A stretch of DNA of 64,000 nt from Agarophyton chilense (lineage: Eukaryota; Rhodophyta; Florideophyceae; Gracilariales; Gracilariaceae). Below are positions 1 to 64,000 of the stretch, in pieces; the first letter of the stretch is position 1, and every line of letters starts with the position of its first letter. Where the stretch lies: the NCBI GenBank assembly GCA_030374765.1, contig JARGXX010000071.1, positions 2,380,540 to 2,444,539 on the forward strand, in the 5' to 3' direction. The notes beneath the pieces were generated by a model. It saw only the letters and a list, made by a program, of their open reading frames with translations, ran no database searches and was not told where the DNA came from. Both the position numbers and the translations under genes were made by a program.

Positions 1-462
1 GCGTGTTCCGCGGGGCGACGCTGGCCGTTACGTCATGGCGTGGTCGCGAGACACACACGGCGGGCGACGCGTGACTGCCGGCGTGCGCAAGAGCGCCGTG
101 CGCACCGAAACGATAGACGGCTCGGCGCCGCTCGGGCGCGTTGGCAAAGCACTGCGTCAACGTTGGCGACGCGCGCGCACGGCGTCTGGCTTTGCGAGGC
201 GTGCCGCTGCCGCCGCCGCCGCGAGGCGTGCCGCCGCCGCCGCGATATATCTTTACCGCCTTCCCGCATGCCGTCACACGCTCTCCGTCGTCTGCTGAGT
301 GAGCAGCAGCGCGCTTTTGTCAAAAGCTGCTGCTGATCCGCGCCGCCGACGCGCCGATATTTCGGGCCGTTTTTTTTTTCTTTTCTTCTTGTGCGTGCGA
401 CGTGTCGTCACGCGTGCTTGCCGCTCAGCTTCGTGCTTGCGCTCCTCCCGCCGCCTTTTAAA
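1..462. other. GC-rich upstream region of the first gene
   Basis: Very GC-rich DNA with CGCCGC runs near 209-240, an AT island around 241-252 and a pyrimidine-rich tract at 371-390. Open frames on both strands are Arg/Ala-rich low-complexity artefacts of the composition. It most likely holds the promoter and 5' leader of the gene starting near 463. No other gene is seen. Confidence 0.4.
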
Positions 463-2640
463 ATGCTGCCGTGCTCGCCCCCACCCCACCCCGTGCTGCC
501 CCTCCGCCCCACCCCGTCTTACGCCCTCCTGCCCGCTCTCACTGCGCTTCTTCTCCGTCTGCTTGCCCGCCGCTCCGCCATGCCGCGCTTCTCGCTGCGT
601 ACCCGCACCCGAAACGCGCCCGCGCCCGCACCCTCACCCGCACCCGCACCCGCACCCGCGCTGCCCGCGTCGCCCGCGCTGCCCGCGTCGCCCGTGCCGT
701 CAGCGTCGCCCGCGCCGCCGGATCGCCACGCCGAGCCGCCCAACAAGAAGCCGTTCGCGTCGCGGCTAGGTGCCCGAATTGCGCTCAACTCCTTCTCCAA
801 GCTGGGCGCCGCTGCCGCCACGCACTCCTTCGTGTCGCTCAAGTCCAAGGCGGGCGTGCCACCCACCGAGCACCTCGAAGCCACACCGCCGCACGCCTGC
901 AAGTCGCCCGAACGCCAGGCTTCTCCGCTGTCCGTGCTGCTCAATTGCGACCACCATCCGTCGCGTAATCTCCACGGTCACGCCCTCCATTACGCCGCCT
1001 ACACCCCGTCGCGCTTCTTTGTGCCGCCTTCGTCGCGCGCTCCGCGTCGACGCGCCCGTCTTGTGGCCCCCTCTGCTGCCGCGCTCCCGTCCGCCCTTGC
1101 GCTGGACTATGACACTGTGGCGCGCAGCGCCGCTGCTGCCACTCTTGCTGAGCCCGACTTTCTCCCGCAGGACAAGCTCATCAAGGCGGCCATTGTGCGC
1201 CTGCGTCAGCTGCTCACCAACGGCGACCGCATCGGAGACCTGCGCACGCTAAACGATCTCGCTGAAATTCTGCGCCAAAACATCGCCAGACACCACTCGC
1301 AAGCTGAAGCCAAGCGCACGCATATAAAGCACGCAAAGATCGTTGCTGGCTTTATCGACAAGACAAATCATGTCATTCATATCAAAAAGGTCTCTGGAAA
1401 GCCTGCCACCTTTCGCAGTCGAACCACCAGCGCCCTCAAGCTACGCGCCGCTTCCATGCGATCCGCCTCTCGCCACCCGCGCAACGCCTGTGACAACAAG
1501 CACCGTTTCAGGCGCCAACCGCCCGCGGAAAGGCACTGTCATGGCCTTGGCACCCCCATGGACCACCACCATCCCCACCACCAAAAATCCGATTGCAGTC
1601 GCCTCACCCGGAAGAATTCCTCGCATTTGCGACGTTTGCACAGTGCTGGCGCCGTTCTCATCAGGAAGCTCAGCAGCAAGTCCACTGTCCCGTCTCAGCG
1701 CGCCCCGTGTCGCCCGGACTCTTCGCCAACCAACTCCCCGGTGCTGCATCCCGAGACCATCAAGAAGCTCAAGACTGATCCGGCCCCGATTATAAATGGC
1801 TTCCAAATGGAATTGCACGCTATCGAGCAGGAGCACTTGTTGGACCGCACCAAGCTGGAGGAAGTGGAATCCCAGCTTTGCGAACGTCGACGAATACACC
1901 AAGAGGCCATGCAAATCCTCGATCAGTTTTATGGCGCTCTACCGGGCTGGGAAAATGACCCTATATCGCAGAAGATGATTTTGGAAACAGTCGAATTAAC
2001 GGAAGCTGGCGTCGATGCGGAGCATGACCTCACCGAGTCACGCGACTTGTTGCTGCGCGCTCAAGCTGCGCTTGCTGACCATCAGCGCACCCATCGCGCG
2101 TTGCAGGCCATTCGTGCCGACCTCACGAGCTTTGTTCAGATCCTGAGCGATCTCATTGCCTCGGCTGACGTCATTGTCGAGACGCGAGGCAGAGCAAACC
2201 TCCCCAGTAGACAGCGGCGCTATTCGGTCGACGTGCAAACCGAAGCGGGCGAGGGCGTCCTAGACACTCTGTCCCACCTTGAACGACTTTTGGATCGCTG
2301 CATTGGCCAGTCTCGGCTGGCCGTCGAATGCTGCCGCGAAGCACCGCGCGTCGACAATCTTCAAGACGACCTGGAGCACATTTCGGCTGCCTTCGCGCTT
2401 GAAGCGGAGGCAGTGAAGAAGAATGGCACCATTTATCATGATGATCTTGAACCTACGCTTCAGGTTTCGGTTACAGTGCTAGGAGATTGCAAGTTGGCCG
2501 AAGGATTCGTGGCAGAGAGACAAACACTGATTACCGAAGACCTGGAGCCTTTGAGAAATCAAGTCGAGCGCTGTGAAGAGTACGTCATGATGGAACGTCT
2601 GGCGATTTTGGACTTGCGGCATCCGCGAGATGACCGATGA
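463..2640 (+). CDS. Pro/Ala-rich protein with helical C-terminal half, unknown function
   Basis: Single open frame of about 725 codons ending in TGA at 2640. The frame is open further upstream, but the first ATG is at 463 (A at -3); a second in-frame ATG at 580 is also possible, giving 686 aa. The N-terminal 130 residues are low-complexity, rich in Pro and Ala, with Pro-Ala dipeptide repeats around 630-660 and several Arg/Lys patches. From about residue 240 onward the protein becomes charged and strongly helical, with coiled-coil-like stretches (nt about 1810-2200 and 2230-2560) and many acidic residues. No catalytic motif or known domain is recognised. The length and reading through low-complexity sequence without stops support a real gene. 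A cytoskeletal or membrane-remodelling role would be a guess. It converges on moaE, which ends 190 bp away. Confidence 0.6.
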   Translation: MLPCSPPPHPVLPLRPTPSYALLPALTALLLRLLARRSAMPRFSLRTRTRNAPAPAPSPAPAPAPALPASPALPASPVPSASPAPPDRHAEPPNKKPFASRLGARIALNSFSKLGAAAATHSFVSLKSKAGVPPTEHLEATPPHACKSPERQASPLSVLLNCDHHPSRNLHGHALHYAAYTPSRFFVPPSSRAPRRRARLVAPSAAALPSALALDYDTVARSAAAATLAEPDFLPQDKLIKAAIVRLRQLLTNGDRIGDLRTLNDLAEILRQNIARHHSQAEAKRTHIKHAKIVAGFIDKTNHVIHIKKVSGKPATFRSRTTSALKLRAASMRSASRHPRNACDNKHRFRRQPPAERHCHGLGTPMDHHHPHHQKSDCSRLTRKNSSHLRRLHSAGAVLIRKLSSKSTVPSQRAPCRPDSSPTNSPVLHPETIKKLKTDPAPIINGFQMELHAIEQEHLLDRTKLEEVESQLCERRRIHQEAMQILDQFYGALPGWENDPISQKMILETVELTEAGVDAEHDLTESRDLLLRAQAALADHQRTHRALQAIRADLTSFVQILSDLIASADVIVETRGRANLPSRQRRYSVDVQTEAGEGVLDTLSHLERLLDRCIGQSRLAVECCREAPRVDNLQDDLEHISAAFALEAEAVKKNGTIYHDDLEPTLQVSVTVLGDCKLAEGFVAERQTLITEDLEPLRNQVERCEEYVMMERLAILDLRHPRDDR

Positions 2641-2830
2641 GCGCGTGCTTGTTTGGAAATCGTCCCACACAGCTGTGCTGCAGGACGGTCTTGTTGTGTT
2701 GTTTGAGAAACAATGTGCAAACTTGAACAAAAAAAAAAGAAACTTTTATGCTATGCTTCATGCGATTGTTGCCTTACGATCCGCGGTTGAGAGTGTACAA
2801 CATTCCGTTTTTCATTTGTTGATAAATACG

Positions 2831-3385
2831 TTAGTGCGATGATGATGTCACACGCATGCATTCTTTGTTTGCTTTCCACTCTGAGCCATCTTCATATACC
2901 TCTTTCTTCCATATCGGAACCCGAGCTTTCAATTCGTCTATGAGCGAGTGACACGCCTCTGTGTGCCGTTCGAGCACGTCAAACAGTGTCAGTCGTGGTT
3001 GGTGCTAAGGACAACGTCGTTCAAGCGAGGGGGGGGGTTATTCAAACTTACCGATTGCATCTTTTCGATGCGGAGAGGAAACAGCAATGATCACAGAAGC
3101 CTCGCGCACTGGGACTACGCCTAAGCGGTGCATAACTGCCACAGAAGTGATCTGCGGCCACTGGGATCGTGCAGCGTCACACAAAGCATTCATTTCCTTG
3201 ACGGCCATTGGCCTGTAAGCCTCGTACTCCAAGCGCAACACAGTCTTTCCGTCGAAGTTATCTCTCGTAGTTCCTACAAACAGTGAAACCGCACCTGCAG
3301 AGTCAGATGATACGGCATTCATCGCAGATTCAACGCTTAGCAATTCTTCGGTGAGCACGACGGTATCACCGTGTGGCTGGCACAT
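2831..3385 (-). CDS. moaE: Molybdopterin synthase large subunit (MoaE/MOCS2B), two exons
   Basis: Large subunit of molybdopterin synthase, which turns precursor Z (cPMP) into molybdopterin using the thiocarboxylated MoaD tail. Exon 1 is 3385-3052 and exon 2 is 2958-2831; the intron (2959-3051, 93 nt) begins GTAAGT and ends ACACAG. Splicing joins the conserved SPHRKDAI block to [11 protein letters not shown], followed by the VPIWKKE motif that holds the catalytic lysines, then a short C-terminal tail; total 153 aa, normal for MoaE. Without splicing the frame stops three codons past the junction and lacks the active site. The ATG has A at -3 and lies only 12 nt after the moaD stop on the same strand, so both are probably on one transcript. 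The splice sites are inferred from family conservation, not from RNA. Confidence 0.9.
2959..3051 (-). other. Spliceosomal intron of moaE (93 nt)
   Basis: GT-AG intron inside the HRKDAI/EAC motif of MoaE, phase 1. Donor GTAAGT, acceptor ACACAG. An ACTGAC branch-point-like string lies about 30 nt before the acceptor. An earlier CTTAG acceptor would break the conserved protein frame. Confidence 0.85.
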
Positions 3386-3397
3386 GCTGCGGTAAGA

Positions 3398-3667
3398 TCA
3401 ACCGCCGCTGATGGGCGGAATCAGGGCAAGTTCGTCCCCTTCCTGTAGCGGCTTTGATGCGTCCGTCACGTATTGCTGGTTTACGGCGAGTATTATATGT
3501 GGAATGATGGGTTTGAGCGTGGGGATCTGTTGAAGAATTGTTTGCTTTAGGGCGACATGTGGCGTTGTTCCTGGTGCCAGTCGGATTGTGGTTGAGCTTT
3601 GTGAAGCCAGCTCACGCGCCTTGGCGAAGAAAAGTACGTGGACTAGTATGGAGCTTTCTTCGCTCAT
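3398..3667 (-). CDS. moaD: Molybdopterin synthase small subunit (MoaD/MOCS2A)
   Basis: Ubiquitin-fold sulfur carrier of molybdopterin synthase. The protein ends in Gly-Gly (PPISGG), the C-terminal tail that is adenylated and thiocarboxylated by the MOCS3/MoeB enzyme and inserted into the MoaE active site. With the ATG at 3667 it is 89 aa, the usual MoaD length; the frame stays open to an ATG at 3754 that would add 29 residues without family resemblance. A TATA-like palindrome at 3784-3793 would place transcription start close to 3754, so the upstream ATG may be near the cap and bypassed. The stop (TGA, 3400-3398) is followed after 12 nt by the moaE ATG. It is divergent from the EH-domain gene. 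Confidence 0.9.
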   Translation of the reverse strand: MSEESSILVHVLFFAKARELASQSSTTIRLAPGTTPHVALKQTILQQIPTLKPIIPHIILAVNQQYVTDASKPLQEGDELALIPPISGG

Positions 3668-3783
3668 CGGCCGCTTTTGGTGTTTCCTCCCTCGGGTTTG
3701 AGGAGCCGGAGTGCGGAGCTGTGCTTGTAGTAGATATTGGCAGATTTGGGTCAATTGGTTCTCTTCGAGGGAATGGGTGAACT

Positions 3784-3793
3784 CTTATTTAAG
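3784..3793 (-). promoter_or_regulatory. Candidate TATA box of the moaD-moaE unit
   Basis: The string CTTATTTAAG on + (CTTAAATAAG on -) lies 117-126 nt upstream of the moaD ATG at 3667 and about 30 nt upstream of the alternative ATG at 3754. The rest of 3668-4287 is the shared divergent promoter region with the EH-domain gene and shows no convincing gene. Confidence 0.35.
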
Positions 3794-4287
3794 CATGGGG
3801 ACGCCGATTACCAACTAAGTATAGCAGTGAAGGCAGAATGGTTCGCCTGAGATGTTGTTGAATCATCGTCGATTTAGGTCTGTCAGGTGGTAGTATATCT
3901 ACAAAGGGCAAGGCGTCTTTGTTCAGTACCTTTAAGGTACACTGTAGTGCACATTGACAGCGTGTGATGGGGTCCACGTCGGCCACCTTTGCGGAAAATT
4001 GATTTATTTTGTTCAAAGCTGATCTCCATATGTGAGAGCGTTTGGGAGCGCATTCGGAGATACGTGGGATGTGTGTCATTCTGGCATTTTCTTCTCTACT
4101 GTATTTGCCGTTCGCTTGCATTTGACGACGAAAACGAAACAAGGCGACCGACATTTGCATTCCGCACGAACAAGAGCTTCCGCCTTCTGACCAGCAGAAA
4201 ATGAGTGTTAGCAAAGATATCATCCCTTCCTTGCTCCGCTGAACCAGAAAACTACCTCATCTCCTTCTCCGCCTTTCCGTTCACACC

Positions 4288-6270
4288 ATGAACTTTGGTG
4301 GCGGTCCAAACGGAAATGGTCCCTTTCAAAACCCCAACTTTGGCGCCTTTGCCCAATCAGCCCAGATGCCCTTCACAGGTATGCCAGCCTTCCCCATGCC
4401 CTCCGTCCATCCCATGCATCCCATGCATCCCATGCACCCTCCAATGATGCCCCCCGTGCAGAATTCATACCCTTCAGGGCAGGGTCCGTTAGCGGATCGT
4501 CCAGTTCAACGCGGAGCAAACGGGCTATACGAAGCACCGGAACCAGAGGCACCCGAACAACACCCAGCCAGTCAACATATAGCCCTCAATCCTGGAGAGC
4601 TCTCAAAGTACATGGAATATTGGTCGCAAGCTTGTGATGGTGCAGATGCGATTAGCGGTACTGATGCTGTGCCGTTTCTGTCCAGAGCATCAAACGTTTC
4701 TAAAGGACAGTTGAGAAAGATATGGGATATTGCAGATCACAAAAAGGAAGGAAAACTTGATCAGAACCAATTCTTCATTGCATTACGATTGGTAGCTCTG
4801 GCTCAACGAGGCGCCGCACTTTCTGAGGCTGGGCTTCGAAATTTCCGCGGAATCCAACTTATTCCGCAGATTACTCCTCCTCCCGTCAAAGAGAAGCCCG
4901 CTGAACAACATCCTTCATCTGGCCCTGTAGCACCGAACCAAAACATAGGGTTCTCATGGACGGTGCCAAAGCAAATTGTTCAACGATATGATTCGTTCTT
5001 CCATCAACTGGATGACCGCAAACTTGGAATGATTGACGGCAAACAGGGTGTGACATTTTTCGGAAAGAGCGGTCTTCCACGCTCGACGTTGAAGGTTATA
5101 TGGCAACTTGCAGATGTCACGAAGGACGGAAAACTCTCGCTTGATGAGTTTCGTGCGGCGATGCATATGGTGGCGAACATCCATAACAGAAAACTATCTG
5201 TTGACGCCCTACCTAGCGCGTTGGATCCTTCAGGGCCGAATTGGTTCAGAGTTGAGGGAGAACAACAACCACATCCCATGGCAGCAAACCCGCATCAAGT
5301 ATCTCAGCTAACTCCAAATGCTGTGCATTCTCACGCGTCGCCCACGGGCCATATACCAACCATACCCAAGCTGTCTCCAACTGCCCACACTGTACAAATA
5401 CCTGGCCACCGAAGACAACCATCATCATCTGGATCTCGCACCCCGGGAAAAGTAGCACCACCTTCAGTGGCCATATCCCCTCAGCCTCATCTATCTAATC
5501 CAGCTTCGCAGCAACCGTTAGTACCATCACCACCACCACCACCACCACCACCACCTGTGCAAGAGAATGCTGCTGCAAATGAGCAGATGCTAGAAGCGTT
5601 GCGGAAGGAACGACAAGAAGTCGAGCGAGCGAAGCGTGAAATGGAACAAATGCGGGCAGAAATGGAAAAGCTGCGCTTGGAGAAGGAAGCGTTGTCGAAG
5701 AAGTCCTCCAAACAAAAGACGCCAAACCGAACCCCATCTCACTCGAGAAAGCCATCAGCCTCTTCCATACCACTCCCGGTTCAGCATTCTGGGTACGGAG
5801 CGAGCCGAAAACAAGGCACGGCACAGACTGTACCGGATTTACTGAGCGGGTCTCATGGTGCTGCTCACGTTCTGCGTTCGCCGCTTAAAACACCGGAGAA
5901 GAAGCCTTCAAGTAGTAGCCTGAAGACGCCACCTGCAGTGCACGCAAGAAATGTCGCTGCTGTCGGTCAAGTATCGCCTATGAAGTCTTTGAATACTCCG
6001 GATCGCAGTAAACCCATTGATCTTGGGCTTGAAGATGATGACATATGGGACCAACCTTCGCCGAAAGCAAATGCTCTTCAAGGGCCTTCAAAATTGGCAA
6101 ACAAGACAAATATGATTTCATCCAAAGATGACAGCGTGTCGTCTGATGATGACGATGATGATTTCTGGGGTGATGTGGGAATGGGAAAGAAGCCCACTTT
6201 AGGACCATCTGGAGGAGGTGGAAAGGGAAAAGGGTTTGGTGGATCGGAGCTTGATGATTGGGCCTTTTAG
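4288..6270 (+). CDS. EH-domain protein of the Eps15/Ede1/Pan1 type
   Basis: Intronless 660-aa protein. Two Eps15-homology domains are visible: EH1 at about residues 107-195 (with KIWDIAD, degraded EF-hand loop DHKKEGKLDQNQF) and EH2 at about 225-312 (VIWQLAD and a good calcium-loop, DVTKDGKLSLDEF). EH domains bind Asn-Pro-Phe peptides of endocytic adaptors. A Met/His/Pro-rich N-terminus contains a triple HPM repeat (residues 41-50). A proline run (about 415-425) precedes a charged coiled coil (about 430-475), as in Eps15 family scaffolds. The C-terminus has an acidic DDDDDDFW cluster and ends DDWAF, resembling acidic-Trp adaptor-binding motifs. The expected role is scaffold in clathrin-mediated endocytosis at the plasma membrane; this is family inference. 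Confidence 0.9.
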   Translation: MNFGGGPNGNGPFQNPNFGAFAQSAQMPFTGMPAFPMPSVHPMHPMHPMHPPMMPPVQNSYPSGQGPLADRPVQRGANGLYEAPEPEAPEQHPASQHIALNPGELSKYMEYWSQACDGADAISGTDAVPFLSRASNVSKGQLRKIWDIADHKKEGKLDQNQFFIALRLVALAQRGAALSEAGLRNFRGIQLIPQITPPPVKEKPAEQHPSSGPVAPNQNIGFSWTVPKQIVQRYDSFFHQLDDRKLGMIDGKQGVTFFGKSGLPRSTLKVIWQLADVTKDGKLSLDEFRAAMHMVANIHNRKLSVDALPSALDPSGPNWFRVEGEQQPHPMAANPHQVSQLTPNAVHSHASPTGHIPTIPKLSPTAHTVQIPGHRRQPSSSGSRTPGKVAPPSVAISPQPHLSNPASQQPLVPSPPPPPPPPPVQENAAANEQMLEALRKERQEVERAKREMEQMRAEMEKLRLEKEALSKKSSKQKTPNRTPSHSRKPSASSIPLPVQHSGYGASRKQGTAQTVPDLLSGSHGAAHVLRSPLKTPEKKPSSSSLKTPPAVHARNVAAVGQVSPMKSLNTPDRSKPIDLGLEDDDIWDQPSPKANALQGPSKLANKTNMISSKDDSVSSDDDDDDFWGDVGMGKKPTLGPSGGGGKGKGFGGSELDDWAF

Positions 6271-7035
6271 TAAGAGCTGTAGAAGGATAACATACTACAA
6301 ACACACGCACACACCACATCTAACTATTCCGAGGCTGCCAGCACCCACAAGATATCTACGCTTAGCTCCAAAGAGACAGAGTTCCTTGGTGCACTGTTCC
6401 ATTGCATCCGTAGCTAGCTGACAGTGATGAAGATTGGGTAATCATCATGGCGTCGTGATCTGGAAAAGGGCAATTACAAACACGCCATGGCATAAGTACA
6501 GAGCTATTTCGCTCATGAGTTGTGCGGTATTCATAGCAACCTGTTTTTCTTTCTTGTGCATGTCTTCTTAATACGAAGGTATACAGCGTGTATCGTAGTA
6601 AGTCAAAAGGCCAAGATCTTTCGTGTGTGATGTCTAATCGAGTGTGCGACATGTAAGGTTTATGTTTGTCTCTGCGGCAGCAGCGTTTTACGCCAGGTGA
6701 TGTTGCCAACAATTGTTGACAACAGGACATCAAAAATAAATCTGTACCCCATTCAAAGATCGTGCCACATTTGCAAACCAAGGTTTTCCTAAAAGCCAGA
6801 AACATAGGAGGGTAACAAAATGCGCTATAAAGAAAGACAGCAGTAAAAACAAAGTGCAGAAAGGGAACCGGTCGTGAAGACATCATCCTACGAAAATGTG
6901 CGCACACTGTATGCACACCACAGCAAGGACTTGAAGTACCTGGGAATGTGGGTTGATATTTCCAATTGTTTGTTCAAATAACGCTGTATGAGTTGTGAGA
7001 CACCATCCTGTCTTCTTTTTCAATAGTTTTGTTGA
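6271..7035. other. Intergenic region between convergent genes
   Basis: Holds the 3' ends of the EH-domain gene and of the convergent transporter gene. Open frames here (for example 6362-6916 on -) have no domain, biased Cys/Arg composition and no homologue I recognise; nothing else is seen. Confidence 0.5.
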
Positions 7036-8157
7036 TCATGCAGTTTGAGCGGTGACTGAATGATAGTCAGTTTGTTGAGCTACAGGATTAGCATTGGCAG
7101 ATGAGGTAGCAGTCAAAAATTCTTTCAGTGACACCGTAACAGCCGCCAAAAGAATCATAAACACCCCGCCGAGCATTAGCAAAGAAGGGCTTTCACCAAG
7201 AAAAAGAAGTCCGTATGCGTACGAAAAAGGTATGGTCAGGCTTCTTACCAACAACGCAGGCCCCGCTCGACAATACTGCAAACCTTTACTCAGAGACGAT
7301 TGAGCAATATATCCACAGAAACCAGCGATTACGTTTACGAACAAGCCAGGATGATTGTTGAATATGTTATGAAATTCGTGATGTCGAGAGAAAATGATGG
7401 ATGTGACAAATGTGCATATTGTCAGTGAACATACATTAATCATGAAGTTTACATCGTGACCCAAGGAACGAGTTATGACACTGACGGAAGATGAAAAGAA
7501 AGCGGCCATTAAAGCAACAAGGACACCCAAAGTGCTCTGCTGAGTGCCTTGCGAATGTGGGGACGACGAAGACAAGAAAGAAGGCTGGGAAACAAATAAA
7601 ACACCGGTGGAAGACATGATTAACGAAATGACATCAAGCATTTGAATGGATTCGCCTAACAGCAAAGCAGCCATAACCATGGTAATAGCCGGACAGGTAA
7701 GTAAAATAGTGACAGCATTTCCAATAGAGATAAGCGACAGAGCAATAATTTGACACAAAAGACTCAGGGTTCCAGTAAGCCCTCTTAGAAGAATCAAGCA
7801 CCACTGCGAACGACTCAAGCGCCCGACACAGACTTGATAATCAACAAATTTGAAAAGGTAGCTAAAGGCCAAGCTGCCCTCGATAATAGAACGTATCAAA
7901 AGTGTGGAAAAAACCGGAAAATTGTAACGTGTAGAACCAAATCTCACGAAGAAGGACAGTGTGGCATGCGCAATGGCGGACACACACATGATGCAATAGC
8001 CATAGAGCTCAGGATTGCGGGATAAGACGGCACGAAGACGAGCGGGTAGCGAGTGGCGAGGAGGGGGATGATTTGACGTGAGCGCAATGCTGCGATAGTC
8101 TGGCGGCAGGGGACGCGGGCCGCTTGGTACGGCTTCGCGGCGGAAGGAGCTCTTCAT
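7036..8157 (-). CDS. DMT-superfamily transporter with two EamA repeats
   Basis: Integral membrane protein of 373 aa starting at the first ATG (8157); an in-frame GTG three codons upstream was not used. After a basic, Pro-rich cytoplasmic N-terminus of about 48 residues there are about ten hydrophobic segments arranged as two EamA units (about residues 50-195 and 210-350). The repeats carry matching ALLLGES and GLLFLGES turns near their ends, typical of drug/metabolite transporters. It resembles the SLC35G/RhaT-like eukaryotic EamA group more than the nucleotide-sugar carriers, but substrate cannot be read from sequence. No plastid leader is obvious, so plasma membrane or endomembrane is likely. 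Divergent from the pseudouridine synthase gene with 251 bp between the ATGs. Confidence 0.85.
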   Translation of the reverse strand: MKSSFRREAVPSGPRPLPPDYRSIALTSNHPPPRHSLPARLRAVLSRNPELYGYCIMCVSAIAHATLSFFVRFGSTRYNFPVFSTLLIRSIIEGSLAFSYLFKFVDYQVCVGRLSRSQWCLILLRGLTGTLSLLCQIIALSLISIGNAVTILLTCPAITMVMAALLLGESIQMLDVISLIMSSTGVLFVSQPSFLSSSSPHSQGTQQSTLGVLVALMAAFFSSSVSVITRSLGHDVNFMINVCSLTICTFVTSIIFSRHHEFHNIFNNHPGLFVNVIAGFCGYIAQSSLSKGLQYCRAGPALLVRSLTIPFSYAYGLLFLGESPSLLMLGGVFMILLAAVTVSLKEFLTATSSANANPVAQQTDYHSVTAQTA

Positions 8158-8408
8158 CACGACCACCAGGATGAAGATGAGCCGCGCGCCACGGGGGGTG
8201 TGTACTTCCAGCTGGTAAGCTTTACGCGTTTGAGTCAGCGGCAGCCTTTAAGATTATCTCCCGGGGTCACAATGGGCGAGCGATGCGCGCCGCGCACGTG
8301 CGGCCACGGCGCATCACGCCGTCACGGCGCGAGTGACAGTGACACTGGCCCCCATGCACAGCTCCACAAAGCTTTGAGCTGAGATCCGTCGCCGCACACC
8401 ACGCCGCC

Positions 8409-9719
8409 ATGGCGCCAAACGGCACGCACCTCCGCACCCCGCTCATCACGATGCCCTTCTCCCTCCCGCGTCGTTCTCTGCCATCAACCTTCCTCCCCTA
8501 CCCACCACTGCTGCTGCAACCCTCCCGCAATCGCAACACTTTTCTACTGCACCGTCTTCGCGCTTGTGCGGCCGTGCCGCGCTCGCGAACGCTCGCTGAG
8601 GAGATACAGCAAGCCACTGAAGAGCGTCGTCGATTTCGCATCGACAAAAGCAAACTAACGCAGGCAGAGAAGCGTGAAATCAGACTGCGTTCAAAGTCCA
8701 TTCCACTGGTTGCTGACCACGATCCGCTCGACATTGTTTTCGAGGATGATTCCTTTTTGGTGCTCAACAAGCCTTCTTATGTCAAGATGCATCCCAGCCA
8801 CCGCTTTGAGGGCGGTTCCCTGCTTAATCGTGCTATTGGCTACTTGGGATATCCGCCACGAATTCTGCATCGATTAGATATGGTACGTTTGAACCAACAG
8901 CACAAATGGCGCATTCTCGCTTTCTATTAACAATCGTCCCATACTATTTACGCGAAGCATACCACAGGCGTTGTAAGTTATAGAGCTAATCATGACAATA
9001 CCTTAACCCAGAAACACCTTGCAAAACTAACCACCATGCCCTGCAGGTGATAATGGCAAAGGAGAAACAAGTCTGCCATCCAATAATGCAACAATTCATG
9101 AATGGCCATGTAATCAAGCACTACCTCTGTCTAGTAGACGGCTACCAAAATCAACCAAAAACCACGTCATTCACCGTAGACGCTCCAATACAGCGTTCAG
9201 GCGTCTCTTACATTAGACAAGTAGGAGACTCAAATCCCGATGCCAAACCTGCGAAAACAGTATACACAATTCTTGACAAGTCGCAAACAAAACAGGTCAT
9301 GTTGCTTCAAGCCACACCTCACACAGGTAGAACACATCAAATCCGCGTCCATGCTGCCAGTGAGTCGTTGCCAATAATTGGCGATAATCTGTACAACGCA
9401 AAAGAGTACGTTCACAAACACTTTCAATGCGCATTCGTTTTCATTTCAAAATCTCACAACATCCGCCATCCTTTTTCCTTCTCCCACATCGCGTAGACAA
9501 GCGATGTATGCTACATACGATGAAATCAATGCTGCGGCTCGTGATGAAACACTAGTGAGGTTCGCCGATAATAATCCGCTTCGAAAAGGGCTCAAACTGC
9601 ACGCGTGGAACATATCCCTTGTCAATCCTTTAACAAATGAGCGCATATCGTTTTCAGCACCGCCGCCATCGCACATGAACAATCTCATTGAATGGTGTGG
9701 CATGAGCCTACCGAGATGA
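8409..9719 (+). CDS. RluA-family RNA pseudouridine synthase, four exons
   Basis: Converts uridine to pseudouridine in rRNA or tRNA. Exons are 8409-8882, 8958-8972 (15 nt), 9047-9405 and 9497-9719; introns of 75, 74 and 91 nt all have GT-AG ends, and the sum (1071 nt) gives 356 aa with no stop. The spliced protein has motif I (LNKPSYVKMHP), the catalytic HRLD motif (Asp157) running through the microexon as HTTGV into VIMAKE, the HTGRTHQIRVH motif, GDNLY and a C-terminal LHAW...NP block. The N-terminal 65 residues are Ser/Pro/Arg/Leu-rich and look like an organelle transit peptide. Because the HTTGV piece is absent without the microexon, its inclusion is well supported by conservation. The exact RNA target is unknown. 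Confidence 0.9.
8958..8972 (+). other. 15-nt microexon of the pseudouridine synthase gene
   Basis: Flanked by AAG on the left and GTAAGT on the right, in phase 0 on both sides, encoding five residues (HTTGV). These complete the RluA active-site motif HRLDxxTxG...AK. The next intron has an ACTAAC branch-point consensus at about 9026-9031 and a CTGCAG acceptor. Confidence 0.85.
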
Positions 9720-10454
9720 TGCACATTTGCTCTCGCTGGAAAATTGTTATTACGACTGTGTCGTAACCGCGGCGACTTTACCTTTCTTTCACATGGAACG
9801 GATTGGAATCTATGTGGTGTAGATTTTTGGGTGGGCTTTCCATCTGGGATTTTGTGAGAAAGTAACACGATGGATCGATAAACAAGCAGGTTAGGAGTGC
9901 GACCCTTGTCCAGCGTTGGGAAAGAAACAATTGATATGTTTTGACTAGTTGAAATGGCGGATTGAGCATTTTTGAAAAAGCCATAGCCCAGATTAGAACA
10001 AGGCAAGCTACTGATGCAAGTGGCTACAGTTTCAGTTCCATGAACGAAGAGCTTCGAAGTTGGATGCATTTCTTGTTCGAGAAAGAGAACTGTATCTTTC
10101 GTCATGGTCAGAGAGACTGGCGAAGACGAATAGGCTGCCGTGTGTCGTATGGAATACCATTTGCAATATTTTGGAAAGCTGTAAGTACGAATCCACGGAC
10201 ATACAGAGTGGTACGGTTCTTGCAATACTGTAGAAGCATTTACCTACCATACGCCCTTTACCATCGCACTTTGATATATGTTTGTTTACGACATGCAATG
10301 TCAAACATTCAGAGAGGACTTTCTGGAATGAAATTGGCGCAAGGATACACGAGTATGTCCACAACATTTTTTATCAAGAGATGTAGCTGAAATTGATCCC
10401 ATTGTCAAAGGAATAAAGACAAGCTAAAGCGAAACGTGCCCCATGGCATTGATA
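9720..10454. other. Intergenic region between convergent genes
   Basis: Holds the 3' ends of the pseudouridine synthase gene and of the convergent secreted-protein gene. Open frames occur on both strands (9446-10225 on -, 9962-10390 on +), but the first overlaps a coding exon in antisense and neither shows a domain. No gene is supported. Confidence 0.5.
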
Positions 10455-11108
10455 TTAATCCGAGTCGGAACTGCAGTCGCTGTCGCTGCTACCACCTCCG
10501 TCGCTATCGCTGCCACTGCCTCTGCGGCACCTCCTCCTCCTCCTCCTCGGAGCTTGGACGACTGTCGGGCGGCGCTCCGGCACAAGCACCGGCCTCGGAA
10601 CAAATCGTGGGAAGAACGGCTGCGGTTGCGGCGCCAAAGGCTGCGGCGGCAGAACCGGGCGTGGGGCAGGGACCTGAGGTAACGGACGAGGGGCAACTGG
10701 TGCAGGGCGCGGCGCGGGCGGCCTCGGGCGCGGTGCTGGCGGAGCGGGGCGCGGTGCGACTGGTACAGGAAGCGGAGCGAACGGCACAGCACCCGGGAAC
10801 TGACCAACGCCGTATGGGTAATACCCGTATCCGTAGGACACTGGCACCGGTACGAACGGAGCAGGACCACGAGCGAAACCGAAACCTGGTCCACCACGAC
10901 GACGACCATTATAATAGCCGCCGCCGCCGCCTCGACCATGCCCGTGGTTACCAGTGCGAGTACTAGGCAGTAGATCGGCCTTCGTCTTCTTCAATCCATT
11001 CGACTCCGACTTTGACAAACCGTTTCCCTTCTTCTCGATGACAACGCTGGCCAGTGCAGAGTAACACAACAAAGCTGCGCACAGAAGAATAAAAATGGAG
11101 CCTTTCAT
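10455..11108 (-). CDS. Secreted Gly/Tyr/Pro-rich protein
   Basis: A 217-aa low-complexity protein with a clear signal peptide (residues 1-20, MKGSIFILLCAALLCYSALA). Order of regions: a Lys/Ser segment; a Gly-rich block with GRGGGGGYYNGRRRGG (about 57-72); a Tyr-Gly block (YGYGYYPYG); a long Ala-Pro-Arg-Pro repeat region (about 108-165); a basic RRRRRRCRR stretch; and a Ser-Asp-rich acidic tail ending SDSD. No enzyme motif. The layout fits an extracellular matrix or cell-wall structural protein with tyrosines for cross-linking and charged tails; this is inference. A TATA-like element lies 79-86 nt upstream of the ATG. Confidence 0.75.
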   Translation of the reverse strand: MKGSIFILLCAALLCYSALASVVIEKKGNGLSKSESNGLKKTKADLLPSTRTGNHGHGRGGGGGYYNGRRRGGPGFGFARGPAPFVPVPVSYGYGYYPYGVGQFPGAVPFAPLPVPVAPRPAPPAPRPRPPAPRPAPVAPRPLPQVPAPRPVLPPQPLAPQPQPFFPRFVPRPVLVPERRPTVVQAPRRRRRRCRRGSGSDSDGGGSSDSDCSSDSD

Positions 11109-11186
11109 GGTAGTCTGATGCTTGTGCGTCTGAAAGATGTGGGAAGTGTGGAGGAAAGAAGATGAGCTGTTGGGGAGAATTGCATC

Positions 11187-11194
11187 TTAAATAG
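11187..11194 (-). promoter_or_regulatory. Candidate TATA box of the secreted Gly/Tyr/Pro-rich gene
   Basis: TATTTAAG on - ends 79 nt upstream of the ATG at 11108. The position is plausible for a core promoter; no other evidence. Confidence 0.4.
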
Positions 11195-11199
11195 TCTTT

Positions 11200-12475
11200 G
11201 TGATGATGAAGATTTCACTTCTTTCTTCGGGAGATTGTCAACTGCGACTTGTAGTAAGCCATTAGTTTAGCTGTTTACAAGAGAATATCTCGAAGTGTTG
11301 TTCGCCTTAATTATATGAATTGAGGTGTAGTCTTGGTAACCCCTCAACTGTTAGCAATCTCATGAGCTTCCATGAGCTGAAGCATTAAGAAAGGCACAAA
11401 AAACGCAGGAGGGTGGGTCGCAGCATGATCCAGTATTGAGGGTTCCTTGATACAGCAGGGCACATGTTCCTTCCATTAATGGCCTCAATGTTACTCCTTT
11501 GTGTCGGAGAAACGCTGCGGGGGTAGCAAGCCTAGCTTTTCATCGAGTCATTGTCAATGCTTAGTGTCGCCATGATAGAATGTAGCCCTATAATTCATTA
11601 GCGGTATCTCTGAATTGCTCTTGCCAGACAAAACGATCTGTCTACTTATGATATATGCTCATTCCTGTCGCAGATTTTTCTTATTTTTCGTCATAATTTC
11701 AGGTGTTCTGAGTGCGTTTCGTTTTGTGATGGACGCTTACAGCTCGGTTTGTGAGCGCAAAGAATGGAATTGTCTTTCGCCAGTTCAAGTCAGGAATTCA
11801 ATGATCTCGCGCAAAACTTGAATACAGGTTCAACTACGGTAACTCTAAATATAGGGAGGCTATAAACTGTCGTAAGCTTATTTGGGTTTTTGGAAATGTT
11901 CACACGAGAACTGCCATTCAGGTTTTCTACACCTTCCCTCGCAAGGATAGCTGCTGGCTCGCGAAATCGATATCTTTCCATCTTCATCAGTAAGGAAAGA
12001 ACTACGAAAAAGGGTCCAACAAGGCTTTACTGCTCCCTTCCGATATCTTCGTCTAACATACTACCGTACAACAGAAGAAAAAAGAACAACCATAACGACG
12101 CGATAGAAGAAAAAGTGCTTCAACAACTTTCTCTGCGTTGCTTTTAAAGTAATTCGAAAAAGGCCGAAACATAAAGTGATCTCTTATGATGCCAATCCTC
12201 TTCTGGGACCAGTGGCTAAAACACCATAATCGTACATGAAACCAATACTGCATTCGATGGCTCCTCGCCACCGAAACTTTGGATAATTCCAAGCATGTAC
12301 TTCTTCCCAGATTCCTTGGGTTACCGCGTCCTGCACTCTTCTCCAGTTGAAGGTGCTTCAATGGAATCATATCAAAGGCATACTACTCAGTACCCTCTTT
12401 ATCCATCGTTTACTCTTTTCGCATGTTCGCCCAAGAACGCGATGTTTCAATGATGGAAAAATCTGTGTCTGTGCT
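11200..12475. other. Intergenic stretch, nothing recognised
   Basis: About 1.3 kb between the promoter of the secreted-protein gene and the 3' end of the glycosyltransferase gene. Only short unconvincing open frames (longest about 105 codons) on either strand; no repeat or RNA gene was seen. Confidence 0.5.
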
Positions 12476-14137
12476 CTATGTCGCGTTCGACAAAGGAGGA
12501 TACAGCTTCCACATTCCGATGCTTTTCGCAGCACGGGTTTGTAGTCTGTCTGATGTTCTGCTTCTCGTAGAACGCTTGTAAATGGAATCTTCGAAGGTTC
12601 CAGGCACTTCTTTGATCCAGCCTTCTTCGTGCGGGATTATCATCATTGGCATGTGTAGCTTTTGCACCAAAAGGCCGAACCAAACGTCGGCCATGTTCGG
12701 CTCTTGGAAGGTACTGTCGATGTCGATATGACCAACATCTTGAGGACGGTACATCATGGTGCCCGTGCCAATGATGTGGACGTTTTTTGGTTGGCGAACT
12801 TTTTCGACGGCCATGAAAACGCGACGGGAGCCATAGTATCCCTTGCTTTTCTCGCCCTTCGACGGAGTAAGATGTTCTTGTATAATGCGAATGCCGTGCA
12901 CACCGACGACCACGGGCGAAGAAAAGGAGTGCCAAAATTGTAGGAGCGATTTAACATAATCGGGTGGATAAATGATGTCGTCATCAGCCGTGAGATGGAA
13001 GTCAGTTTGGATGTGATTGCACCAGAAGAACTTTCCAATGTCCCCGATATCGCCTCGCGAAGAGTTGTGTTGACTGCGCATGACGGTAATGTACGGCGCG
13101 TAGAGGTAAGATGGAACTGAGTCGTAACCATTAAGGTACACGTTGAGTCGATCTACTTGAGGGGACAACGAATGTACGGCTGAATGAAGCGCTGTTTCGC
13201 GAGTCCATACTGACGCTATGGATGCGGTGACGGTGGCAGCGTCGGTCAAATGCTGGCGGTAGACTTGATTACCATCTGCAAAATACTTGGTAAGCAGAGC
13301 CGGGGCGTTGCTATCCCTAAATTGAGCGTTCATCTTGGATAGCGTGACGCCAATGTGAGCGACAAATGATTGGCGTGTTTGATACATTCGGTATGCAGCG
13401 GAGTGAATAAGTTCGGATAGAGTGGCACCAACGCCTGATGAAATGGGTGGGTTCCTTATCCATCGCTCGACGCCAATCGGCGGGAAGGACCAGTTTAAGA
13501 AGCGCAAAAAATGTTGAGTGCACATAAAGTTACCCGATTCAACCCAGCCGATTCGAGTGATATCGGCACCAATGTTGCGCGGTTTGAAGGCAGTCCACAC
13601 CGCAACATTCTCGCGTGACTGCTCGACGTGAAGCATGAGTGTGAGCTTGCGCTGATGGTTAATGGAGTGCCAAGCACGCGACACCCTTTGGAAGAAATTG
13701 GTGGCAAGACGATCGTCGTCAGGAAGAAAGATGTAGAAGGAGGAGGATATGGGGTGCAACAACGCATGGGCCATGCGAACAAGATGCCAGTATCGACGAC
13801 GCGCATGACGATAGTGGGACACATACAAGTTCCACGAATTGTTGGCTAGAAAGCTCTCGACGTGGCGGAAGCGGTGGCGGGCGGTGCAGGGCGCGGAGCG
13901 ATTGAGTTGAAGATGGTGCAAGGGTTGTGAGAGCGAGGAAGGCGGGTGGGGTTGAAAGACGTTGCGATGCGACGGGTGAAACACGCACGACAGAGAGTTA
14001 TCATCGATGACATTGACGCCAAGTACAACGGACGCGCGCTGAGCCTCGCGCCTCAGGTCGAGAAGCAGGCACAAGAGCTGGCGCGGGCGGTCATACGAGT
14101 AGATGGTGACGAAGAAGTCATAGCGAAGCGGCAGCGG

Positions 14138-14168
<31 letters not shown>

Positions 14169-14413
14169 GGCGACGGCGGGGAAGCGACGGTAGAAACGGC
14201 GGCGGTAGCGCGAGTCGCGCGCAAGCGAAGCACAAACACACTACCAACAGTCAAGGCCAGCAGCGCCAGCAGCAAAGAAAGCGCGGCGGGACGACAGCAA
14301 GCGCGACGTCGCCGTTTGGCAGCGCGTGCAGCGTATGAGCCGCCACGCGCATCGAAGCGCGTCGCACCTGCACAGCGGTCGCGCGCGCGCGCGCGCAGTC
14401 CGTCGTCTGTCAT
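12476..14413 (-). CDS. Type II membrane protein with two glycosyltransferase-like modules
   Basis: 645 aa from the ATG at 14413. The open frame runs 195 codons further upstream but that part lies under the promoter and coding start of the divergent oxidoreductase gene, so it was excluded. Basic cytoplasmic tail, one transmembrane anchor (about residues 43-64), then a Ser-Pro repeat stem (about 79-93): the layout of Golgi glycosyltransferases. Two similar GT-A-like modules follow. Module 1 (about 99-355) starts FFVTIYSYDRP and has an FLPDDDR metal-site-like motif (DDD 232-234). Module 2 (about 396-600) starts ASIASVWTRE and has LTADDDIIYPPDYV (DDD 477-479) and a late NMADVWFG. Probable role: synthesis of cell-wall or glycoprotein glycans. 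Donor and family number are not assignable by eye. Confidence 0.75.
14136..14178. repeat. GGCGAC-type hexanucleotide repeat
   Basis: Near-perfect 6-bp repeat on + (CGGCGA units) that on - encodes the Ser-Pro dipeptide stem of the glycosyltransferase. Such a repeat can change length without shifting frame. Confidence 0.8.
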
Positions 14414-14675
14414 GGCCAACGACCGCGTCGCAGGCTGTACGCGGCGCGTTTCGGTCTGCAGTCTTTTTGGGTGCACGTCACTGTTCACCAATGATTGGTT
14501 GTGCTCTCTGTCGCCGCGTCGGCGCCACGTGGCGCTCGCTATCCTTGGAAAGAGGGCTAATCCGCGAGCGGTGCTGCCCGCGAGCTCAGCGCTGCCCATT
14601 GGCGTGTCATGTACCTCCGTACCTTTGTGTGTCTGTGCCTCGAGCGGCTTTACTTGTTGAGACCACTGTTGCAGA
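14414..14675. promoter_or_regulatory. Divergent promoter region, glycosyltransferase / oxidoreductase
   Basis: 262 bp between the two ATGs. No TATA box is evident; two close ATTGG boxes (CCAAT type) occur on + at about 14494-14505 and 14597-14601. Likely a compact bidirectional promoter. Confidence 0.35.
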
Positions 14676-15839
14676 ATGGCTCTTGCCTTTGTAAGCGCAT
14701 CGGCCCCCATTGGCTTGTCAACCACTTCCTTCGCTGGCGCCCCACCAAAGCCACATTCGTCTCGTCCCACACGTGCGGCCACCCGGCGTGTGCTTCTGCG
14801 CGCTTCTGCTGCAGATGCACCCGTCGGCGTTGCTGTCATCGGCTGTGGCCGAATTGGACAGGTGCATGCCAGAACAATATCGCAGTTGAACTCAGCCTCC
14901 CTCATCGCAGTCGCTGATCCGTTTGAAAAGTTTGGTCGTAAGGTTGCCCAAGATTTCTCTACCGAGTGGACCCCCAACTGGGAACACCTTCTGTCCAACG
15001 ATGATGTTAACGGAATTGTGATCGGTTCCCCAACCCCGTTTCACGCCGAGCAGATCATCAAGAGTGCCGAAGCAGGCAAGGACATCTTTTGTGAAAAGCC
15101 CATTTCCAATGATCTTGCTACCATTGACAAGTGCCTCGCTGCCGTGGCTGCCAACGGCGTTCGTTTGCTTGTCGGCTTTCAACGCAGATTTGATTCCAAT
15201 TTCATCAAAGTCAGGGAGCACGTATCCAGCGGTGCAATAGGACAGCTTCGTATGTTTCACATCACCTCCAGAGATCCTGCCCCACCACCTGCCGAGTATC
15301 TGGCCAATTCGGGCGGAATCTTTTTGGACATGACTTCTCATGACTGGGATATGGCCAGATTTATCACCGGTGCCGAGATTGAATCCGTTTATGTCACGGC
15401 CACCGCTTTTGAGCAAGCTGCTAAAGAGGCCAATGACGTCGATACAGTCATCACCGTGTTGAAAATGTCTGATGGCAGCTTTGGAACCATTGACAATTCC
15501 AGAAGATGTTCGTACGGTTATGATCAACGCATCGAAGTATTTGGCAGCGAAGGCTGCATAAACAGCAACAACAGGGCTCCTGACACCGTTGTTTTGAGTA
15601 ATCAAAGTGGCCTTGCGGCTGGCTTACCATACTCTTTCTTCATGGATAGATACGCCGAGGCATATTCTGGCGCAATGACTGCGTTTGTGCACATGATTAA
15701 GGAAGGAACCCCTGCTCCTTGCACTGGATCCGATGGGCGTGCGTCTATCGTCGCCGCTATGGCTGCTGCCAAGTCTCATGCTGAAGGTCGTGCTGTGCGG
15801 CTTGAAGAGTGTGACTTGATTTCAAACACCGTTTTATGA
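14676..15839 (+). CDS. Plastid-targeted Gfo/Idh/MocA oxidoreductase, inositol 2-dehydrogenase-like
   Basis: 387 aa. The first about 45 residues (MALAFVSASAPIGL start, Ser/Thr/Arg-rich, no acids) look like a plastid transit peptide, followed by the mature domain. The Rossmann motif VIGCGRIG (54-61) binds NAD(P); DPF follows at the end of beta-2; CEKPIS (139-144) holds the conserved catalytic lysine of the family; and GGIFLDMTSHDWDMARF (213-229) holds the conserved Asp and His expected near the substrate. Length after transit removal (about 340) is normal. Closest by motif to bacterial myo-inositol 2-dehydrogenase (IolG), but related enzymes act on many sugars and cyclitols, so the substrate is inference. 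Intronless. Confidence 0.85.
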   Translation: MALAFVSASAPIGLSTTSFAGAPPKPHSSRPTRAATRRVLLRASAADAPVGVAVIGCGRIGQVHARTISQLNSASLIAVADPFEKFGRKVAQDFSTEWTPNWEHLLSNDDVNGIVIGSPTPFHAEQIIKSAEAGKDIFCEKPISNDLATIDKCLAAVAANGVRLLVGFQRRFDSNFIKVREHVSSGAIGQLRMFHITSRDPAPPPAEYLANSGGIFLDMTSHDWDMARFITGAEIESVYVTATAFEQAAKEANDVDTVITVLKMSDGSFGTIDNSRRCSYGYDQRIEVFGSEGCINSNNRAPDTVVLSNQSGLAAGLPYSFFMDRYAEAYSGAMTAFVHMIKEGTPAPCTGSDGRASIVAAMAAAKSHAEGRAVRLEECDLISNTVL

Positions 15840-16737
15840 TGCAATTGCGTTTTTCTTTTTGTTGAATGGATTGTGAAGCTCTACCGTCGTTACGCCCTTC
15901 CATTCTGCGCTCTGCTTGAGGCCTTGTGTATCCGATATGAGCTGTAAACTACAACAAGACCGTTCCCACTTCGCACGTAGTTTTTTGTTTTGTTTTTTGG
16001 TTCACATCCGAGTTACGGATAGCTCTTTATACCTTTACATTTATTTCAAAGCCATGAAATACCGTACATGGGTAGATGGTCAAAACTCGCATCTACGACC
16101 TTGTTTCAAGTGTATACTGTAGATGCAGTCAGAAAGATCACTCTCGCACAAATGAGTTCATTCTTCGCTGCCTCTACAACCATTTTGTTCCATGTAAACC
16201 AGTATTTTGGGTCCAACCACAAGCGCCTTCACTCGCAAGACGTTTCTCCCAAGCCCGAAGGTAAGACCGATATCAACCGCGCCGCACATCTCTCGTGCTG
16301 ATCAAACAAGCTTTGAGCGCATTTTGAAAGGGATGGCTGTAACGCTTTGTTCTTCTGCAAGATCCCAAGCGGATGGTACATCTTTCCCGGACCATCCGTT
16401 GAACCTCGAGTTCAAACCAGAGTTCTGACAGGAACGAGCAAAATTGGGTTGTTTTGGGGGTTAATATGTCCTAACATTTGCGACATGTTTGCAAGAATCA
16501 GCATCTAATTGATATTTCGCGGGCTGTACTCTTGAGAGCATATCTATTTCTGTACTTGTGTTTTACGGATATGACGTTTACAGTACCAAAGGTTACATGT
16601 CAAAAGATCCTGCGACATTCGCACGCCACTTTATGTTCGCTTGCCATCTTGTAAGCACGAGCGCCTACCAAACGAGTCTCGGTGTTTTAGATTTTATTGT
16701 TTGCATAATTGCATTCGCTTCACACCACAAAACCCGA
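15840..16737. other. Intergenic region between convergent genes
   Basis: About 900 bp with 3' ends of the flanking convergent genes. Only short open frames with no domain; nothing further is recognised. Confidence 0.5.
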
Positions 16738-17715
16738 CTAGCCTTCATAAGGAATTAACGTTTCTACATCTCCGGCCGGAACGGTAACGCAGTAATTGGG
16801 AATTGCCATAACCTTTTTCGTACCTCCTCGTCGTCTAATACATATCTTCGTCCCCGATATGATACACTCGAATTTCGGGTCGCACGGACGTGGGCGGCAT
16901 CGTCCCGATTCTGCAGAAGTATCTTCCATGTCATAACATTGACCACCCCGTTCATCTGTTAGCTTACAGGCACAAAATCCTTCAGATGAATCATCATCGC
17001 CTTGCCCACTTAATTCATTTTCCGTCGGATCTGGCACTCTATGGAACGTAATCTCATCATTTACCTTCACTGGAGCACCACAGTTTTCTCCGCCGACTAC
17101 CATTCGCACGTAGACAGTGCCTGCTGGAATGCCCATTTCACCAGGATTTGACTTTTGTCGCCATATGAAGGATGCTTTGTCGTCAAATACACCGGTCCTA
17201 ATGTCCATGTTATCTGCACGATCCCAATGACAAAAAGTACGCGTGGCTCCTGTATCTTTTTGTGTGTAGGTCACGGCGGAGTTCCAAGCATGTTTCTCCC
17301 CCGCTTCCCACGTGGAATAATCTCCTCTAGCCGTGAAGCGATCTTCGCCGGTGAAATATTTGGTAGAGCCCCAAGTAACAACCGCCATCAAACCAGCCTT
17401 TTTACCGGTCTTTACAGCCTTGAAGGCCACTACGTCATTCCTTTTTAACTGCAATGTGACGGTTTCTGGGGATGTGGATGATACTTCTCGGAGCTCCTTT
17501 CCATTTTTATACAGAATAACCTTTCCAAACGCAGCGAATTTGATCGTTGACGTCGTACTTTCCAAGACTTTGGCAACAGGATGAAGCGAAAATAACGAGT
17601 TCAAACCGTTTATCAAGCCTCTATTCTGATCTGAATTATTCCAAAAGACTCCTCCACGGACGACGGTGAGGGTGGCGGTGATAAAAAGCACTATGTATAC
17701 AATAGCGATCTTCAT
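16738..17715 (-). CDS. Secreted protein with Cys-rich C-terminal segment, unknown function
   Basis: 325 aa from the ATG at 17715, which starts a clear signal peptide (MKIAIVYIVLFITATLTVVRG). A further in-frame start 31 codons upstream would bury the signal peptide and sits between the TATA box and this ATG, so it was not used. The body is mostly beta-like with WGSTKYFTG and TRTFCHWDRADN stretches; an acidic linker (DDDSSE) leads to a compact segment with eight cysteines (CAC, GQC, GRC, RPC, FEC, KIC, YC) resembling a disulfide-knotted module. No enzyme motif is recognised. Extracellular or cell-wall location is inferred. A good TATA box lies 118 nt upstream. Confidence 0.7.
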   Translation of the reverse strand: MKIAIVYIVLFITATLTVVRGGVFWNNSDQNRGLINGLNSLFSLHPVAKVLESTTSTIKFAAFGKVILYKNGKELREVSSTSPETVTLQLKRNDVVAFKAVKTGKKAGLMAVVTWGSTKYFTGEDRFTARGDYSTWEAGEKHAWNSAVTYTQKDTGATRTFCHWDRADNMDIRTGVFDDKASFIWRQKSNPGEMGIPAGTVYVRMVVGGENCGAPVKVNDEITFHRVPDPTENELSGQGDDDSSEGFCACKLTDERGGQCYDMEDTSAESGRCRPRPCDPKFECIISGTKICIRRRGGTKKVMAIPNYCVTVPAGDVETLIPYEG

Positions 17716-17832
17716 CGCAAGGGGTATAGTGCGCAATTTAATCAAGAGAATACAAGAATTTAAAGAATTGCAGAGGTAGGCCGACGGAATGTTGTTGTGA
17801 GGGAACATGTGGAGAACAGGGAATAGTGAGAC

Positions 17833-17838
17833 TTTATA
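17833..17838 (-). promoter_or_regulatory. TATA box of the secreted Cys-rich protein gene
   Basis: GGTATAAAGT on -, with TATAAA at 17838-17833, about 118 nt upstream of the chosen ATG. It supports transcription starting near 17805, upstream of the signal-peptide start. Confidence 0.5.
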
Positions 17839-17844
17839 CCCACC

Positions 17845-18866
17845 ATAAGGTTTCTAAATAGGCGTCTCTCGACGATAAGTTGATTATCATGTGTTACGCA
17901 ACGCCCAGAACGGCCTGTGTTCAAGTGGTTGTCTCAGCGATCCTGTTCCTGTTTGTTGTATGTAACATGCCGATGTTTGTGCAGGGAGAGATGCAGTGCA
18001 TTTTCTCTCTCTGGATTAACCAACAAACCAAGGGTTCCTCTCATTAAGAACGGTTAACCCTTACAAGACAGCGAGAATTGAACAAATCCCTTGAAACACG
18101 TTGGGAGCATGCCAGGAAATAAAGGCAACGTATGACGGTTGAAAGAGAAAACAATTGTATGCACCACCGCCAGATCAGCCTTTCATCTAGAAATTCAAGA
18201 GAGTCGTGTGAAAAATTATCTGTTGAAGGTTCACTCCACATGTTCCTTTCATGGTGTGATGAAGTAAGCAGGTCGCATGCGCTTAAGTATATACACCCAA
18301 CCCCAGATAGGTGATTCGATTAAAAAATTCCCTCGAGGACCGAACCAACCCTTTGGTTTGATCCCCGCCAAACCCCAAGCCCACAAAACCGCGATGGGCA
18401 TGAGGTATAGAAAAACATCCTTTAATCCTCAAAGATACATGCTCCCAAGACTTGTGCTACGAACATGTGGCAGGTGACAGGTTGCTTGCGGCGGAACTAT
18501 GCGCGGCGACAGGTCCATGAAGCGATTCGATAATACAGAATGGGGGAGAGAAACATTTGCATCAATTTCGCCATCATGAGACACAAAAATTTCGTTATTT
18601 TTGTTCTAGTAGATCTCGTACATGTCCGGACTGATGAGTGTGCAGCTACCACAGTTGAAGACTTACCTCTCCTTGAGCAATAGATCCCACGAACGTTGAA
18701 TCTCGTTGCTATCCAAGAATTCTCGTCAGACTTTGCCGCGACCAGAAGCGTTGGCGAGCTCAAGTGTTTATACGAAACCAAAGCAAAGCACTTGTTACCT
18801 TCCACTCTTTCCAGACTGTGACCGACTTCTTTCAGCCCGGCTCATCTCATTTGAGGTCAATCTGCA
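17845..18866. other. Intergenic stretch, divergent promoters
   Basis: About 1 kb between the divergent secreted-protein gene and the CPP1-like gene. Open frames of 60-102 codons on both strands show no domain. No gene recognised. Confidence 0.5.
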
Positions 18867-19721
18867 ATGGCGTTCGTACAAATTCCGGTCGTCACGGGAC
18901 ATTCCCCCAGACATGCTGCATTCTCTTCTTGTTTCAAAGGTTGTCAAATTAAGTCAACTACGATGCCCCGTCCCGCACGGCCGTGCAATCGGCGGCTAGA
19001 GATGTTGTTTGGCTTCGGTAGTAAGAAAAAGAGCGCTCCAAACAAAAGTAAGTCTGGCACAAATCCGTACCGTGCGCTTGGTGTCGGCGAGGATGCGACA
19101 TATGATGAAGTCGAAGCAGCTGTGAAAAATCTATCTGTAAAGTATGCAGATGATCCGAAGAAACTCATGATGCTCGATGTTTGTAAAGACCAAATCTTCG
19201 AAGATAAGCTGCAAAAGCGCATGTCTGGAGCACTCATGCCGAAGATTAAAGAGTCACCGTACGAGCGGAAGCCGCAACCGAAAAAGAGATTCGTCATGCC
19301 TGTCTGGGCACAGGGTATTTTTAAGCTGCCAGACTTTGCCTACTTCAAACGCACAGGGATCATAATGGGAATATTCTTTGCTCTTGGATTCGTCACCCCA
19401 ACTCTAGCCGGTTCTTGCATGGCCATGGCCTTTATCGCAGCTGCTGGCTTCTTGTATAACCGAGGCCTCCCCGAACCTGTGCGAGACGATTACGGTGCAT
19501 ACGGTGAGATTCGCCCAGTGAAGCATCGTATCGTGCTCAAGACCGTTTTGATCAACCTCGGGGTTGCCGCTGTATTTTTCGGATTGGCACAATTATACAT
19601 GCTGTACCTTCCACTTCCGGTGTGGTCACCACCAGATGCATTTGTTAATGCCGCCGTGGTGTTTGGGTTATGGATGTCTTGTTTATTGTTCATGGCCCAA
19701 GATCCAAACGATATCTACTAG
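18867..19721 (+). CDS. CPP1-like (DUF3353) J-like plastid membrane protein
   Basis: 284 aa. An N-terminal leader of about 45 residues (MAFVQIPVV..., basic, hydroxylated) looks like a plastid transit peptide. A J-domain-like segment follows (about 66-125) that begins NPYRALGVGEDATYDEVEAA but lacks the HPD tripeptide of true DnaJ proteins. About four transmembrane segments (163-181, 183-197, 222-244, 258-276) fill the C-terminal half, which ends AQDPNDIY. This is the architecture of the CPP1/cell-growth-defect-factor family of plastids and cyanobacteria; in plants CPP1 acts as a holdase for protochlorophyllide oxidoreductase. Function in red algae is inferred from family only. Ends 161 bp from the convergent trpB gene. 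Confidence 0.85.
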   Translation: MAFVQIPVVTGHSPRHAAFSSCFKGCQIKSTTMPRPARPCNRRLEMLFGFGSKKKSAPNKSKSGTNPYRALGVGEDATYDEVEAAVKNLSVKYADDPKKLMMLDVCKDQIFEDKLQKRMSGALMPKIKESPYERKPQPKKRFVMPVWAQGIFKLPDFAYFKRTGIIMGIFFALGFVTPTLAGSCMAMAFIAAAGFLYNRGLPEPVRDDYGAYGEIRPVKHRIVLKTVLINLGVAAVFFGLAQLYMLYLPLPVWSPPDAFVNAAVVFGLWMSCLLFMAQDPNDIY

Positions 19722-19882
19722 ATGGACTAACATAATCGCCACCGATCTTTTCTTGGAGCTCCAGTGTATTGGCTACATGCATAAACTAAACAGAAATACG
19801 CTGCGGTTTAAGCACGTCTTTCGAAAATGTTTTGCGTCAGATTCTCCATTTCACTCAGCTTATCGCCAATCGCTGTTTGCTC

Positions 19883-21268
19883 TTAAAGCTGTAAATCTGT
19901 ATCTCCTCTATTTTTCAAATGTCCAATAACCGCAGTTACATCCTTGTCTCCACGCCCAGAACAGTTTATCACAATTCGTGGAGATCCGTCGAGCGTTGGA
20001 CACAACTTGTCGAGGTAGGCAATGGCATGAGAAGTTTCCAAGGCGGGAATGATACCTTCAACTCGGCTCAGCAACTTGAAACCATCCAGAGCTTCATCGT
20101 CAGTTACGCTGTAATATTCAGCTCGCTTGGTATCGCGAAAGAAACTATGCTCTGGACCAACACCAGGATAGTCCAGACCAGCAGAAATAGAGTGCGCCTC
20201 TGCGGGCATGCCATGCTCATTTTGAAGTTGATAACTCATAGCCCCATGCAAAACACCCAAAGTTCCTTTCGTCAGAGTGGCAGCATGTTCTTCCGTCTGC
20301 AATCCCTTTCCAGCAGCCTCAACACCAATAAGACGAACATCTTTATCCGATCTGAAATCGCTGAAAAGTCCCATGGCATTAGAACCACCACCAACGCATG
20401 CTAGCAATACGTCAGGCTTTCCACCCCATTTTTCCATGGCCTGAGCACGCGTTTCTCGACCTATAACCGCTTGGAAGTCACGCACAATCATGGGATATGG
20501 ATGAGGACCGGCAACACTTCCGACTATGTAATGGGTTTCAATTGGGTATGTTACCCAATCACGGATTGCTTCTGATAGAGCGTCTGTGAGAGTAGCGGTT
20601 CCTGCCGAAACAGGACGAACCTCGGCTCCAAGTAATCGCATACGGAAGACGTTGAGAGCTTGACGTTCCATGTCTTTGGCACCCATGTAAACGATACATT
20701 GCAGTCCAAAGCGAGCGCAAACGGTTGCAGTAGCAACTCCATGCTGGCCAGCACCAGTCTCAGCAATGATACGAGTCTTGCCAAGACGCTTTGCTAATAA
20801 AACCTGGCCAAGGGAATTGTTGATCTTATGGGCGCCAGTATGATTGAGGTCCTCTCTTTTCAAAAAGATCTGTGGTCCACTGCCGTCAGCCCGGGCATAG
20901 CGTGACGTTAGTCGTTCAGCGAAGTACAACGGGCTTGGTCGGCCAACGTAATCACGCAATAGGCCATCAAGTTCTTCATTGAAAGAAGGATCGTTCTTGA
21001 TATTTTCATAGCTAGATTCCAGTTCTTGCAAACATGTCATGAGAGTTTCTGGAACATACTGACCCCCAAAACGACCGAATCTTCCACGTTCATTTGGGAC
21101 GTCTGGATTGAATACCGTGTCAACGATGGATGCGTAATCTATGGCAACCATTCGCGGCGTCGAGAGCTGTGGAAAAGAGTGTTTTGGACGAAACGAGACC
21201 GCATTATTGGCGACACGTAGGGGGGTTTGGACGAGGAAGGAGCTGGTAGAAAATGCGATATGATCCAT
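19883..21268 (-). CDS. trpB: Tryptophan synthase beta subunit, plastid-targeted
   Basis: Catalyses the PLP-dependent condensation of indole with serine, the last step of tryptophan synthesis. 461 aa, with an N-terminal extension of about 45 residues rich in Ser and poor in acids (transit peptide) before the conserved [16 protein letters not shown] lysine Lys148 in HTGAHKINN, catalytic glutamate Glu170 in AETGAGQHG, phosphate-binding GGGSN at 293-297, and the C-terminal CSGRGDKD block are intact. No intron. The alpha-subunit partner is not here; in red algae trpA is commonly plastid-encoded, so the complex would mix nuclear and plastid products (established knowledge of red algal plastid genomes, not seen here). 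Confidence 0.97.
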
Positions 21269-22486
21269 GTCTGAACTAAAGGTTGAGAAGATGACACGGA
21301 AAAGTTACTCCAGTCGCTTGGATATTAGTAGCAGAACAAAATGTACCGGTCTTCCTTGTCGAATGCGCTCAAACCTTATTTGATCAGCGCGAAATATATG
21401 CGGTATCGATGATAACCGTACTCCCTTGGTTACAGCTAGAGTGTATCCCTGGGATCGGAAGACTACCGTTTGTAGCTTTCTCCGTAGATCTAGGCTCTAG
21501 AGCTAGGGAGAGAGATTGGGATGTGTTGATCACAATTACTGCAATTTTAATAAAATAAATTAGTTCTCGTGAAAGCGGATAATGTACAGTATGATACTGC
21601 GAAGCCGGGCGCGAATGATCGACTGATTTCTTTGGCTTCATCAACAGAATGCATCTGCAGCACTTACCAAAAGGTACAGTGCAGCGGACGTGCGTTTCGC
21701 CCGTCTGCCGAATGGGATACGCTACACAGAGCAATCGGGTGGTATTGAAGTTCAGGCTACTGCTTGGGTCAGTAAATGCCGATTACATGACGGATGGGTG
21801 GAAAGGAAGTCGTCTCTGGTTTGTTTGGCGGCAACCGTGATATAATTTGAAGGGCCCGGCCGCTAGTCGTTAGTCAGGATGTGCTTTGTGCCGCCACTGT
21901 TAGATGTTGATTATAGTAATTTGAGAACATGGCAATAATCGTCGGTAGTGAAATGCTGTTAAGGATTGTATACAACATAAAGACCAAATCCATCTCTCGT
22001 ACTACATGTAGTAGCCCAGTCAGTTCACCACACTGATCTAAAGTTATCGCCTGTGGTAAAAGAATAAGAGTGTCGTAGGTGGATGAAATTCATGTCAAAC
22101 TCTCGCGATGCGAGTAGATGGCATATTCGCGTTCGTGAAAGAACAAGAAGGGGTGTTATCGCTCGATGGAGAATGTGATTGGAAGTGGACAAGCTTCAAC
22201 ACGGGATGCCATCGAATATGAATGGATCGATACCTCTCCTTCTCAGTTTCGTCCGCTTTTCTACGGATGCGGAAAAACCTTCTTGCCTCTACCTTCCAAT
22301 GCCAATGGAGCCATAAGACACAGTTCTAATTCCGTGATCACATTCATCTTCGCTGTGTCTTAAGTTTTGAGCCTACAAAAGTGTTCTGTTGCACATTACG
22401 CTTCATACTTAACAAGTCCGCGCTGAAATGAAGCTGATCAAGCTGCCCTTCAGCTTTGACCAAACTCATCAAAACTGTGCTTGATA
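21269..22486. other. Intergenic stretch, nothing recognised
   Basis: About 1.2 kb between trpB (upstream side) and the 3' end of the SGNH-like gene on the same strand. Only short open frames; no repeat or RNA recognised. It presumably contains the trpB promoter. Confidence 0.5.
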
Positions 22487-23476
22487 TCAAGTAACGGTCC
22501 CCGTTTCGGTTACCTGACGTTGCCCTTCGAGTTCTTTCTTAATGACATTGCGCAACAAAGTTGCCATAGCCTGGCCACCTTGTTCAGACGGTTCAACACG
22601 GGCAACGTAAAGATTGGTATCCTTGCCATTCATAACGCGATAAAACGGGACGGTGACTACGCGAACGCCCAGAATCTGAAATGTGGAAGCCGCGGCCTCA
22701 TACACACTTTCAATCAATCGCTGCAATCCCTCAGGGTGCGAATTATACCGCAATGCACGTAGAATAAACGAAGCCCAAGATGGTACCAAAGCCTCGTCCG
22801 GAAAATATAGGCCACAAATTACGACCAGGCGCGGACGGCGACCAGACAACATGCGGGTGATGTATTTCTGTACAGCGTAGCCAAACAATGAAACAAGATG
22901 CGAAAAGCCCAGCGAAGAAGCGGTATACGTCTGACACAGCACGGAAAACACTGTGCGTAACGAAGGTCTCAAGGCAACGTCATTGCCGCCAAGACTGACC
23001 ACGACGACGTCGTTCTCGCCGAAATTTTCACTCACAATGCGATCTTGCGGCAGCAATCGCTTGTTGCGCTGTGATACAGTTGTGGCCTCGACAGCGCAGT
23101 TGATGGTGGCGTACTCGGGATAAAGCTTGTTAAGCCAATACGAAACGTCGCGCTTGAGCAACGAGTGGTCGAGAAGGCGTGCGTGTGAGGGGTCTGGATG
23201 GAGTTCTTCGCGAAACGGAAGCCAGTACTTGTTGTCCAGAGTGCTGTCGCCGAGCAACCAGATGATGGGCTTTTCGCCGGAACATTTCGCCAGTTGTTGT
23301 AAGTGGGACGGGGGGTGTCCATAGTAAGTGGTGTAGAAGCTGCGCGTATTTGTGGGCGATGATGAAAGGGGGATTGGGAGATAAGGAGAGGAAGAACTGC
23401 TCATGGCGGTAGCAAAGGTGGGCGCTAATGCGCAGCGAAACAGGTGAGCTGGTGCGAGGTAAGTGACAAATGCCAT
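22487..23476 (-). CDS. SGNH/GDSL-hydrolase-like protein with organelle-type leader
   Basis: 329 aa from the first ATG (23476). The leader (MAFVTYLAPAHLFRCALAPT, then a Ser-rich stretch to about 50) suggests plastid or mitochondrial import. Block I is GDSTLDN (76-82, Ser78 the nucleophile candidate) and block III is SLGGNDVAL (161-169), both as in SGNH esterases. At the block V position, where the family usually has DxxHPS before Gly, this protein reads RVEPSEQGG (293-301): the catalytic His appears replaced by Glu. Either the triad is arranged differently or the protein is not a standard esterase. Substrate unknown. Intronless. Confidence 0.75.
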   Translation of the reverse strand: MAFVTYLAPAHLFRCALAPTFATAMSSSSSPYLPIPLSSSPTNTRSFYTTYYGHPPSHLQQLAKCSGEKPIIWLLGDSTLDNKYWLPFREELHPDPSHARLLDHSLLKRDVSYWLNKLYPEYATINCAVEATTVSQRNKRLLPQDRIVSENFGENDVVVVSLGGNDVALRPSLRTVFSVLCQTYTASSLGFSHLVSLFGYAVQKYITRMLSGRRPRLVVICGLYFPDEALVPSWASFILRALRYNSHPEGLQRLIESVYEAAASTFQILGVRVVTVPFYRVMNGKDTNLYVARVEPSEQGGQAMATLLRNVIKKELEGQRQVTETGTVT

Positions 23477-25734
23477 TGACTCACGTCTGTAGATGAGTGG
23501 AAGCACAGGCGAGGTGAAAGCAGTGACGTGTTCCCGCAGCAAGAGCGTCACGGCTCTAAGTGTGCATCAACAAAGGAATCCCAGGGAAGGTGAGATTCCT
23601 CAGGAGGGGTGGCTTTACGGCTTTAAGGTTGCGATTCCCCCCCCGCCATCTACTATCTCCCAGCTGTGGTTTTTGGAGTGCGTCCAGTCGATGATGTGGG
23701 AGGAAGAGGTTGGCGATGGCAGCAGTGCGCGCAGGTCTTCGAAAGGCCTTTTGTTGGGTGCAGATCTGTTTTTGCAAGTGAAAAAATTCAAATGCATAGC
23801 GAGGCCGGCCTCCAATGTGGCGTGCGCGACGCGTAAGAATAGCTCTCGGATCTGATCCACACATGGGCGGCACCGCCGGCGGTATACAAGTTCGATGGCA
23901 GTTCGCGGAAGGTCAGCGAGGTCCCCGGCTTGCCTTTCTCCTTCACAGCGTCCCCATCACTTGGCTTAAGGCTTACTTCTGGCATGGTCAAACGAATAAG
24001 ATTACCGGTGTTTTTACATCGTAACTCTACAAAATATCTACTCCACCCACCGAATTTAGCATAAACCAGTTGACCGCTACCAATATTTTTGCAAAAGCAA
24101 AAAAAGTTGAGATAAAAGTCTCTCGCTAAAACCGTAATTGATGTATAAGAGATGGCTGCACTCACACCCCAGAATTTTTTTCAAACACCACGATGGTGGT
24201 AGGTTGGTTGTCGGTTAGTCTATGCCTCCTTCACTCGGGAATAAGGGTTTTTATTGTACCAGAAGGCAAAGAATCTATTGTACTGTAATGTCTACACTGT
24301 CCTGTGCCACAAGATAATTATTCCAAAATTTACGAATTAAATATTTGGTGGTCGCAACGCAAAAGTTTACAGTAGTATAGTGCTATTCAATTAATCCTAA
24401 ATCTTAATTTTTCTTTGAAGTATTCATTTTAATGTACACTTGTGTATAGTTGTGAAGACTCACGGGGAATAGAGCGCTGCTGTAATGACTGTCAGCATGC
24501 CGCTCGTCCTGGCCGCGCGGCGCATTTAAGCACGCCGGAGCAGCCGAGACGCGCGTCGCCTATACCGGTATGTCTTTCTCTCTCCCCCACCTCTCCCCTA
24601 CACAGTGTACCGAGTCAACATGTCAATTCTCTCTCCGAGAATCTGCAATTCTTCCAGTCAACGAAAATCTTACTTTCGTCGATATCCTTAAATTTCAGTA
24701 AACAGTACATTTGTCTTCATCTCTTAATATTCGTTACCCGTAGGTATGCCACGTGGTGTATTTGGATGATTTCCGGCATACACCGTGAACTACAATTGTT
24801 TATTTAGCAATTAGCCTAGCTTTTTGCTAATTTAGTATTATTTAGATAAGAGTAAGTGGATAGGGAGGCGCACTTCAAGTGCACCCCCTCTTGGCCACGT
24901 GGCAAGAAGCGCCACCGTAGATCAAGTGGCTGGTGAGATATATATCTTCACCAAGCATGGCCACCTCTGTCACTATTGTAAAAACAAGTACCTACTAGAC
25001 TACTACTTTTACACCTTTTGGTTTCTACAGTCCACCATGATGAAAATCCAGTGTCCAAACGGTTTACAGGATCTACGAGAGGTTTTCATAATCGTCTACC
25101 ATCTTTTTCTCATTGACGGTGGCTAGTAGTTGCTGCTGCCACATTTTAAGGCTATTTTAACACTCCTCCAACAATGTTGGTCGAATCCCGCGCTACCTAG
25201 GTGCTTGAAGTCTTACAATTCTTTTACCATTTTCGTTTATACCACATTTTGATTTCTTGACTTTAAAATTGGTGTTCATCACGTTTAAATTTTTTTAAGA
25301 AGAATTTGAAAATTTATGCGGACCATGAATTGAAATATACACTGTAACAGCCACTTCTGGCTTATTTAATTATCTTAATAGACCAATCATCGGAAAATAC
25401 ATTGAAGAGCGTCACTAAAGCACTTAGTGCACTAGTTGGTGGTATTCCTCCATGCAAAAGACTTGCAAAACCACTGTTTGACAACGTGGAGGAATTTTTT
25501 CGAAAACAAAGAATTATTCAGTGCAATACAAAAAGTAAAAAGACAACAAGTCCTTTGATAGAAACTTGACATAACAATGTTATAAATCCAAAATCAAAAA
25601 CGCCTGGATTCGGTTTGAATATCGTTTTATTAACCCGTGTGTTGCTTGATCGGGTTTATTAAGCAGAGATGGATCGTATGTCGGTATTTATCATCAATTA
25701 CATCTAAAACGAGATAAGAAGACAATTCGACCAA
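23477..25734. other. Intergenic/repeat-like stretch, no gene supported
   Basis: About 2.2 kb that turns AT-rich after 24200. A GC-rich patch at about 24470-24560 followed by a pyrimidine-rich GT...CAG interval looks gene-like but leads to no conserved frame. A 57-codon frame near 25390-25570 is Lys-rich and ends quickly. Probably old transposon debris; nothing can be named. Confidence 0.4.
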
Positions 25735-27757
25735 TTGGGGATGCTATTCTTACAGAATCATGATATCTGCCAACCCCAAGTAAGGGCGAAAGCAACCACC
25801 GTCAAGATGGAGGCCATAGTCTCTTTTCAAAATATTCATGGTATTTTCGGTGATCTCAAAACCAACATTACTATTTCGAAAACTATTGAAAATTCACACG
25901 ATCGAAATCTAGGAGATACAGAGTCTCCGGTTCTTGAAGGCCTAGGTTTTTATTACCTACCGAAACCTGTTGGTATAGCTGCGCAGAAAACCGTTGGTGG
26001 AGGCTTTTGTGGTAGAGATGGGTCTTCAAACTCGGAAAAAGAGCAAAACCGACGACCATTTAGTAAGGAAAAGAAGAAACCCAAAAAGGCAAACGGATAG
26101 GTGCACCGGTCGGACACTGAATCTTTGAGCTCGGAAACCGAATCAGGTTGGTCAACGGATGAAAGCGGAAAATATTCATGGAAACGCATGAAGAATTCTC
26201 GTCGTAAGAAGAGTAAAAATAACTGCAAATGTAAGACCAAACGGTATGATTCGTCGGAGTTAGATTTCGACAGCGATTCCGACCTACAGGTGATCTTTCC
26301 TTTGAACAACCTTTTTAAAAGAGTATTCTCCGAGAAACCTCCTTGATATACTCAGATATTTTGCTCTCTAAGTTTATAAAAGAGGTTGCTCAAAAGATAA
26401 CTAAGCATCACCGGAAGCGTTGTTTCCAGATGAGAGATACCCGTTTTTCGGGAGATGAACCCATCCTTATCATAGACTTCTTTCAGAGGTTCAAGATAGA
26501 TTGTGACCAAAACAGGTCTTCAGAAGATGCCGCGATGTGGCTATTTCAGTTTTACCTCAAAAACTAGACCGGTGACATGTTACACAGCCGTGTACAGGGC
26601 TACACCATGGCAGTGGATGTCTTACAATCACCTCTGGGGTATGCTACTGTCTTGTCTTGGCAGAGTGGTGACGCTCAACCGTAAGGAGCGTGGTGACGCT
26701 CAACCTTAGAAGGTAGACGTAATAAACCTCGATGGTAACAGGACACCGTGAAACCCCGCAGGGGCAAACGGCGGGGCAACTAGCCTATACCGTGTATGTT
26801 AACGATGGTAGGCGTCGACGCGCGGGAAAACCTGTGTGGTAGTTGACAAACGATGAACCAAAAGGTATAGTCGTGACCCAAGTGGTGCCTGTCTTTATCA
26901 GATTAGGATGGGAGAGGTGCAGTTCCCTATATGCAGTGGACTGCACTCTCCAGAGCACCCGGTAGGTGCCAGCAAGGCACGGTCTCTGACCTAGTGTCAG
27001 AGACCTGGCCAGCACTGGCTACAGTGCCAGGTGGCCACGCCACTACTGTACTAAAATAAAGATAATTACAATTACAATTACTAAAAGTTACTCAACCAGA
27101 AGGTGCATGTCAGTACTAGACGTGGCTGACAACACCTAGATGGTAGCCCGCCCGGAGCTGCATGGCCGATGATCCCTAGCATCCATCACCTACAAGGTCA
27201 GTGTAGTATATTGACAACCTCAAAGGCCAGTCTTCCGCCACTATACGACAGTGGATGATAAACAGACAGAAATTATGACTACATACACACAGCTGGTGAT
27301 ATTCTTATGAAAACCTATGCAACCGATGAGGTGATTCAAGAAGCCTACTCTGAGGTGCTCACACACCGTCGGCGAGTAGTACAAACCGAATTAGATTATG
27401 GAAGCTCATTCTGAGAGACGGCGTACCCATGCGGTAGCGTTTTTACTACGACAAGGTTGACGTCAATTTATGCTAGACAAACCAGTAATGTCTCAGGTAT
27501 GGAATTACCTTTGTACAAACCATAAGGAGGCTTACAACGCCCTGGCGCGTATTGCACAGGACATATGGGATATGATACGAACAGTAAAGAAGAGTTTGGC
27601 TCCCACATCGAAAAAAATAAAGGATAAACCGAAACGGTCAGATTTTGGCATCGAAGAAACATTTACGACCGATGATGGATCAGCTGGACACACATTTTAT
27701 AGGTCAGCGATTCATCTGATTAACACCTCTCAAGTCGGGTAATATTCGCTTCCCACC
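25735..27757 (+). pseudogene. Relic of a second Gypsy gag gene, + orientation
   Basis: Broken frames whose translation resembles the gag of the Gypsy element at 27758-37877 but on the opposite strand. Three matching blocks in order: a basic Ser/Lys-rich segment (26100-26250); a block at about 26410-26620 containing DQNRSSEDAAMWLFQF (compare DQNGVHEGAALYLFQF in the other gag); and a block at about 27290-27360 with KTYATDEVIQEAYSEV (compare ETYAADDVIMDAHKEV), then a Lys-rich continuation to about 27740. Many stops and frame changes. About 600 bp between the second and third block has no counterpart and is probably a later insertion. The relic ends where the other element's LTR begins. Confidence 0.65.
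26981..27005. repeat. Perfect 10-bp hairpin within the insertion in the gag relic
   Basis: GGTCTCTGAC, 5-nt loop, GTCAGAGACC. Next to it (27006-27035) are overlapping CTGGCCA/TGGCCA inverted motifs. It lies in the roughly 600-bp segment that interrupts the gag relic. Confidence 0.6.
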
Positions 27758-28202
27758 TGTAACGCAATGACTGGTAGGTCAGCGTACTGGTCTCAACCTG
27801 CGGTTGCGTGGTAGAGCGAGTCCTAAGGTTTGTATCCTTGACAGCGGCACTCTCAGAGTACTTGGTGCAATGGGCTGAAGTTTACTGCGTAATCCTACAG
27901 GTTGGAGCTACGAAAACGATGGCTTGAAGACCAATTGGTGGAACTAATGTACCTTAGGGGGTAACTTAGTATCCTAACGGTGCCTCCCTGATTCTAAGGG
28001 AGAAGCGTCACTCCGGCCAAGTAAATATTGAAGGAGAGGCGCTGGAATCTCCCTGGCACTGTAAAGCTATCCTATTATAAAAAATACAATTCTCAATTAT
28101 CTAAATTTGTCCAGCGAAGGTCGGCCAGTCCACTTGGCGTCTGCAAGATATCTCAGGCTCCGGCGGCTTAAAAAGCTCAACCGTTATACTTGCTCATTCA
28201 CA
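27758..28202 (-). repeat. 3' LTR of the Gypsy element
   Basis: 445 bp, TG...CA on both strands, about 80-85% similar by eye to 37432-37877, with the AT-rich middle section most diverged. Confidence 0.85.
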
Positions 28203-28714
28203 TATCTCCCTACTTAGGATTCGACCGTCATGGCGAAGTCCAAATTGCCTCACACCTTCCTGACGGTCTGCGTCTAATTGGAACTATAGGCGAACCTCTA
28301 CTCTTGCCATCGGGGCTGGAAAGTCGTGATCCTCAGCGTCTTAATGGCCTGGACACGAGCGGTGCCGTGTTCGATACGTCGGCGTCTTATGACCAATCCG
28401 GGGGTTAGTTGCTCTCGTTACCAGTGGGCGCGACGGGGCGTCGCATGGCCACCGTCCTCGGTGGTACCAGTGCGTATGAGCTGAGCCTTGGCGTCAGGTT
28501 GGCAATTAATTCACCTAAGGTACTGTACGCGCACCAAGGGGGGGTCCTTGCCGCTTTTTTTATCCTTAGCTATTCCTTTGGCGACCCTACGCGCGTCGTC
28601 CGTCATCAACCACGCCGCGCGCTTCGTCCATTCGGGGTCACGTCGGTCATTCTGCCGGATTCGGTTTAATCTTCCCTTCTTCCCGTCGTGCTATTCCTCC
28701 ATTGGTCGCGTGCG

Positions 28715-30877
28715 ATGCCGTACTCGCCTTATAAACCCGTCGGATACGTCACTCTCCCTCCGGACTTTTTCGCTTCCGTCGGTTCCCCTATCCATTTCCC
28801 GGTGGACCAACCTGTAGGAAGCGGTTCCATGGCTTCGAACAACCAAGCGGGGAGTTTCTCGGGATACAAAATGGATTATGAGCGCCCCAAAGCGCGCTGT
28901 GACCATATCATGGGACGAAATTTGCGGGCCGTGCGTCTTGCCATTCTGCCATCCTCTTTGGAAGAATACCAGAGGTTTTGTCATGTGTATCTCGATTCCC
29001 GGAGTTTAGCTTAGATCACCGATTTCCGGAGGGGCAGTAAGGACGCGCGCAACGTCTCGTGGTATAACCTTTGGTTGCCATGTCCTGTGATTCCGTGTTC
29101 GGCGACGTTCTGTCGCACCCTCATCCAAGCGAACATGCCGTACGTTCGTTGTGAGTAGGAAGCCTAGTACCAGTTCAGGGTGAAAAAACTCCTCTCAGGC
29201 CTGTACGAGGACTTCAGTTCGCCTCAGATCAGATTTCCTCCGACGGGTTACAACCTCTTGGCGCTCATGTGCTTCAGACCGCCTTACGACGACCGGTTTT
29301 GGATGTCCAATAGGGTCTATTGAAACGAGATGCATGACCTCGATGTTCGTTTGCGTCAATCCCTGGAGTTTTTCTTCTGTTGGCACCAGGTGGAGTTTCA
29401 CGACATGAACGCAGACAAACGTCCTCCGTTATGTCTCTCGCTTCCCCGCGTCGATGACAACCAATGGGCCCTGTACTGGCGTATCGTCCTGCTCATTTTA
29501 GTTCCCACGCCGTCCGTAGTGGCGTACCACTCGTCACAACTCATGATCGATGACAATGACCGAAACTACTGGTTATCCTGGCAGGTACTCTCCTTTGAGT
29601 TCGGCGTGAAGTCCCTTATGGACCTCCTGGATACCCCGAAGTACGAAGTCCGTGGTAATGTCCGTTCGGATGATTGGAGGGTATGGCACGAAGAGCACAT
29701 ACCCGGTCCTCGAGGTCGTCTAGTCCCGTGTCCGGACATCATGGTCGGTTTGCTGAGGAACCTGGGCATCCATAATATCGTTCGAGGGGCCCAGTTAGCC
29801 GTCCAGGAGGCCGTGGCCCTTTTGGATCATGTACTACAAGTAGAGGGGAGCAAGACTCCCGGGTTTCTTTTGTATGACCACGATACCGACTCGTTCACGC
29901 CAATTCCGCTACATCCACAGGGTCGGGATGAAACTCGTGTCGATCTCTCCAAGCCTTTGAAGAATCAACCATCGGACATTCCTAGGTGTCATGTGCCTCA
30001 GTCTTATCCGAACTCCATCGGTTTCGATACCCTGTGCTTCGAGCCTGACTTGGAAGCCAAGCCGTTGGTTCCTGCTGGTATGTCCGATGGAGAATACTTC
30101 GGTGGAAACCCCTTCATCTTTCCCGTGTAGGGCCTCAATCCTACGGTCGAGTCCGCTGTTGTGTTGCCGACCACTTTCCCTCCTCCAGTTTGTCCAGGCG
30201 CTGCTCCTCACGATGAACTCTCATATGAGCCACCGGTCGCTCAAGTGTACATCCCCCACGGCGAGTTTACTGTCGAAGCCGAAAGCCCTGTTCGTGATGC
30301 GATGGATCAGAAGTCCCCTGTGGGCGTAAACATCGCTCCGTCCTCTCCATCGTCTCATTTTCCCGCTTCGGTCACGACTGCAGCCAAGGATTTTCGTCAT
30401 GTCTGCCGTACTGTTGGTATTACTGCCTCTATTGACATTGCGAGAGTCCTGAAGGAAGCTTGCTCCTGGGTGCGTCACTTGGCGCGCTACGCCGCGGTTG
30501 TTCAACAGGGTCAGGATCTGAAGACCTCTATGGTCAAGCTCCTGCTGCAGAATGCACAAATGATGTCCCAGAGGGTTACTGCAGACATAGATGCCCAGTT
30601 TGGTCTGAATTTGAGCTACCGGGAGGCGTCTGAGGGTGACAATAGTTCTTCAGGTGAATCTCCGCCGAAGAAGCGTGCTGCAATCGCTGGTGCCCGTCCT
30701 ATTGGTACAGTGGGACCCTTAGTTGCCCGTAGCCCTTCTTTCGTTGCTGCAGGTTCCAACGAGGGCGGCGGAGTTACTCTTGCGCCGCCTCAGTCAGTCC
30801 TGTTGGTGTTCGGAGCGCTTTTGCGAACCTTGACGTCATGGCAAGGGCTGTTCTGCCCCTGCTGTCAAATCAAATAA
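28715..30877 (+). pseudogene. Antisense accessory frame of the Gypsy element, unknown function
   Basis: On + a single phase remains protein-like for about 720 codons from ATG 28715 to the TAA at 30877, broken by TAG at 29012, two close TAGs near 29156-29167, TGA at 29321 and TAG at 30128; the same phase can be followed weakly back to 28190. The longest clean part (29330-30127) is Trp/Pro/Asp-rich and globular-looking, and the final part (30161-30874) has a helical stretch, then PPKKRAA (nuclear-signal-like) and a Pro/Gly tail. AATAAA overlaps the stop codon. No family is recognised. It runs opposite to gag-pol and converges on the integrase end, 400 bp away. Confidence 0.55.
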
Positions 30878-31276
30878 AGTAATGCTTGTGCGATCCCAAA
30901 GTTTCTCCTGTATTCTTCCAATTTGTGTGCCCCGAGACGGCGTTCGAACCTTGAGAGCTTCTCAGGTCTTCCTCAGGTGTCGCTTGAGGACTGAAGTTGT
31001 TCTCTGATTCGGGTGCTACGGCGAACCGTCGTGTCTGAAGGCGTATCGAGAGCGTTTTGGGAGACGTTTTGGTATTATTCGGGCGAATGGTTGCCCCCCC
31101 TGAAGGCTGCGCTCTATGCTTCTGATTTTGCGCCAATATCGGGCGATAAAATTAGCCGGAATGGTCTAAGGATGTTGCCAAGTGTTTTTTTCAGGAGAGT
31201 ATCCTAACCAACGGAGGCGATTGCGCATTTTCCCATCTTCTCCTCGACCGGCGGAGATAATTCGTTCAAGATTGTA

Positions 31277-32472
31277 TTACTGTCGGTATTCTTCCTCCGG
31301 AAGGACAATGTGGTCCAGAGAGGCGAATGCATCGGAGTCGGTGGGGAGCGATGGGTGGTAGTAGTTGGCATTGACCATCGTGTCCGTGGGGCTAGTCGAG
31401 TCCTCGGGAACTGCCTTAGGGGGTGTGGAGACTTGATCGTTGACCTGAGGTCGTGGTGCTTCCGTTGGGCCAGGGGACTGGGACGTTCTTGGTACGGAGG
31501 AACTAGGAGCTCGTGTCACGCGGTCAATAGACACGGTGTTCTGTAGGCCGTCAATGAGTAACGTGATGGTGTGTTCATTGGCCTTAAGGACTGTGTATGG
31601 TCCCGTTGAGGGGGGTAAGAGCTTCCGCGTAGTGTCCTCGAGTTTTTTCACTGTCCTCCGGTGGCCGATCCAGGCAAACCAGATCTCCTTTCCCAAAGGT
31701 CTGTGTGTTCTAAACGGCTTTGTCTAAATTGATCTTGTAGCGCTGTTGGGCTTTGGTTAGTACAGTTCTGGCCGATTGGAGAGTGCGGTCAATGCGTGGG
31801 CGCGAGTAGCGCTTCGCCTGGGTAGGATTCATCCCTTCGGTTATGCCCTAAGGCATGATAGACTCCTGAAGGTCAACAGCTATCGGCGACGGCGCTCTCT
31901 TTAGCGTTAAGTCAAAAGGCGTTGTACCTGTGGAAGCGTGCTCCTGCGAGTGAGTTGTGGGCATTAAAAAAAGGCTCAACGTAGTCGTCCAAGACCAATT
32001 GGTGCTCCGAAACGTAGTGCGCCAATCGGTTCAGAAAGGTGCGGTGGATGCGTTCGGCTCGGCCATTGGTGTGCGGGTGGCAGGCGGTGGTGGTCACATG
32101 TTTGATTCCTAAGGTAGCACAAACGTGTGAGAAGAATTTGGATACAAACAGGCTGCCGTTATCCGTAAGGAGGTAGAGTGGTGTGCAATATGGATATACC
32201 CAGTGGGACAAGAAGGACGTGGCGACATCCGGGGCTGGTGTCTTCCCGAGGGGTAGGGCTCGGGTAAGTTCGGTAAACCTATAGGTTACAACCAAAACAA
32301 ACCGTTTCCCACTAGAAGACTTCGGCAAAGGCCCAAGTATATCCACTGCGACAAATTTCATCAGACCTGCGGCGGGGAAGAGCTTATATTTGGCCTGATG
32401 GTTGGGGCGAGACCCCCGGATCTGTGCGCACGATGCATAGTTCCGTGCGGTTTCCCATAGCTCCTGCGCCAT
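31277..32472 (-). pseudogene. Gypsy integrase (broken)
   Basis: The segment 31912-32472 holds the integrase core: Asp in VAVDILGPL, Asp in LLTDNGSLF and Glu in NGRAERIHRT, preceded by the end of a zinc-binding region (ARNYASCAQ). After a gap with frame breaks, 31277-31696 holds the C-terminal GPY/F-type module (STGPYTVLKA...), typical of Gypsy integrases, and an acidic/Pro-rich tail. The D,D,E residues are present but the frame is interrupted, so no full integrase can be made. Confidence 0.85.
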
Positions 32473-32848
32473 TAGTGGCCAGAAGAAAAACTTCCCAGGT
32501 GAGGGAAATGGGCGAGGTATAGGAGTCGCGCCCTTGGTGAAGTTGGTATTACTCGTTGCAATGTGCCATCTAGCCGTGAGCGGCGACTGAGTAGTCCAAT
32601 TCGGTCAAAGACGAATAGGCATCCAGGGGTTCTTACTAATCGGGCTGTTTCCTTGCAGTACTCGTCTTCGACCTGAGGCTGTAGGAGTTCCTCAATAGTG
32701 ATAGGGAGGAGCTCTTTTCCTCCGGGGCTATCGCGTTAACCTGAGGTGTAGTCGAGTTGGGCGGTACTGTGTTCCAATTTAATAGGTCTACTTTTTTCTC
32801 CTTTACCTCAGGATCCTCCGATTTTATCTTACCCATAAGGTCATTCAT
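32473..32848 (-). other. Gypsy integrase N-terminal/connection remnant
   Basis: Interval between RNase H and integrase core frames. It should contain the zinc-finger part of integrase and shows only short scrambled frames. Confidence 0.4.
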
Positions 32849-34258
32849 TTACGAATAGTCTTGTTGTCTATCTTCTGTAAAGGGGGTAGGAAAGAGGTCG
32901 TCCAATGGAGTGTCGTCATTTCCGTCGGTAATTATTCGCGAAAGGTCATCCGCTGCCTGGTGCTTGATGCCTGGCCTATAGGTTATCTCGTAGTCATATT
33001 CGGAGAACCTGAGGCGCCACCTAGCGAGGAGGCTCGATGCATCGGTCATATTGAGTAACCAGCGAAGTGAATCATGGTCTGTTGAAATGGTAAACCTGGT
33101 TCCCGCTAGGTACGGACGGATTGTCAATACAGACCATACGATGGCTAGACATTCCTTTTCAGTCGTACTGTAGTTTCACTCCGCGCTGATGATCGTTTTG
33201 CTCCAGCAGCGAATAGGTCGATAGTCCTTCGGTGACTCCTGTTCCTGTAGCAGTGTACAACTTACTAGCACATCAGAGGCATCTGCATCCAGGACGAAAT
33301 CCCTATCGGGCTTTAGTAAAGCCAATATGGTTTGGTTCAGCAATTTGTCTTTTAGGGTCTGAAATGCCTCGAACTGGTCGTCCGTAAGGGCTTCGAACTC
33401 CGAAGCTGTTCCGTTTTTCAGCATCGCGTTAAGAGGGGCCTGGATCTTTGAAAACCCTTGCACGAACAGTCTGTAGACTTTGCCCAAGATTTCGAAGGAT
33501 CTTAGTTCTGTGTGGGTCCTAGAAGGCTTAGACTGGCAATTCGCATTTGTGGTCCGTGTGGCCACCTTTAAATTTCCTGGGAGGACGACGTGACCTAGAT
33601 AGTCCACTGGGGCCTGGAAGAAAGTGCATTTGCGGAGTTTCAGTTTTACTCTATCGTCCTGTAGGATTTTTAACACCTTCTTCACGTGGAGAAGGTGTTC
33701 CTTTACGGTCCATGAGAAGATTATAACTTCATCCAAATAGACCCGGGCGGATTTCCATTTGACTCTGAACAGTATAATGTCCATTACCCGTTGGAAAGTG
33801 GCTGGTGCATTCTTCCAACCAAAGGGAATGCGAGTAAATCTGAACAGACCTTCATGGGTGGTAAAGGTTGTCAGCGCTCTCGCGTCGTCGGCCAAAGGGA
33901 TTTTCCAGTATCCAGAGTTAGCTTCCAGTGTGGTAAATACGACAGCTTCGCCGAAGCAATCCAGACAGTCGTCCATGCGGGATATCGGGTTTGAGTCCCT
34001 CTTGGTTACTGCGTTTAGCTTCCAGTAGTCTACACAGAACCTGACGGAGCCATCTTTCTTCGCCACGAGGACAGGGGGACTTGCCCATTCGGATTGGTTT
34101 GGAGACGCCGTCTGTATGAATTGAGCTTTGCGCATCTTGTCCATCTGGTCGGCGACCATTTCCCTATCCTTAAGGCCGGTACAGCATGGGTGCTGGAACT
34201 GTGGGCTAGCATCATTTTGAAGGTCAATGCGGTGTGTAGTGGATTTGATTGTGCCCAA
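32849..34258 (-). pseudogene. Gypsy reverse transcriptase-RNase H (broken, active site altered)
   Basis: 33176-34258 encodes Gypsy reverse transcriptase: VRFCVDYWKLN, FTTLEANSGYW (usually LDL/A), IPFGWKNAPATFQR, then YLDE at 33739-33728 where the family has YxDD. The last metal-binding Asp is thus Glu. The frame continues through FVLDADASD of RNase H to a stop at 33176, then 32849-33127 continues the RNase H (ISTDHDSLRWL) and connection (YRPGIKHQAADDLSR). The copy is catalytically dead by sequence. Confidence 0.9.
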
Positions 34259-34419
34259 TCTACCTCATCACATAGCCTGATATCTTCGAGGAGATCAAGT
34301 ATCTGGGTCCTATAGGATTCGAATTCTGCGCCGATAGAGACCGTCCCCTCCCAAGAGTTGGCGTCCGCGTCAAGAGGTGGCGTCGCAAGGTTATCTACTT
34401 TCCTTACAAGATCTTAGGA

Positions 34420-35043
34420 CTAGTAATGGACCGATACAGCAATTTGGGTCATCGGGGGTATCGTTATGGCCTTTGACAGGCGAACCTTATTGGAATTCGT
34501 GTTTTCGGAGACAACCGCTCGTTTGCGGTTCGCTTCTGGCCCTGGGGCGGAACCAGTTATGGAGATGAACGGTGCGCGGTAGAACGCGACTTTCGTAAGG
34601 CCTGGATAAATGGCCTTAATGTATCGGCCGATATACGAGGTCCCTAAGCTTGCTTCAGAGCCTAAGTTAGGACATACAAGGAACCACGTGCGGACTTTGC
34701 ATTTTCCTGCCTGGAGGTAAAGTGGTACTTTCTCTTTAATGTCCATCGGTCTACGTGGTGCATCGGTAATCCTTGAGGTCTTCCTTGCCTGAACGAAATC
34801 TTGCCAACCCAGTGGTAGTAGCTTAAAATAGACCAAATTGGGATCAGCACCTATGTCCAACACAGCTGTGTTCACTTGAAAGTTGTTGGAACGAAGTCCT
34901 ATGGTTACTCGAGCTTTATAGTTCTCTTTCCTGAGGATACAGACGGGATTTTTACTGTGTTCCAGTTGTGGTTCATCCTGAATGGTCCATTGTGGGAGGT
35001 TCGTATTGGGAGGGGAGGAACTCTTTGGCTGATGACCGTCCAA
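34420..35043 (-). pseudogene. Gypsy aspartic protease (altered)
   Basis: 208-codon frame between gag and reverse transcriptase, in a different phase from both. The active-site triad reads AVLDIGADPNLV: Asp-Ile-Gly in place of Asp-Thr/Ser-Gly, so the catalytic turn is mutated. Flanking hydrophobic strands and an SLGTSYIGRY segment fit a retropepsin fold. Confidence 0.7.
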
Positions 35044-35093
35044 TTGGTTAAGGCAGGGGCATAAAGAGGGAGGATTTGCACCGCGCCGTCCCT

Positions 35094-37226
35094 CTAGCAG
35101 TTTTCCGATGGGGTTTCCGTTTTTTCCTGAGGATAGGGTTCTTCCACGGGCTCGTCCATAGGATCTACAATAGCGTAAACCTGTGGGGCTTTGATCGCAG
35201 TATCCGGGGGCGTGGAATAGCGTGAGCTTTCAGGGATCCCTATGGTTCGTTGCTGCGCCCTGTTATACATTCCTTCGGATCTTCGCATCCGGTAAATCTC
35301 TTCCCTTAGGGCTACGAGGTTTTTGCGTGCGTCCTCAAGCAGATACCTCGTACATTCACAAGGTTGGGTCACGGAATGGCAAAGGAAGCAAGCCCTTGGG
35401 GAGCGAACAAAAACGTCCTTGCTGGGCGGAAAGGGAGAATACTTGGGTGTGGGTGGCCCAGGGGTCGCTGTAGTTCCCTGGGAGGTATATGATGGGGGCC
35501 CGGACGAAGTAGCACTGAAATTGACGGCGAGGACATCTCCCGAACTGGCGTAATGGAGTGATGCATTCATGTCCGACTCAGTGAAGCTAACCAATTGGGC
35601 TTGGTTGGGTTGACGCAATGAAGTTGCGTGTATTCTGGTTAAATTAGCGTCGCGCCTGGAGGTCCTGTAGGTTTTTCCATAACCCTCGGCGTAGGTAACG
35701 AGCCTTCGGAAGGAGTATTGCGGGTTTTTTGTGTGGTAATTGCGCACATGTGTCCGAATGGCAGGGACCATTCCTGAGATGAAGTGGCGTTTAAGCCATC
35801 CTTCGGAGATAACGTTTCCACATCAGTAAACCTTCTTCCATAGGTCGACTGCCAAAGCCGATTCGGTCATTTTGGAGCTCTGTCTAAAAAATACTACTTC
35901 CTTGTGGGCATCCATTATAACGTCATCCGCGGCGTAGGTCTCCAGGAGGTAATGAACAACCTGATGGTATGACCTGAGGATCTCACGGTCTTGAGCATCC
36001 ACGTGGTCAGTTGTGCCAGATATCTTCCAAACCACTCGATCAAGCACCTGTCCTGTAAGGGAGAATTGGAAAAGGTACAGAGCAGCGCCCTCGTGGACAC
36101 CGTTCTGATCGCAGGCCGTACGGAACAAACTGAGAAATCTAAGGACAGCAATGGGGTCGGAACTCGAGAACTTCTCCGTAATGGTTAGTTGCATCCGTTT
36201 GGCCCATTTGGCGACTCTGCGAGCCACCGAACCAGAATATTTCGCGGACCTGTCGGCCAGTCGGTAGTTCTGGTAATCTAGACCCTTGAGGAAACGTTTG
36301 TTGGTGGTTGTCAGTTGTCTGAGGCCTCGAACGGCAGCTTCATCTACTTCCCAGTCAGTCGTTTCGGTCGAAGCCGATTCAGAATCACTCGTGTTTGAAT
36401 GGTCTCTTCTTTTGCTACTTCTTTTCTTCTTTCTCCTGCGGTTGCTTCTTTTCTTTCCAGTGGAATAGGGACCTAAAGGATCGATCTCTCTATCAGATCC
36501 GATGGAGCCCTGAGGTCGCTGTACCTCATATAATCCGTTGGGTGGGGCAAGTGGTCTATCTTCTAGACACGGAGTTTCTCTTCTTCTCCTCGCTTGTCCC
36601 TCCCTTGGATTCTCCTGATGGGCAACCTGTGTCTCATCTAAACGCGGAGCTTCTCTTCTGCTCCTAGATTGTCCCACCATGGGGTTTTTCTGATGGTATT
36701 CCCGGCGAGGGGCGGATCACGCCACCACTCCTGGGAGTTCGGTAGGGAGCTGCCATATGGAAGCCGGATGGTTGACATGTGGAGTGGTCCTAGGGACCGT
36801 GTTGCCTGACTGGCTGGTGACTTCTCCTTGAACGGCCTGAATGAGGGAGTCTAAGAATAGCTCAGTCTCCATGACCGTGGGGACGATTCGCGTAACAAGG
36901 TAATCCGTATGGTCAGTGATAACCGTGGCGAGTGGCATTTGCACAATGGAATCCACATGGGCTGAGCAGAGCTCACGGAGACGAGGCCAGAGAAGGTCGG
37001 CACGTCCGGCGGGAAAACTCTCTCTAATTCCTTCGGTCTTACGGGGTCCTCCTTGTGGTGTTCCCGGCCTAGAGGCGGCCCTGGTGAGGCGTTCTCGTAA
37101 ACGCGCTGCTACTGTGGGGTCCCGGCGAATCCTTTCAGGGTCGTCGATGCGAGTCAGTACTTCTTGGGGCTGGCTTCTCGTGCTCCTGCGGTCGCTAACA
37201 TTATAAACATGAGGTTCAGGCGACAT
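35094..37226 (-). pseudogene. Gypsy gag (three pieces in one phase)
   Basis: One reading phase from 37226 to 35094 is interrupted by TGA at 36719-36717 and TGA at 35825-35823. Contents: N-terminal Arg-rich part; a basic KKRSNRRRKKKRSSKRR stretch and Ser-rich linker; a capsid-like helical core (about 36250-35830) with DQNGVHEGAALYLFQF; and a C-terminal Pro-rich tail with ACFLCHSVTQPCECTRYL, a degenerate Cys cluster where a zinc knuckle would be. Two premature stops show the gene is dead. Confidence 0.8.
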
Positions 37227-37412
37227 CGTTGTCGTTGTAGTGGCAGCTGTTCCTCCTGCCTTGGGAGTCCTATGGTCGGGTCGGTTGGGTGTGTTTCATG
37301 CATCCATAATGGCGTTTGCTTCTGTACTTCTGGTCCGTTGGGGAATTGAACCAAAGGTTAGAATCCGGATAATTCTTCGTTTCAGTGGTCCGTTCAATTA
37401 TTGCAAAGGTTT

Positions 37413-37428
37413 CTGAGTCGGGAGACCA
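37413..37428 (-). promoter_or_regulatory. Candidate Gypsy primer-binding site
   Basis: On -, TGGTCTCCCGACTCAG starts 3 nt inside the 5' LTR. It begins with TGG, complementary to a tRNA CCA end, the usual kind of site; which tRNA cannot be said by eye. Confidence 0.5.
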
Positions 37429-37431
37429 AAA

Positions 37432-37877
37432 TGTAACGCAATGACTGTTTGGTCAGCGTACGGGTCTCAACCGGTGGTAGCGTGGTAGAGCGCGTCTTAA
37501 GGTTCGAATTCTTGACAGTGGCACTCCCAGAGTACTTGGTGCAATGAGCTGGCGTTTACTGCGTAGTCCTACAGTTTAGAGCTACGGAAACGATGGCTTG
37601 AAGACCAAAGGGTGGAGCTAATATACCAAAGGGGGTTATTTAGTATCATAACGGTGCCTACCTAACTCTAAGGGAGAAGCGTCACCCGAGCCAAGTAAAT
37701 TGTACTGGCGAGGTGCGGGGATCTCCCTGGCACTGTAATGCTAATCTTTTACACTAATTAAAATAAATTATTAAACTACATGAGTCTACCTGAGGTCGAC
37801 TCGTCCACGTGTCCCCTGTAGGATACCTCAGGGCCTGGCGCCTTACAGGGCTCAACCGCTATCATCGCTTCTTCACA
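37432..37877 (-). repeat. 5' LTR of the Gypsy element
   Basis: 446 bp with the same TG...CA ends as the copy at 27758-28202. Confidence 0.85.
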
Positions 37878-38999
37878 AACCGTGACTTCAGTTTCCCTTC
37901 ACTACCTTTGATGTTCTTGAACCATAATTGTCAAAAGTGAAGTGCGCTCAAGCCGTAGACGAATAGGAGAAAAAGAATTTTTTAGGGTCCGGCTTATTTG
38001 GTCACGTTCAGTGGACTGAAATCGCAATTCTAGCTCCATCTCCACCTTCAAACCGATTTTTGTTGGAGCAATATCAGCTCAAAGGGCTTCGTACAGTAGA
38101 TAAGCTACTTTTGCAGGTAGAAGCGCTTGAGTTCCAACTGCTTTCCATTCAAAAGCAAGACTCTTTTTCAACTTTAGTCAGTGTCAGGAAAATCGATGAA
38201 GGGTTCTGCTCGATAGTCGGAGTATGCAATGGTGTCCCATATTTACGAAAACAGAAGGTCACTTTTCAGACGTGATGCTGGATATAGCTTTTTTATCAAG
38301 TCTGGCACTGACCTTCTGAAGTATTCTGCACTGTCGGAATGCCGATGCAATATTTTTTTGGCTAAGTATAATGATGATCATAAGTGAGTGCAACGGCTAG
38401 GATGAAGTTATGAAGCGGCACCCCGCAGATGGTCCGTGAGGTGGTATGTTACACGTGGGACCTCGGTCTGCCACTGGGCATCCGATTCGACCCTTTGTAG
38501 GGAAATACCGGATTCGCAGCGGCGCATATACAGTAGCTAGTAGCCACGTGGCAACCATTATCCCGTACTGTAGAGGGGTTACTCGGCTAACCAATTTTAT
38601 ATCTAGATATTATTATGTGCGGCGCTTACCCCTGTGCACTGTACTTAAGACACAGAAGGGAGCGCCGACTCCAAGGTAAAGGAGACAACAAACGGGTTCA
38701 CAACTCACTTTCTCCTTGTTTGGGATTCCTTAACCGAAGATCTGGACAAGCTAAAACAAGTATTTGTCCGTTCAATATTACCAACCATCTTCATTGGCGA
38801 GTGGAGCCTTACAAACCCCATTCTAGCTCGTTAGTGTTGTGCTCTACCACACTTTTCCCTTAACCGCAAGCACCCATTCGGCAGTCCCGAACAGTGTTGC
38901 AGGTGTGTGCTCTCTCCGTAGAGCGGATACTACACCTTCGATTCACTGGCTATCATATAGTTCCTTCTACGCCCTCTATTCACCGGCTGCGGCGTCCCT
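37878..38999. other. Unassigned repeat-like DNA
   Basis: No gene seen. A 71-codon frame at 38060-38275 on + (Leu/Gln/Lys-rich) could be part of the older element that the Gypsy entered, but no motif supports this. Confidence 0.4.
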
Positions 39000-41200
39000 G
39001 GCCACTTAGTCCAAGATAGCGAAATTGTGACACTGATGATCCCGCATGGTATCGCAATCATGATCCTTTGCAACGTTGTCCGAGCACGCCCAGTTGTAGC
39101 TGAACCCATCCACATACTACAAAACCTGATAAAAAATGAAAGAGAAAGTAATCTCCTCCATTCTTATCAAACCTTTGCGAAGAGTTTCCATCATAGCAAC
39201 ATCATAATAAATTCTTTGCTGAATTCCAGGACAAATTTCAAACCGCAAAGGATTCCTCCTCAGCCGACTTTCAAATTTTGTCCCTCGGTCATGTTTTCTA
39301 TGTCGCAGTACTGATTGAACTCTGAGTGCTCAAATCCATGTACTTCAGTGCTGGGTGTGTAGTCAAAGTGCGTCTTAAGCAGTTTTTGAAACATATGAGC
39401 GCGAAGGATATGATCGTTTTTACGTTTCATGACCTTCGCGTTTTGACAGTTTTGCATAGCGTCCAGGAATAAAAAGTTTGTGATATTACAGTGATTTGTT
39501 CGCGTAGCATGCCTCATCATAAACATCTTGGACATGACCAATGAAAAATAGTGTTCCAAACCCGCTTGTGATGATTTTTCAGGCCACGAGGCCCTGTGCA
39601 ACCATTCCTTCAAGTGTCAAAGCTCGTGCACCAAATCATAGTTACCCGGGCCAAGCCCTTTCGTAGGAAGCTCCTCTCATGCGTTGTACTCGAACACAGT
39701 TTAACTTTCTCTGTCACTCATGTCTTTTCTGAGCTCACCGGCGATCTGCTTGGTAGTGTACACAAGTTTTGCGTACACGTGAGACACCCAATTCTGGATG
39801 GAATCCAAGATACATTTCAAAATCTCATCGGAATGGTATCCATCCGCGCCCAACCCAGCTCGAAAAATGTCTAACAATCTCGTACGAGGGTGATGTTCAT
39901 TTCATGGGGCTTTCCCGGCCGCATGACGAGCATCGCTTCCTTGACCTCTTGATAAATACTGGTGATGTGATCGCCAAGGTACTGGGCTGCTATTCCTGTC
40001 TCTTCTGTGAGGTGAGTTAAGTTCCCCGTTTGTCAACACTCTGTGCTCGTAAAGGAACCGTTTGTGTACTTTGTCAATCATGGATCGCTGATCATTAACT
40101 GTACTAGTGTAAACATCAGGCCATTGGTACTTGCGCATAAATTGAACTGGATATCTTTCCCTCTACGCTAGCGAGTATGGAATGTCTGCATAATAGTTCA
40201 AGCCTCAAAGATCTTTGAAGGAGGGTTCGTTTTTCAAGTATAGGACTCTCAGTAATTCGAGGTCAACGGTGAGATGATAGTGTGCATCCCAAAATGTATT
40301 GAAATATTTCTGTTCCTGTCCCTCATCATGACTGAATAGACCTGTTTCCAAAGCAACAGTAAAGTTTTTGTCAGCCCGAGCGTACGAACGGCAATTGGTA
40401 TAATACTGAAACACCGGGAAGGTCCACACTGAGCATGTTCATTTTGTTCCGTTTGTCAAACTCATCCAAGACGTTATCGATGAACCATGTTTTGCCAAAC
40501 AAGTATGGATTGTTTTCTTTGTCCATTCGCAGCATTCAGAGGAAGGACAGTATATGGCGTCTTGGTGATTGTTTGATACAACAGGTGGCTTAGGACACTC
40601 CGTAATTCGACCTTGACCAGAGAACATGGACGATGGTTGGGAATGCCAGTGATGGACATGCAAAAGAAGATTCTTCGGCATGGTTATAATGGACTGCTTT
40701 CTACCGTAATGCATAATGAGTTCATGTCACGGAATTCCAGAATTATGACGATGTCTGAAGCGGACGACGTTGGTAATGTGGGATTTCAAGAGCTGCTTCG
40801 AGTACAACAGTTGCGACTGCGTATTGACAGTGTTCCCCATAAAAGGCCAATCCTTCTCAAGCAGCAGCACATATATGGAACGCGCGGCACGTACCATACG
40901 TGATATGAAGCCCCAAGGGAAGAATCTTTGCTGAGTTGACTATTCGACTCTTTGTTAATGGAATGGAAGGCCGAAGAAAATTGGAATGTTATAAACTGTA
41001 AGAACCGAATGGTGAGACGATAATTTGACACCATTGACGAAGACCAGCACCTCATCGACCAAATCGAGCAGTCCATTGAATTTTGCCGTATTTTCAACGC
41101 ATGTTGAAATGACTCCATCTCACCGTGAAACAGCACAACGACTGAATATTCAAACTGTGGAGCGTTGCAAAATAGTCCAAAGGCAAGAGAAGATATCAAT
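39000..41200 (-). pseudogene. Decayed coding stretch of unknown family
   Basis: On - several consecutive protein-like pieces in changing phases can be followed from about 41200 down to 39260. Clearest parts are 40205-40429 (TFPVFQYYTNCRSYARADKN, then HDEGQEQKYFNTFWDAHYHL), 39902-40140, and 39260-39613 (TPSTEVHGFEHSEFNQYCDI). Amino-acid composition is normal and globular rather than low-complexity, but stops are frequent. It is probably one dead gene or transposon ORF. I do not recognise the family. Confidence 0.35.
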
Positions 41201-41368
41201 TATGAAAGAACGACGGCGGTCACAATGAAAGTGAAGAATACGGGACTGACTCAGCTGAGTCTATGTCGGAGCGACGAGCGTTTGGAAGAAGTGATCTTGA
41301 ACACGGCAAGCACCCAGCGTCGCCGCAGCAGCGTGGACCCCATCGTACTGTACGCGATGACTAAGCGA

Positions 41369-41490
41369 CAGTGACAGCGCCAGCGCCAGCGATAGCGACA
41401 GCGACAGCAACCGCGACAGCGACCGCGACAGCGACCGCGACAGCGACTGCGACAGCGACCGCGACAGAGACAACGACAGAGACTGCGTAA
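41369..41490. repeat. GCGACAGCGACC-type short tandem repeat
   Basis: About 120 bp made of imperfect 6-bp/12-bp units (GCGACA, GCGACC, GCAACC). No coding sense. Likely a simple-sequence repeat. Confidence 0.8.
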
Positions 41491-43457
41491 CGAGACTACA
41501 GCGACACCTACCATAACCTCTACGGGTACTTGAGCAAGTGACTGCAGACAATCACGTGCCACTGTCGGACGAGCGCATTTTACTCGCTGAGGTTTTGGAG
41601 AGTGTTGCGCTCTTCAAATCGTCGAGAAGAGCCAGCGACTCTTTGGAAAAACCGACGAGGCGTTCGAGCTATGCGCCATTGACTGATTCTGGCTTCTCGT
41701 TTGTGTTGTAACCATGAGCACGCTACCGCTATTGCGTCCACGCAATATTAGAAATGCACCCGTCTCTGCGCGTGCTCTGCTTACGTATGTGAGAGCTGCC
41801 AAACAGCTGTCGCCAAGTGCCGGCACGCTCGCTGGTTGTTCGAACTGGTGCTGCTACATCGTTGTTCGAAGAGGATACGTGCGTTGGTGACAATGGTGTT
41901 GTTGGCGTGTATGGTGTCCGTCATGCTGTTTTTGTAGTTTGGCGTTGCGTTTCCGCCTTTTATTGCACCGTGGAAACGACAAAGTCTCGAATCGTTCGTT
42001 GATTGGTATTCATCCGTGCTGCGACAGGGTGAGCCGCCGAAAGATGCTCAGAGACGGGGGTCTGGGTCTGAGAACGCGCCGGTTGCTATTGTTGTCCCGG
42101 GGATAGAGCCTCAGCATATCATTGATAACCCCGTAACATTACCAGCTGCCGACAGAGACTCTATGAGCCACCATGACAAGCCCGCGCAGGATTTTGCACG
42201 AGCGGGACGACAGAATCCCTAACTAAACCAAATTAACCTGTCGAACGCTCTACACAGACCGTGAATACAGATTCTTCAATCCGTCAGGATATACTTGTGG
42301 AAAAATCTTCACCCTTGGTGAGTTCGACACAACAAGACACCCCCATGGATTCAGCGACTTCTTTCAACGGGGAGACGGTGGTGGAGATGATGGCAGTGGC
42401 GGAGATGGCGGTGGTTGTGGTGGGTGAAATGCCTTCCGTCTCTGCTTGGCTGCAGTTTGTGGGTTCCTACTCTTGGTGAATGTGTTAGTGCGATGCTTTC
42501 AACTATGTCTGTTCATCAGCGAAGTCTATCCTTGACAGTATGTTCGAGTACGACCATACATATCATGTTGATCGTACACCACATTCTTTGGGACAGATCA
42601 AATCCCGCTTCTTTCTTGTTTTCCATTGTGATGGACAACAGTAGTTCTGCCTTGAAATTTACAACATTATGTGAGAAGCATGAAATCTGTGGTGATGGCA
42701 TATGTGCTGCGGTATGAACTTTAGTTTAGAGAGCTCCTAAAGGCTCGTACATTTATCCTTCACGCCCCTGGCGGCTGTTCCACTATGTAAAAGCCGTAAT
42801 ATGTTTGGCACTCGTGAATAAAAGAGATTCATTTGTTACTCCTATCTTGTCGGTACACATTTGGACGCCCATGCCTTCTTCATTTTCAATTTCTTGCAAG
42901 TGTCCAGAATTAAACATTTTCGAAGCAACCAATCGATTTCGTTGCGAGCTAACAGCTTGCGGATGAGCAGAAGCGGTTGTATGGCAGGGAGCTCGCCGAG
43001 TGTGTGGTGGGGTGAGGCATCGTGCTCATGCGCATGGGGAGCAGTGGCTGAGAGGAGAGTAGAAGAAGCCAGCTTGTCGCAAGAAAGAGGGGCTTAAAAC
43101 TGTAACACCGCTCAGAATTGAATTATTGGAGGTCAGGTGACACAAATGGCGAGAATTAAGGCGACACCGTAATTTTCCGATTTGAAAAGTACTGTATGGC
43201 AAGAAGCTCACAACCAGGAAACCAAGTTGTACAAACAATATCGCAATAACATCAAGTGTGCATCAATTAATCCGATGCCCAATCACGCGGACACACGTGT
43301 AACAAGCCATATTCTGAATTGATATATTTTGAACATCATATAGACATCTGTGGAACGTTCGAAATATCACTAGTACGTCATTGGGACATCAACCCGACAT
43401 CCAGTGGACATCTAGTTCCTTCTCCGTATTACTCAGTGTTCAGAGCTTGTGACGGAA
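41491..43457. other. Unassigned DNA between repeats
   Basis: About 2 kb with only short open frames. A GGTGGTGGAGATG-rich patch at about 42370-42430 resembles the Gly-rich coding repeats at 45-46 kb but is too short to call. Otherwise nothing is seen. Confidence 0.4.
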
Positions 43458-44148
43458 GTTCCGTACCGCCAGGTGATTGGTTTTCTGATGTATCTTTCTG
43501 TTGGAACTCGGCCGGATATATCGTGTGCAATGTCAGAATTAGGAAAATAAGTAGAGAAACCTGGAGAGAACCAATGGAAGGCTGTCAAATGTGGTCTGCA
43601 CTACCTCAATAGCACTTCTTCATTTGAGCTCACTTATGGCTCTGCTGCAGATATTCAGTTGCATGGGTATTTGGACTGGGACTGGGCAGGTGAGACTTCT
43701 AGGCGTAAGTCTACTACTAGTAGTGGATACGTGTTAATGATGTGTGGTGCTCCGGTGTCTTGGAGCTCTCGGCAAAAAGAAGTGGTCGCGCTGTATAGTG
43801 CTCAAACTGAGTATGTGAGTCTGTGGTCTGGGACAAAGAAGGCGATATGGTTGAAACTTCTGTAGAGTGGCATTGGGAACACAAGTGGTTTAAATGTGGA
43901 CAAGTTTGTAAAAGTAGTGGTTGAACTCACGACTGTGTATGTGGACAACCAAGGATGAATCGACCTCGACCAAAACGGTGTGGTGGATAAGCGAACTAAA
44001 TACATCGACATTCACTTTCACTTCACCAGAGAGGAATTTCGCGAAAAGGCGGTACAATTGCAGCATTGCTTCATAGGCGGCATGTTTGCCAATTTGTTGA
44101 CAAAGCCACTCGGTCGTGTGAAGCTTAAGACGTTCCGTGGTACAATGT
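43458..44148 (+). pseudogene. Copia RT end-RNase H relic (family A)
   Basis: The same phase holds PYRQVIGFLMYLSVGTRPDI, a TAA near 43551, NQWKAVKCGLHYL, then GYLDWDWAGETSRRKSTTSGY-like RNase H sequence to a TAG at 43865, with later pieces YIDIHFHFTREEFRE and LLTKPLGRVKLKTF in another phase. These are the ordered end motifs of Copia polyproteins. The upstream 90% of the element is missing. It is followed directly by LTR-like sequence in the same orientation, which ties this pol family to LTR family A. Confidence 0.85.
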
Positions 44149-44575
44149 GATTTTTATATTTACATGTTTCAAGTGAGTGACAGAGGGTGGGTGTTAGATG
44201 TCAGTTGAATGATTTCTGCTGTCACTGTTGGATGTCAGATGAGTGATTAGTACTGTCACTGTAATTGGTGGAAAGGGTGTGTAGGAATGTGCAGCATATA
44301 CGTGTCCATATGCCCTAGTTGTACTACTGTGCATCTTGTTTATGCTGTCCAGATCATATGGTGTACACATATTGAATTCGTGCACATGTCAGTGTAATGG
44401 TGTATTGTGCAGTATTGTATCTGGTTGTAGTATGGTGACGCAAATCTGCATTAGGCTTTATTGTCTTTTTTGAATATGATTGGTAGCATCGAATTTCCTC
44501 GCTTTGCAGTGAAGATTTTACGTATGCTACACCAAAGTACCCGGAAGAGCCAAAATCGACCATCAAATGCTTCTG
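44149..44575 (+). repeat. Diverged LTR of Copia family A
   Basis: Starts TGTGATTTTTATATT right after the pol relic. The part from about 44360 to 44500 is plainly similar to 46990-47130 and 57330-57460 (ATATTGAATT.GTGCACA, TTGAATATGATTGGTAG). The section 44191-44262 contains an imperfect tandem duplication of about 35 bp (GATGTCAG...TGTCACTG). The right end is unclear. Confidence 0.7.
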
Positions 44576-44847
44576 TCAGGAAAAGGGCCTGAACTAGAAA
44601 GATAGTTGATGAAGCCTGACGTTTCTGCGTGAAAGCTACTTACGAAGGTTGGAATTTGCATCACTGTCAGTGGCCCAATCCTACACGGGCTGCAGCCGCA
44701 AGCATACACCGGCGCCGCCGCGCATGATTTCCATGCACGTAAATTTGTTTGAACCTGCACTTTAGTGTTCGTAAGCGTGCGAAGAATCAAGTGTCCAAGC
44801 TATCGAGGCAACGCCTGAACAGCGACGAGGAGCAGCAGCGCTCGCAG

Positions 44848-44855
44848 TACAAAAG
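44848..44855 (+). promoter_or_regulatory. TATA-like element of the Gly-rich pseudogene
   Basis: TACAAAAG, 58 nt upstream of the ATG at 44913, at the expected distance for a core promoter. Weak evidence. Confidence 0.3.
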
Positions 44856-44912
44856 CCCAGCGCTGGGGCCCGGCGCCCAGCTTGATCGTGCGCACACACT
44901 CGATACGCAGCC

Positions 44913-46512
44913 ATGAAGCGTTTCAAACTGCTCCCCGTCGTACTGCTGCCGCTGTGGCTTCTCCTCCTCGCGCCGCCTTCACAGTACACGCTCTTACGGC
45001 AGAGGCAGCGGCAGCGGAGGCCCGGCCCGCCCCTCGGCGGGCACATGGGCGACGGCGGAAACGCGCTGGCGATCGGCGGCAGCGTCGACGGCGGGTTCTG
45101 AGGCGGGAGGAATGCAGTGGCAAAGGTGCGGTGGGCACCATCATTGGTGACGGTAGTATCAATGGGCAGTTCTTTGTAGAGCAACGCGCGCGCGTATAAC
45201 AGGTAGGGGTATCATTCATATGGCATCCGGTATATCGGAGACCACGTCAACGATTTTACGAGTAATATTAGTTTTTAGTATTTTAGATACCTTCAAAGAT
45301 ATGTTATTGAAGTCTCAACAGTAGAATCGTAGTAAACGGATGGACGTGCAAAGCTGGGTTTACACACATGATACGTGTATGGAACAGGGTTGATTTGCAC
45401 TACTATAGTCTACACGTGTAGTTCACTGTCTAGAACAGACTCAAGCGATGGCTCCACCGCCACCGCCACCTTCAATTAAATGGTAACCAAGAGCTTGGCT
45501 CTAGATGATGTCGCCTACGCGAGTCTCCGTCTCTTAACGGGAGGAACCGCGACCGGTTTGGCTAATCTATCCCCTCGGGAAGCTCAGGTGTCACTGTAAC
45601 ATCGTTATTGGTGTGTTTCTTTCTTTTGTTGGTTTTCGTTTGTTTAGGACAGTACTTCGCCCCTGTACATGGTTGTTTTTACCCGTCTTGGTTTCGCTTA
45701 TGCAGTGTGGATACCGCTTTCATAGGTCTGTACGCTCTGTCGTGCGTCCTATTTTGCCCTACATTTTCGCCCTACACTTTGCCGTGGTCAACAGAATATC
45801 CTTGTCCTTGGATCCTCCTTGGATTCTTCCCCTTTTCCTGGGTTCATCATCTTCGAAGGTATTGCCTGAACCACGGTGGTCTTACACCCACACATCGGTG
45901 GCACGAAGGCTCGTTCGCTGAGTTACCCCTCTTTGCGAGAGCTCAACTCGAACACCCGAGAGGTATTTCCCCATTTGGGGTTGCTCTACATTCGTAAACA
46001 CGGCGCTTGGCGGCAACGGCATCGACGGCGGGAGCAGGGATGACGGGGGAGATGGTGACAACGGTGCTGATTCCATTGCGATTGGAGGCAGCGTAGGAGG
46101 CGATTGCGGTGGAGAGGGCGGCGGGAGGACGGTGGCGAACGGCACAGCGGGCACGGTGATTGGGAAGGTTAGTATCATTGGGCAGTTCTCCAAGACGGCG
46201 ATTGGCGGCAATGGTGGACATGGCGGGCGCGGAGACGGGAACGGTGGCCCAGCCAGCAATGAAGGCGATGGTGGGAATGCTTTGGCGATTAGATGCAATG
46301 TGAAAAGCGAGGGCGGTGACGACAATGGCGGTGGTGGGAATGCAGTTGGGAATGGCCCGGTTGAGGCCGTGTTTGGCGATGGCAGCATCAACGGAGAATT
46401 CATCAACACAGCTGTGGGCGACGATGGAGGCAATAGACAGTTTACGCACTGGAAAATTCGGGATTCGAGTACCAATTTTCATACACGCATGTCACGATTA
46501 TGTCTTCAATGA
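44913..46512 (+). pseudogene. Secreted Gly-rich repeat protein, split by a transposon
   Basis: ATG at 44913 opens a strong signal peptide (MKRFKLLPVVLLPLWLLLLA), then GDGGNALAIGGSVDGG. An in-frame TGA at 45099 and a one-base frame change near 45120 follow, after which GTIIGDGSINGQFF continues to 45174. An 816-bp insertion interrupts. From 45991 the same protein resumes in an open frame (FVNTALGGNG) to a stop at 46512, with two further repeats of about 60 residues marked by GGNAxAIGG, GTVIGxxSIxGQF and TAIGGNGG. The gene thus encoded a secreted protein of tandem Gly/Asp/Asn-rich units, perhaps matrix or cell-wall. Nonsense, frameshift and insertion mark it as dead. Confidence 0.7.
45175..45990. 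mobile_element. 816-bp element with 11-bp terminal inverted repeats
   Basis: Left end TGTAGAGCAAC (45175-45185), right end GTTGCTCTACA (45980-45990), perfect inverted repeats. It interrupts the Gly-rich coding repeat exactly between INGQF and VNTALGG, and its removal restores the reading frame. Flanks are TTCTT left and TTCGT right, so the duplication is 2 bp (TT) or 5 bp with one mismatch. No transposase is seen; the inside is T-rich on the right half with short Phe/Leu-rich frames. It behaves like a non-autonomous DNA transposon (MITE). Superfamily is not assignable. Confidence 0.7.
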
Positions 46513-46611
46513 AAAACCACTTGATATGTGTTCTATTTTCTCGTCGTGAGCAGCCTGGAACGAGACACAAGAGTGCAACGCACCCCTGTAGAATGTTGGT
46601 GCAAGTCCCAA

Positions 46612-47281
46612 TGCTGTCACTGAAAACCAAATGTGCAGGAGAGCATGGGCTGTTTTGGAGGGTGCCTCTGGGAAAGCGCATATGCGTATCAGCCGGACCT
46701 CAACGTGAACTCGTGCTGTGATTGGCTATTGCAAATATGCACCTGCAATGTGGTGTGTACAAGTGGTATGGCACTATTGGGACTTTCTGGAGTACACGTG
46801 TGTACGTTGTCTACTTGTACTATTGTGCACGCTGTTCAGGATGCCTAGCTGGTGTAGTATGTACACGTCTCACAAGGTGTAACGAATGTACTTGGAGAAG
46901 AGCGTGTCATGTGTATTACAGAAAACTTGGTGTACTGTGATGGAAGGTGAACGTGTATGGAGGCGGATTGCAAGAAGCGTGTGCTGGCATATTGAATTTG
47001 TGCACACGTCAGTGTAATGATGTGCTGTGCACTGTTGTATTGCCTTGCTGTGTGCTGCAATGAACTTTGGCTAAGGTTAATGTCATGCTTGAATATGATT
47101 GGTAGTATTGGGTGTCTCTGCTTGGTAGTCTAGGGTTTACTCTGGGTTGGCGTCTAGTTGGCTGACGTTTTTGAGTTGTATATAAGTGAGAGAATGACCG
47201 CCTCCAAGTAAATCCGAGCCAGAGCTGGCGAACTTCCTTTCCATTCCCTCAACCTTTCCTTCAGCCTTCCCCTTTCCATCA
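46612..47281 (+). repeat. Solo LTR, Copia family A, copy 1
   Basis: About 670 bp from TGCTGTCACTGAAAACC to TTTCCATCA. The same sequence is found at 51982-52102 plus 57073-57624 and, more diverged, at 44149-44575. TG...CA ends. It carries a TATA box in + orientation. No matching target duplication is visible. Its right end abuts a Copia gag-protease fragment of a different family on the opposite strand. Confidence 0.8.
47179..47186 (+). promoter_or_regulatory. TATA box of LTR-A
   Basis: TATATAAG on +, about 95 bp before the LTR end. Supports + orientation of the family A LTR. Confidence 0.55.
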
Positions 47282-48540
47282 TGTGGGGTGTGCTCCGCTG
47301 TCCAATATGAACGTACCATTGTTATCATTGTCTTCTTCTGTTGCTGAATCTCCAGGTGATGGGTGGTAAGGGATTGGTTGTACAGGTTGAGGCTGAGTTT
47401 GTATTGGGAAGGCGTATTGAAATGTGGTGTACGGGGGTTGAATGTGTGCCATTTGAGCTTGTGTCTTGATCAAATATTTGGGATGGTTTCGGTTCTGGCA
47501 TTTCTCGTCTGTGTGCAGTGATGGGATTCCTAATGGCGTGTGAAATCGATATGCGATGGCTCCTGGAGGCATGCGGCTTTGGGTGTAGTTGCCGCGTCGA
47601 TAGGGGCGGTTTGTTCGTATGAATTGACCTCGTCCTATCGGTACGTATTCTGGGGTGACTTATTGAGGTGCACAGTCCCTGGTGAATCTCGTGGAAACTG
47701 AGGCTTGGGGTGTGAGTCCATGTACTGGTTGGTAGAGGGCGTGGAGTTCTTTGAAGCTCCTGACAAATTCTTCGATTGTTTTTGGTTTCTGTAGAAGTAT
47801 AGGAGCCAGAATGGGAGTGAGTGTCGTGTTTTTCTTGAGGCCGTTGAGTATGAATTCGACTGTGGTTTTTTCTTGTTTTATGCTTGGATAACGTGCCGCG
47901 ATCATCTTCTGGGGTATTTCTGTGTGAGATTTGATGTAGCTGTCAATGTTGGTGTCGCTGTTGTATGGCACATTCTCTGCTTCTGTTTTTAAGAATTTTT
48001 GATCGTCCTTGGTCGCTTGATTGATATGCGCTATGATATCTGCTACCAGGTCATGCGGTGAAAGGACGGTCGCCCAATACTAGTAAGAGGCCGTGTATTT
48101 CGGATGGGACACTACTGAGTGTAGCTGATAGTAGTTTGGACGATCGTTTGATCTGATTTTCGAGTTCTGTGGGGTCTGTGGGTGTATCTGAATGGATGGA
48201 GAGATGTTCCTTGGCGTTGATCGTGATGGAGTAGGTTTCGAGCGCGAGATACCATGGTGCATAGTTTGATATATCTAGCTCTGGTAGTCTGGGTTGTCTG
48301 TCCATGTCCATGTTGCGGTGTTGTGTTTGGTCTTTTGGGTGATGTGTGTCGTTTTCTGTGATAGTGGCGTTGTGGTATAGCTCTTGCGTGATTGTTTTTA
48401 TGTCTTTGATGTTTTGCCGTCGTTGGCGACGGGCGGTGCGTGCGTTTGTCGTATTCGTTGTGGGTTGTTTGTGTGTCTGTGGGGTGGGATTGGAGAAAGG
48501 GTGGGCTACGGTTGGCGTTTTCAGGCAGCGTACGGCTCAT
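47282..48540 (-). pseudogene. Copia gag-protease fragment (element E)
   Basis: On -, 48311-48051 encodes the Copia gag N-terminus (LPELDISNYAPWYLALETYS). After a frame change, 48050-47660 continues with DLVADIIAHINQATKDDQ and a helical gag core. Then 47572-47279 holds a degenerate knuckle-like CQNRNHPKY and ends in FILDSGAHPT, the Copia protease active site. The sequence is cut exactly at the LTR-A edge, so integrase, reverse transcriptase and RNase H are missing. Upstream lies its own primer-binding site and LTR. Confidence 0.75.
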
Positions 48541-48544
48541 AACC
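48534..48544 (-). promoter_or_regulatory. Primer-binding site of element E, initiator-tRNA anticodon type
   Basis: GGCTCATAACC on + immediately precedes the LTR start TGTGAG at 48545. It equals the anticodon arm region of eukaryotic initiator tRNA-Met (GGGCTCATAACC form), as in elements B and C. Confidence 0.65.
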
Positions 48545-49330
48545 TGTGAGAAGACGACTCTATCTGACCTTTACTTCGAGCTCATCTTCGTTTGACAAAA
48601 GTACTGTCTATTTCTACTGTAATGTTTGACAGTTTCAGCTCCTTTTGAGCATCTTCCGTATCGTGTTCAGAAAACAGTTTTAATTCTGGTAAAGATACAA
48701 GTGTCGAACTAGAGAAGTACTCTCATGTTTAAGTTGTTAACTAAAGCATAACGAGCACATTTGATAGGACTGTGTTTTTATGCTCGACGTAGAACTCTAG
48801 GCGTTTCTACTGAGCCAGAAATCATGCCAGTGAGCTCGAGACGTGCTGCAATGAAGGCACAGCTGTCGAGGCGCCTACGAATACACACCGAGAACTGTGC
48901 GATGATATGCGAGAACGAGTCTTCCAGGACTCCTTCATGGTGTATCGCATTCTGCCCTGAGAATGACCATCTTCCCATTGTTGGTTGTGACAAGGAGTGT
49001 TCGTATGTAACACATGCGTTTACGTTTTTACGTGCTTGTCAGAATCTGGCTGAGCTCTGCCGGACCCGGTTCCTCAAGAATTTTTATAGTGCCAGCTAAC
49101 TTACATAAAGATATCGTTACAGTTGTACAAAGATAGCGTCCTATGCGACAAGACTAATTCTCGTAACGACAATAGAACGTCAACGAACGTTTGAGGTAAC
49201 AGAATACTGTTACATCGTACATTACGAGCCAAACTCGGAAGATGTGTGGTCCGCACACACCGGAGACGGTTTAGACTAGTGGAAGAAATAAAACAGAAAG
49301 AACCAAGAGAAGAACCGTTCTAGTGGGTTT
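48545..49330 (-). repeat. LTR (5') of element E and unassigned flank
   Basis: Starts TGTGAGAAGACGAC next to the primer-binding site; not similar to LTR families A, B or C. Its far end cannot be placed because no second copy is in the window; the interval up to element D shows no gene. Confidence 0.45.
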
Positions 49331-49965
49331 TCACAAAGTGAGCGCAGGTTATGAAAAGGAAAAGGAAAAGAAAGAAAAAGACGAGAAGGAAACGAAACTG
49401 AAAGAAGAAAAACAAATGAAGGTAGTCAGCCTTGACAATTTAGTATAGTCGCTGGCGACCGTCATTGACAACTATAACTACCTTGCACGCACTTCCACCG
49501 CCAGCGCTGACCCTCGGCGGGTCACCCACGTCTCACAGCTTGCCACCGTGCGACGAGGAGCTGCGCGCCAAAACAATTTCAAACATAAATCATAACTAAT
49601 AAAACCTCAAAAAATCATCCAAAGTGGTGCGCCAGTGCCAACCACCCCGCGCAGCCCAGATTCGGCTGTTACGGCCAAACCCAATATCCAGCCCCCATTC
49701 GCACATTCTCTCCAACTGCATAGCCCGTGCTCATTCAGCGCTGTCGTCCAATCAGATCGCTCCACTTGGGCCGAAGCCCTAAGACGCTCCATTAGAACCA
49801 GACCACCTGTCCATACTACATTGCATGAGGGCAGTTGCAGTAGCCAATCAGATGGCCGTTTCACGTTGAGATTGAGATGAGGCGTACATGCGTTTTTCCG
49901 CGGAGAGTGCCCGAAAGTGCCCATGCTTATATCCACTTTTTGTTTTGCACTATTTCCAAGCTTCC
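49331..49965 (-). repeat. 3' LTR of element D
   Basis: About 635 bp, clearly homologous to 57622-58260 and 63351-63990 but diverged, ending where similarity is lost after TATTTCCAA. Confidence 0.75.
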
Positions 49966-51963
49966 CAGGAGGGCGGAGTGGCTGTCGACCTAAATTCTCG
50001 AGACTCTTCCTCGACTGCTCCTCCAAGTCCGACGCGCTTCACATTGTTTTCATGTAGGTAAGGCGTCACTGGCTTCGTAAGAATGTCTGCGTCATTGTCC
50101 TCACTGGGAACGTAAATGACGTTTAAGAAAGATTTCCTAACCAGTTCTCGGATGAAGTACAGCTTCACGTCGATGTGCTTCGCCCGACCCGATGGACAGC
50201 GCTCACCAGTTGCCCAATAAATTGCACACTGGTTTTCCGAACGCACAGGCACTGCTGCATCCACTCCCAATCCGATCTCACCAAACACACGCACTAACCA
50301 AATGAGCTCCTGCACGGCTGAGGTCAATGCGTAGTACTCGGCCTCATCAGTAGACAACGCATTGGATGCCTGATTCCTTGAACCGCAAACCTATGTGGCT
50401 GATCCAAGCTTCACCACGAATCCCGACATGGACTTGCGATCCACCTTGTCTGCAGCGAAGTCGGAGTCAACATACACGTCCAAGTCACAAGAGCCAGCGC
50501 GGTAGTGCAGAGTGTGCCCAGATGTGCCTCGTAAGTAGCGCAGCACGCGCATTGCAGCCCTGTGACAATAGGCCGTTGGTGATTTCTGAAAGCGAGCCAA
50601 GATAGGCACTGGCGCAAGTATGTCCAGGCGAGTGCGAAGCCCCAAGTACAACAGCGATCCAATGACTTGCTGGTACAATTGCGGGTCCTGGATGGACTTA
50701 TCTTCCTTAGCCGCCCACCCGGTAAAGAATGACTCCACCATTAGTGTGCACGCCGGCCTCGATCGTACAAACCCAAATCGTCGCAACACGCTTTCCGTGT
50801 ACACAGACTGGCCTAACGTCAGCTGGAGAGGGCGACCATCGGCATCCAAAGTCCATTTCGACTCAACACCGAGGAACAGACTCACGTCATCAGCCATGCG
50901 AAGTTCGTAGAAAGACTTGAGCTCCTCCACAATTGCACTCAGTTCGATGGCACAGGTGGTAAAAATCAGGAGGTCATCAACATACACCAACACGAAGGCA
51001 TCTTCATTGCGGTCATTGCGTCGGCGAAACACACATGGGGCACTGGGTAATTCTTCGAAACCCATGCTTTTCAGGTCTGCGCATAGTTTCTTATTCCATG
51101 CCAAGTGTGCCTGCTTGAGCCCATAGATGGCCTTGAGCAGTTTGAGGCAGCGGGAAGTGTTCCCAGGTATGCCGCGAGGGGACATGACCCACACATCTTC
51201 CTCGAGCTCCCCATTGAGGAACGCCGTCTTCACGTCTACTTGAGCCAGAAACATGCGCAAGCACAACGAGAGGTACAGAAAAATGCGAACCAGGGTGAAC
51301 GACACCCCTGGGGCATGTGTTTCCAAGTAGTCCTCACCATATGTTTGGTGGTTTCCGCCAGCCGCCACACGAGCCTTGAAACGTGCAACTGATGCATCGA
51401 CATTGCACTTCACGTTTAGAATGACATGCACGGGCAGTGGCTGCGAGGCAGGGGAGTCGTCTGGTGTCCAGGTATCCTTGGAGTCCAATGATTCAAACTC
51501 GGCGTCAATGGCCCCTTGCCACATATCACGCTCCCCCGGAGTGGCGGACATGGCCTCCTTCAGTGTTGGTTCATCGCTGGTGGTGACGTCGATGTTCGTA
51601 GTACACTGCGCAGATCCAGCCATGAACCACTTGGGCGGTTGACGACGAGTGCGACGCGGGTACCGTGGTTCCTGATCGGGTGTGGAGAATGTGTCAGGAT
51701 CGTGTGAGGACCCTCCATCATCACTATCGGCGCCGTCCCCATCGTCTTCGTCACCATCAGAGTCGAAGTCGGACTCCACCAACAGAGGTATGGGGTCTTG
51801 TTGCTCGTTTGTCCGGTCTTCGAAGTCCACTTCATCGACAGAGAATCCATCCGAGATATCACCAGTAGTCCCCTCAGAGCTCATCAGTGACACATAATTA
51901 TTATCCGGCGCACTCTCGTCATCCATATAGTTGGATAGAGCTGGAATGCCGGGGAACCTAAAC
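49966..51963 (-). pseudogene. Copia D reverse transcriptase-RNase H (broken)
   Basis: From ATG 51926 an acidic linker leads to RYPRRTRRQPPKWFMAG, then reverse transcriptase with VDVKTAFLNGELEEDVW and an intact LVYVDDLLIF catalytic motif, then YQQVIGSLLYLG. A TAG at 50391-50393 interrupts RNase H just after KLGSAT; the same phase continues with ALSTDEAEYYALTSAVQE, SENQCAIYWATGERCPSGRAKHIDVK and ILTKP to 49950. The stop replaces the Cys-Met-Trp region found in element C. No upstream half, so no function. Confidence 0.85.
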
Positions 51964-52097
51964 TGTAAGCTGTTGACCCTGTGCTGTCACTGAAAACCAA
52001 AAGTGCAGGAGAGCATGGGCTGTTTTGGAGGGTGCCTCTGGAAAAGCGCATATGCGTGTCAGTCGGATCCCAACGTGAACTCGGGCTGTGATTGGCT

Positions 52098-52102
52098 ACT
52101 GT
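52098..52102. repeat. Target-site duplication of Copia B, left copy
   Basis: ACTGT, repeated at 57073-57077 directly after the right LTR. A 5-bp duplication is normal for Copia integration. Confidence 0.85.
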
Positions 52103-52354
52103 TGACGTTTGGGCTTCGGAAATGTTACCGAAGTTCATAGATGCGCAGTGTAGGGAGTCTCTATCACAAGCAACAATACTCGGCACAAGAGGTCTCCCCG
52201 GTCTCCTTATCGAGCTCCTGGGTTATTGACGTGCCTTTATATAGGGATACTAAGCGACCTTTGGGCTAATAGTGACGTACTAATAACGTACTAATAGTGC
52301 TGAAAGTAGTACAGAGTTTGTACGTCATAGCTTCTAAATGTACGCCGTTCCACA
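52103..52354 (-). repeat. 3' LTR of Copia B
   Basis: 252 bp, TGACGTTTGG...GTTCCACA, identical by eye to the 5' LTR. Followed on + by CACCCCCC, the complement of the polypurine tract. Confidence 0.9.
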
Positions 52355-52397
52355 CACCCCCCGTCGCGCTAGTATCCAACATCAACAAACATAGGAT

Positions 52398-55300
52398 TCA
52401 TTGCCACAAGTCGTGGTCAAGGGTCATACCTTTGGATAGGTTAATATTCCAGTATCGGTTACAGAGCATATCATTCATTTTCGCAGATTGAGTAGAGCTG
52501 CGTTTTGTAAGGGCGTCGGCGATGTTAAGAAGACCAGGAATCCAGGTTATCATATTCAATTCCCCTGACTCGAACGCGTCGCGAATCATAGTGACAGTCT
52601 TCCTTAATCGAAATTCCGTGCATTCGTGTGGGGTTGTGATTGTATCAAAAAGCGCTTTCGAGTCAACTAGAATGTGGTGTGTGATGTCGATACGAGGGAA
52701 GATGTTTCTGAGAGATTCTTTCATGTCATATCCGCGATCTTCGGCTTCAGCGCATGCAAGTATTTCAGCTCCAAATGATGAGTACGTCACTGGACTTTGC
52801 TTCGTGCTCGCCCAATGGATCGGGTGAAAAATAGGTTCGTCATTGAGGGCAGTGATCAGTCTGACTCCGCCTATGACTCCTGTTTGTCCACAGGATTGGT
52901 CGTTGGTACCATGAGATGCATCAGAAAGGCTCACAAGTGTCATAGCCGTGACTCCGAGGGGACGAACGTACTTAATTGAAGGACGAAGGTTCTGTATCTC
53001 GTGAAGCATGGCATTTGCGTCAACCAAGTGTTTAACTTTCAGTTGACCAAGCTCCTGTTGCATCTTCGAGGTAGTGAAAGAGGCTTGCGGGAGCACTGTG
53101 GAACCCAAGTACATGAGTGTTCCGGCCAAAGACCTGTATTCATGTTTCTCATGGTTGGTGGCCCTGTCGTCTCTTTCTCTTCTTCGTGCTCTGGATAGCT
53201 CGATTGGTTTCAGTCGCTGCATGTAGGAGTCCATTGAAAGAGTAATGTCTCGTTCTTCATCTTCGATTATGTCGCAGCCGGCGAAGTTCAATTTCTTTCC
53301 TATCCTTGCCTTTCCCACTTCAAATTCTTGATGTAGCTTCTGCATGAAGTTCGAGATACAGGGTTCAGTTCCTGCTATGAGTAGATCATCAACAATTTTC
53401 GCGATGGCAAGAGTTATGTTGTCACCTTCATGCTCCAGGAAGAGTTGGTTGACTCCGTATACTCGTGTCAGCCCTGTCTCGTTGAGCATCCATGACTCTA
53501 TGCGTTTAGCCCATTGTCGACCAGCTTCCACAATGCCATAGGGAAGTTTGGTCAGCTTCCAGAGTACTCCTTTCTTGTTTCGGAATTCCGGTGCTGGTCT
53601 CACGTATATATCTCTCTTGATCGGTCCACTTTGGACGTATGCACCTTTGATGTCCGCGACCCCGAATGAAAAGCCTAAACACGTGGCGATGCTGAGTAGT
53701 GTCCTAACAATGATCATGTCTGCATTGGAACAATCTTTCCTGATATCGTCTTTGAGGTCATCTCTGTTCCCATGCGTAACTAGGCGAGCTTTGAGTTTTC
53801 GAACATCGTCTTCGTCTTGCATCACTTTGTATACTGTGTGGGATGAGATAATATTCGCATCACGAGGCAGGTTTCCTTCGTAGATCTCTTCATACGCATC
53901 GATCCAATTATCCTTATGCTCCTTCTCAATTGCCTTCTTCAATATCCAAGCGGGCGCAAACTGGACTTCACGTGCTGTGACTTGGCGTGCTCCGATGACG
54001 TTCTGCATATCCTTGAGGATGTTCTGCTCCTGTGATTCAAGGTTGAGGGGATTGTCCATTACGGGGTTCTTGAGCAGTTCTTCGGTGTATGAGCCCATGT
54101 CCTTGTACACTTGTTCTTTATCGTCTGTGTTTGCAGCCATGAGCGAGCTCGTGACTTCCGTTATCAGCTGCTGTACATCGTCATCATTCGGGCTGAAGGT
54201 GAGGTCTATGTAGTCCTCCATGAGTCCTTCGGGTAGTTCTCGTGCGAGGTTTGAATTGGGGCGCAGCCGGATGTCTTCGTATGCTACTTTAGAAAATGTT
54301 CCCTTTTCTTTCCTTCTTATCTTCAAGTAGTGTGGATGTGCTTCGACAATAGCGGCATCGCGCCACTCGTCTGGGACGTTATGAGCAGTCGTTCGGAAGT
54401 AGAACAGTATCTCATCGCCCTTCTTTATAGAAGATTGGGAGAACTTCGAATGGACACGGGACTTCATTAGTTTCTGTAATGCTCTCGTTGCGGCTTGCTC
54501 AGTGTATGCTTGAAGTAGTTCCTCCGACACCATACGCCGAGGGGCGCCTAGAATGGAAGGGGCGTATCCTTTCGCTAATTCGAAGGAGCTGAGTGTCTTT
54601 GAACCGGTAAAGAGATTCGACAGAAATACCGCGCGTGAGAATATTGCTTTGTCGTTGGCGGTCGTGTTTTCCATTTTGAGCTTTTCGAGGATTCGCTTGA
54701 CTACTCCATTCTTACGCTCTACGATCCCGGTCTTATTATGACGTCGTACCGGCGTCACTTTCAATTTGATGTCCCTTCCGCACAGGAAACTGTTAATTTC
54801 TTTCGAATTCATTTCGTCGTCAGCTGACAATGCTTCTGGAGTTCCGTGTGAGTGTAACCATTCCACTTCGATCACGTTAATGATTGTTCGTGATGTCCTA
54901 TCGGAGACGATGCAGCTTTCGGAGTAACCAGTGCCACAATCGACTATGTGCAGAGCGGTGTATTTTGTTTCCTTAATAGTTGGGAACATGAATTCTACCT
55001 GTATCTCCACGTTGAATGCTTGGTTCACATGGTTAATAGATATCTTCTTGGACGGTAATGGTGGTCCAGATTTGGCACATATCATACAATTGTTGGAGAT
55101 ATCCCTGATCTCTTTTTCAAGCTTTGACGTCAGGCATCCAGCTCTTTCACATATATGCATAATTTCGTCAGGATGCGCATGCGTAAGACGGTGAAGCCTT
55201 TTTGCCAGTGTTCTTGGTCTGCTATCCCGAGCAGTGGATGAAAGTAACGCCTTCATGGTTGGAGTCAGCAATACGTGTGCTCTCGCGTTATACGGCGAAG

Positions 55301-55697
55301 TCGAATTGATGTAGAGCTCCAAAGTCCTTGGGGTCGTATCGATAGGGCGTTTCATGGTCATAGTTGGTGGATCAGATGACATTGATGTTGTGGTATACCT
55401 TTTCACATCCAGTCCTACGGTCAGCGAAGAATCATCATCGAATAGGTCGAAAGTAAGGTCTACGGGCTGGTTATTCAAGTCTTGTAACGATATAGTCCAG
55501 GAGCACTTGATTGTTTTCGGGTCTATACATTCATGTCCCCATCCACGACGATATCTCGATCTTGGTTGATGCGGTTCGAATGATATTCCTAACGCTTCAC
55601 ACAGCCTCATTGCAGATTTTATACTTCCGGATGATATAGGACTTCCCTCGTCTAGTATGGGATTCGGGTCGATTCCCGAATCCCCTACTGAAAAAAA
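52398..55697 (-). CDS. Copia B Pro-Pol polyprotein, reached by -1 frameshift
   Basis: Open from the seven-T slip site (55697) to the stop at 52398, about 1095 codons; the first ATG is only at 55610, after the protease motif, which argues for translation by frameshift from gag. Motifs in order: GDSGIDPNPILD just after the slip site (protease-like Asp-Ser-Gly), integrase zinc region (HRLTHAHPDEIMHI...CMICAK), integrase core with Asp in IVDCGTGYS, Asp in ALSADDEMN and Glu in GIVERKNGV, reverse transcriptase with VADIKGAYVQSG and an IVDDLLIAG catalytic motif (Ile in place of the usual Tyr), and RNase H with SLSDASHGTND and ILVDSKALFD, ending NIADALTKR. No stop inside. The divergent motifs set it apart from elements C and D. 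Confidence 0.88.
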   Translation of the reverse strand, partial: FFSVGDSGIDPNPILDEGSPISSGSIKSAMRLCEALGISFEPHQPRSRYRRGWGHECIDPKTIKCSWTISLQDLNNQPVDLTFDLFDDDSSLTVGLDVKRYTTTSMSSDPPTMTMKRPIDTTPRTLELYINSTSPYNARAHVLLTPTMKALLSSTARDSRPRTLAKRLHRLTHAHPDEIMHICERAGCLTSKLEKEIRDISNNCMICAKSGPPLPSKKISINHVNQAFNVEIQVEFMFPTIKETKYTALHIVDCGTGYSESCIVSDRTSRTIINVIEVEWLHSHGTPEALSADDEMNSKEINSFLCGRDIKLKVTPVRRHNKTGIVERKNGVVKRILEKLKMENTTANDKAIFSRAVFLSNLFTGSKTLSSFELAKGYAPSILGAPRRMVSEELLQAYTEQAATRALQKLMKSRVHSKFSQSSIKKGDEILFYFRTTAHNVPDEWRDAAIVEAHPHYLKIRRKEKGTFSKVAYEDIRLRPNSNLARELPEGLMEDYIDLTFSPNDDDVQQLITEVTSSLMAANTDDKEQVYKDMGSYTEELLKNPVMDNPLNLESQEQNILKDMQNVIGARQVTAREVQFAPAWILKKAIEKEHKDNWIDAYEEIYEGNLPRDANIISSHTVYKVMQDEDDVRKLKARLVTHGNRDDLKDDIRKDCSNADMIIVRTLLSIATCLGFSFGVADIKGAYVQSGPIKRDIYVRPAPEFRNKKGVLWKLTKLPYGIVEAGRQWAKRIESWMLNETGLTRVYGVNQLFLEHEGDNITLAIAKIVDDLLIAGTEPCISNFMQKLHQEFEVGKARIGKKLNFAGCDIIEDEERDITLSMDSYMQRLKPIELSRARRRERDDRATNHEKHEYRSLAGTLMYLGSTVLPQASFTTSKMQQELGQLKVKHLVDANAMLHEIQNLRPSIKYVRPLGVTAMTLVSLSDASHGTNDQSCGQTGVIGGVRLITALNDEPIFHPIHWASTKQSPVTYSSFGAEILACAEAEDRGYDMKESLRNIFPRIDITHHILVDSKALFDTITTPHECTEFRLRKTVTMIRDAFESGELNMITWIPGLLNIADALTKRSSTQSAKMNDMLCNRYWNINLSKGMTLDHDLWQ
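55659..55684 (-). promoter_or_regulatory. Frameshift-stimulating hairpin of Copia B
   Basis: On -, GGGATTCGGG (55684-55675), loop AATCGA, CCCGAATCCC (55668-55659): a perfect 10-bp stem beginning 6 nt after the slippery run. Confidence 0.85.
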
Positions 55698-56856
55698 GGT
55701 TTTGTCTGATTCTGTCGATTTTTGTCATTCTGATTCTGTCTTCTATGACGTGAATCGTTCTGATTTTGCTTCCCGTTCCGGGGTTCATTCTGCTTAGAGT
55801 TTCGAGAATCATTATTCCGATGATGGTCACTTCCATTCTCTGATGTCTTTTGTTTACGTACGTTCTCGCTCTCTTCATCACCCTGGTCATCCTTTTCTGC
55901 GTTTGACTTTTCTTGATCACGATTCCTCTTCTTGTTCTTCCTGTATCCCCTGTTGGAATTGAGGAAGGATCTGGACTTGTTATCTTCGTCTAGGTCCTTC
56001 TCTTCCAGACCGGCTTCTTCTAATGCTTTGATAGCATCCTGTAGTCCGATCCAGGAGCTATTGGTATCGTAAGACTTTTCGTACTGAGTGACAGCGGCTT
56101 TCAGGGCAGTTATCGACTGTGTGCATTCCTGCTTCGCGTAGTCCTCCGACCATCCAGCCTTGACCTTTTCCATTATGTCCACCACTGTGTCAATTCTACC
56201 TTTAGATATAGATATGACTGGACAATTTTGCTGTCTCTGTTCTTCGTAGAAACAACCAGATTACTTATGATGTTGCTGAAAGTCTGTGACGTCAGGTGCG
56301 CGTTCAATAAAAGGACGATGCCAAAGATTTGGCTGTCACTCGAATCTTGCTCCGAATTAGTAAGGTTTAGATATGACAAAGCGGGTCCTGCAAATCTGTC
56401 CACATACTCGGATATGGATTCTCCATTTTTACGCTTGCACATATTAATTTCCTTGTATAGGCGGACTATGCGGCGCAGACGATCGATGGTTGAGTCTTTG
56501 GCTACCAAATCAACAATCTTCTTAACCACGTCCATCTGGTTTATGACTTCAGTTTCTGATTGGGGCGTAAGAATCAATTCTCCTGTTCGAACTGCCTTTT
56601 TAACGATTTCCTTCTTGCAGAACTCGAGAGACCTGTAGAGTGTCATTCCCAATGTTGCAGCTCCACCTTTTGCTCTTGAATCGCCTCCTGCGGCACATGC
56701 ACGCAGGTTTTCTGCCCATTCAAGTACGGCTTCTCGCCAAAGAAGCTTATCGGTGTCGGAGCGAAACTTGGGTGGGATCAATATGTTGCTCGGGGAGAGT
56801 TCCTCCCCTGGGCCCATAACTGACGTTTGGGCTTCGGAAATGTTACCGAAGTTCAT
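55685..56856 (-). CDS. Copia B Gag (with one internal frame change)
   Basis: First ATG at 56856 lies inside the 5' LTR; the frame runs out of the LTR, through the primer-binding site (second ATG 56817) and on to 56173. From about 56200 the protein-like signal moves to the -1 phase (DTVVDIMEKVKAGWSEDYAKQ) and continues to the TAG at 55685. The first part is helical capsid-like (LLWREAVLEWAENLRAC; YKEINMCKRKNGESISEYVDRF, a UBN2-like gag pattern). The second part has a coiled stretch, then a long Arg/Asn/Gln/Lys tail (residues rich in RNRD, NQND) instead of a CCHC zinc knuckle. No classic slip site is seen at the internal frame change, so a one-base indel is the simpler reading. Confidence 0.75.
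55691..55697 (-). promoter_or_regulatory. Slippery heptamer UUUUUUU at the gag/pro-pol junction
   Basis: Seven T on - read in the gag phase as CC(T TTT TTT) CAG TAG, the X XXY YYZ form. A -1 slip enters the pol phase and immediately reads the protease motif. The spacer to the hairpin is CAGTAG, which contains the gag stop. Confidence 0.85.
56808..56820 (-). promoter_or_regulatory. Primer-binding site of Copia B, initiator-tRNA anticodon type
   Basis: CTGGGCCCATAAC on + directly abuts the LTR at 56821. It is identical to the anticodon-arm segment of the well-known eukaryotic initiator tRNA-Met, so the primer would be a 5' half-tRNA, as established for Drosophila copia. Confidence 0.8.
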
Positions 56857-57072
56857 AGATGCGCAGTGTAGGGAGTCTCTATCACAAGCAACAATACTCG
56901 GCACAAGAGGTCTCCCCGGTCTCCTTATCGAGCTCCTGGGTTATTGACGTGCCTTTATATAGGGATACTAAGCGACCTTTGGGCTAATAGTGACGTACTA
57001 ATAACGTACTAATAGTGCTGAAAGTAGTACAGAGTTTGTACGTCATAGCTTCTAAATGTACGCCGTTCCACA
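56821..57072 (-). repeat. 5' LTR of Copia B
   Basis: 252 bp, TG...CA. Contains TATATAAAGGC on - (56961-56951) as promoter, the gag ATG at 56856 and a 6-bp hairpin CTTCGG/CCGAAG (56832-56851). Confidence 0.9.
56951..56961 (-). promoter_or_regulatory. TATA box of LTR-B
   Basis: TATATAAAGGC on -, about 95 nt upstream of the gag ATG. It also occurs in the 3' LTR. Confidence 0.6.
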
Positions 57073-57621
57073 ACTGTAAATGTGCACATGCAATGTGGTG
57101 TGTACAAGTGGTATGGCACTATTGGGTTTGTCTGTGGGACACGTGTGTACGTGGTCTACTTGTACTACTGTGCACGCTGTTCAACATGTCCATCTGGTGT
57201 ACTATGAACACATCTCACAAGGTGTAACGAATGTACTTGGAGAAGAGACGTGACATGTGTATTACAGAACACTTGGTGTACTGTGCTGGAACTTGAATGT
57301 GTATGGAGGCGGATTGCAATTAGTGGGTGTTGGCATATTGAATTTGTGCACACATCAGTGTAATCATGGGCTGTGCACTGTTATATTGCCATGTTGTGCG
57401 CTGCAATGAATATTGACTAGGGTTAATGTCATGCTTGAATATGATTGGTAGTATTGAGTGTCCCTGCTTTGTAGTCTAGGGTTTACTTTGGGTTGGATTC
57501 TAGACAGCTGACGTTTTGAAGTAGTACATAAATGAAAGTTTGAGCGCCTCCCAGTAAATCCAAGCTAGAGCTGGCGAACTTCCTTTCCATTCGCTCAACC
57601 TTTCCTTCAGCATTTCCCTAT

Positions 57622-58275
57622 TCACAACGTGAGCGCAGGTTAGGTAAAGGAAAAGGAAGAAGAGGGGGAAAAGACGAGAAGAAGAGAAAAATAAAAGAAG
57701 AGAAACAAAGGAAGGTAGTCAGCCTTCACAATTTACTTCGATCGTTGGCGACCGTCATTGAAAACTATATCTACCTCGCACGCACTTCCGCCGCCGGTGC
57801 TGACCGTCGGCGGGTCACCCACGTCTCACACCTTGCCACTGTGCGACGAGGAGTTGCGCGCCAAAACAATTTCAAACATGAAGCATATCAAATAAAAACT
57901 CAAAAAATCATCCAAAGTGGTGCGCCAGTGCCAACCACCCCGCGCAGCCCAGATTCGGGTGTTACGGCCAAACCCCGTATCCAGCCCACATTCGCCCATT
58001 CTTTCCAACTGCATAGCCCGTGCTCATTCAGCGCTCTCGTCCAATCAAATCGTTCCACTTGGGCCGAAGCCCCAACACGCCCCATTAGAACCAGACCACT
58101 TGTCCATACCACGTTGCATGAGGGCATTTGCAGTAGCCAATCAGATGGCCGTTTCACGTTGAGATTGAGATGAGGCGCATATGCGTTTTTCCGCGGAGGG
58201 TGCCCAAAAGTGCCCATGCTTAAATCCACTTTTTGTTTTCCACTATTTCCAACACTCCAAAGGGCTTGGGGGCAC
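57622..58275 (-). repeat. 3' LTR of Copia C
   Basis: At least 650 bp, identical to 63351-64000 except about five bases; the end is placed only approximately (GGGGGCA). Purine-rich GAGGAGGAGTG on - at the pol stop may be part of the polypurine region. Confidence 0.85.
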
Positions 58276-58288
58276 ATTCGACCAAACC

Positions 58289-61200
58289 TCAACACTCCTC
58301 CTCGACTGGTCGGCCAAGTCCAACACGGTCCGCGTTATTGTTATGAAGACCTGGGCCAAGTGGTTTAGTTAAGAAGTCCGCATCATTGTCTTCACTTGGA
58401 ACGTACGTCACATTGATGTGACTATCCTTGACTAGTTCCCGAACGAAGTGCAACTTAACGTCAATGTGCTTAGCGCGACCCGACGGACAGCGTTCACCAG
58501 TTGCCCAGTCAATGGCGCACTGGTTGTCCGAACGAATGGGCACAGCACCTTGCACTTTCCATCCAATCTCCTTAAGCACACGCTTCAACCAAATAACCTC
58601 CTGACACGCAAGCGTCAAAGCATAATACTCGGCCTCGCCGGTAGACAACGCCACCGAAGCCTGTTTTCTTGCGCCCCACATACATGTCGCTTTGCCAAGC
58701 TTCACTAAGAAACCAGACATTGACTTGCGATCACGCGTGTCCGCAGCGTAGTCAGAGTCAACGTACGCCTCCAGTTTCACCATGCCAGAGTGATAGTGCA
58801 CACCATGTTCAGTTGTACCGCGAAGGTAACGAAGAACCCGCTTTGCTGCCTTGTGACAGTAGGCCGTGGGCGATTTCTGAAAACGAGCCAAGATTAGGAC
58901 GGGTGCTAATATATCCAACCGAGTTCTCAGTGCCAAATACAAAAGCGATCCAATGATCTGCTGGTACAGCTGAGTATCCTGGATGGATTTGTCTTTCTCA
59001 GATGTCCACCCGGTAAAAAAAGATTCTACCATAGGGGTGCATGCCGGCTTGGATCGCTGAAACCCGAAACGGCGCAACACGCTTTCCGTGTACAGTGACT
59101 GACCAAGATACAGCGACACAGGTCGACCATCTGAATCTAAAGTCCATTTGAATTCAACGCCGAGGTACAAGTTCACTTCGTCCGCCACACGCAGCTCGTA
59201 AAACGACTTAAGCTCCTCCAAAATCGCATCACGTTCCATGGCAGAAGTTGTGAATATTAGCAAGTCATCCACATAAACTAGCACGAACGCATCCTCATTG
59301 CTCTCGTTTTGGCGGCGAAACACGCAAGGTGCACTCGGTAACTCTTCAAAACATATGCTTTTCATATCCTCGCATAGTTTGTTGTGCCATGCCAAGTGCG
59401 CTTGCTTCAGTCCATAGATAGCCTTGAGCAATTTGAAGCATCGTGAAGTCACGCCAGGTATACCTCGAGGTGACATGATCCACACATCTTCCTCAAGTTC
59501 GCCATTGAGAAACGCAGTCTTCACATCCACCTGTACCACATACATGCGCAAGCATAACGTCAGATACAAGAATATGCGAACCAAAGAGAACGAAACAACT
59601 GGTGCATAAGTCTCCATGTAGTCCTGACCATATGTTTGGTGGTTTCCACCGGCTACAACACGAGCCTTAAAACGTTCAACTGACCCATCAGCATTGCGCT
59701 TTACCTTCAGTATGACGTGAGTTGGTAGTGGTTGTGAAGCAGGAGAGTCATCAGGTTTCCAAGTTTGCTTCGACTCCAATGATGAAAACTCTTCATCGAC
59801 GGCTGCTTGCCACATGGTACGCTCCTCCGCACTGGCGGACATTGCCTCCTTGAGTGAGGGCTCATCACCAGTAGTGACTTTGACTTGCGATGTACAGTGA
59901 GCAGACCCTGCCATGAACCACCTCAGAGGTTGACGGCGCGTGCGCCGCGGGTAGCGTGGTTCCGTATCAGCGTTGGCAGATGTATCAAGGTCATCAGCAG
60001 CACTTTCGTCATCACTTTCGGAATCCTGTGCATCGTCTTCATTGCTGCCGGAGTCTGACTCCGACTGCCTGAGTGCTGGAATCAGGTGCGAGGATCCGTC
60101 ATGAACCACCTCCTCCTCAACATTATCGACGGAGAAGGTATCCGATTCGTCATCAATGCTATCACATAATCCCATATCAGAGCTATAGTCAGCATCTGAC
60201 GCACTTTCATCATCCGTGTAGTTGGCAAGAGATGATGCGCCAGGGAACTTAGATTCATCAAAAGTAACATGTCGTGACTCAATAATACGCGGAGTACCGT
60301 CATTATCAACGACGAGTACCTTGTACACACCATGCTCAAGAGTCTCCAAGTACACTCCCTCAAGTGCACGAGACTCGAACTTGGGTCCACGCGGAGTCCT
60401 TAGCACGAATGCAGTGCATCCAAACACACGCACGTGCTTCAACAAAGGTTTATTTCCAGTTACCAGAAAGTAGGGACTGTTGTTAACAGTAGAATGTTGC
60501 ACTCGATTACGCACAAAGATAACATGTTTCAGCGCATATGGCCACAAACATTCTGGTAGATCGGCTTGGATCAGCAACGATCGAGCAGCTTCCACCATGG
60601 TACGATTGATGCGCTCAGCTATAGCGTTGTGTTCGGGGGTGTATGGAGCAGAGAAAGAAGTGAGGCCATGTTCTGCTGCCAAGTTCTCTTGCAGGGCAAT
60701 ATATTCTTCTGCACCGTCCGAGTGCAAACTTTTGATATGCACTCCTCCAAGCTGCTTAAACTTTGCCGCAATACCCACAAACACATCACTAAGAGCACTG
60801 CGATGGATCACCAGACCTAGGAACACATACCGTGAGTGATCATCGCGGAATGTACATGCATATTGAAACTTTTCCGGAAAAGACTTTTCCAGAGGACCTA
60901 CAATATCCGAGTGCACAATGTCACCAACCGCGGATGCATGTTCAAAGTGACCTGGGAACGGAAGCTTATGAGCTTTGCCAAGTCGACATGCTCGGCATAC
61001 CTCCTCCATGTCACACAAGTGCGGCACTCCATCTGCGTACTTGTGTACATGTTGCAGATCACGTTGGTTGATGTGAGCCAGTCGTCGGTGCCACAGTTGA
61101 GTCTCCGTAGACTTAGTCGAAAGCGCAAGTTCCACACCAGCATGCCCTAAAGGTTGAGGCAGTGTGTACATGCGAGATACCTTGTCACGATCACCAATGC

Positions 61201-61297
61201 CCACCTCAAAACCATTTGACTCTAGCGTCAAACGTACACTATGACGACCGAAGAGCGACTCAATACCTTTGTCGGCCAAACACCCGGTTGAAACCAA
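58289..61297 (-). CDS. Copia C integrase-reverse transcriptase-RNase H
   Basis: Open frame of 1002 codons; its upstream end is set by a phase break, not a true start. Integrase zinc region HRRLAH...CRACRLGK (residues 70-108), core Asp131 (VHSDIVGPL), Asp194 (LHSDGAEEY), Glu229 (AIAERINRT); a long acidic linker; then reverse transcriptase starting RYPRRTRRQPLRWFMAG with VDVKTAFLNGELEEDVW and catalytic YVDD near residue 675; RNase H with AYVDSDYAADTRDRKSMSG, STGEAEYYAL, and ending FLTKPLG. All catalytic motifs are intact. About 70-80% similar by eye to element D over the shared part. Confidence 0.92.
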   Translation of the reverse strand: MVSTGCLADKGIESLFGRHSVRLTLESNGFEVGIGDRDKVSRMYTLPQPLGHAGVELALSTKSTETQLWHRRLAHINQRDLQHVHKYADGVPHLCDMEEVCRACRLGKAHKLPFPGHFEHASAVGDIVHSDIVGPLEKSFPEKFQYACTFRDDHSRYVFLGLVIHRSALSDVFVGIAAKFKQLGGVHIKSLHSDGAEEYIALQENLAAEHGLTSFSAPYTPEHNAIAERINRTMVEAARSLLIQADLPECLWPYALKHVIFVRNRVQHSTVNNSPYFLVTGNKPLLKHVRVFGCTAFVLRTPRGPKFESRALEGVYLETLEHGVYKVLVVDNDGTPRIIESRHVTFDESKFPGASSLANYTDDESASDADYSSDMGLCDSIDDESDTFSVDNVEEEVVHDGSSHLIPALRQSESDSGSNEDDAQDSESDDESAADDLDTSANADTEPRYPRRTRRQPLRWFMAGSAHCTSQVKVTTGDEPSLKEAMSASAEERTMWQAAVDEEFSSLESKQTWKPDDSPASQPLPTHVILKVKRNADGSVERFKARVVAGGNHQTYGQDYMETYAPVVSFSLVRIFLYLTLCLRMYVVQVDVKTAFLNGELEEDVWIMSPRGIPGVTSRCFKLLKAIYGLKQAHLAWHNKLCEDMKSICFEELPSAPCVFRRQNESNEDAFVLVYVDDLLIFTTSAMERDAILEELKSFYELRVADEVNLYLGVEFKWTLDSDGRPVSLYLGQSLYTESVLRRFGFQRSKPACTPMVESFFTGWTSEKDKSIQDTQLYQQIIGSLLYLALRTRLDILAPVLILARFQKSPTAYCHKAAKRVLRYLRGTTEHGVHYHSGMVKLEAYVDSDYAADTRDRKSMSGFLVKLGKATCMWGARKQASVALSTGEAEYYALTLACQEVIWLKRVLKEIGWKVQGAVPIRSDNQCAIDWATGERCPSGRAKHIDVKLHFVRELVKDSHINVTYVPSEDNDADFLTKPLGPGLHNNNADRVGLGRPVEEEC

Positions 61298-62589
61298 GTT
61301 GTATCCCAGAGCGGGGTCAGTAGGGCATCACTCAGACGTATGTTCGCATTGTCCAAAGGAATGATCACCTCTCCGCGTTGTTTAGATACAACAGATGTGT
61401 TATCGGCAAGCATCACTGTCCTTTCGTCGCAAGGTTCAAGTGAACCGGGCACGAACGCACAAACAGAATGGAAGCAATGTACTGTCGCACCGCTGTCTGC
61501 GTAGGTGCTCAGGTCATTCGGCGGAACTATAGTGGTCCTTTCCACAGTTGCACCAGCAATTTCGATTTTTCCAGACTTTCCAGAAGACTTGCTCGAGGCG
61601 CTTCTACCACTACTGCCACCCATTCGCTTGGGTTGTGGCGACAGTTTATCGAGGATACTCTGCGGCAAGTGGTTGTCCGGGTTGTCCGGATTCATAAAGC
61701 AACGATCTTGTGTGTGTCCATCGCGATCACAGAAGTCGCAATGATGTCCATTGCTCGATCCAGAACGATCAAATGATGACGATCTCAAGGCGGCAGCAAG
61801 TGCACGAGCAGTAGACTCAATGTCGGAGTGACCATCAGACTCCTCATCTTCGTTGTTTGCACTACTGCGGGTACGATTAGTCGATTCAGAATGTCGACCA
61901 GATTTTTTCCTGCCCTTCTTCTTGCGACGTGAACTACGTCCAGACGGCCTTGCAGACACCTGTTTCGCGTTGTATTCATCTATGAGGGTCGTGGCCACGT
62001 AGTCCCATGTAAGCTCAGCGATATCCTTGGTTCGAAGAGCTGCAGCAGTAGACTCCAGTGTGCTATTGGGATCAATAGAAGCAAGTAACATGGGAGCTTT
62101 GTGCGACTCCGGTACTGCCGCATCCTTCCCCATGCGCTCTAACTGAGCAAATAACGCCGTGTACTGGTCCACATAGCCTGACATATTCTGACCATTGTAT
62201 CCCATACGGAATAGTTGAGTCTGCACAGCAATTCTGGATACAGTACGATTGGACGCATACCGTGCATCAAGTAATGCGAGCATGCGCGCCGGGTCGTCGT
62301 CGACATCCATGACCACACGAAGTGGCGCATCACCCAAGGCGCATATTATGATTCCACATGCCTTCTCGCGCTTGGCGACAACTCGAGCGCTATCAATAGC
62401 GGTATCCGATGTTGCTTCAGTAGTTGCTGAATATCCAGAATCGGATTCCACAACGTTCCACACACCTTTAACACGGCATGCAGCACGAAGGCGATGGCGC
62501 CATAGGGCATAATCATCACCACGCCTTCCATGAAAACGAGGGATTTTCATCCCGGTAGTACTTTCGGATTCCATTTCCGTGTCCGACAT
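61228..62589 (-). CDS. Copia C Gag-protease
   Basis: 453 codons from ATG 62589. N-terminal gag with the retrotransposon pattern F.GR.GDDYALWRHRLRAA and a helical UBN2-like core; a basic Lys/Arg/Ser linker (RKKKGRKKSGR); a zinc knuckle CDFCDRDGHTQDRCF (CX2CX4HX4C); a Ser/Lys linker; and the protease active site STYADSGATVHCF. The frame ends in the protease-integrase connection after LSDALLTP; the homologous continuation (GYNLVSTGCLADKGIESLF) lies in the -1 phase with no slippery heptamer nearby, so a one-base deletion in this copy is likely. Confidence 0.85.
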   Translation of the reverse strand: MSDTEMESESTTGMKIPRFHGRRGDDYALWRHRLRAACRVKGVWNVVESDSGYSATTEATSDTAIDSARVVAKREKACGIIICALGDAPLRVVMDVDDDPARMLALLDARYASNRTVSRIAVQTQLFRMGYNGQNMSGYVDQYTALFAQLERMGKDAAVPESHKAPMLLASIDPNSTLESTAAALRTKDIAELTWDYVATTLIDEYNAKQVSARPSGRSSRRKKKGRKKSGRHSESTNRTRSSANNEDEESDGHSDIESTARALAAALRSSSFDRSGSSNGHHCDFCDRDGHTQDRCFMNPDNPDNHLPQSILDKLSPQPKRMGGSSGRSASSKSSGKSGKIEIAGATVERTTIVPPNDLSTYADSGATVHCFHSVCAFVPGSLEPCDERTVMLADNTSVVSKQRGEVIIPLDNANIRLSDALLTPLWDTTWFQPGVWPTKVLSRSSVVIVYV

Positions 62590-63336
62590 ATTTCAGTCTG
62601 TTATCCACGAAGCAGATAGAACGGAACCAAACGAAATTAATTAGTAGAGGGAAGACCGAGACGCGTCTCGTACGCGATCACAAGCGGAGCTCGGGTGCTC
62701 CCACGCTTGGAGTATACTCACGGGCAGTGGCAGAAGGCGTACCCGGAACAGACAAACTTCTCGACTTCGGGTTGAAACTTCTTGATTGAACCTACCGAGA
62801 CTTGCTCGAGGTAGGCGGGCGCACTGGCGGGAGAAACTACCTCCGCTACCCTAAAGGATGATCCCCTGGACCCTGGTTACTCTCTCCAGGTGAGGTACGC
62901 TTTGATTACCTACCGAACTCTGCGCACTTCAGAGTCCGGCGCTTTTAGTCCCTACGAGGCGTCCCAAGGAGGGGTGTCGTCAAGATACACTTCCCCCAGT
63001 TGACCCAAGCTAGCCTCTTGCGGGAAAGTAGCGCGGTCGTGCGGTGTAGTACGGTTGCTCCTACACTTCCAAGCCCAATTCATCGACCTCCGTACTCTAC
63101 GGACGGAGAGCAGGATTTGGCAGACTTCCCGGTCTCGTGCCAAGGGGGTACTAACAAACGCGATATGTTTTCGCCACCAAGGAGGAAGTCCGCAGGGTAC
63201 ACGCCTGTCGCAAAACAAAATAACTTCTTGAATCCAGATGAGCGTTAGTCGTAGATCGCGCACCTGTCGCAGTAGGGAATCTTCTTGAATCCAAATAAAT
63301 GTTAGTAGAGCGTGACGTCTGCGAAGAGTCGACGCT
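62590..63336 (-). other. Leader of Copia C between primer-binding site and gag
   Basis: About 750 bp without coding sense. Contains an imperfect direct repeat of about 58 bp (63203-63246 and 63261-63306, both with CCTGTCGCA... CTTCTTGAATCCA) and several short inverted repeats. It may hold packaging signals; this is inference. Confidence 0.5.
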
Positions 63337-63350
63337 CTGGGCCCATAACC
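63337..63350 (-). promoter_or_regulatory. Primer-binding site of Copia C, initiator-tRNA anticodon type
   Basis: CTGGGCCCATAACC on + directly before the LTR. One base longer match to initiator tRNA-Met than in element B. Confidence 0.8.
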
Positions 63351-64000
63351 TCACAACGTGAGCGCAGGTTAGGTAAAGGAAAAGGAAGAAGAGGGGGAAA
63401 AGACGAGAAGAAGAGAAAAATAAAAGAAGAGAAACAAAGGAAGGTAGTCAGCCTTGACAATTTACTTCGATCGTTGGCGACCGTCATTGAAAACTATATC
63501 TACCTCGCACGCACTTCCGCCGCCGGTGCTGACCGTCGGCGGGTCACCCACGTCTCACACCTTGCCACTGTGCGACGAGGAGTTGCGCGCCAAAACAATT
63601 TCAAACATGAAGCATATCAAATAAAAACTCAAAAAATCATCCAAAGTGGTGCGCCAGTGCCAACCACCCCGCGCAGCCCAGATTCGGCTGTTACGGCCAA
63701 ACCCCGTATCCAGCCCACATTCGCACATTCTCTCCAACTGCATAGCCCGTGCTCATTCAGCGCTCTCGTCCAATCAAATCGCTCCACTTGGGCCGAAGCC
63801 CCAACACGCCCCATTAGAACCAGACCACTTGTCCATACCACGTTGCATGAGGGCATTTGCAGTAGCCAATCAGATGGCCGTTTCACGTTGAGATTGAGAT
63901 GAGGCGCATATGCGTTTTTCCGCGGAGGGTGCCCAAAAGTGCCCATGCTTAAATCCACTTTTTGTTTTCCACTATTTCCAACACTCCAAAGGGCTTGGGG
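63351..64000 (-). repeat. 5' LTR of Copia C (partial, window edge)
   Basis: 650 bp visible, running past the window end. Open frames within (for example 63312-63902 on +) are shared with the other LTR copies and are not considered genes. Confidence 0.85.

Follow-up and report, generated by a model that had tools for sequence, protein, structure and literature searches.

A probable -1 ribosomal frameshift signal with a relaxed slip site at the gag-pol junction of a red-algal Copia clade

Introduction

How does a retrotransposon whose gag and pol lie in two overlapping frames obtain its Gag-Pol product? The question is raised by a Copia-type element found on the minus strand of a 64-kb stretch of red-algal DNA (the whole of which is hereafter called the window). 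Copia elements are mostly single-frame, and the exceptions described in the available portions of the literature comprise +1 shifting, stop codons and splicing (PMC3735527, PMC7175516, PMC2194720). An earlier note, made from the letters of the window, had proposed that the two frames of this element are joined by a canonical -1 ribosomal frameshift signal. Here, we weigh this proposal using the window copy, its copies and distant relatives in the same genome (79.8 Mb, 135 contigs; C numbers denote contigs and L numbers junction loci), and protein relatives from beyond it.

The element and its coding regions

The features of the element are collected in Table 1.

Table 1. Features of the window copy and its surroundings (positions are those of the window).
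Feature	Position	Strand	Size or content	Basis or remark
Whole LTR element	52103..57072	(-)	4970 bp	inserted between other Copia-type ORFs
Target-site duplication	57077-57073 and 52102-52098		ACAGT, 5 bp	sequence; same in C94 allele
5' LTR	56821..57072	(-)	TG...CA, 252 bp	100% identity to 3' LTR
3' LTR	52103..52354	(-)	252 bp	LTR comparison
Primer binding site	56808..56820	(-)		begins at first base past 5' LTR
Likely polypurine tract	52355..52362	(-)	G-rich stretch directly before 3' LTR	sequence
gag, first frame	56173..56940	(-)	255 aa, stop to stop	ends early in window copy
gag, second frame	55685..56260	(-)	191 aa	ends at junction stop TAG
In-frame gag ATGs	56856-56854 and 56817-56815	(-)	MNF... 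(first)	first inside LTR, second inside primer binding site
Slip site	55691..55697	(-)	U_UUU_UUU, then C	
Spacer	55685..55690	(-)	6 nt, CAG UAG	CAG 55690-55688; gag stop TAG 55687-55685
Hairpin	55659..55684	(-)	perfect 10 bp, 6-nt loop	5' arm 55684-55675; loop 55674-55669; 3' arm 55668-55659
pol, -1 frame	52398..55691	(-)	entered at UCA after slip	PR, IN, RT, RNase H order of Copia
GDSG	55685-55674			
DEG, likely protease active-site triplet	55644..55652	(-)		alignment with DSG, DPG, DNG relatives; inference
First pol ATG	55610-55608			
Flanking Copia-type ORFs	50391-51986 and 58289-61327			RVT_2; different kind

By its predicted Copia-type reverse transcriptase, an integrase placed before it, and TG...CA LTRs with a short target-site duplication, the element is assigned to the Copia superfamily (Pseudoviridae). 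Within the pol ORF only RVT_2 was matched by Pfam (E 6.4e-22, residues 618-838) and, because no integrase match was returned, the integrase call is based on motifs located before the reverse transcriptase (invariant H178, H182, C213 and C216, D302 and E336, with D262 nearly invariant). The comparison of the pol sequence with solved structures gave no match. The two LTRs are identical, and the insertion is therefore recent; the description of a young algal Copia element thus held good (RVT_2 in pol, identical LTRs, and a red alga as host). The host was recognized as a red alga by rbcL and phycobilisome genes lying together on C39, and C27 holds one more match to a phycobilisome domain. The two ORFs that flank the element (Table 1) point to nested insertions. 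Ten pieces resembling positions 73-245 of the LTR (74% identity) were found on C40, C42 and C43 (spaced by roughly 34 kb on C43 and by 43-68 kb on C40). An Rfam search across the 64-kb window returned no match.

The primer binding site is a 13-nt exact complement to the anticodon arm of an initiator-type tRNA-Met (one of three tRNA genes compared letter by letter), and this complementarity to an internal part of the tRNA places the element among those predicted to use half-tRNA (Hemivirus-type) priming. One of the in-frame gag ATGs lies inside this site, its start codon pairing with the CAU anticodon of the primer, and a counterpart of the site with its contained gag ATG is present in other clades too. 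The motif TVM(G/S)P was invariant in nine gag proteins.

In the window copy gag is split across two frames (a break that had escaped the earlier note), and in other copies gag runs uninterrupted for 393-399 codons; judging from its letters, the window copy would be unable to make full-length Gag by itself. We considered the break as a second programmed shift and rejected this, since the nearest copy differs in length there. Gag of the window's family (L040 included in the comparison) is without a zinc knuckle and has instead a tail rich in N, K, Q and R; in distant clades (L058, L068, L070) a zinc-knuckle-like CX2CX4HX6-7C was seen, with Pfam scores below the cut-off or no match. The pol frame entered by the shift stays open for 1096 codons up to a TGA, in line with the approximately 1095 previously given.

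The junction in the window copy

Read directly on the minus strand, gag ends CCU UUU UUU CAG UAG. The letters bear out the heptamer, the 6-nt spacer holding the gag stop, and the 10-bp hairpin with its 6-nt loop (all 10 of 10 pairs being Watson-Crick). This copy thus combines frames overlapping at -1, an X_XXY_YYZ heptamer, a 6-nt spacer and a 10-bp stem, as in a classical -1 signal.

The frequency of such a combination was assessed by counting X_XXY_YYZ heptamers on both strands and looking for a Watson-Crick hairpin of at least 9 bp at a spacing of 4-9. Out of 214 heptamers in the window (99 + 115), only those at this junction had a fitting hairpin (the place counts as two overlapping heptamers, 55697 and 55696), against a chance expectation of 0.133 per window (8 matches in total from 60 Markov shuffles). 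This sole coincidence of heptamer and hairpin, together with the -1 relation of the frames, supports the proposal that a -1 signal lies where gag and pol of this Copia-type element overlap. A 32-nt piece had a folding energy of -18.1 kcal/mol (z -3.74; 0 of 200 shuffles as good) and a 63-nt piece a z of -2.64 (2 of 200 shuffles as good). Compared with synonymous recodings of the same peptide, the Watson-Crick stem was exceptional (P 0.0002); with G-U pairs allowed and a wider search, the P values were 0.057 for stem length and 0.002 for folding energy. Phenylalanine is encoded in two pols by TTT 22 times and by TTC 48 times, and therefore the TTT TTT of the junction does not merely reflect codon habit.

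We consider it very probable that the junction is a programmed -1 ribosomal frameshift signal, belonging to a Copia clade and having a relaxed slip site, that sets the ratio of Gag to Gag-Pol. The reading frames, together with the slip site and hairpin and the way all of these are conserved, lead us to infer pausing and slippage of a certain efficiency, as follows. Most ribosomes would read ...UUU UUU CAG UAG and stop, giving rise to Gag, while a minority would pause at the hairpin (which starts about 6 nt past the U run), whereupon the tRNA-Phe on the last UUU would slip back by one base on U_UUU and the ribosome would continue in the pol frame (F-F-S-V-G...), yielding Gag-Pol.

Copies of the family in the same genome

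A BLAST search with the element over the genome gave 53 matches (40 candidates scored). The identical copy on C94 was rejected as independent evidence, as it has the same flanks and the same target-site duplication; it is an allele or a duplicate contig. Of the family found by BLAST, 18 loci (counted by contig place) could be aligned across the junction, and 16 of them keep six or more T, the exceptions being C107 (five T) and C99:1063 kb (altered). Searching with a pattern made of the U run and the 5' arm (3 mismatches at most) recovered 23 places, compared with 2 for the reversed control; one of the 23 (L053), with neither gag nor pol around it, was left out as a chance match. In relatives, the hairpin occupies the same stem region and has a loop 9 nt longer.

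Seven of the 22 pattern loci (L031-L035, L039, L040) have an open gag of 393-396 codons leading up to the U run, on whose upstream side the pol frame is open for only 5-7 codons; the change of frame must therefore occur at the junction. Many copies are decayed. A block of 4691 nt is identical in C98 and C99, lies in non-homologous flanks (a 64-nt match at the edge of these was taken as LTR) and has 399 codons of gag and 1100 of pol open; such identical blocks at unrelated sites indicate recent mobility with this junction in place. In a third insertion, on C100, pol is likewise open for 1100 codons and gag is cut to 184.

The third codon positions of the two stem arms were 0.956 and 0.867 identical, as opposed to 0.70 further on (L031-L052 were found by a pattern containing the U run, which biases conservation figures upward). 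The check for compensatory stem changes among family copies, suggested by the earlier note, came out negative: 0 pairs were found within the window's family, and paired cells (91.3%) were no more frequent than in shuffles (91.7%).

Distant clades and relatives beyond the genome

A protein search with pol over the genome produced 55 matches from 42 scored candidates. From the clades at 36-47% we took 18 junction regions, leaving out C27, C100:284 kb and C3:939 kb (near-copies of C105 by score); the pol motif was recognized by pattern in 14 of them and in altered form in three more (L061, L063, L072). At 11 of the 14 distant loci the gag ORF runs into the junction in the frame that requires a -1 shift, and the remaining three have gag cut earlier (L057, L066) or the stop lost (L071); gag in the pol frame was seen at 0 of the 14. 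For each of the four clades, representatives show the open gag frame ending exactly at TTT|C.

The stems of these clades are built from different letters. L058 and its kin pair TTGAGGTCAG with CTGACCTCAA, L070 and L072 pair TAGGATCTGC with GCAGATCCTA, and L056, L057 and L068 have a shorter stem (GATCAG with CTGATC), the 3' arm lying, in the clades compared, always on codons for D-P/L-N-P. The longest helix formed by an element's own arms measured 10, 10, 11, 8, 10 and 8 bp in six of seven representatives (6 in L069), while arms taken from different clades pair over 4-8 bp. Set against a synonymous null, the Watson-Crick stem was longer than expected in C99 (P 0.0018), L058 (0.0006), L064 (0.012) and L070 (0.016), and without significance in L069 (P 0.14) and L057 (P 0.25). 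Folding energy, a weaker test than the Watson-Crick stem, was not unusual compared with synonymous recodings (L058 0.11, L064 0.21, L070 0.11, L057 0.24, L056 0.44). The four clades have different stems, and those of three (the window's family, the clade of L058 and L064, and that of L070) exceed the expectation from synonymous codon choice. Positional covariation across clades was rejected, since the stems sit in different registers; what we see is a hairpin that stays in position as its letters change. The putative stem is accordingly supported by the synonymous tests and by the different stems in other clades.

Outside the genome, 78 protein relatives were obtained (7999 candidates scored), 67 of them at 331 bits or more; nearly all derive from metagenome contigs and one from a EukProt transcriptome, and none was confirmed in a viral contig. 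The junction could be read in 24 relatives, the other 43 starting later or defying judgement. In 21 of the 24 the protein begins shortly before the motif and has no gag; since the start sites are predicted, this shows only the absence of gag from that ORF. The other three (P0024, P0028, P0066) have gag in the same frame. Copies with gag and pol in one frame had been named beforehand as the counter-case to the frameshift reading: they were absent among the genome copies examined, and present as these 3 of 24 metagenome relatives. Three of five gag relatives (P0085-P0087) end in FFR plus four residues, where the one-frame P0024 reads FFS; P0084 and P0088 have no such ending.

Slip-site variation and competing explanations

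The junctions of 40 related loci (25 unique 21-mers) were tabulated. U_UUU_C stands on the gag codon boundary in 37 of the 40 (22 of the 25 unique), and the gag stop follows 3 or 6 nt past it in 21 of the 25 unique junctions; three loci break U_UUU_C (L047, L056, L073) and L052, L071 and L073 are without a stop. The decayed L047 (C22) reads U_UUU_UUA (the HIV-1 heptamer), followed by two stops and the short-loop stem of the window's family. Immediately ahead of the C, the pair of gag codons reads UUU UUU in 17 unique junctions and CUU UUU in 4, with UAU UUU, UAC UUU, UUU UUA and GAA UUU found once each. Among the 17, the preceding base is U (9), G (4), C (2) or A (2). Across 15 unique junctions with the long loop, identity was 0.989 for the six T (a biased figure, the loci having been found by a T-run pattern) and 0.333 for the preceding base (unbiased). 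Elements with both genes open read G_UUU_UUU (C98, C99), G_CUU_UUU (C115:202 kb, C2), G_UAU_UUU (C105) and U_UUU_UUU (C73:531 kb), and the first three of these sites do not fit X_XXY_YYZ. The heptamer, called canonical in the earlier note, is therefore a property of the window copy but not a conserved feature of its relatives, in which the first base varies and other clades have CUU UUU C or UAU UUU C. The conserved core is U_UUU_C, and it may be this core, rather than the full heptamer, that matters for slippage.

A U run followed by CAG could also serve as a 3' splice acceptor, pol being then translated from a spliced subgenomic RNA. We judge this unlikely: UUUUUUUCAG does resemble an acceptor, and Drosophila copia and barley BARE1 control Gag in this manner (according to the available text of PMC3735527), but the CAG is particular to the window's family (other clades read CAU CAU UGAG, CGG GAU UGAG, CGG UAAAG and CGU CAA UAG), and splicing explains neither the hairpin, nor the ending of the U run on a gag codon boundary in four clades, nor the fact that pol is always at -1 where gag is readable. 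Transcriptional or reverse-transcriptional slippage on the T run, by which a share of the templates would carry gag and pol in one frame, agrees with the T7 of the window copy and with the three one-frame metagenome relatives. It is nonetheless very unlikely, given that the T run is just 5 or 4 long in intact elements from other clades (L058, L068), which is too short for usual slippage, and that it would need neither the codon phase nor the hairpin.

Returning to programmed -1 frameshifting, the census bears on its mode. Where the upstream codon is CUU or UAU, its tRNA cannot pair again after a tandem slip, but the tRNA-Phe on UUU can do so in every case, which favours a single-tRNA reading. 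It is possible, if on balance doubtful, that the clade shifts by means of a single P-site tRNA-Phe on U_UUU (with C in the next codon, aided by the hairpin) and not by tandem slippage. If so, the heptamer of the window would represent one form among several, and the clade would amount to a natural series whose upstream codon was free to vary (UUU, CUU, UAU) and whose stem was replaced several times. Since the native junctions differ in the very base pairs that the tandem-slippage rule deems important, they would offer a ready natural test of that rule.

The probable protease motif and the start of pol

The pol frame had been described as beginning with a protease-like Asp-Ser-Gly, an identification that we do not retain. 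GDSG is encoded by the 5' arm and loop of the hairpin, and was rejected as the protease motif because relatives read RDSD, SLRS(A) or GSAS at the same place; their D-x-G motif aligns ten residues downstream, where the window copy has LDEG (matching DEG, DPG, DSG and DNG, i.e. D-E/P/S/N-G, of relatives). From this alignment LDEG is the likelier protease active site. A protease profile compared with the PDB gave no match at E 1. The first ATG of pol lies downstream of both motifs, which for the Asp-Ser-Gly agrees with what had been noted.

This position bears on another route to pol, in which translation would begin internally or start anew past the gag stop. Such a route has been proposed for Candida Tca2, in which a stop codon separates gag and pol (available text of PMC2194720). 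Although a hairpin at the gag stop would suit such a route, in the window copy its first usable ATG would come only after the protease motif and the U run would be left unexplained, so that we hold it to be extremely unlikely. It is likewise extremely unlikely that simple decay of a one-frame gag-pol element produced the two frames. The -1 arrangement recurs at one and the same position in four clades, among them elements with both frames open, and this already contradicts decay despite the true break inside the window copy's gag and the many decayed copies.

Comparison with known systems

The frameshift signal proposed here resembles the retroviral (HIV-1 type) one in having the gag stop just past a U-rich slip site, a 6-nt spacer, a stable stem and pol at -1. 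It differs in its Copia-type pol and in its slip site, the first base of the heptamer being free and intact elements having CUU UUU C or UAU UUU C. Animal elements with a -1 arrangement belong mostly to superfamilies other than Copia. In the available text of one review, U_UUU_UUA is named as the HIV heptamer, and 28 of 51 animal LTR elements (Ty3/gypsy-type and others) have pol at -1, many with classical heptamers, the set as described there holding no red-algal Copia (PMC5009743).

With the yeast elements Ty1, Ty2 and Ty4 the present one shares the Copia type and the two overlapping gag and pol frames joined by recoding (PMC7175516, as far as its available text goes). The yeast elements use a +1 heptamer, whereas here the shift would be -1, with a U run and a hairpin. 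Drosophila copia uses a half-tRNA primer, and the primer binding site right after the LTR is common to it, to Hemivirus and to the element of the window. Unlike the latter, Drosophila copia has one ORF and controls Gag by splicing (available portions of PMC2194720 and PMC3735527; for the definition of the genus Hemivirus see PMC8515867). GalEa-like Copia elements are recorded from crustaceans, fishes and red algae, and one of them, CoRex1, is comparable by description in being of Copia type with separate gag and pol ORFs, but has a primer binding site of the ordinary 3'-end type and no frameshift signal named in the available text (PMC3587641). In the accessible part of a choanoflagellate survey, slippage motifs are given only for two families, named as chromoviral, and the Copia-like ones are one-frame.

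The literature searched (in which subscription journals are thinly covered) held no report of a -1 signal in an algal Copia element, and none of recoding was found for red algae. Thus, -1 frameshifting as such is known, and the red-algal Copia setting with its relaxed site appears new as far as these searches go. A red-algal Copia clade that keeps a -1 shift together with a hairpin would show that retrovirus-like recoding also serves the Copia superfamily.
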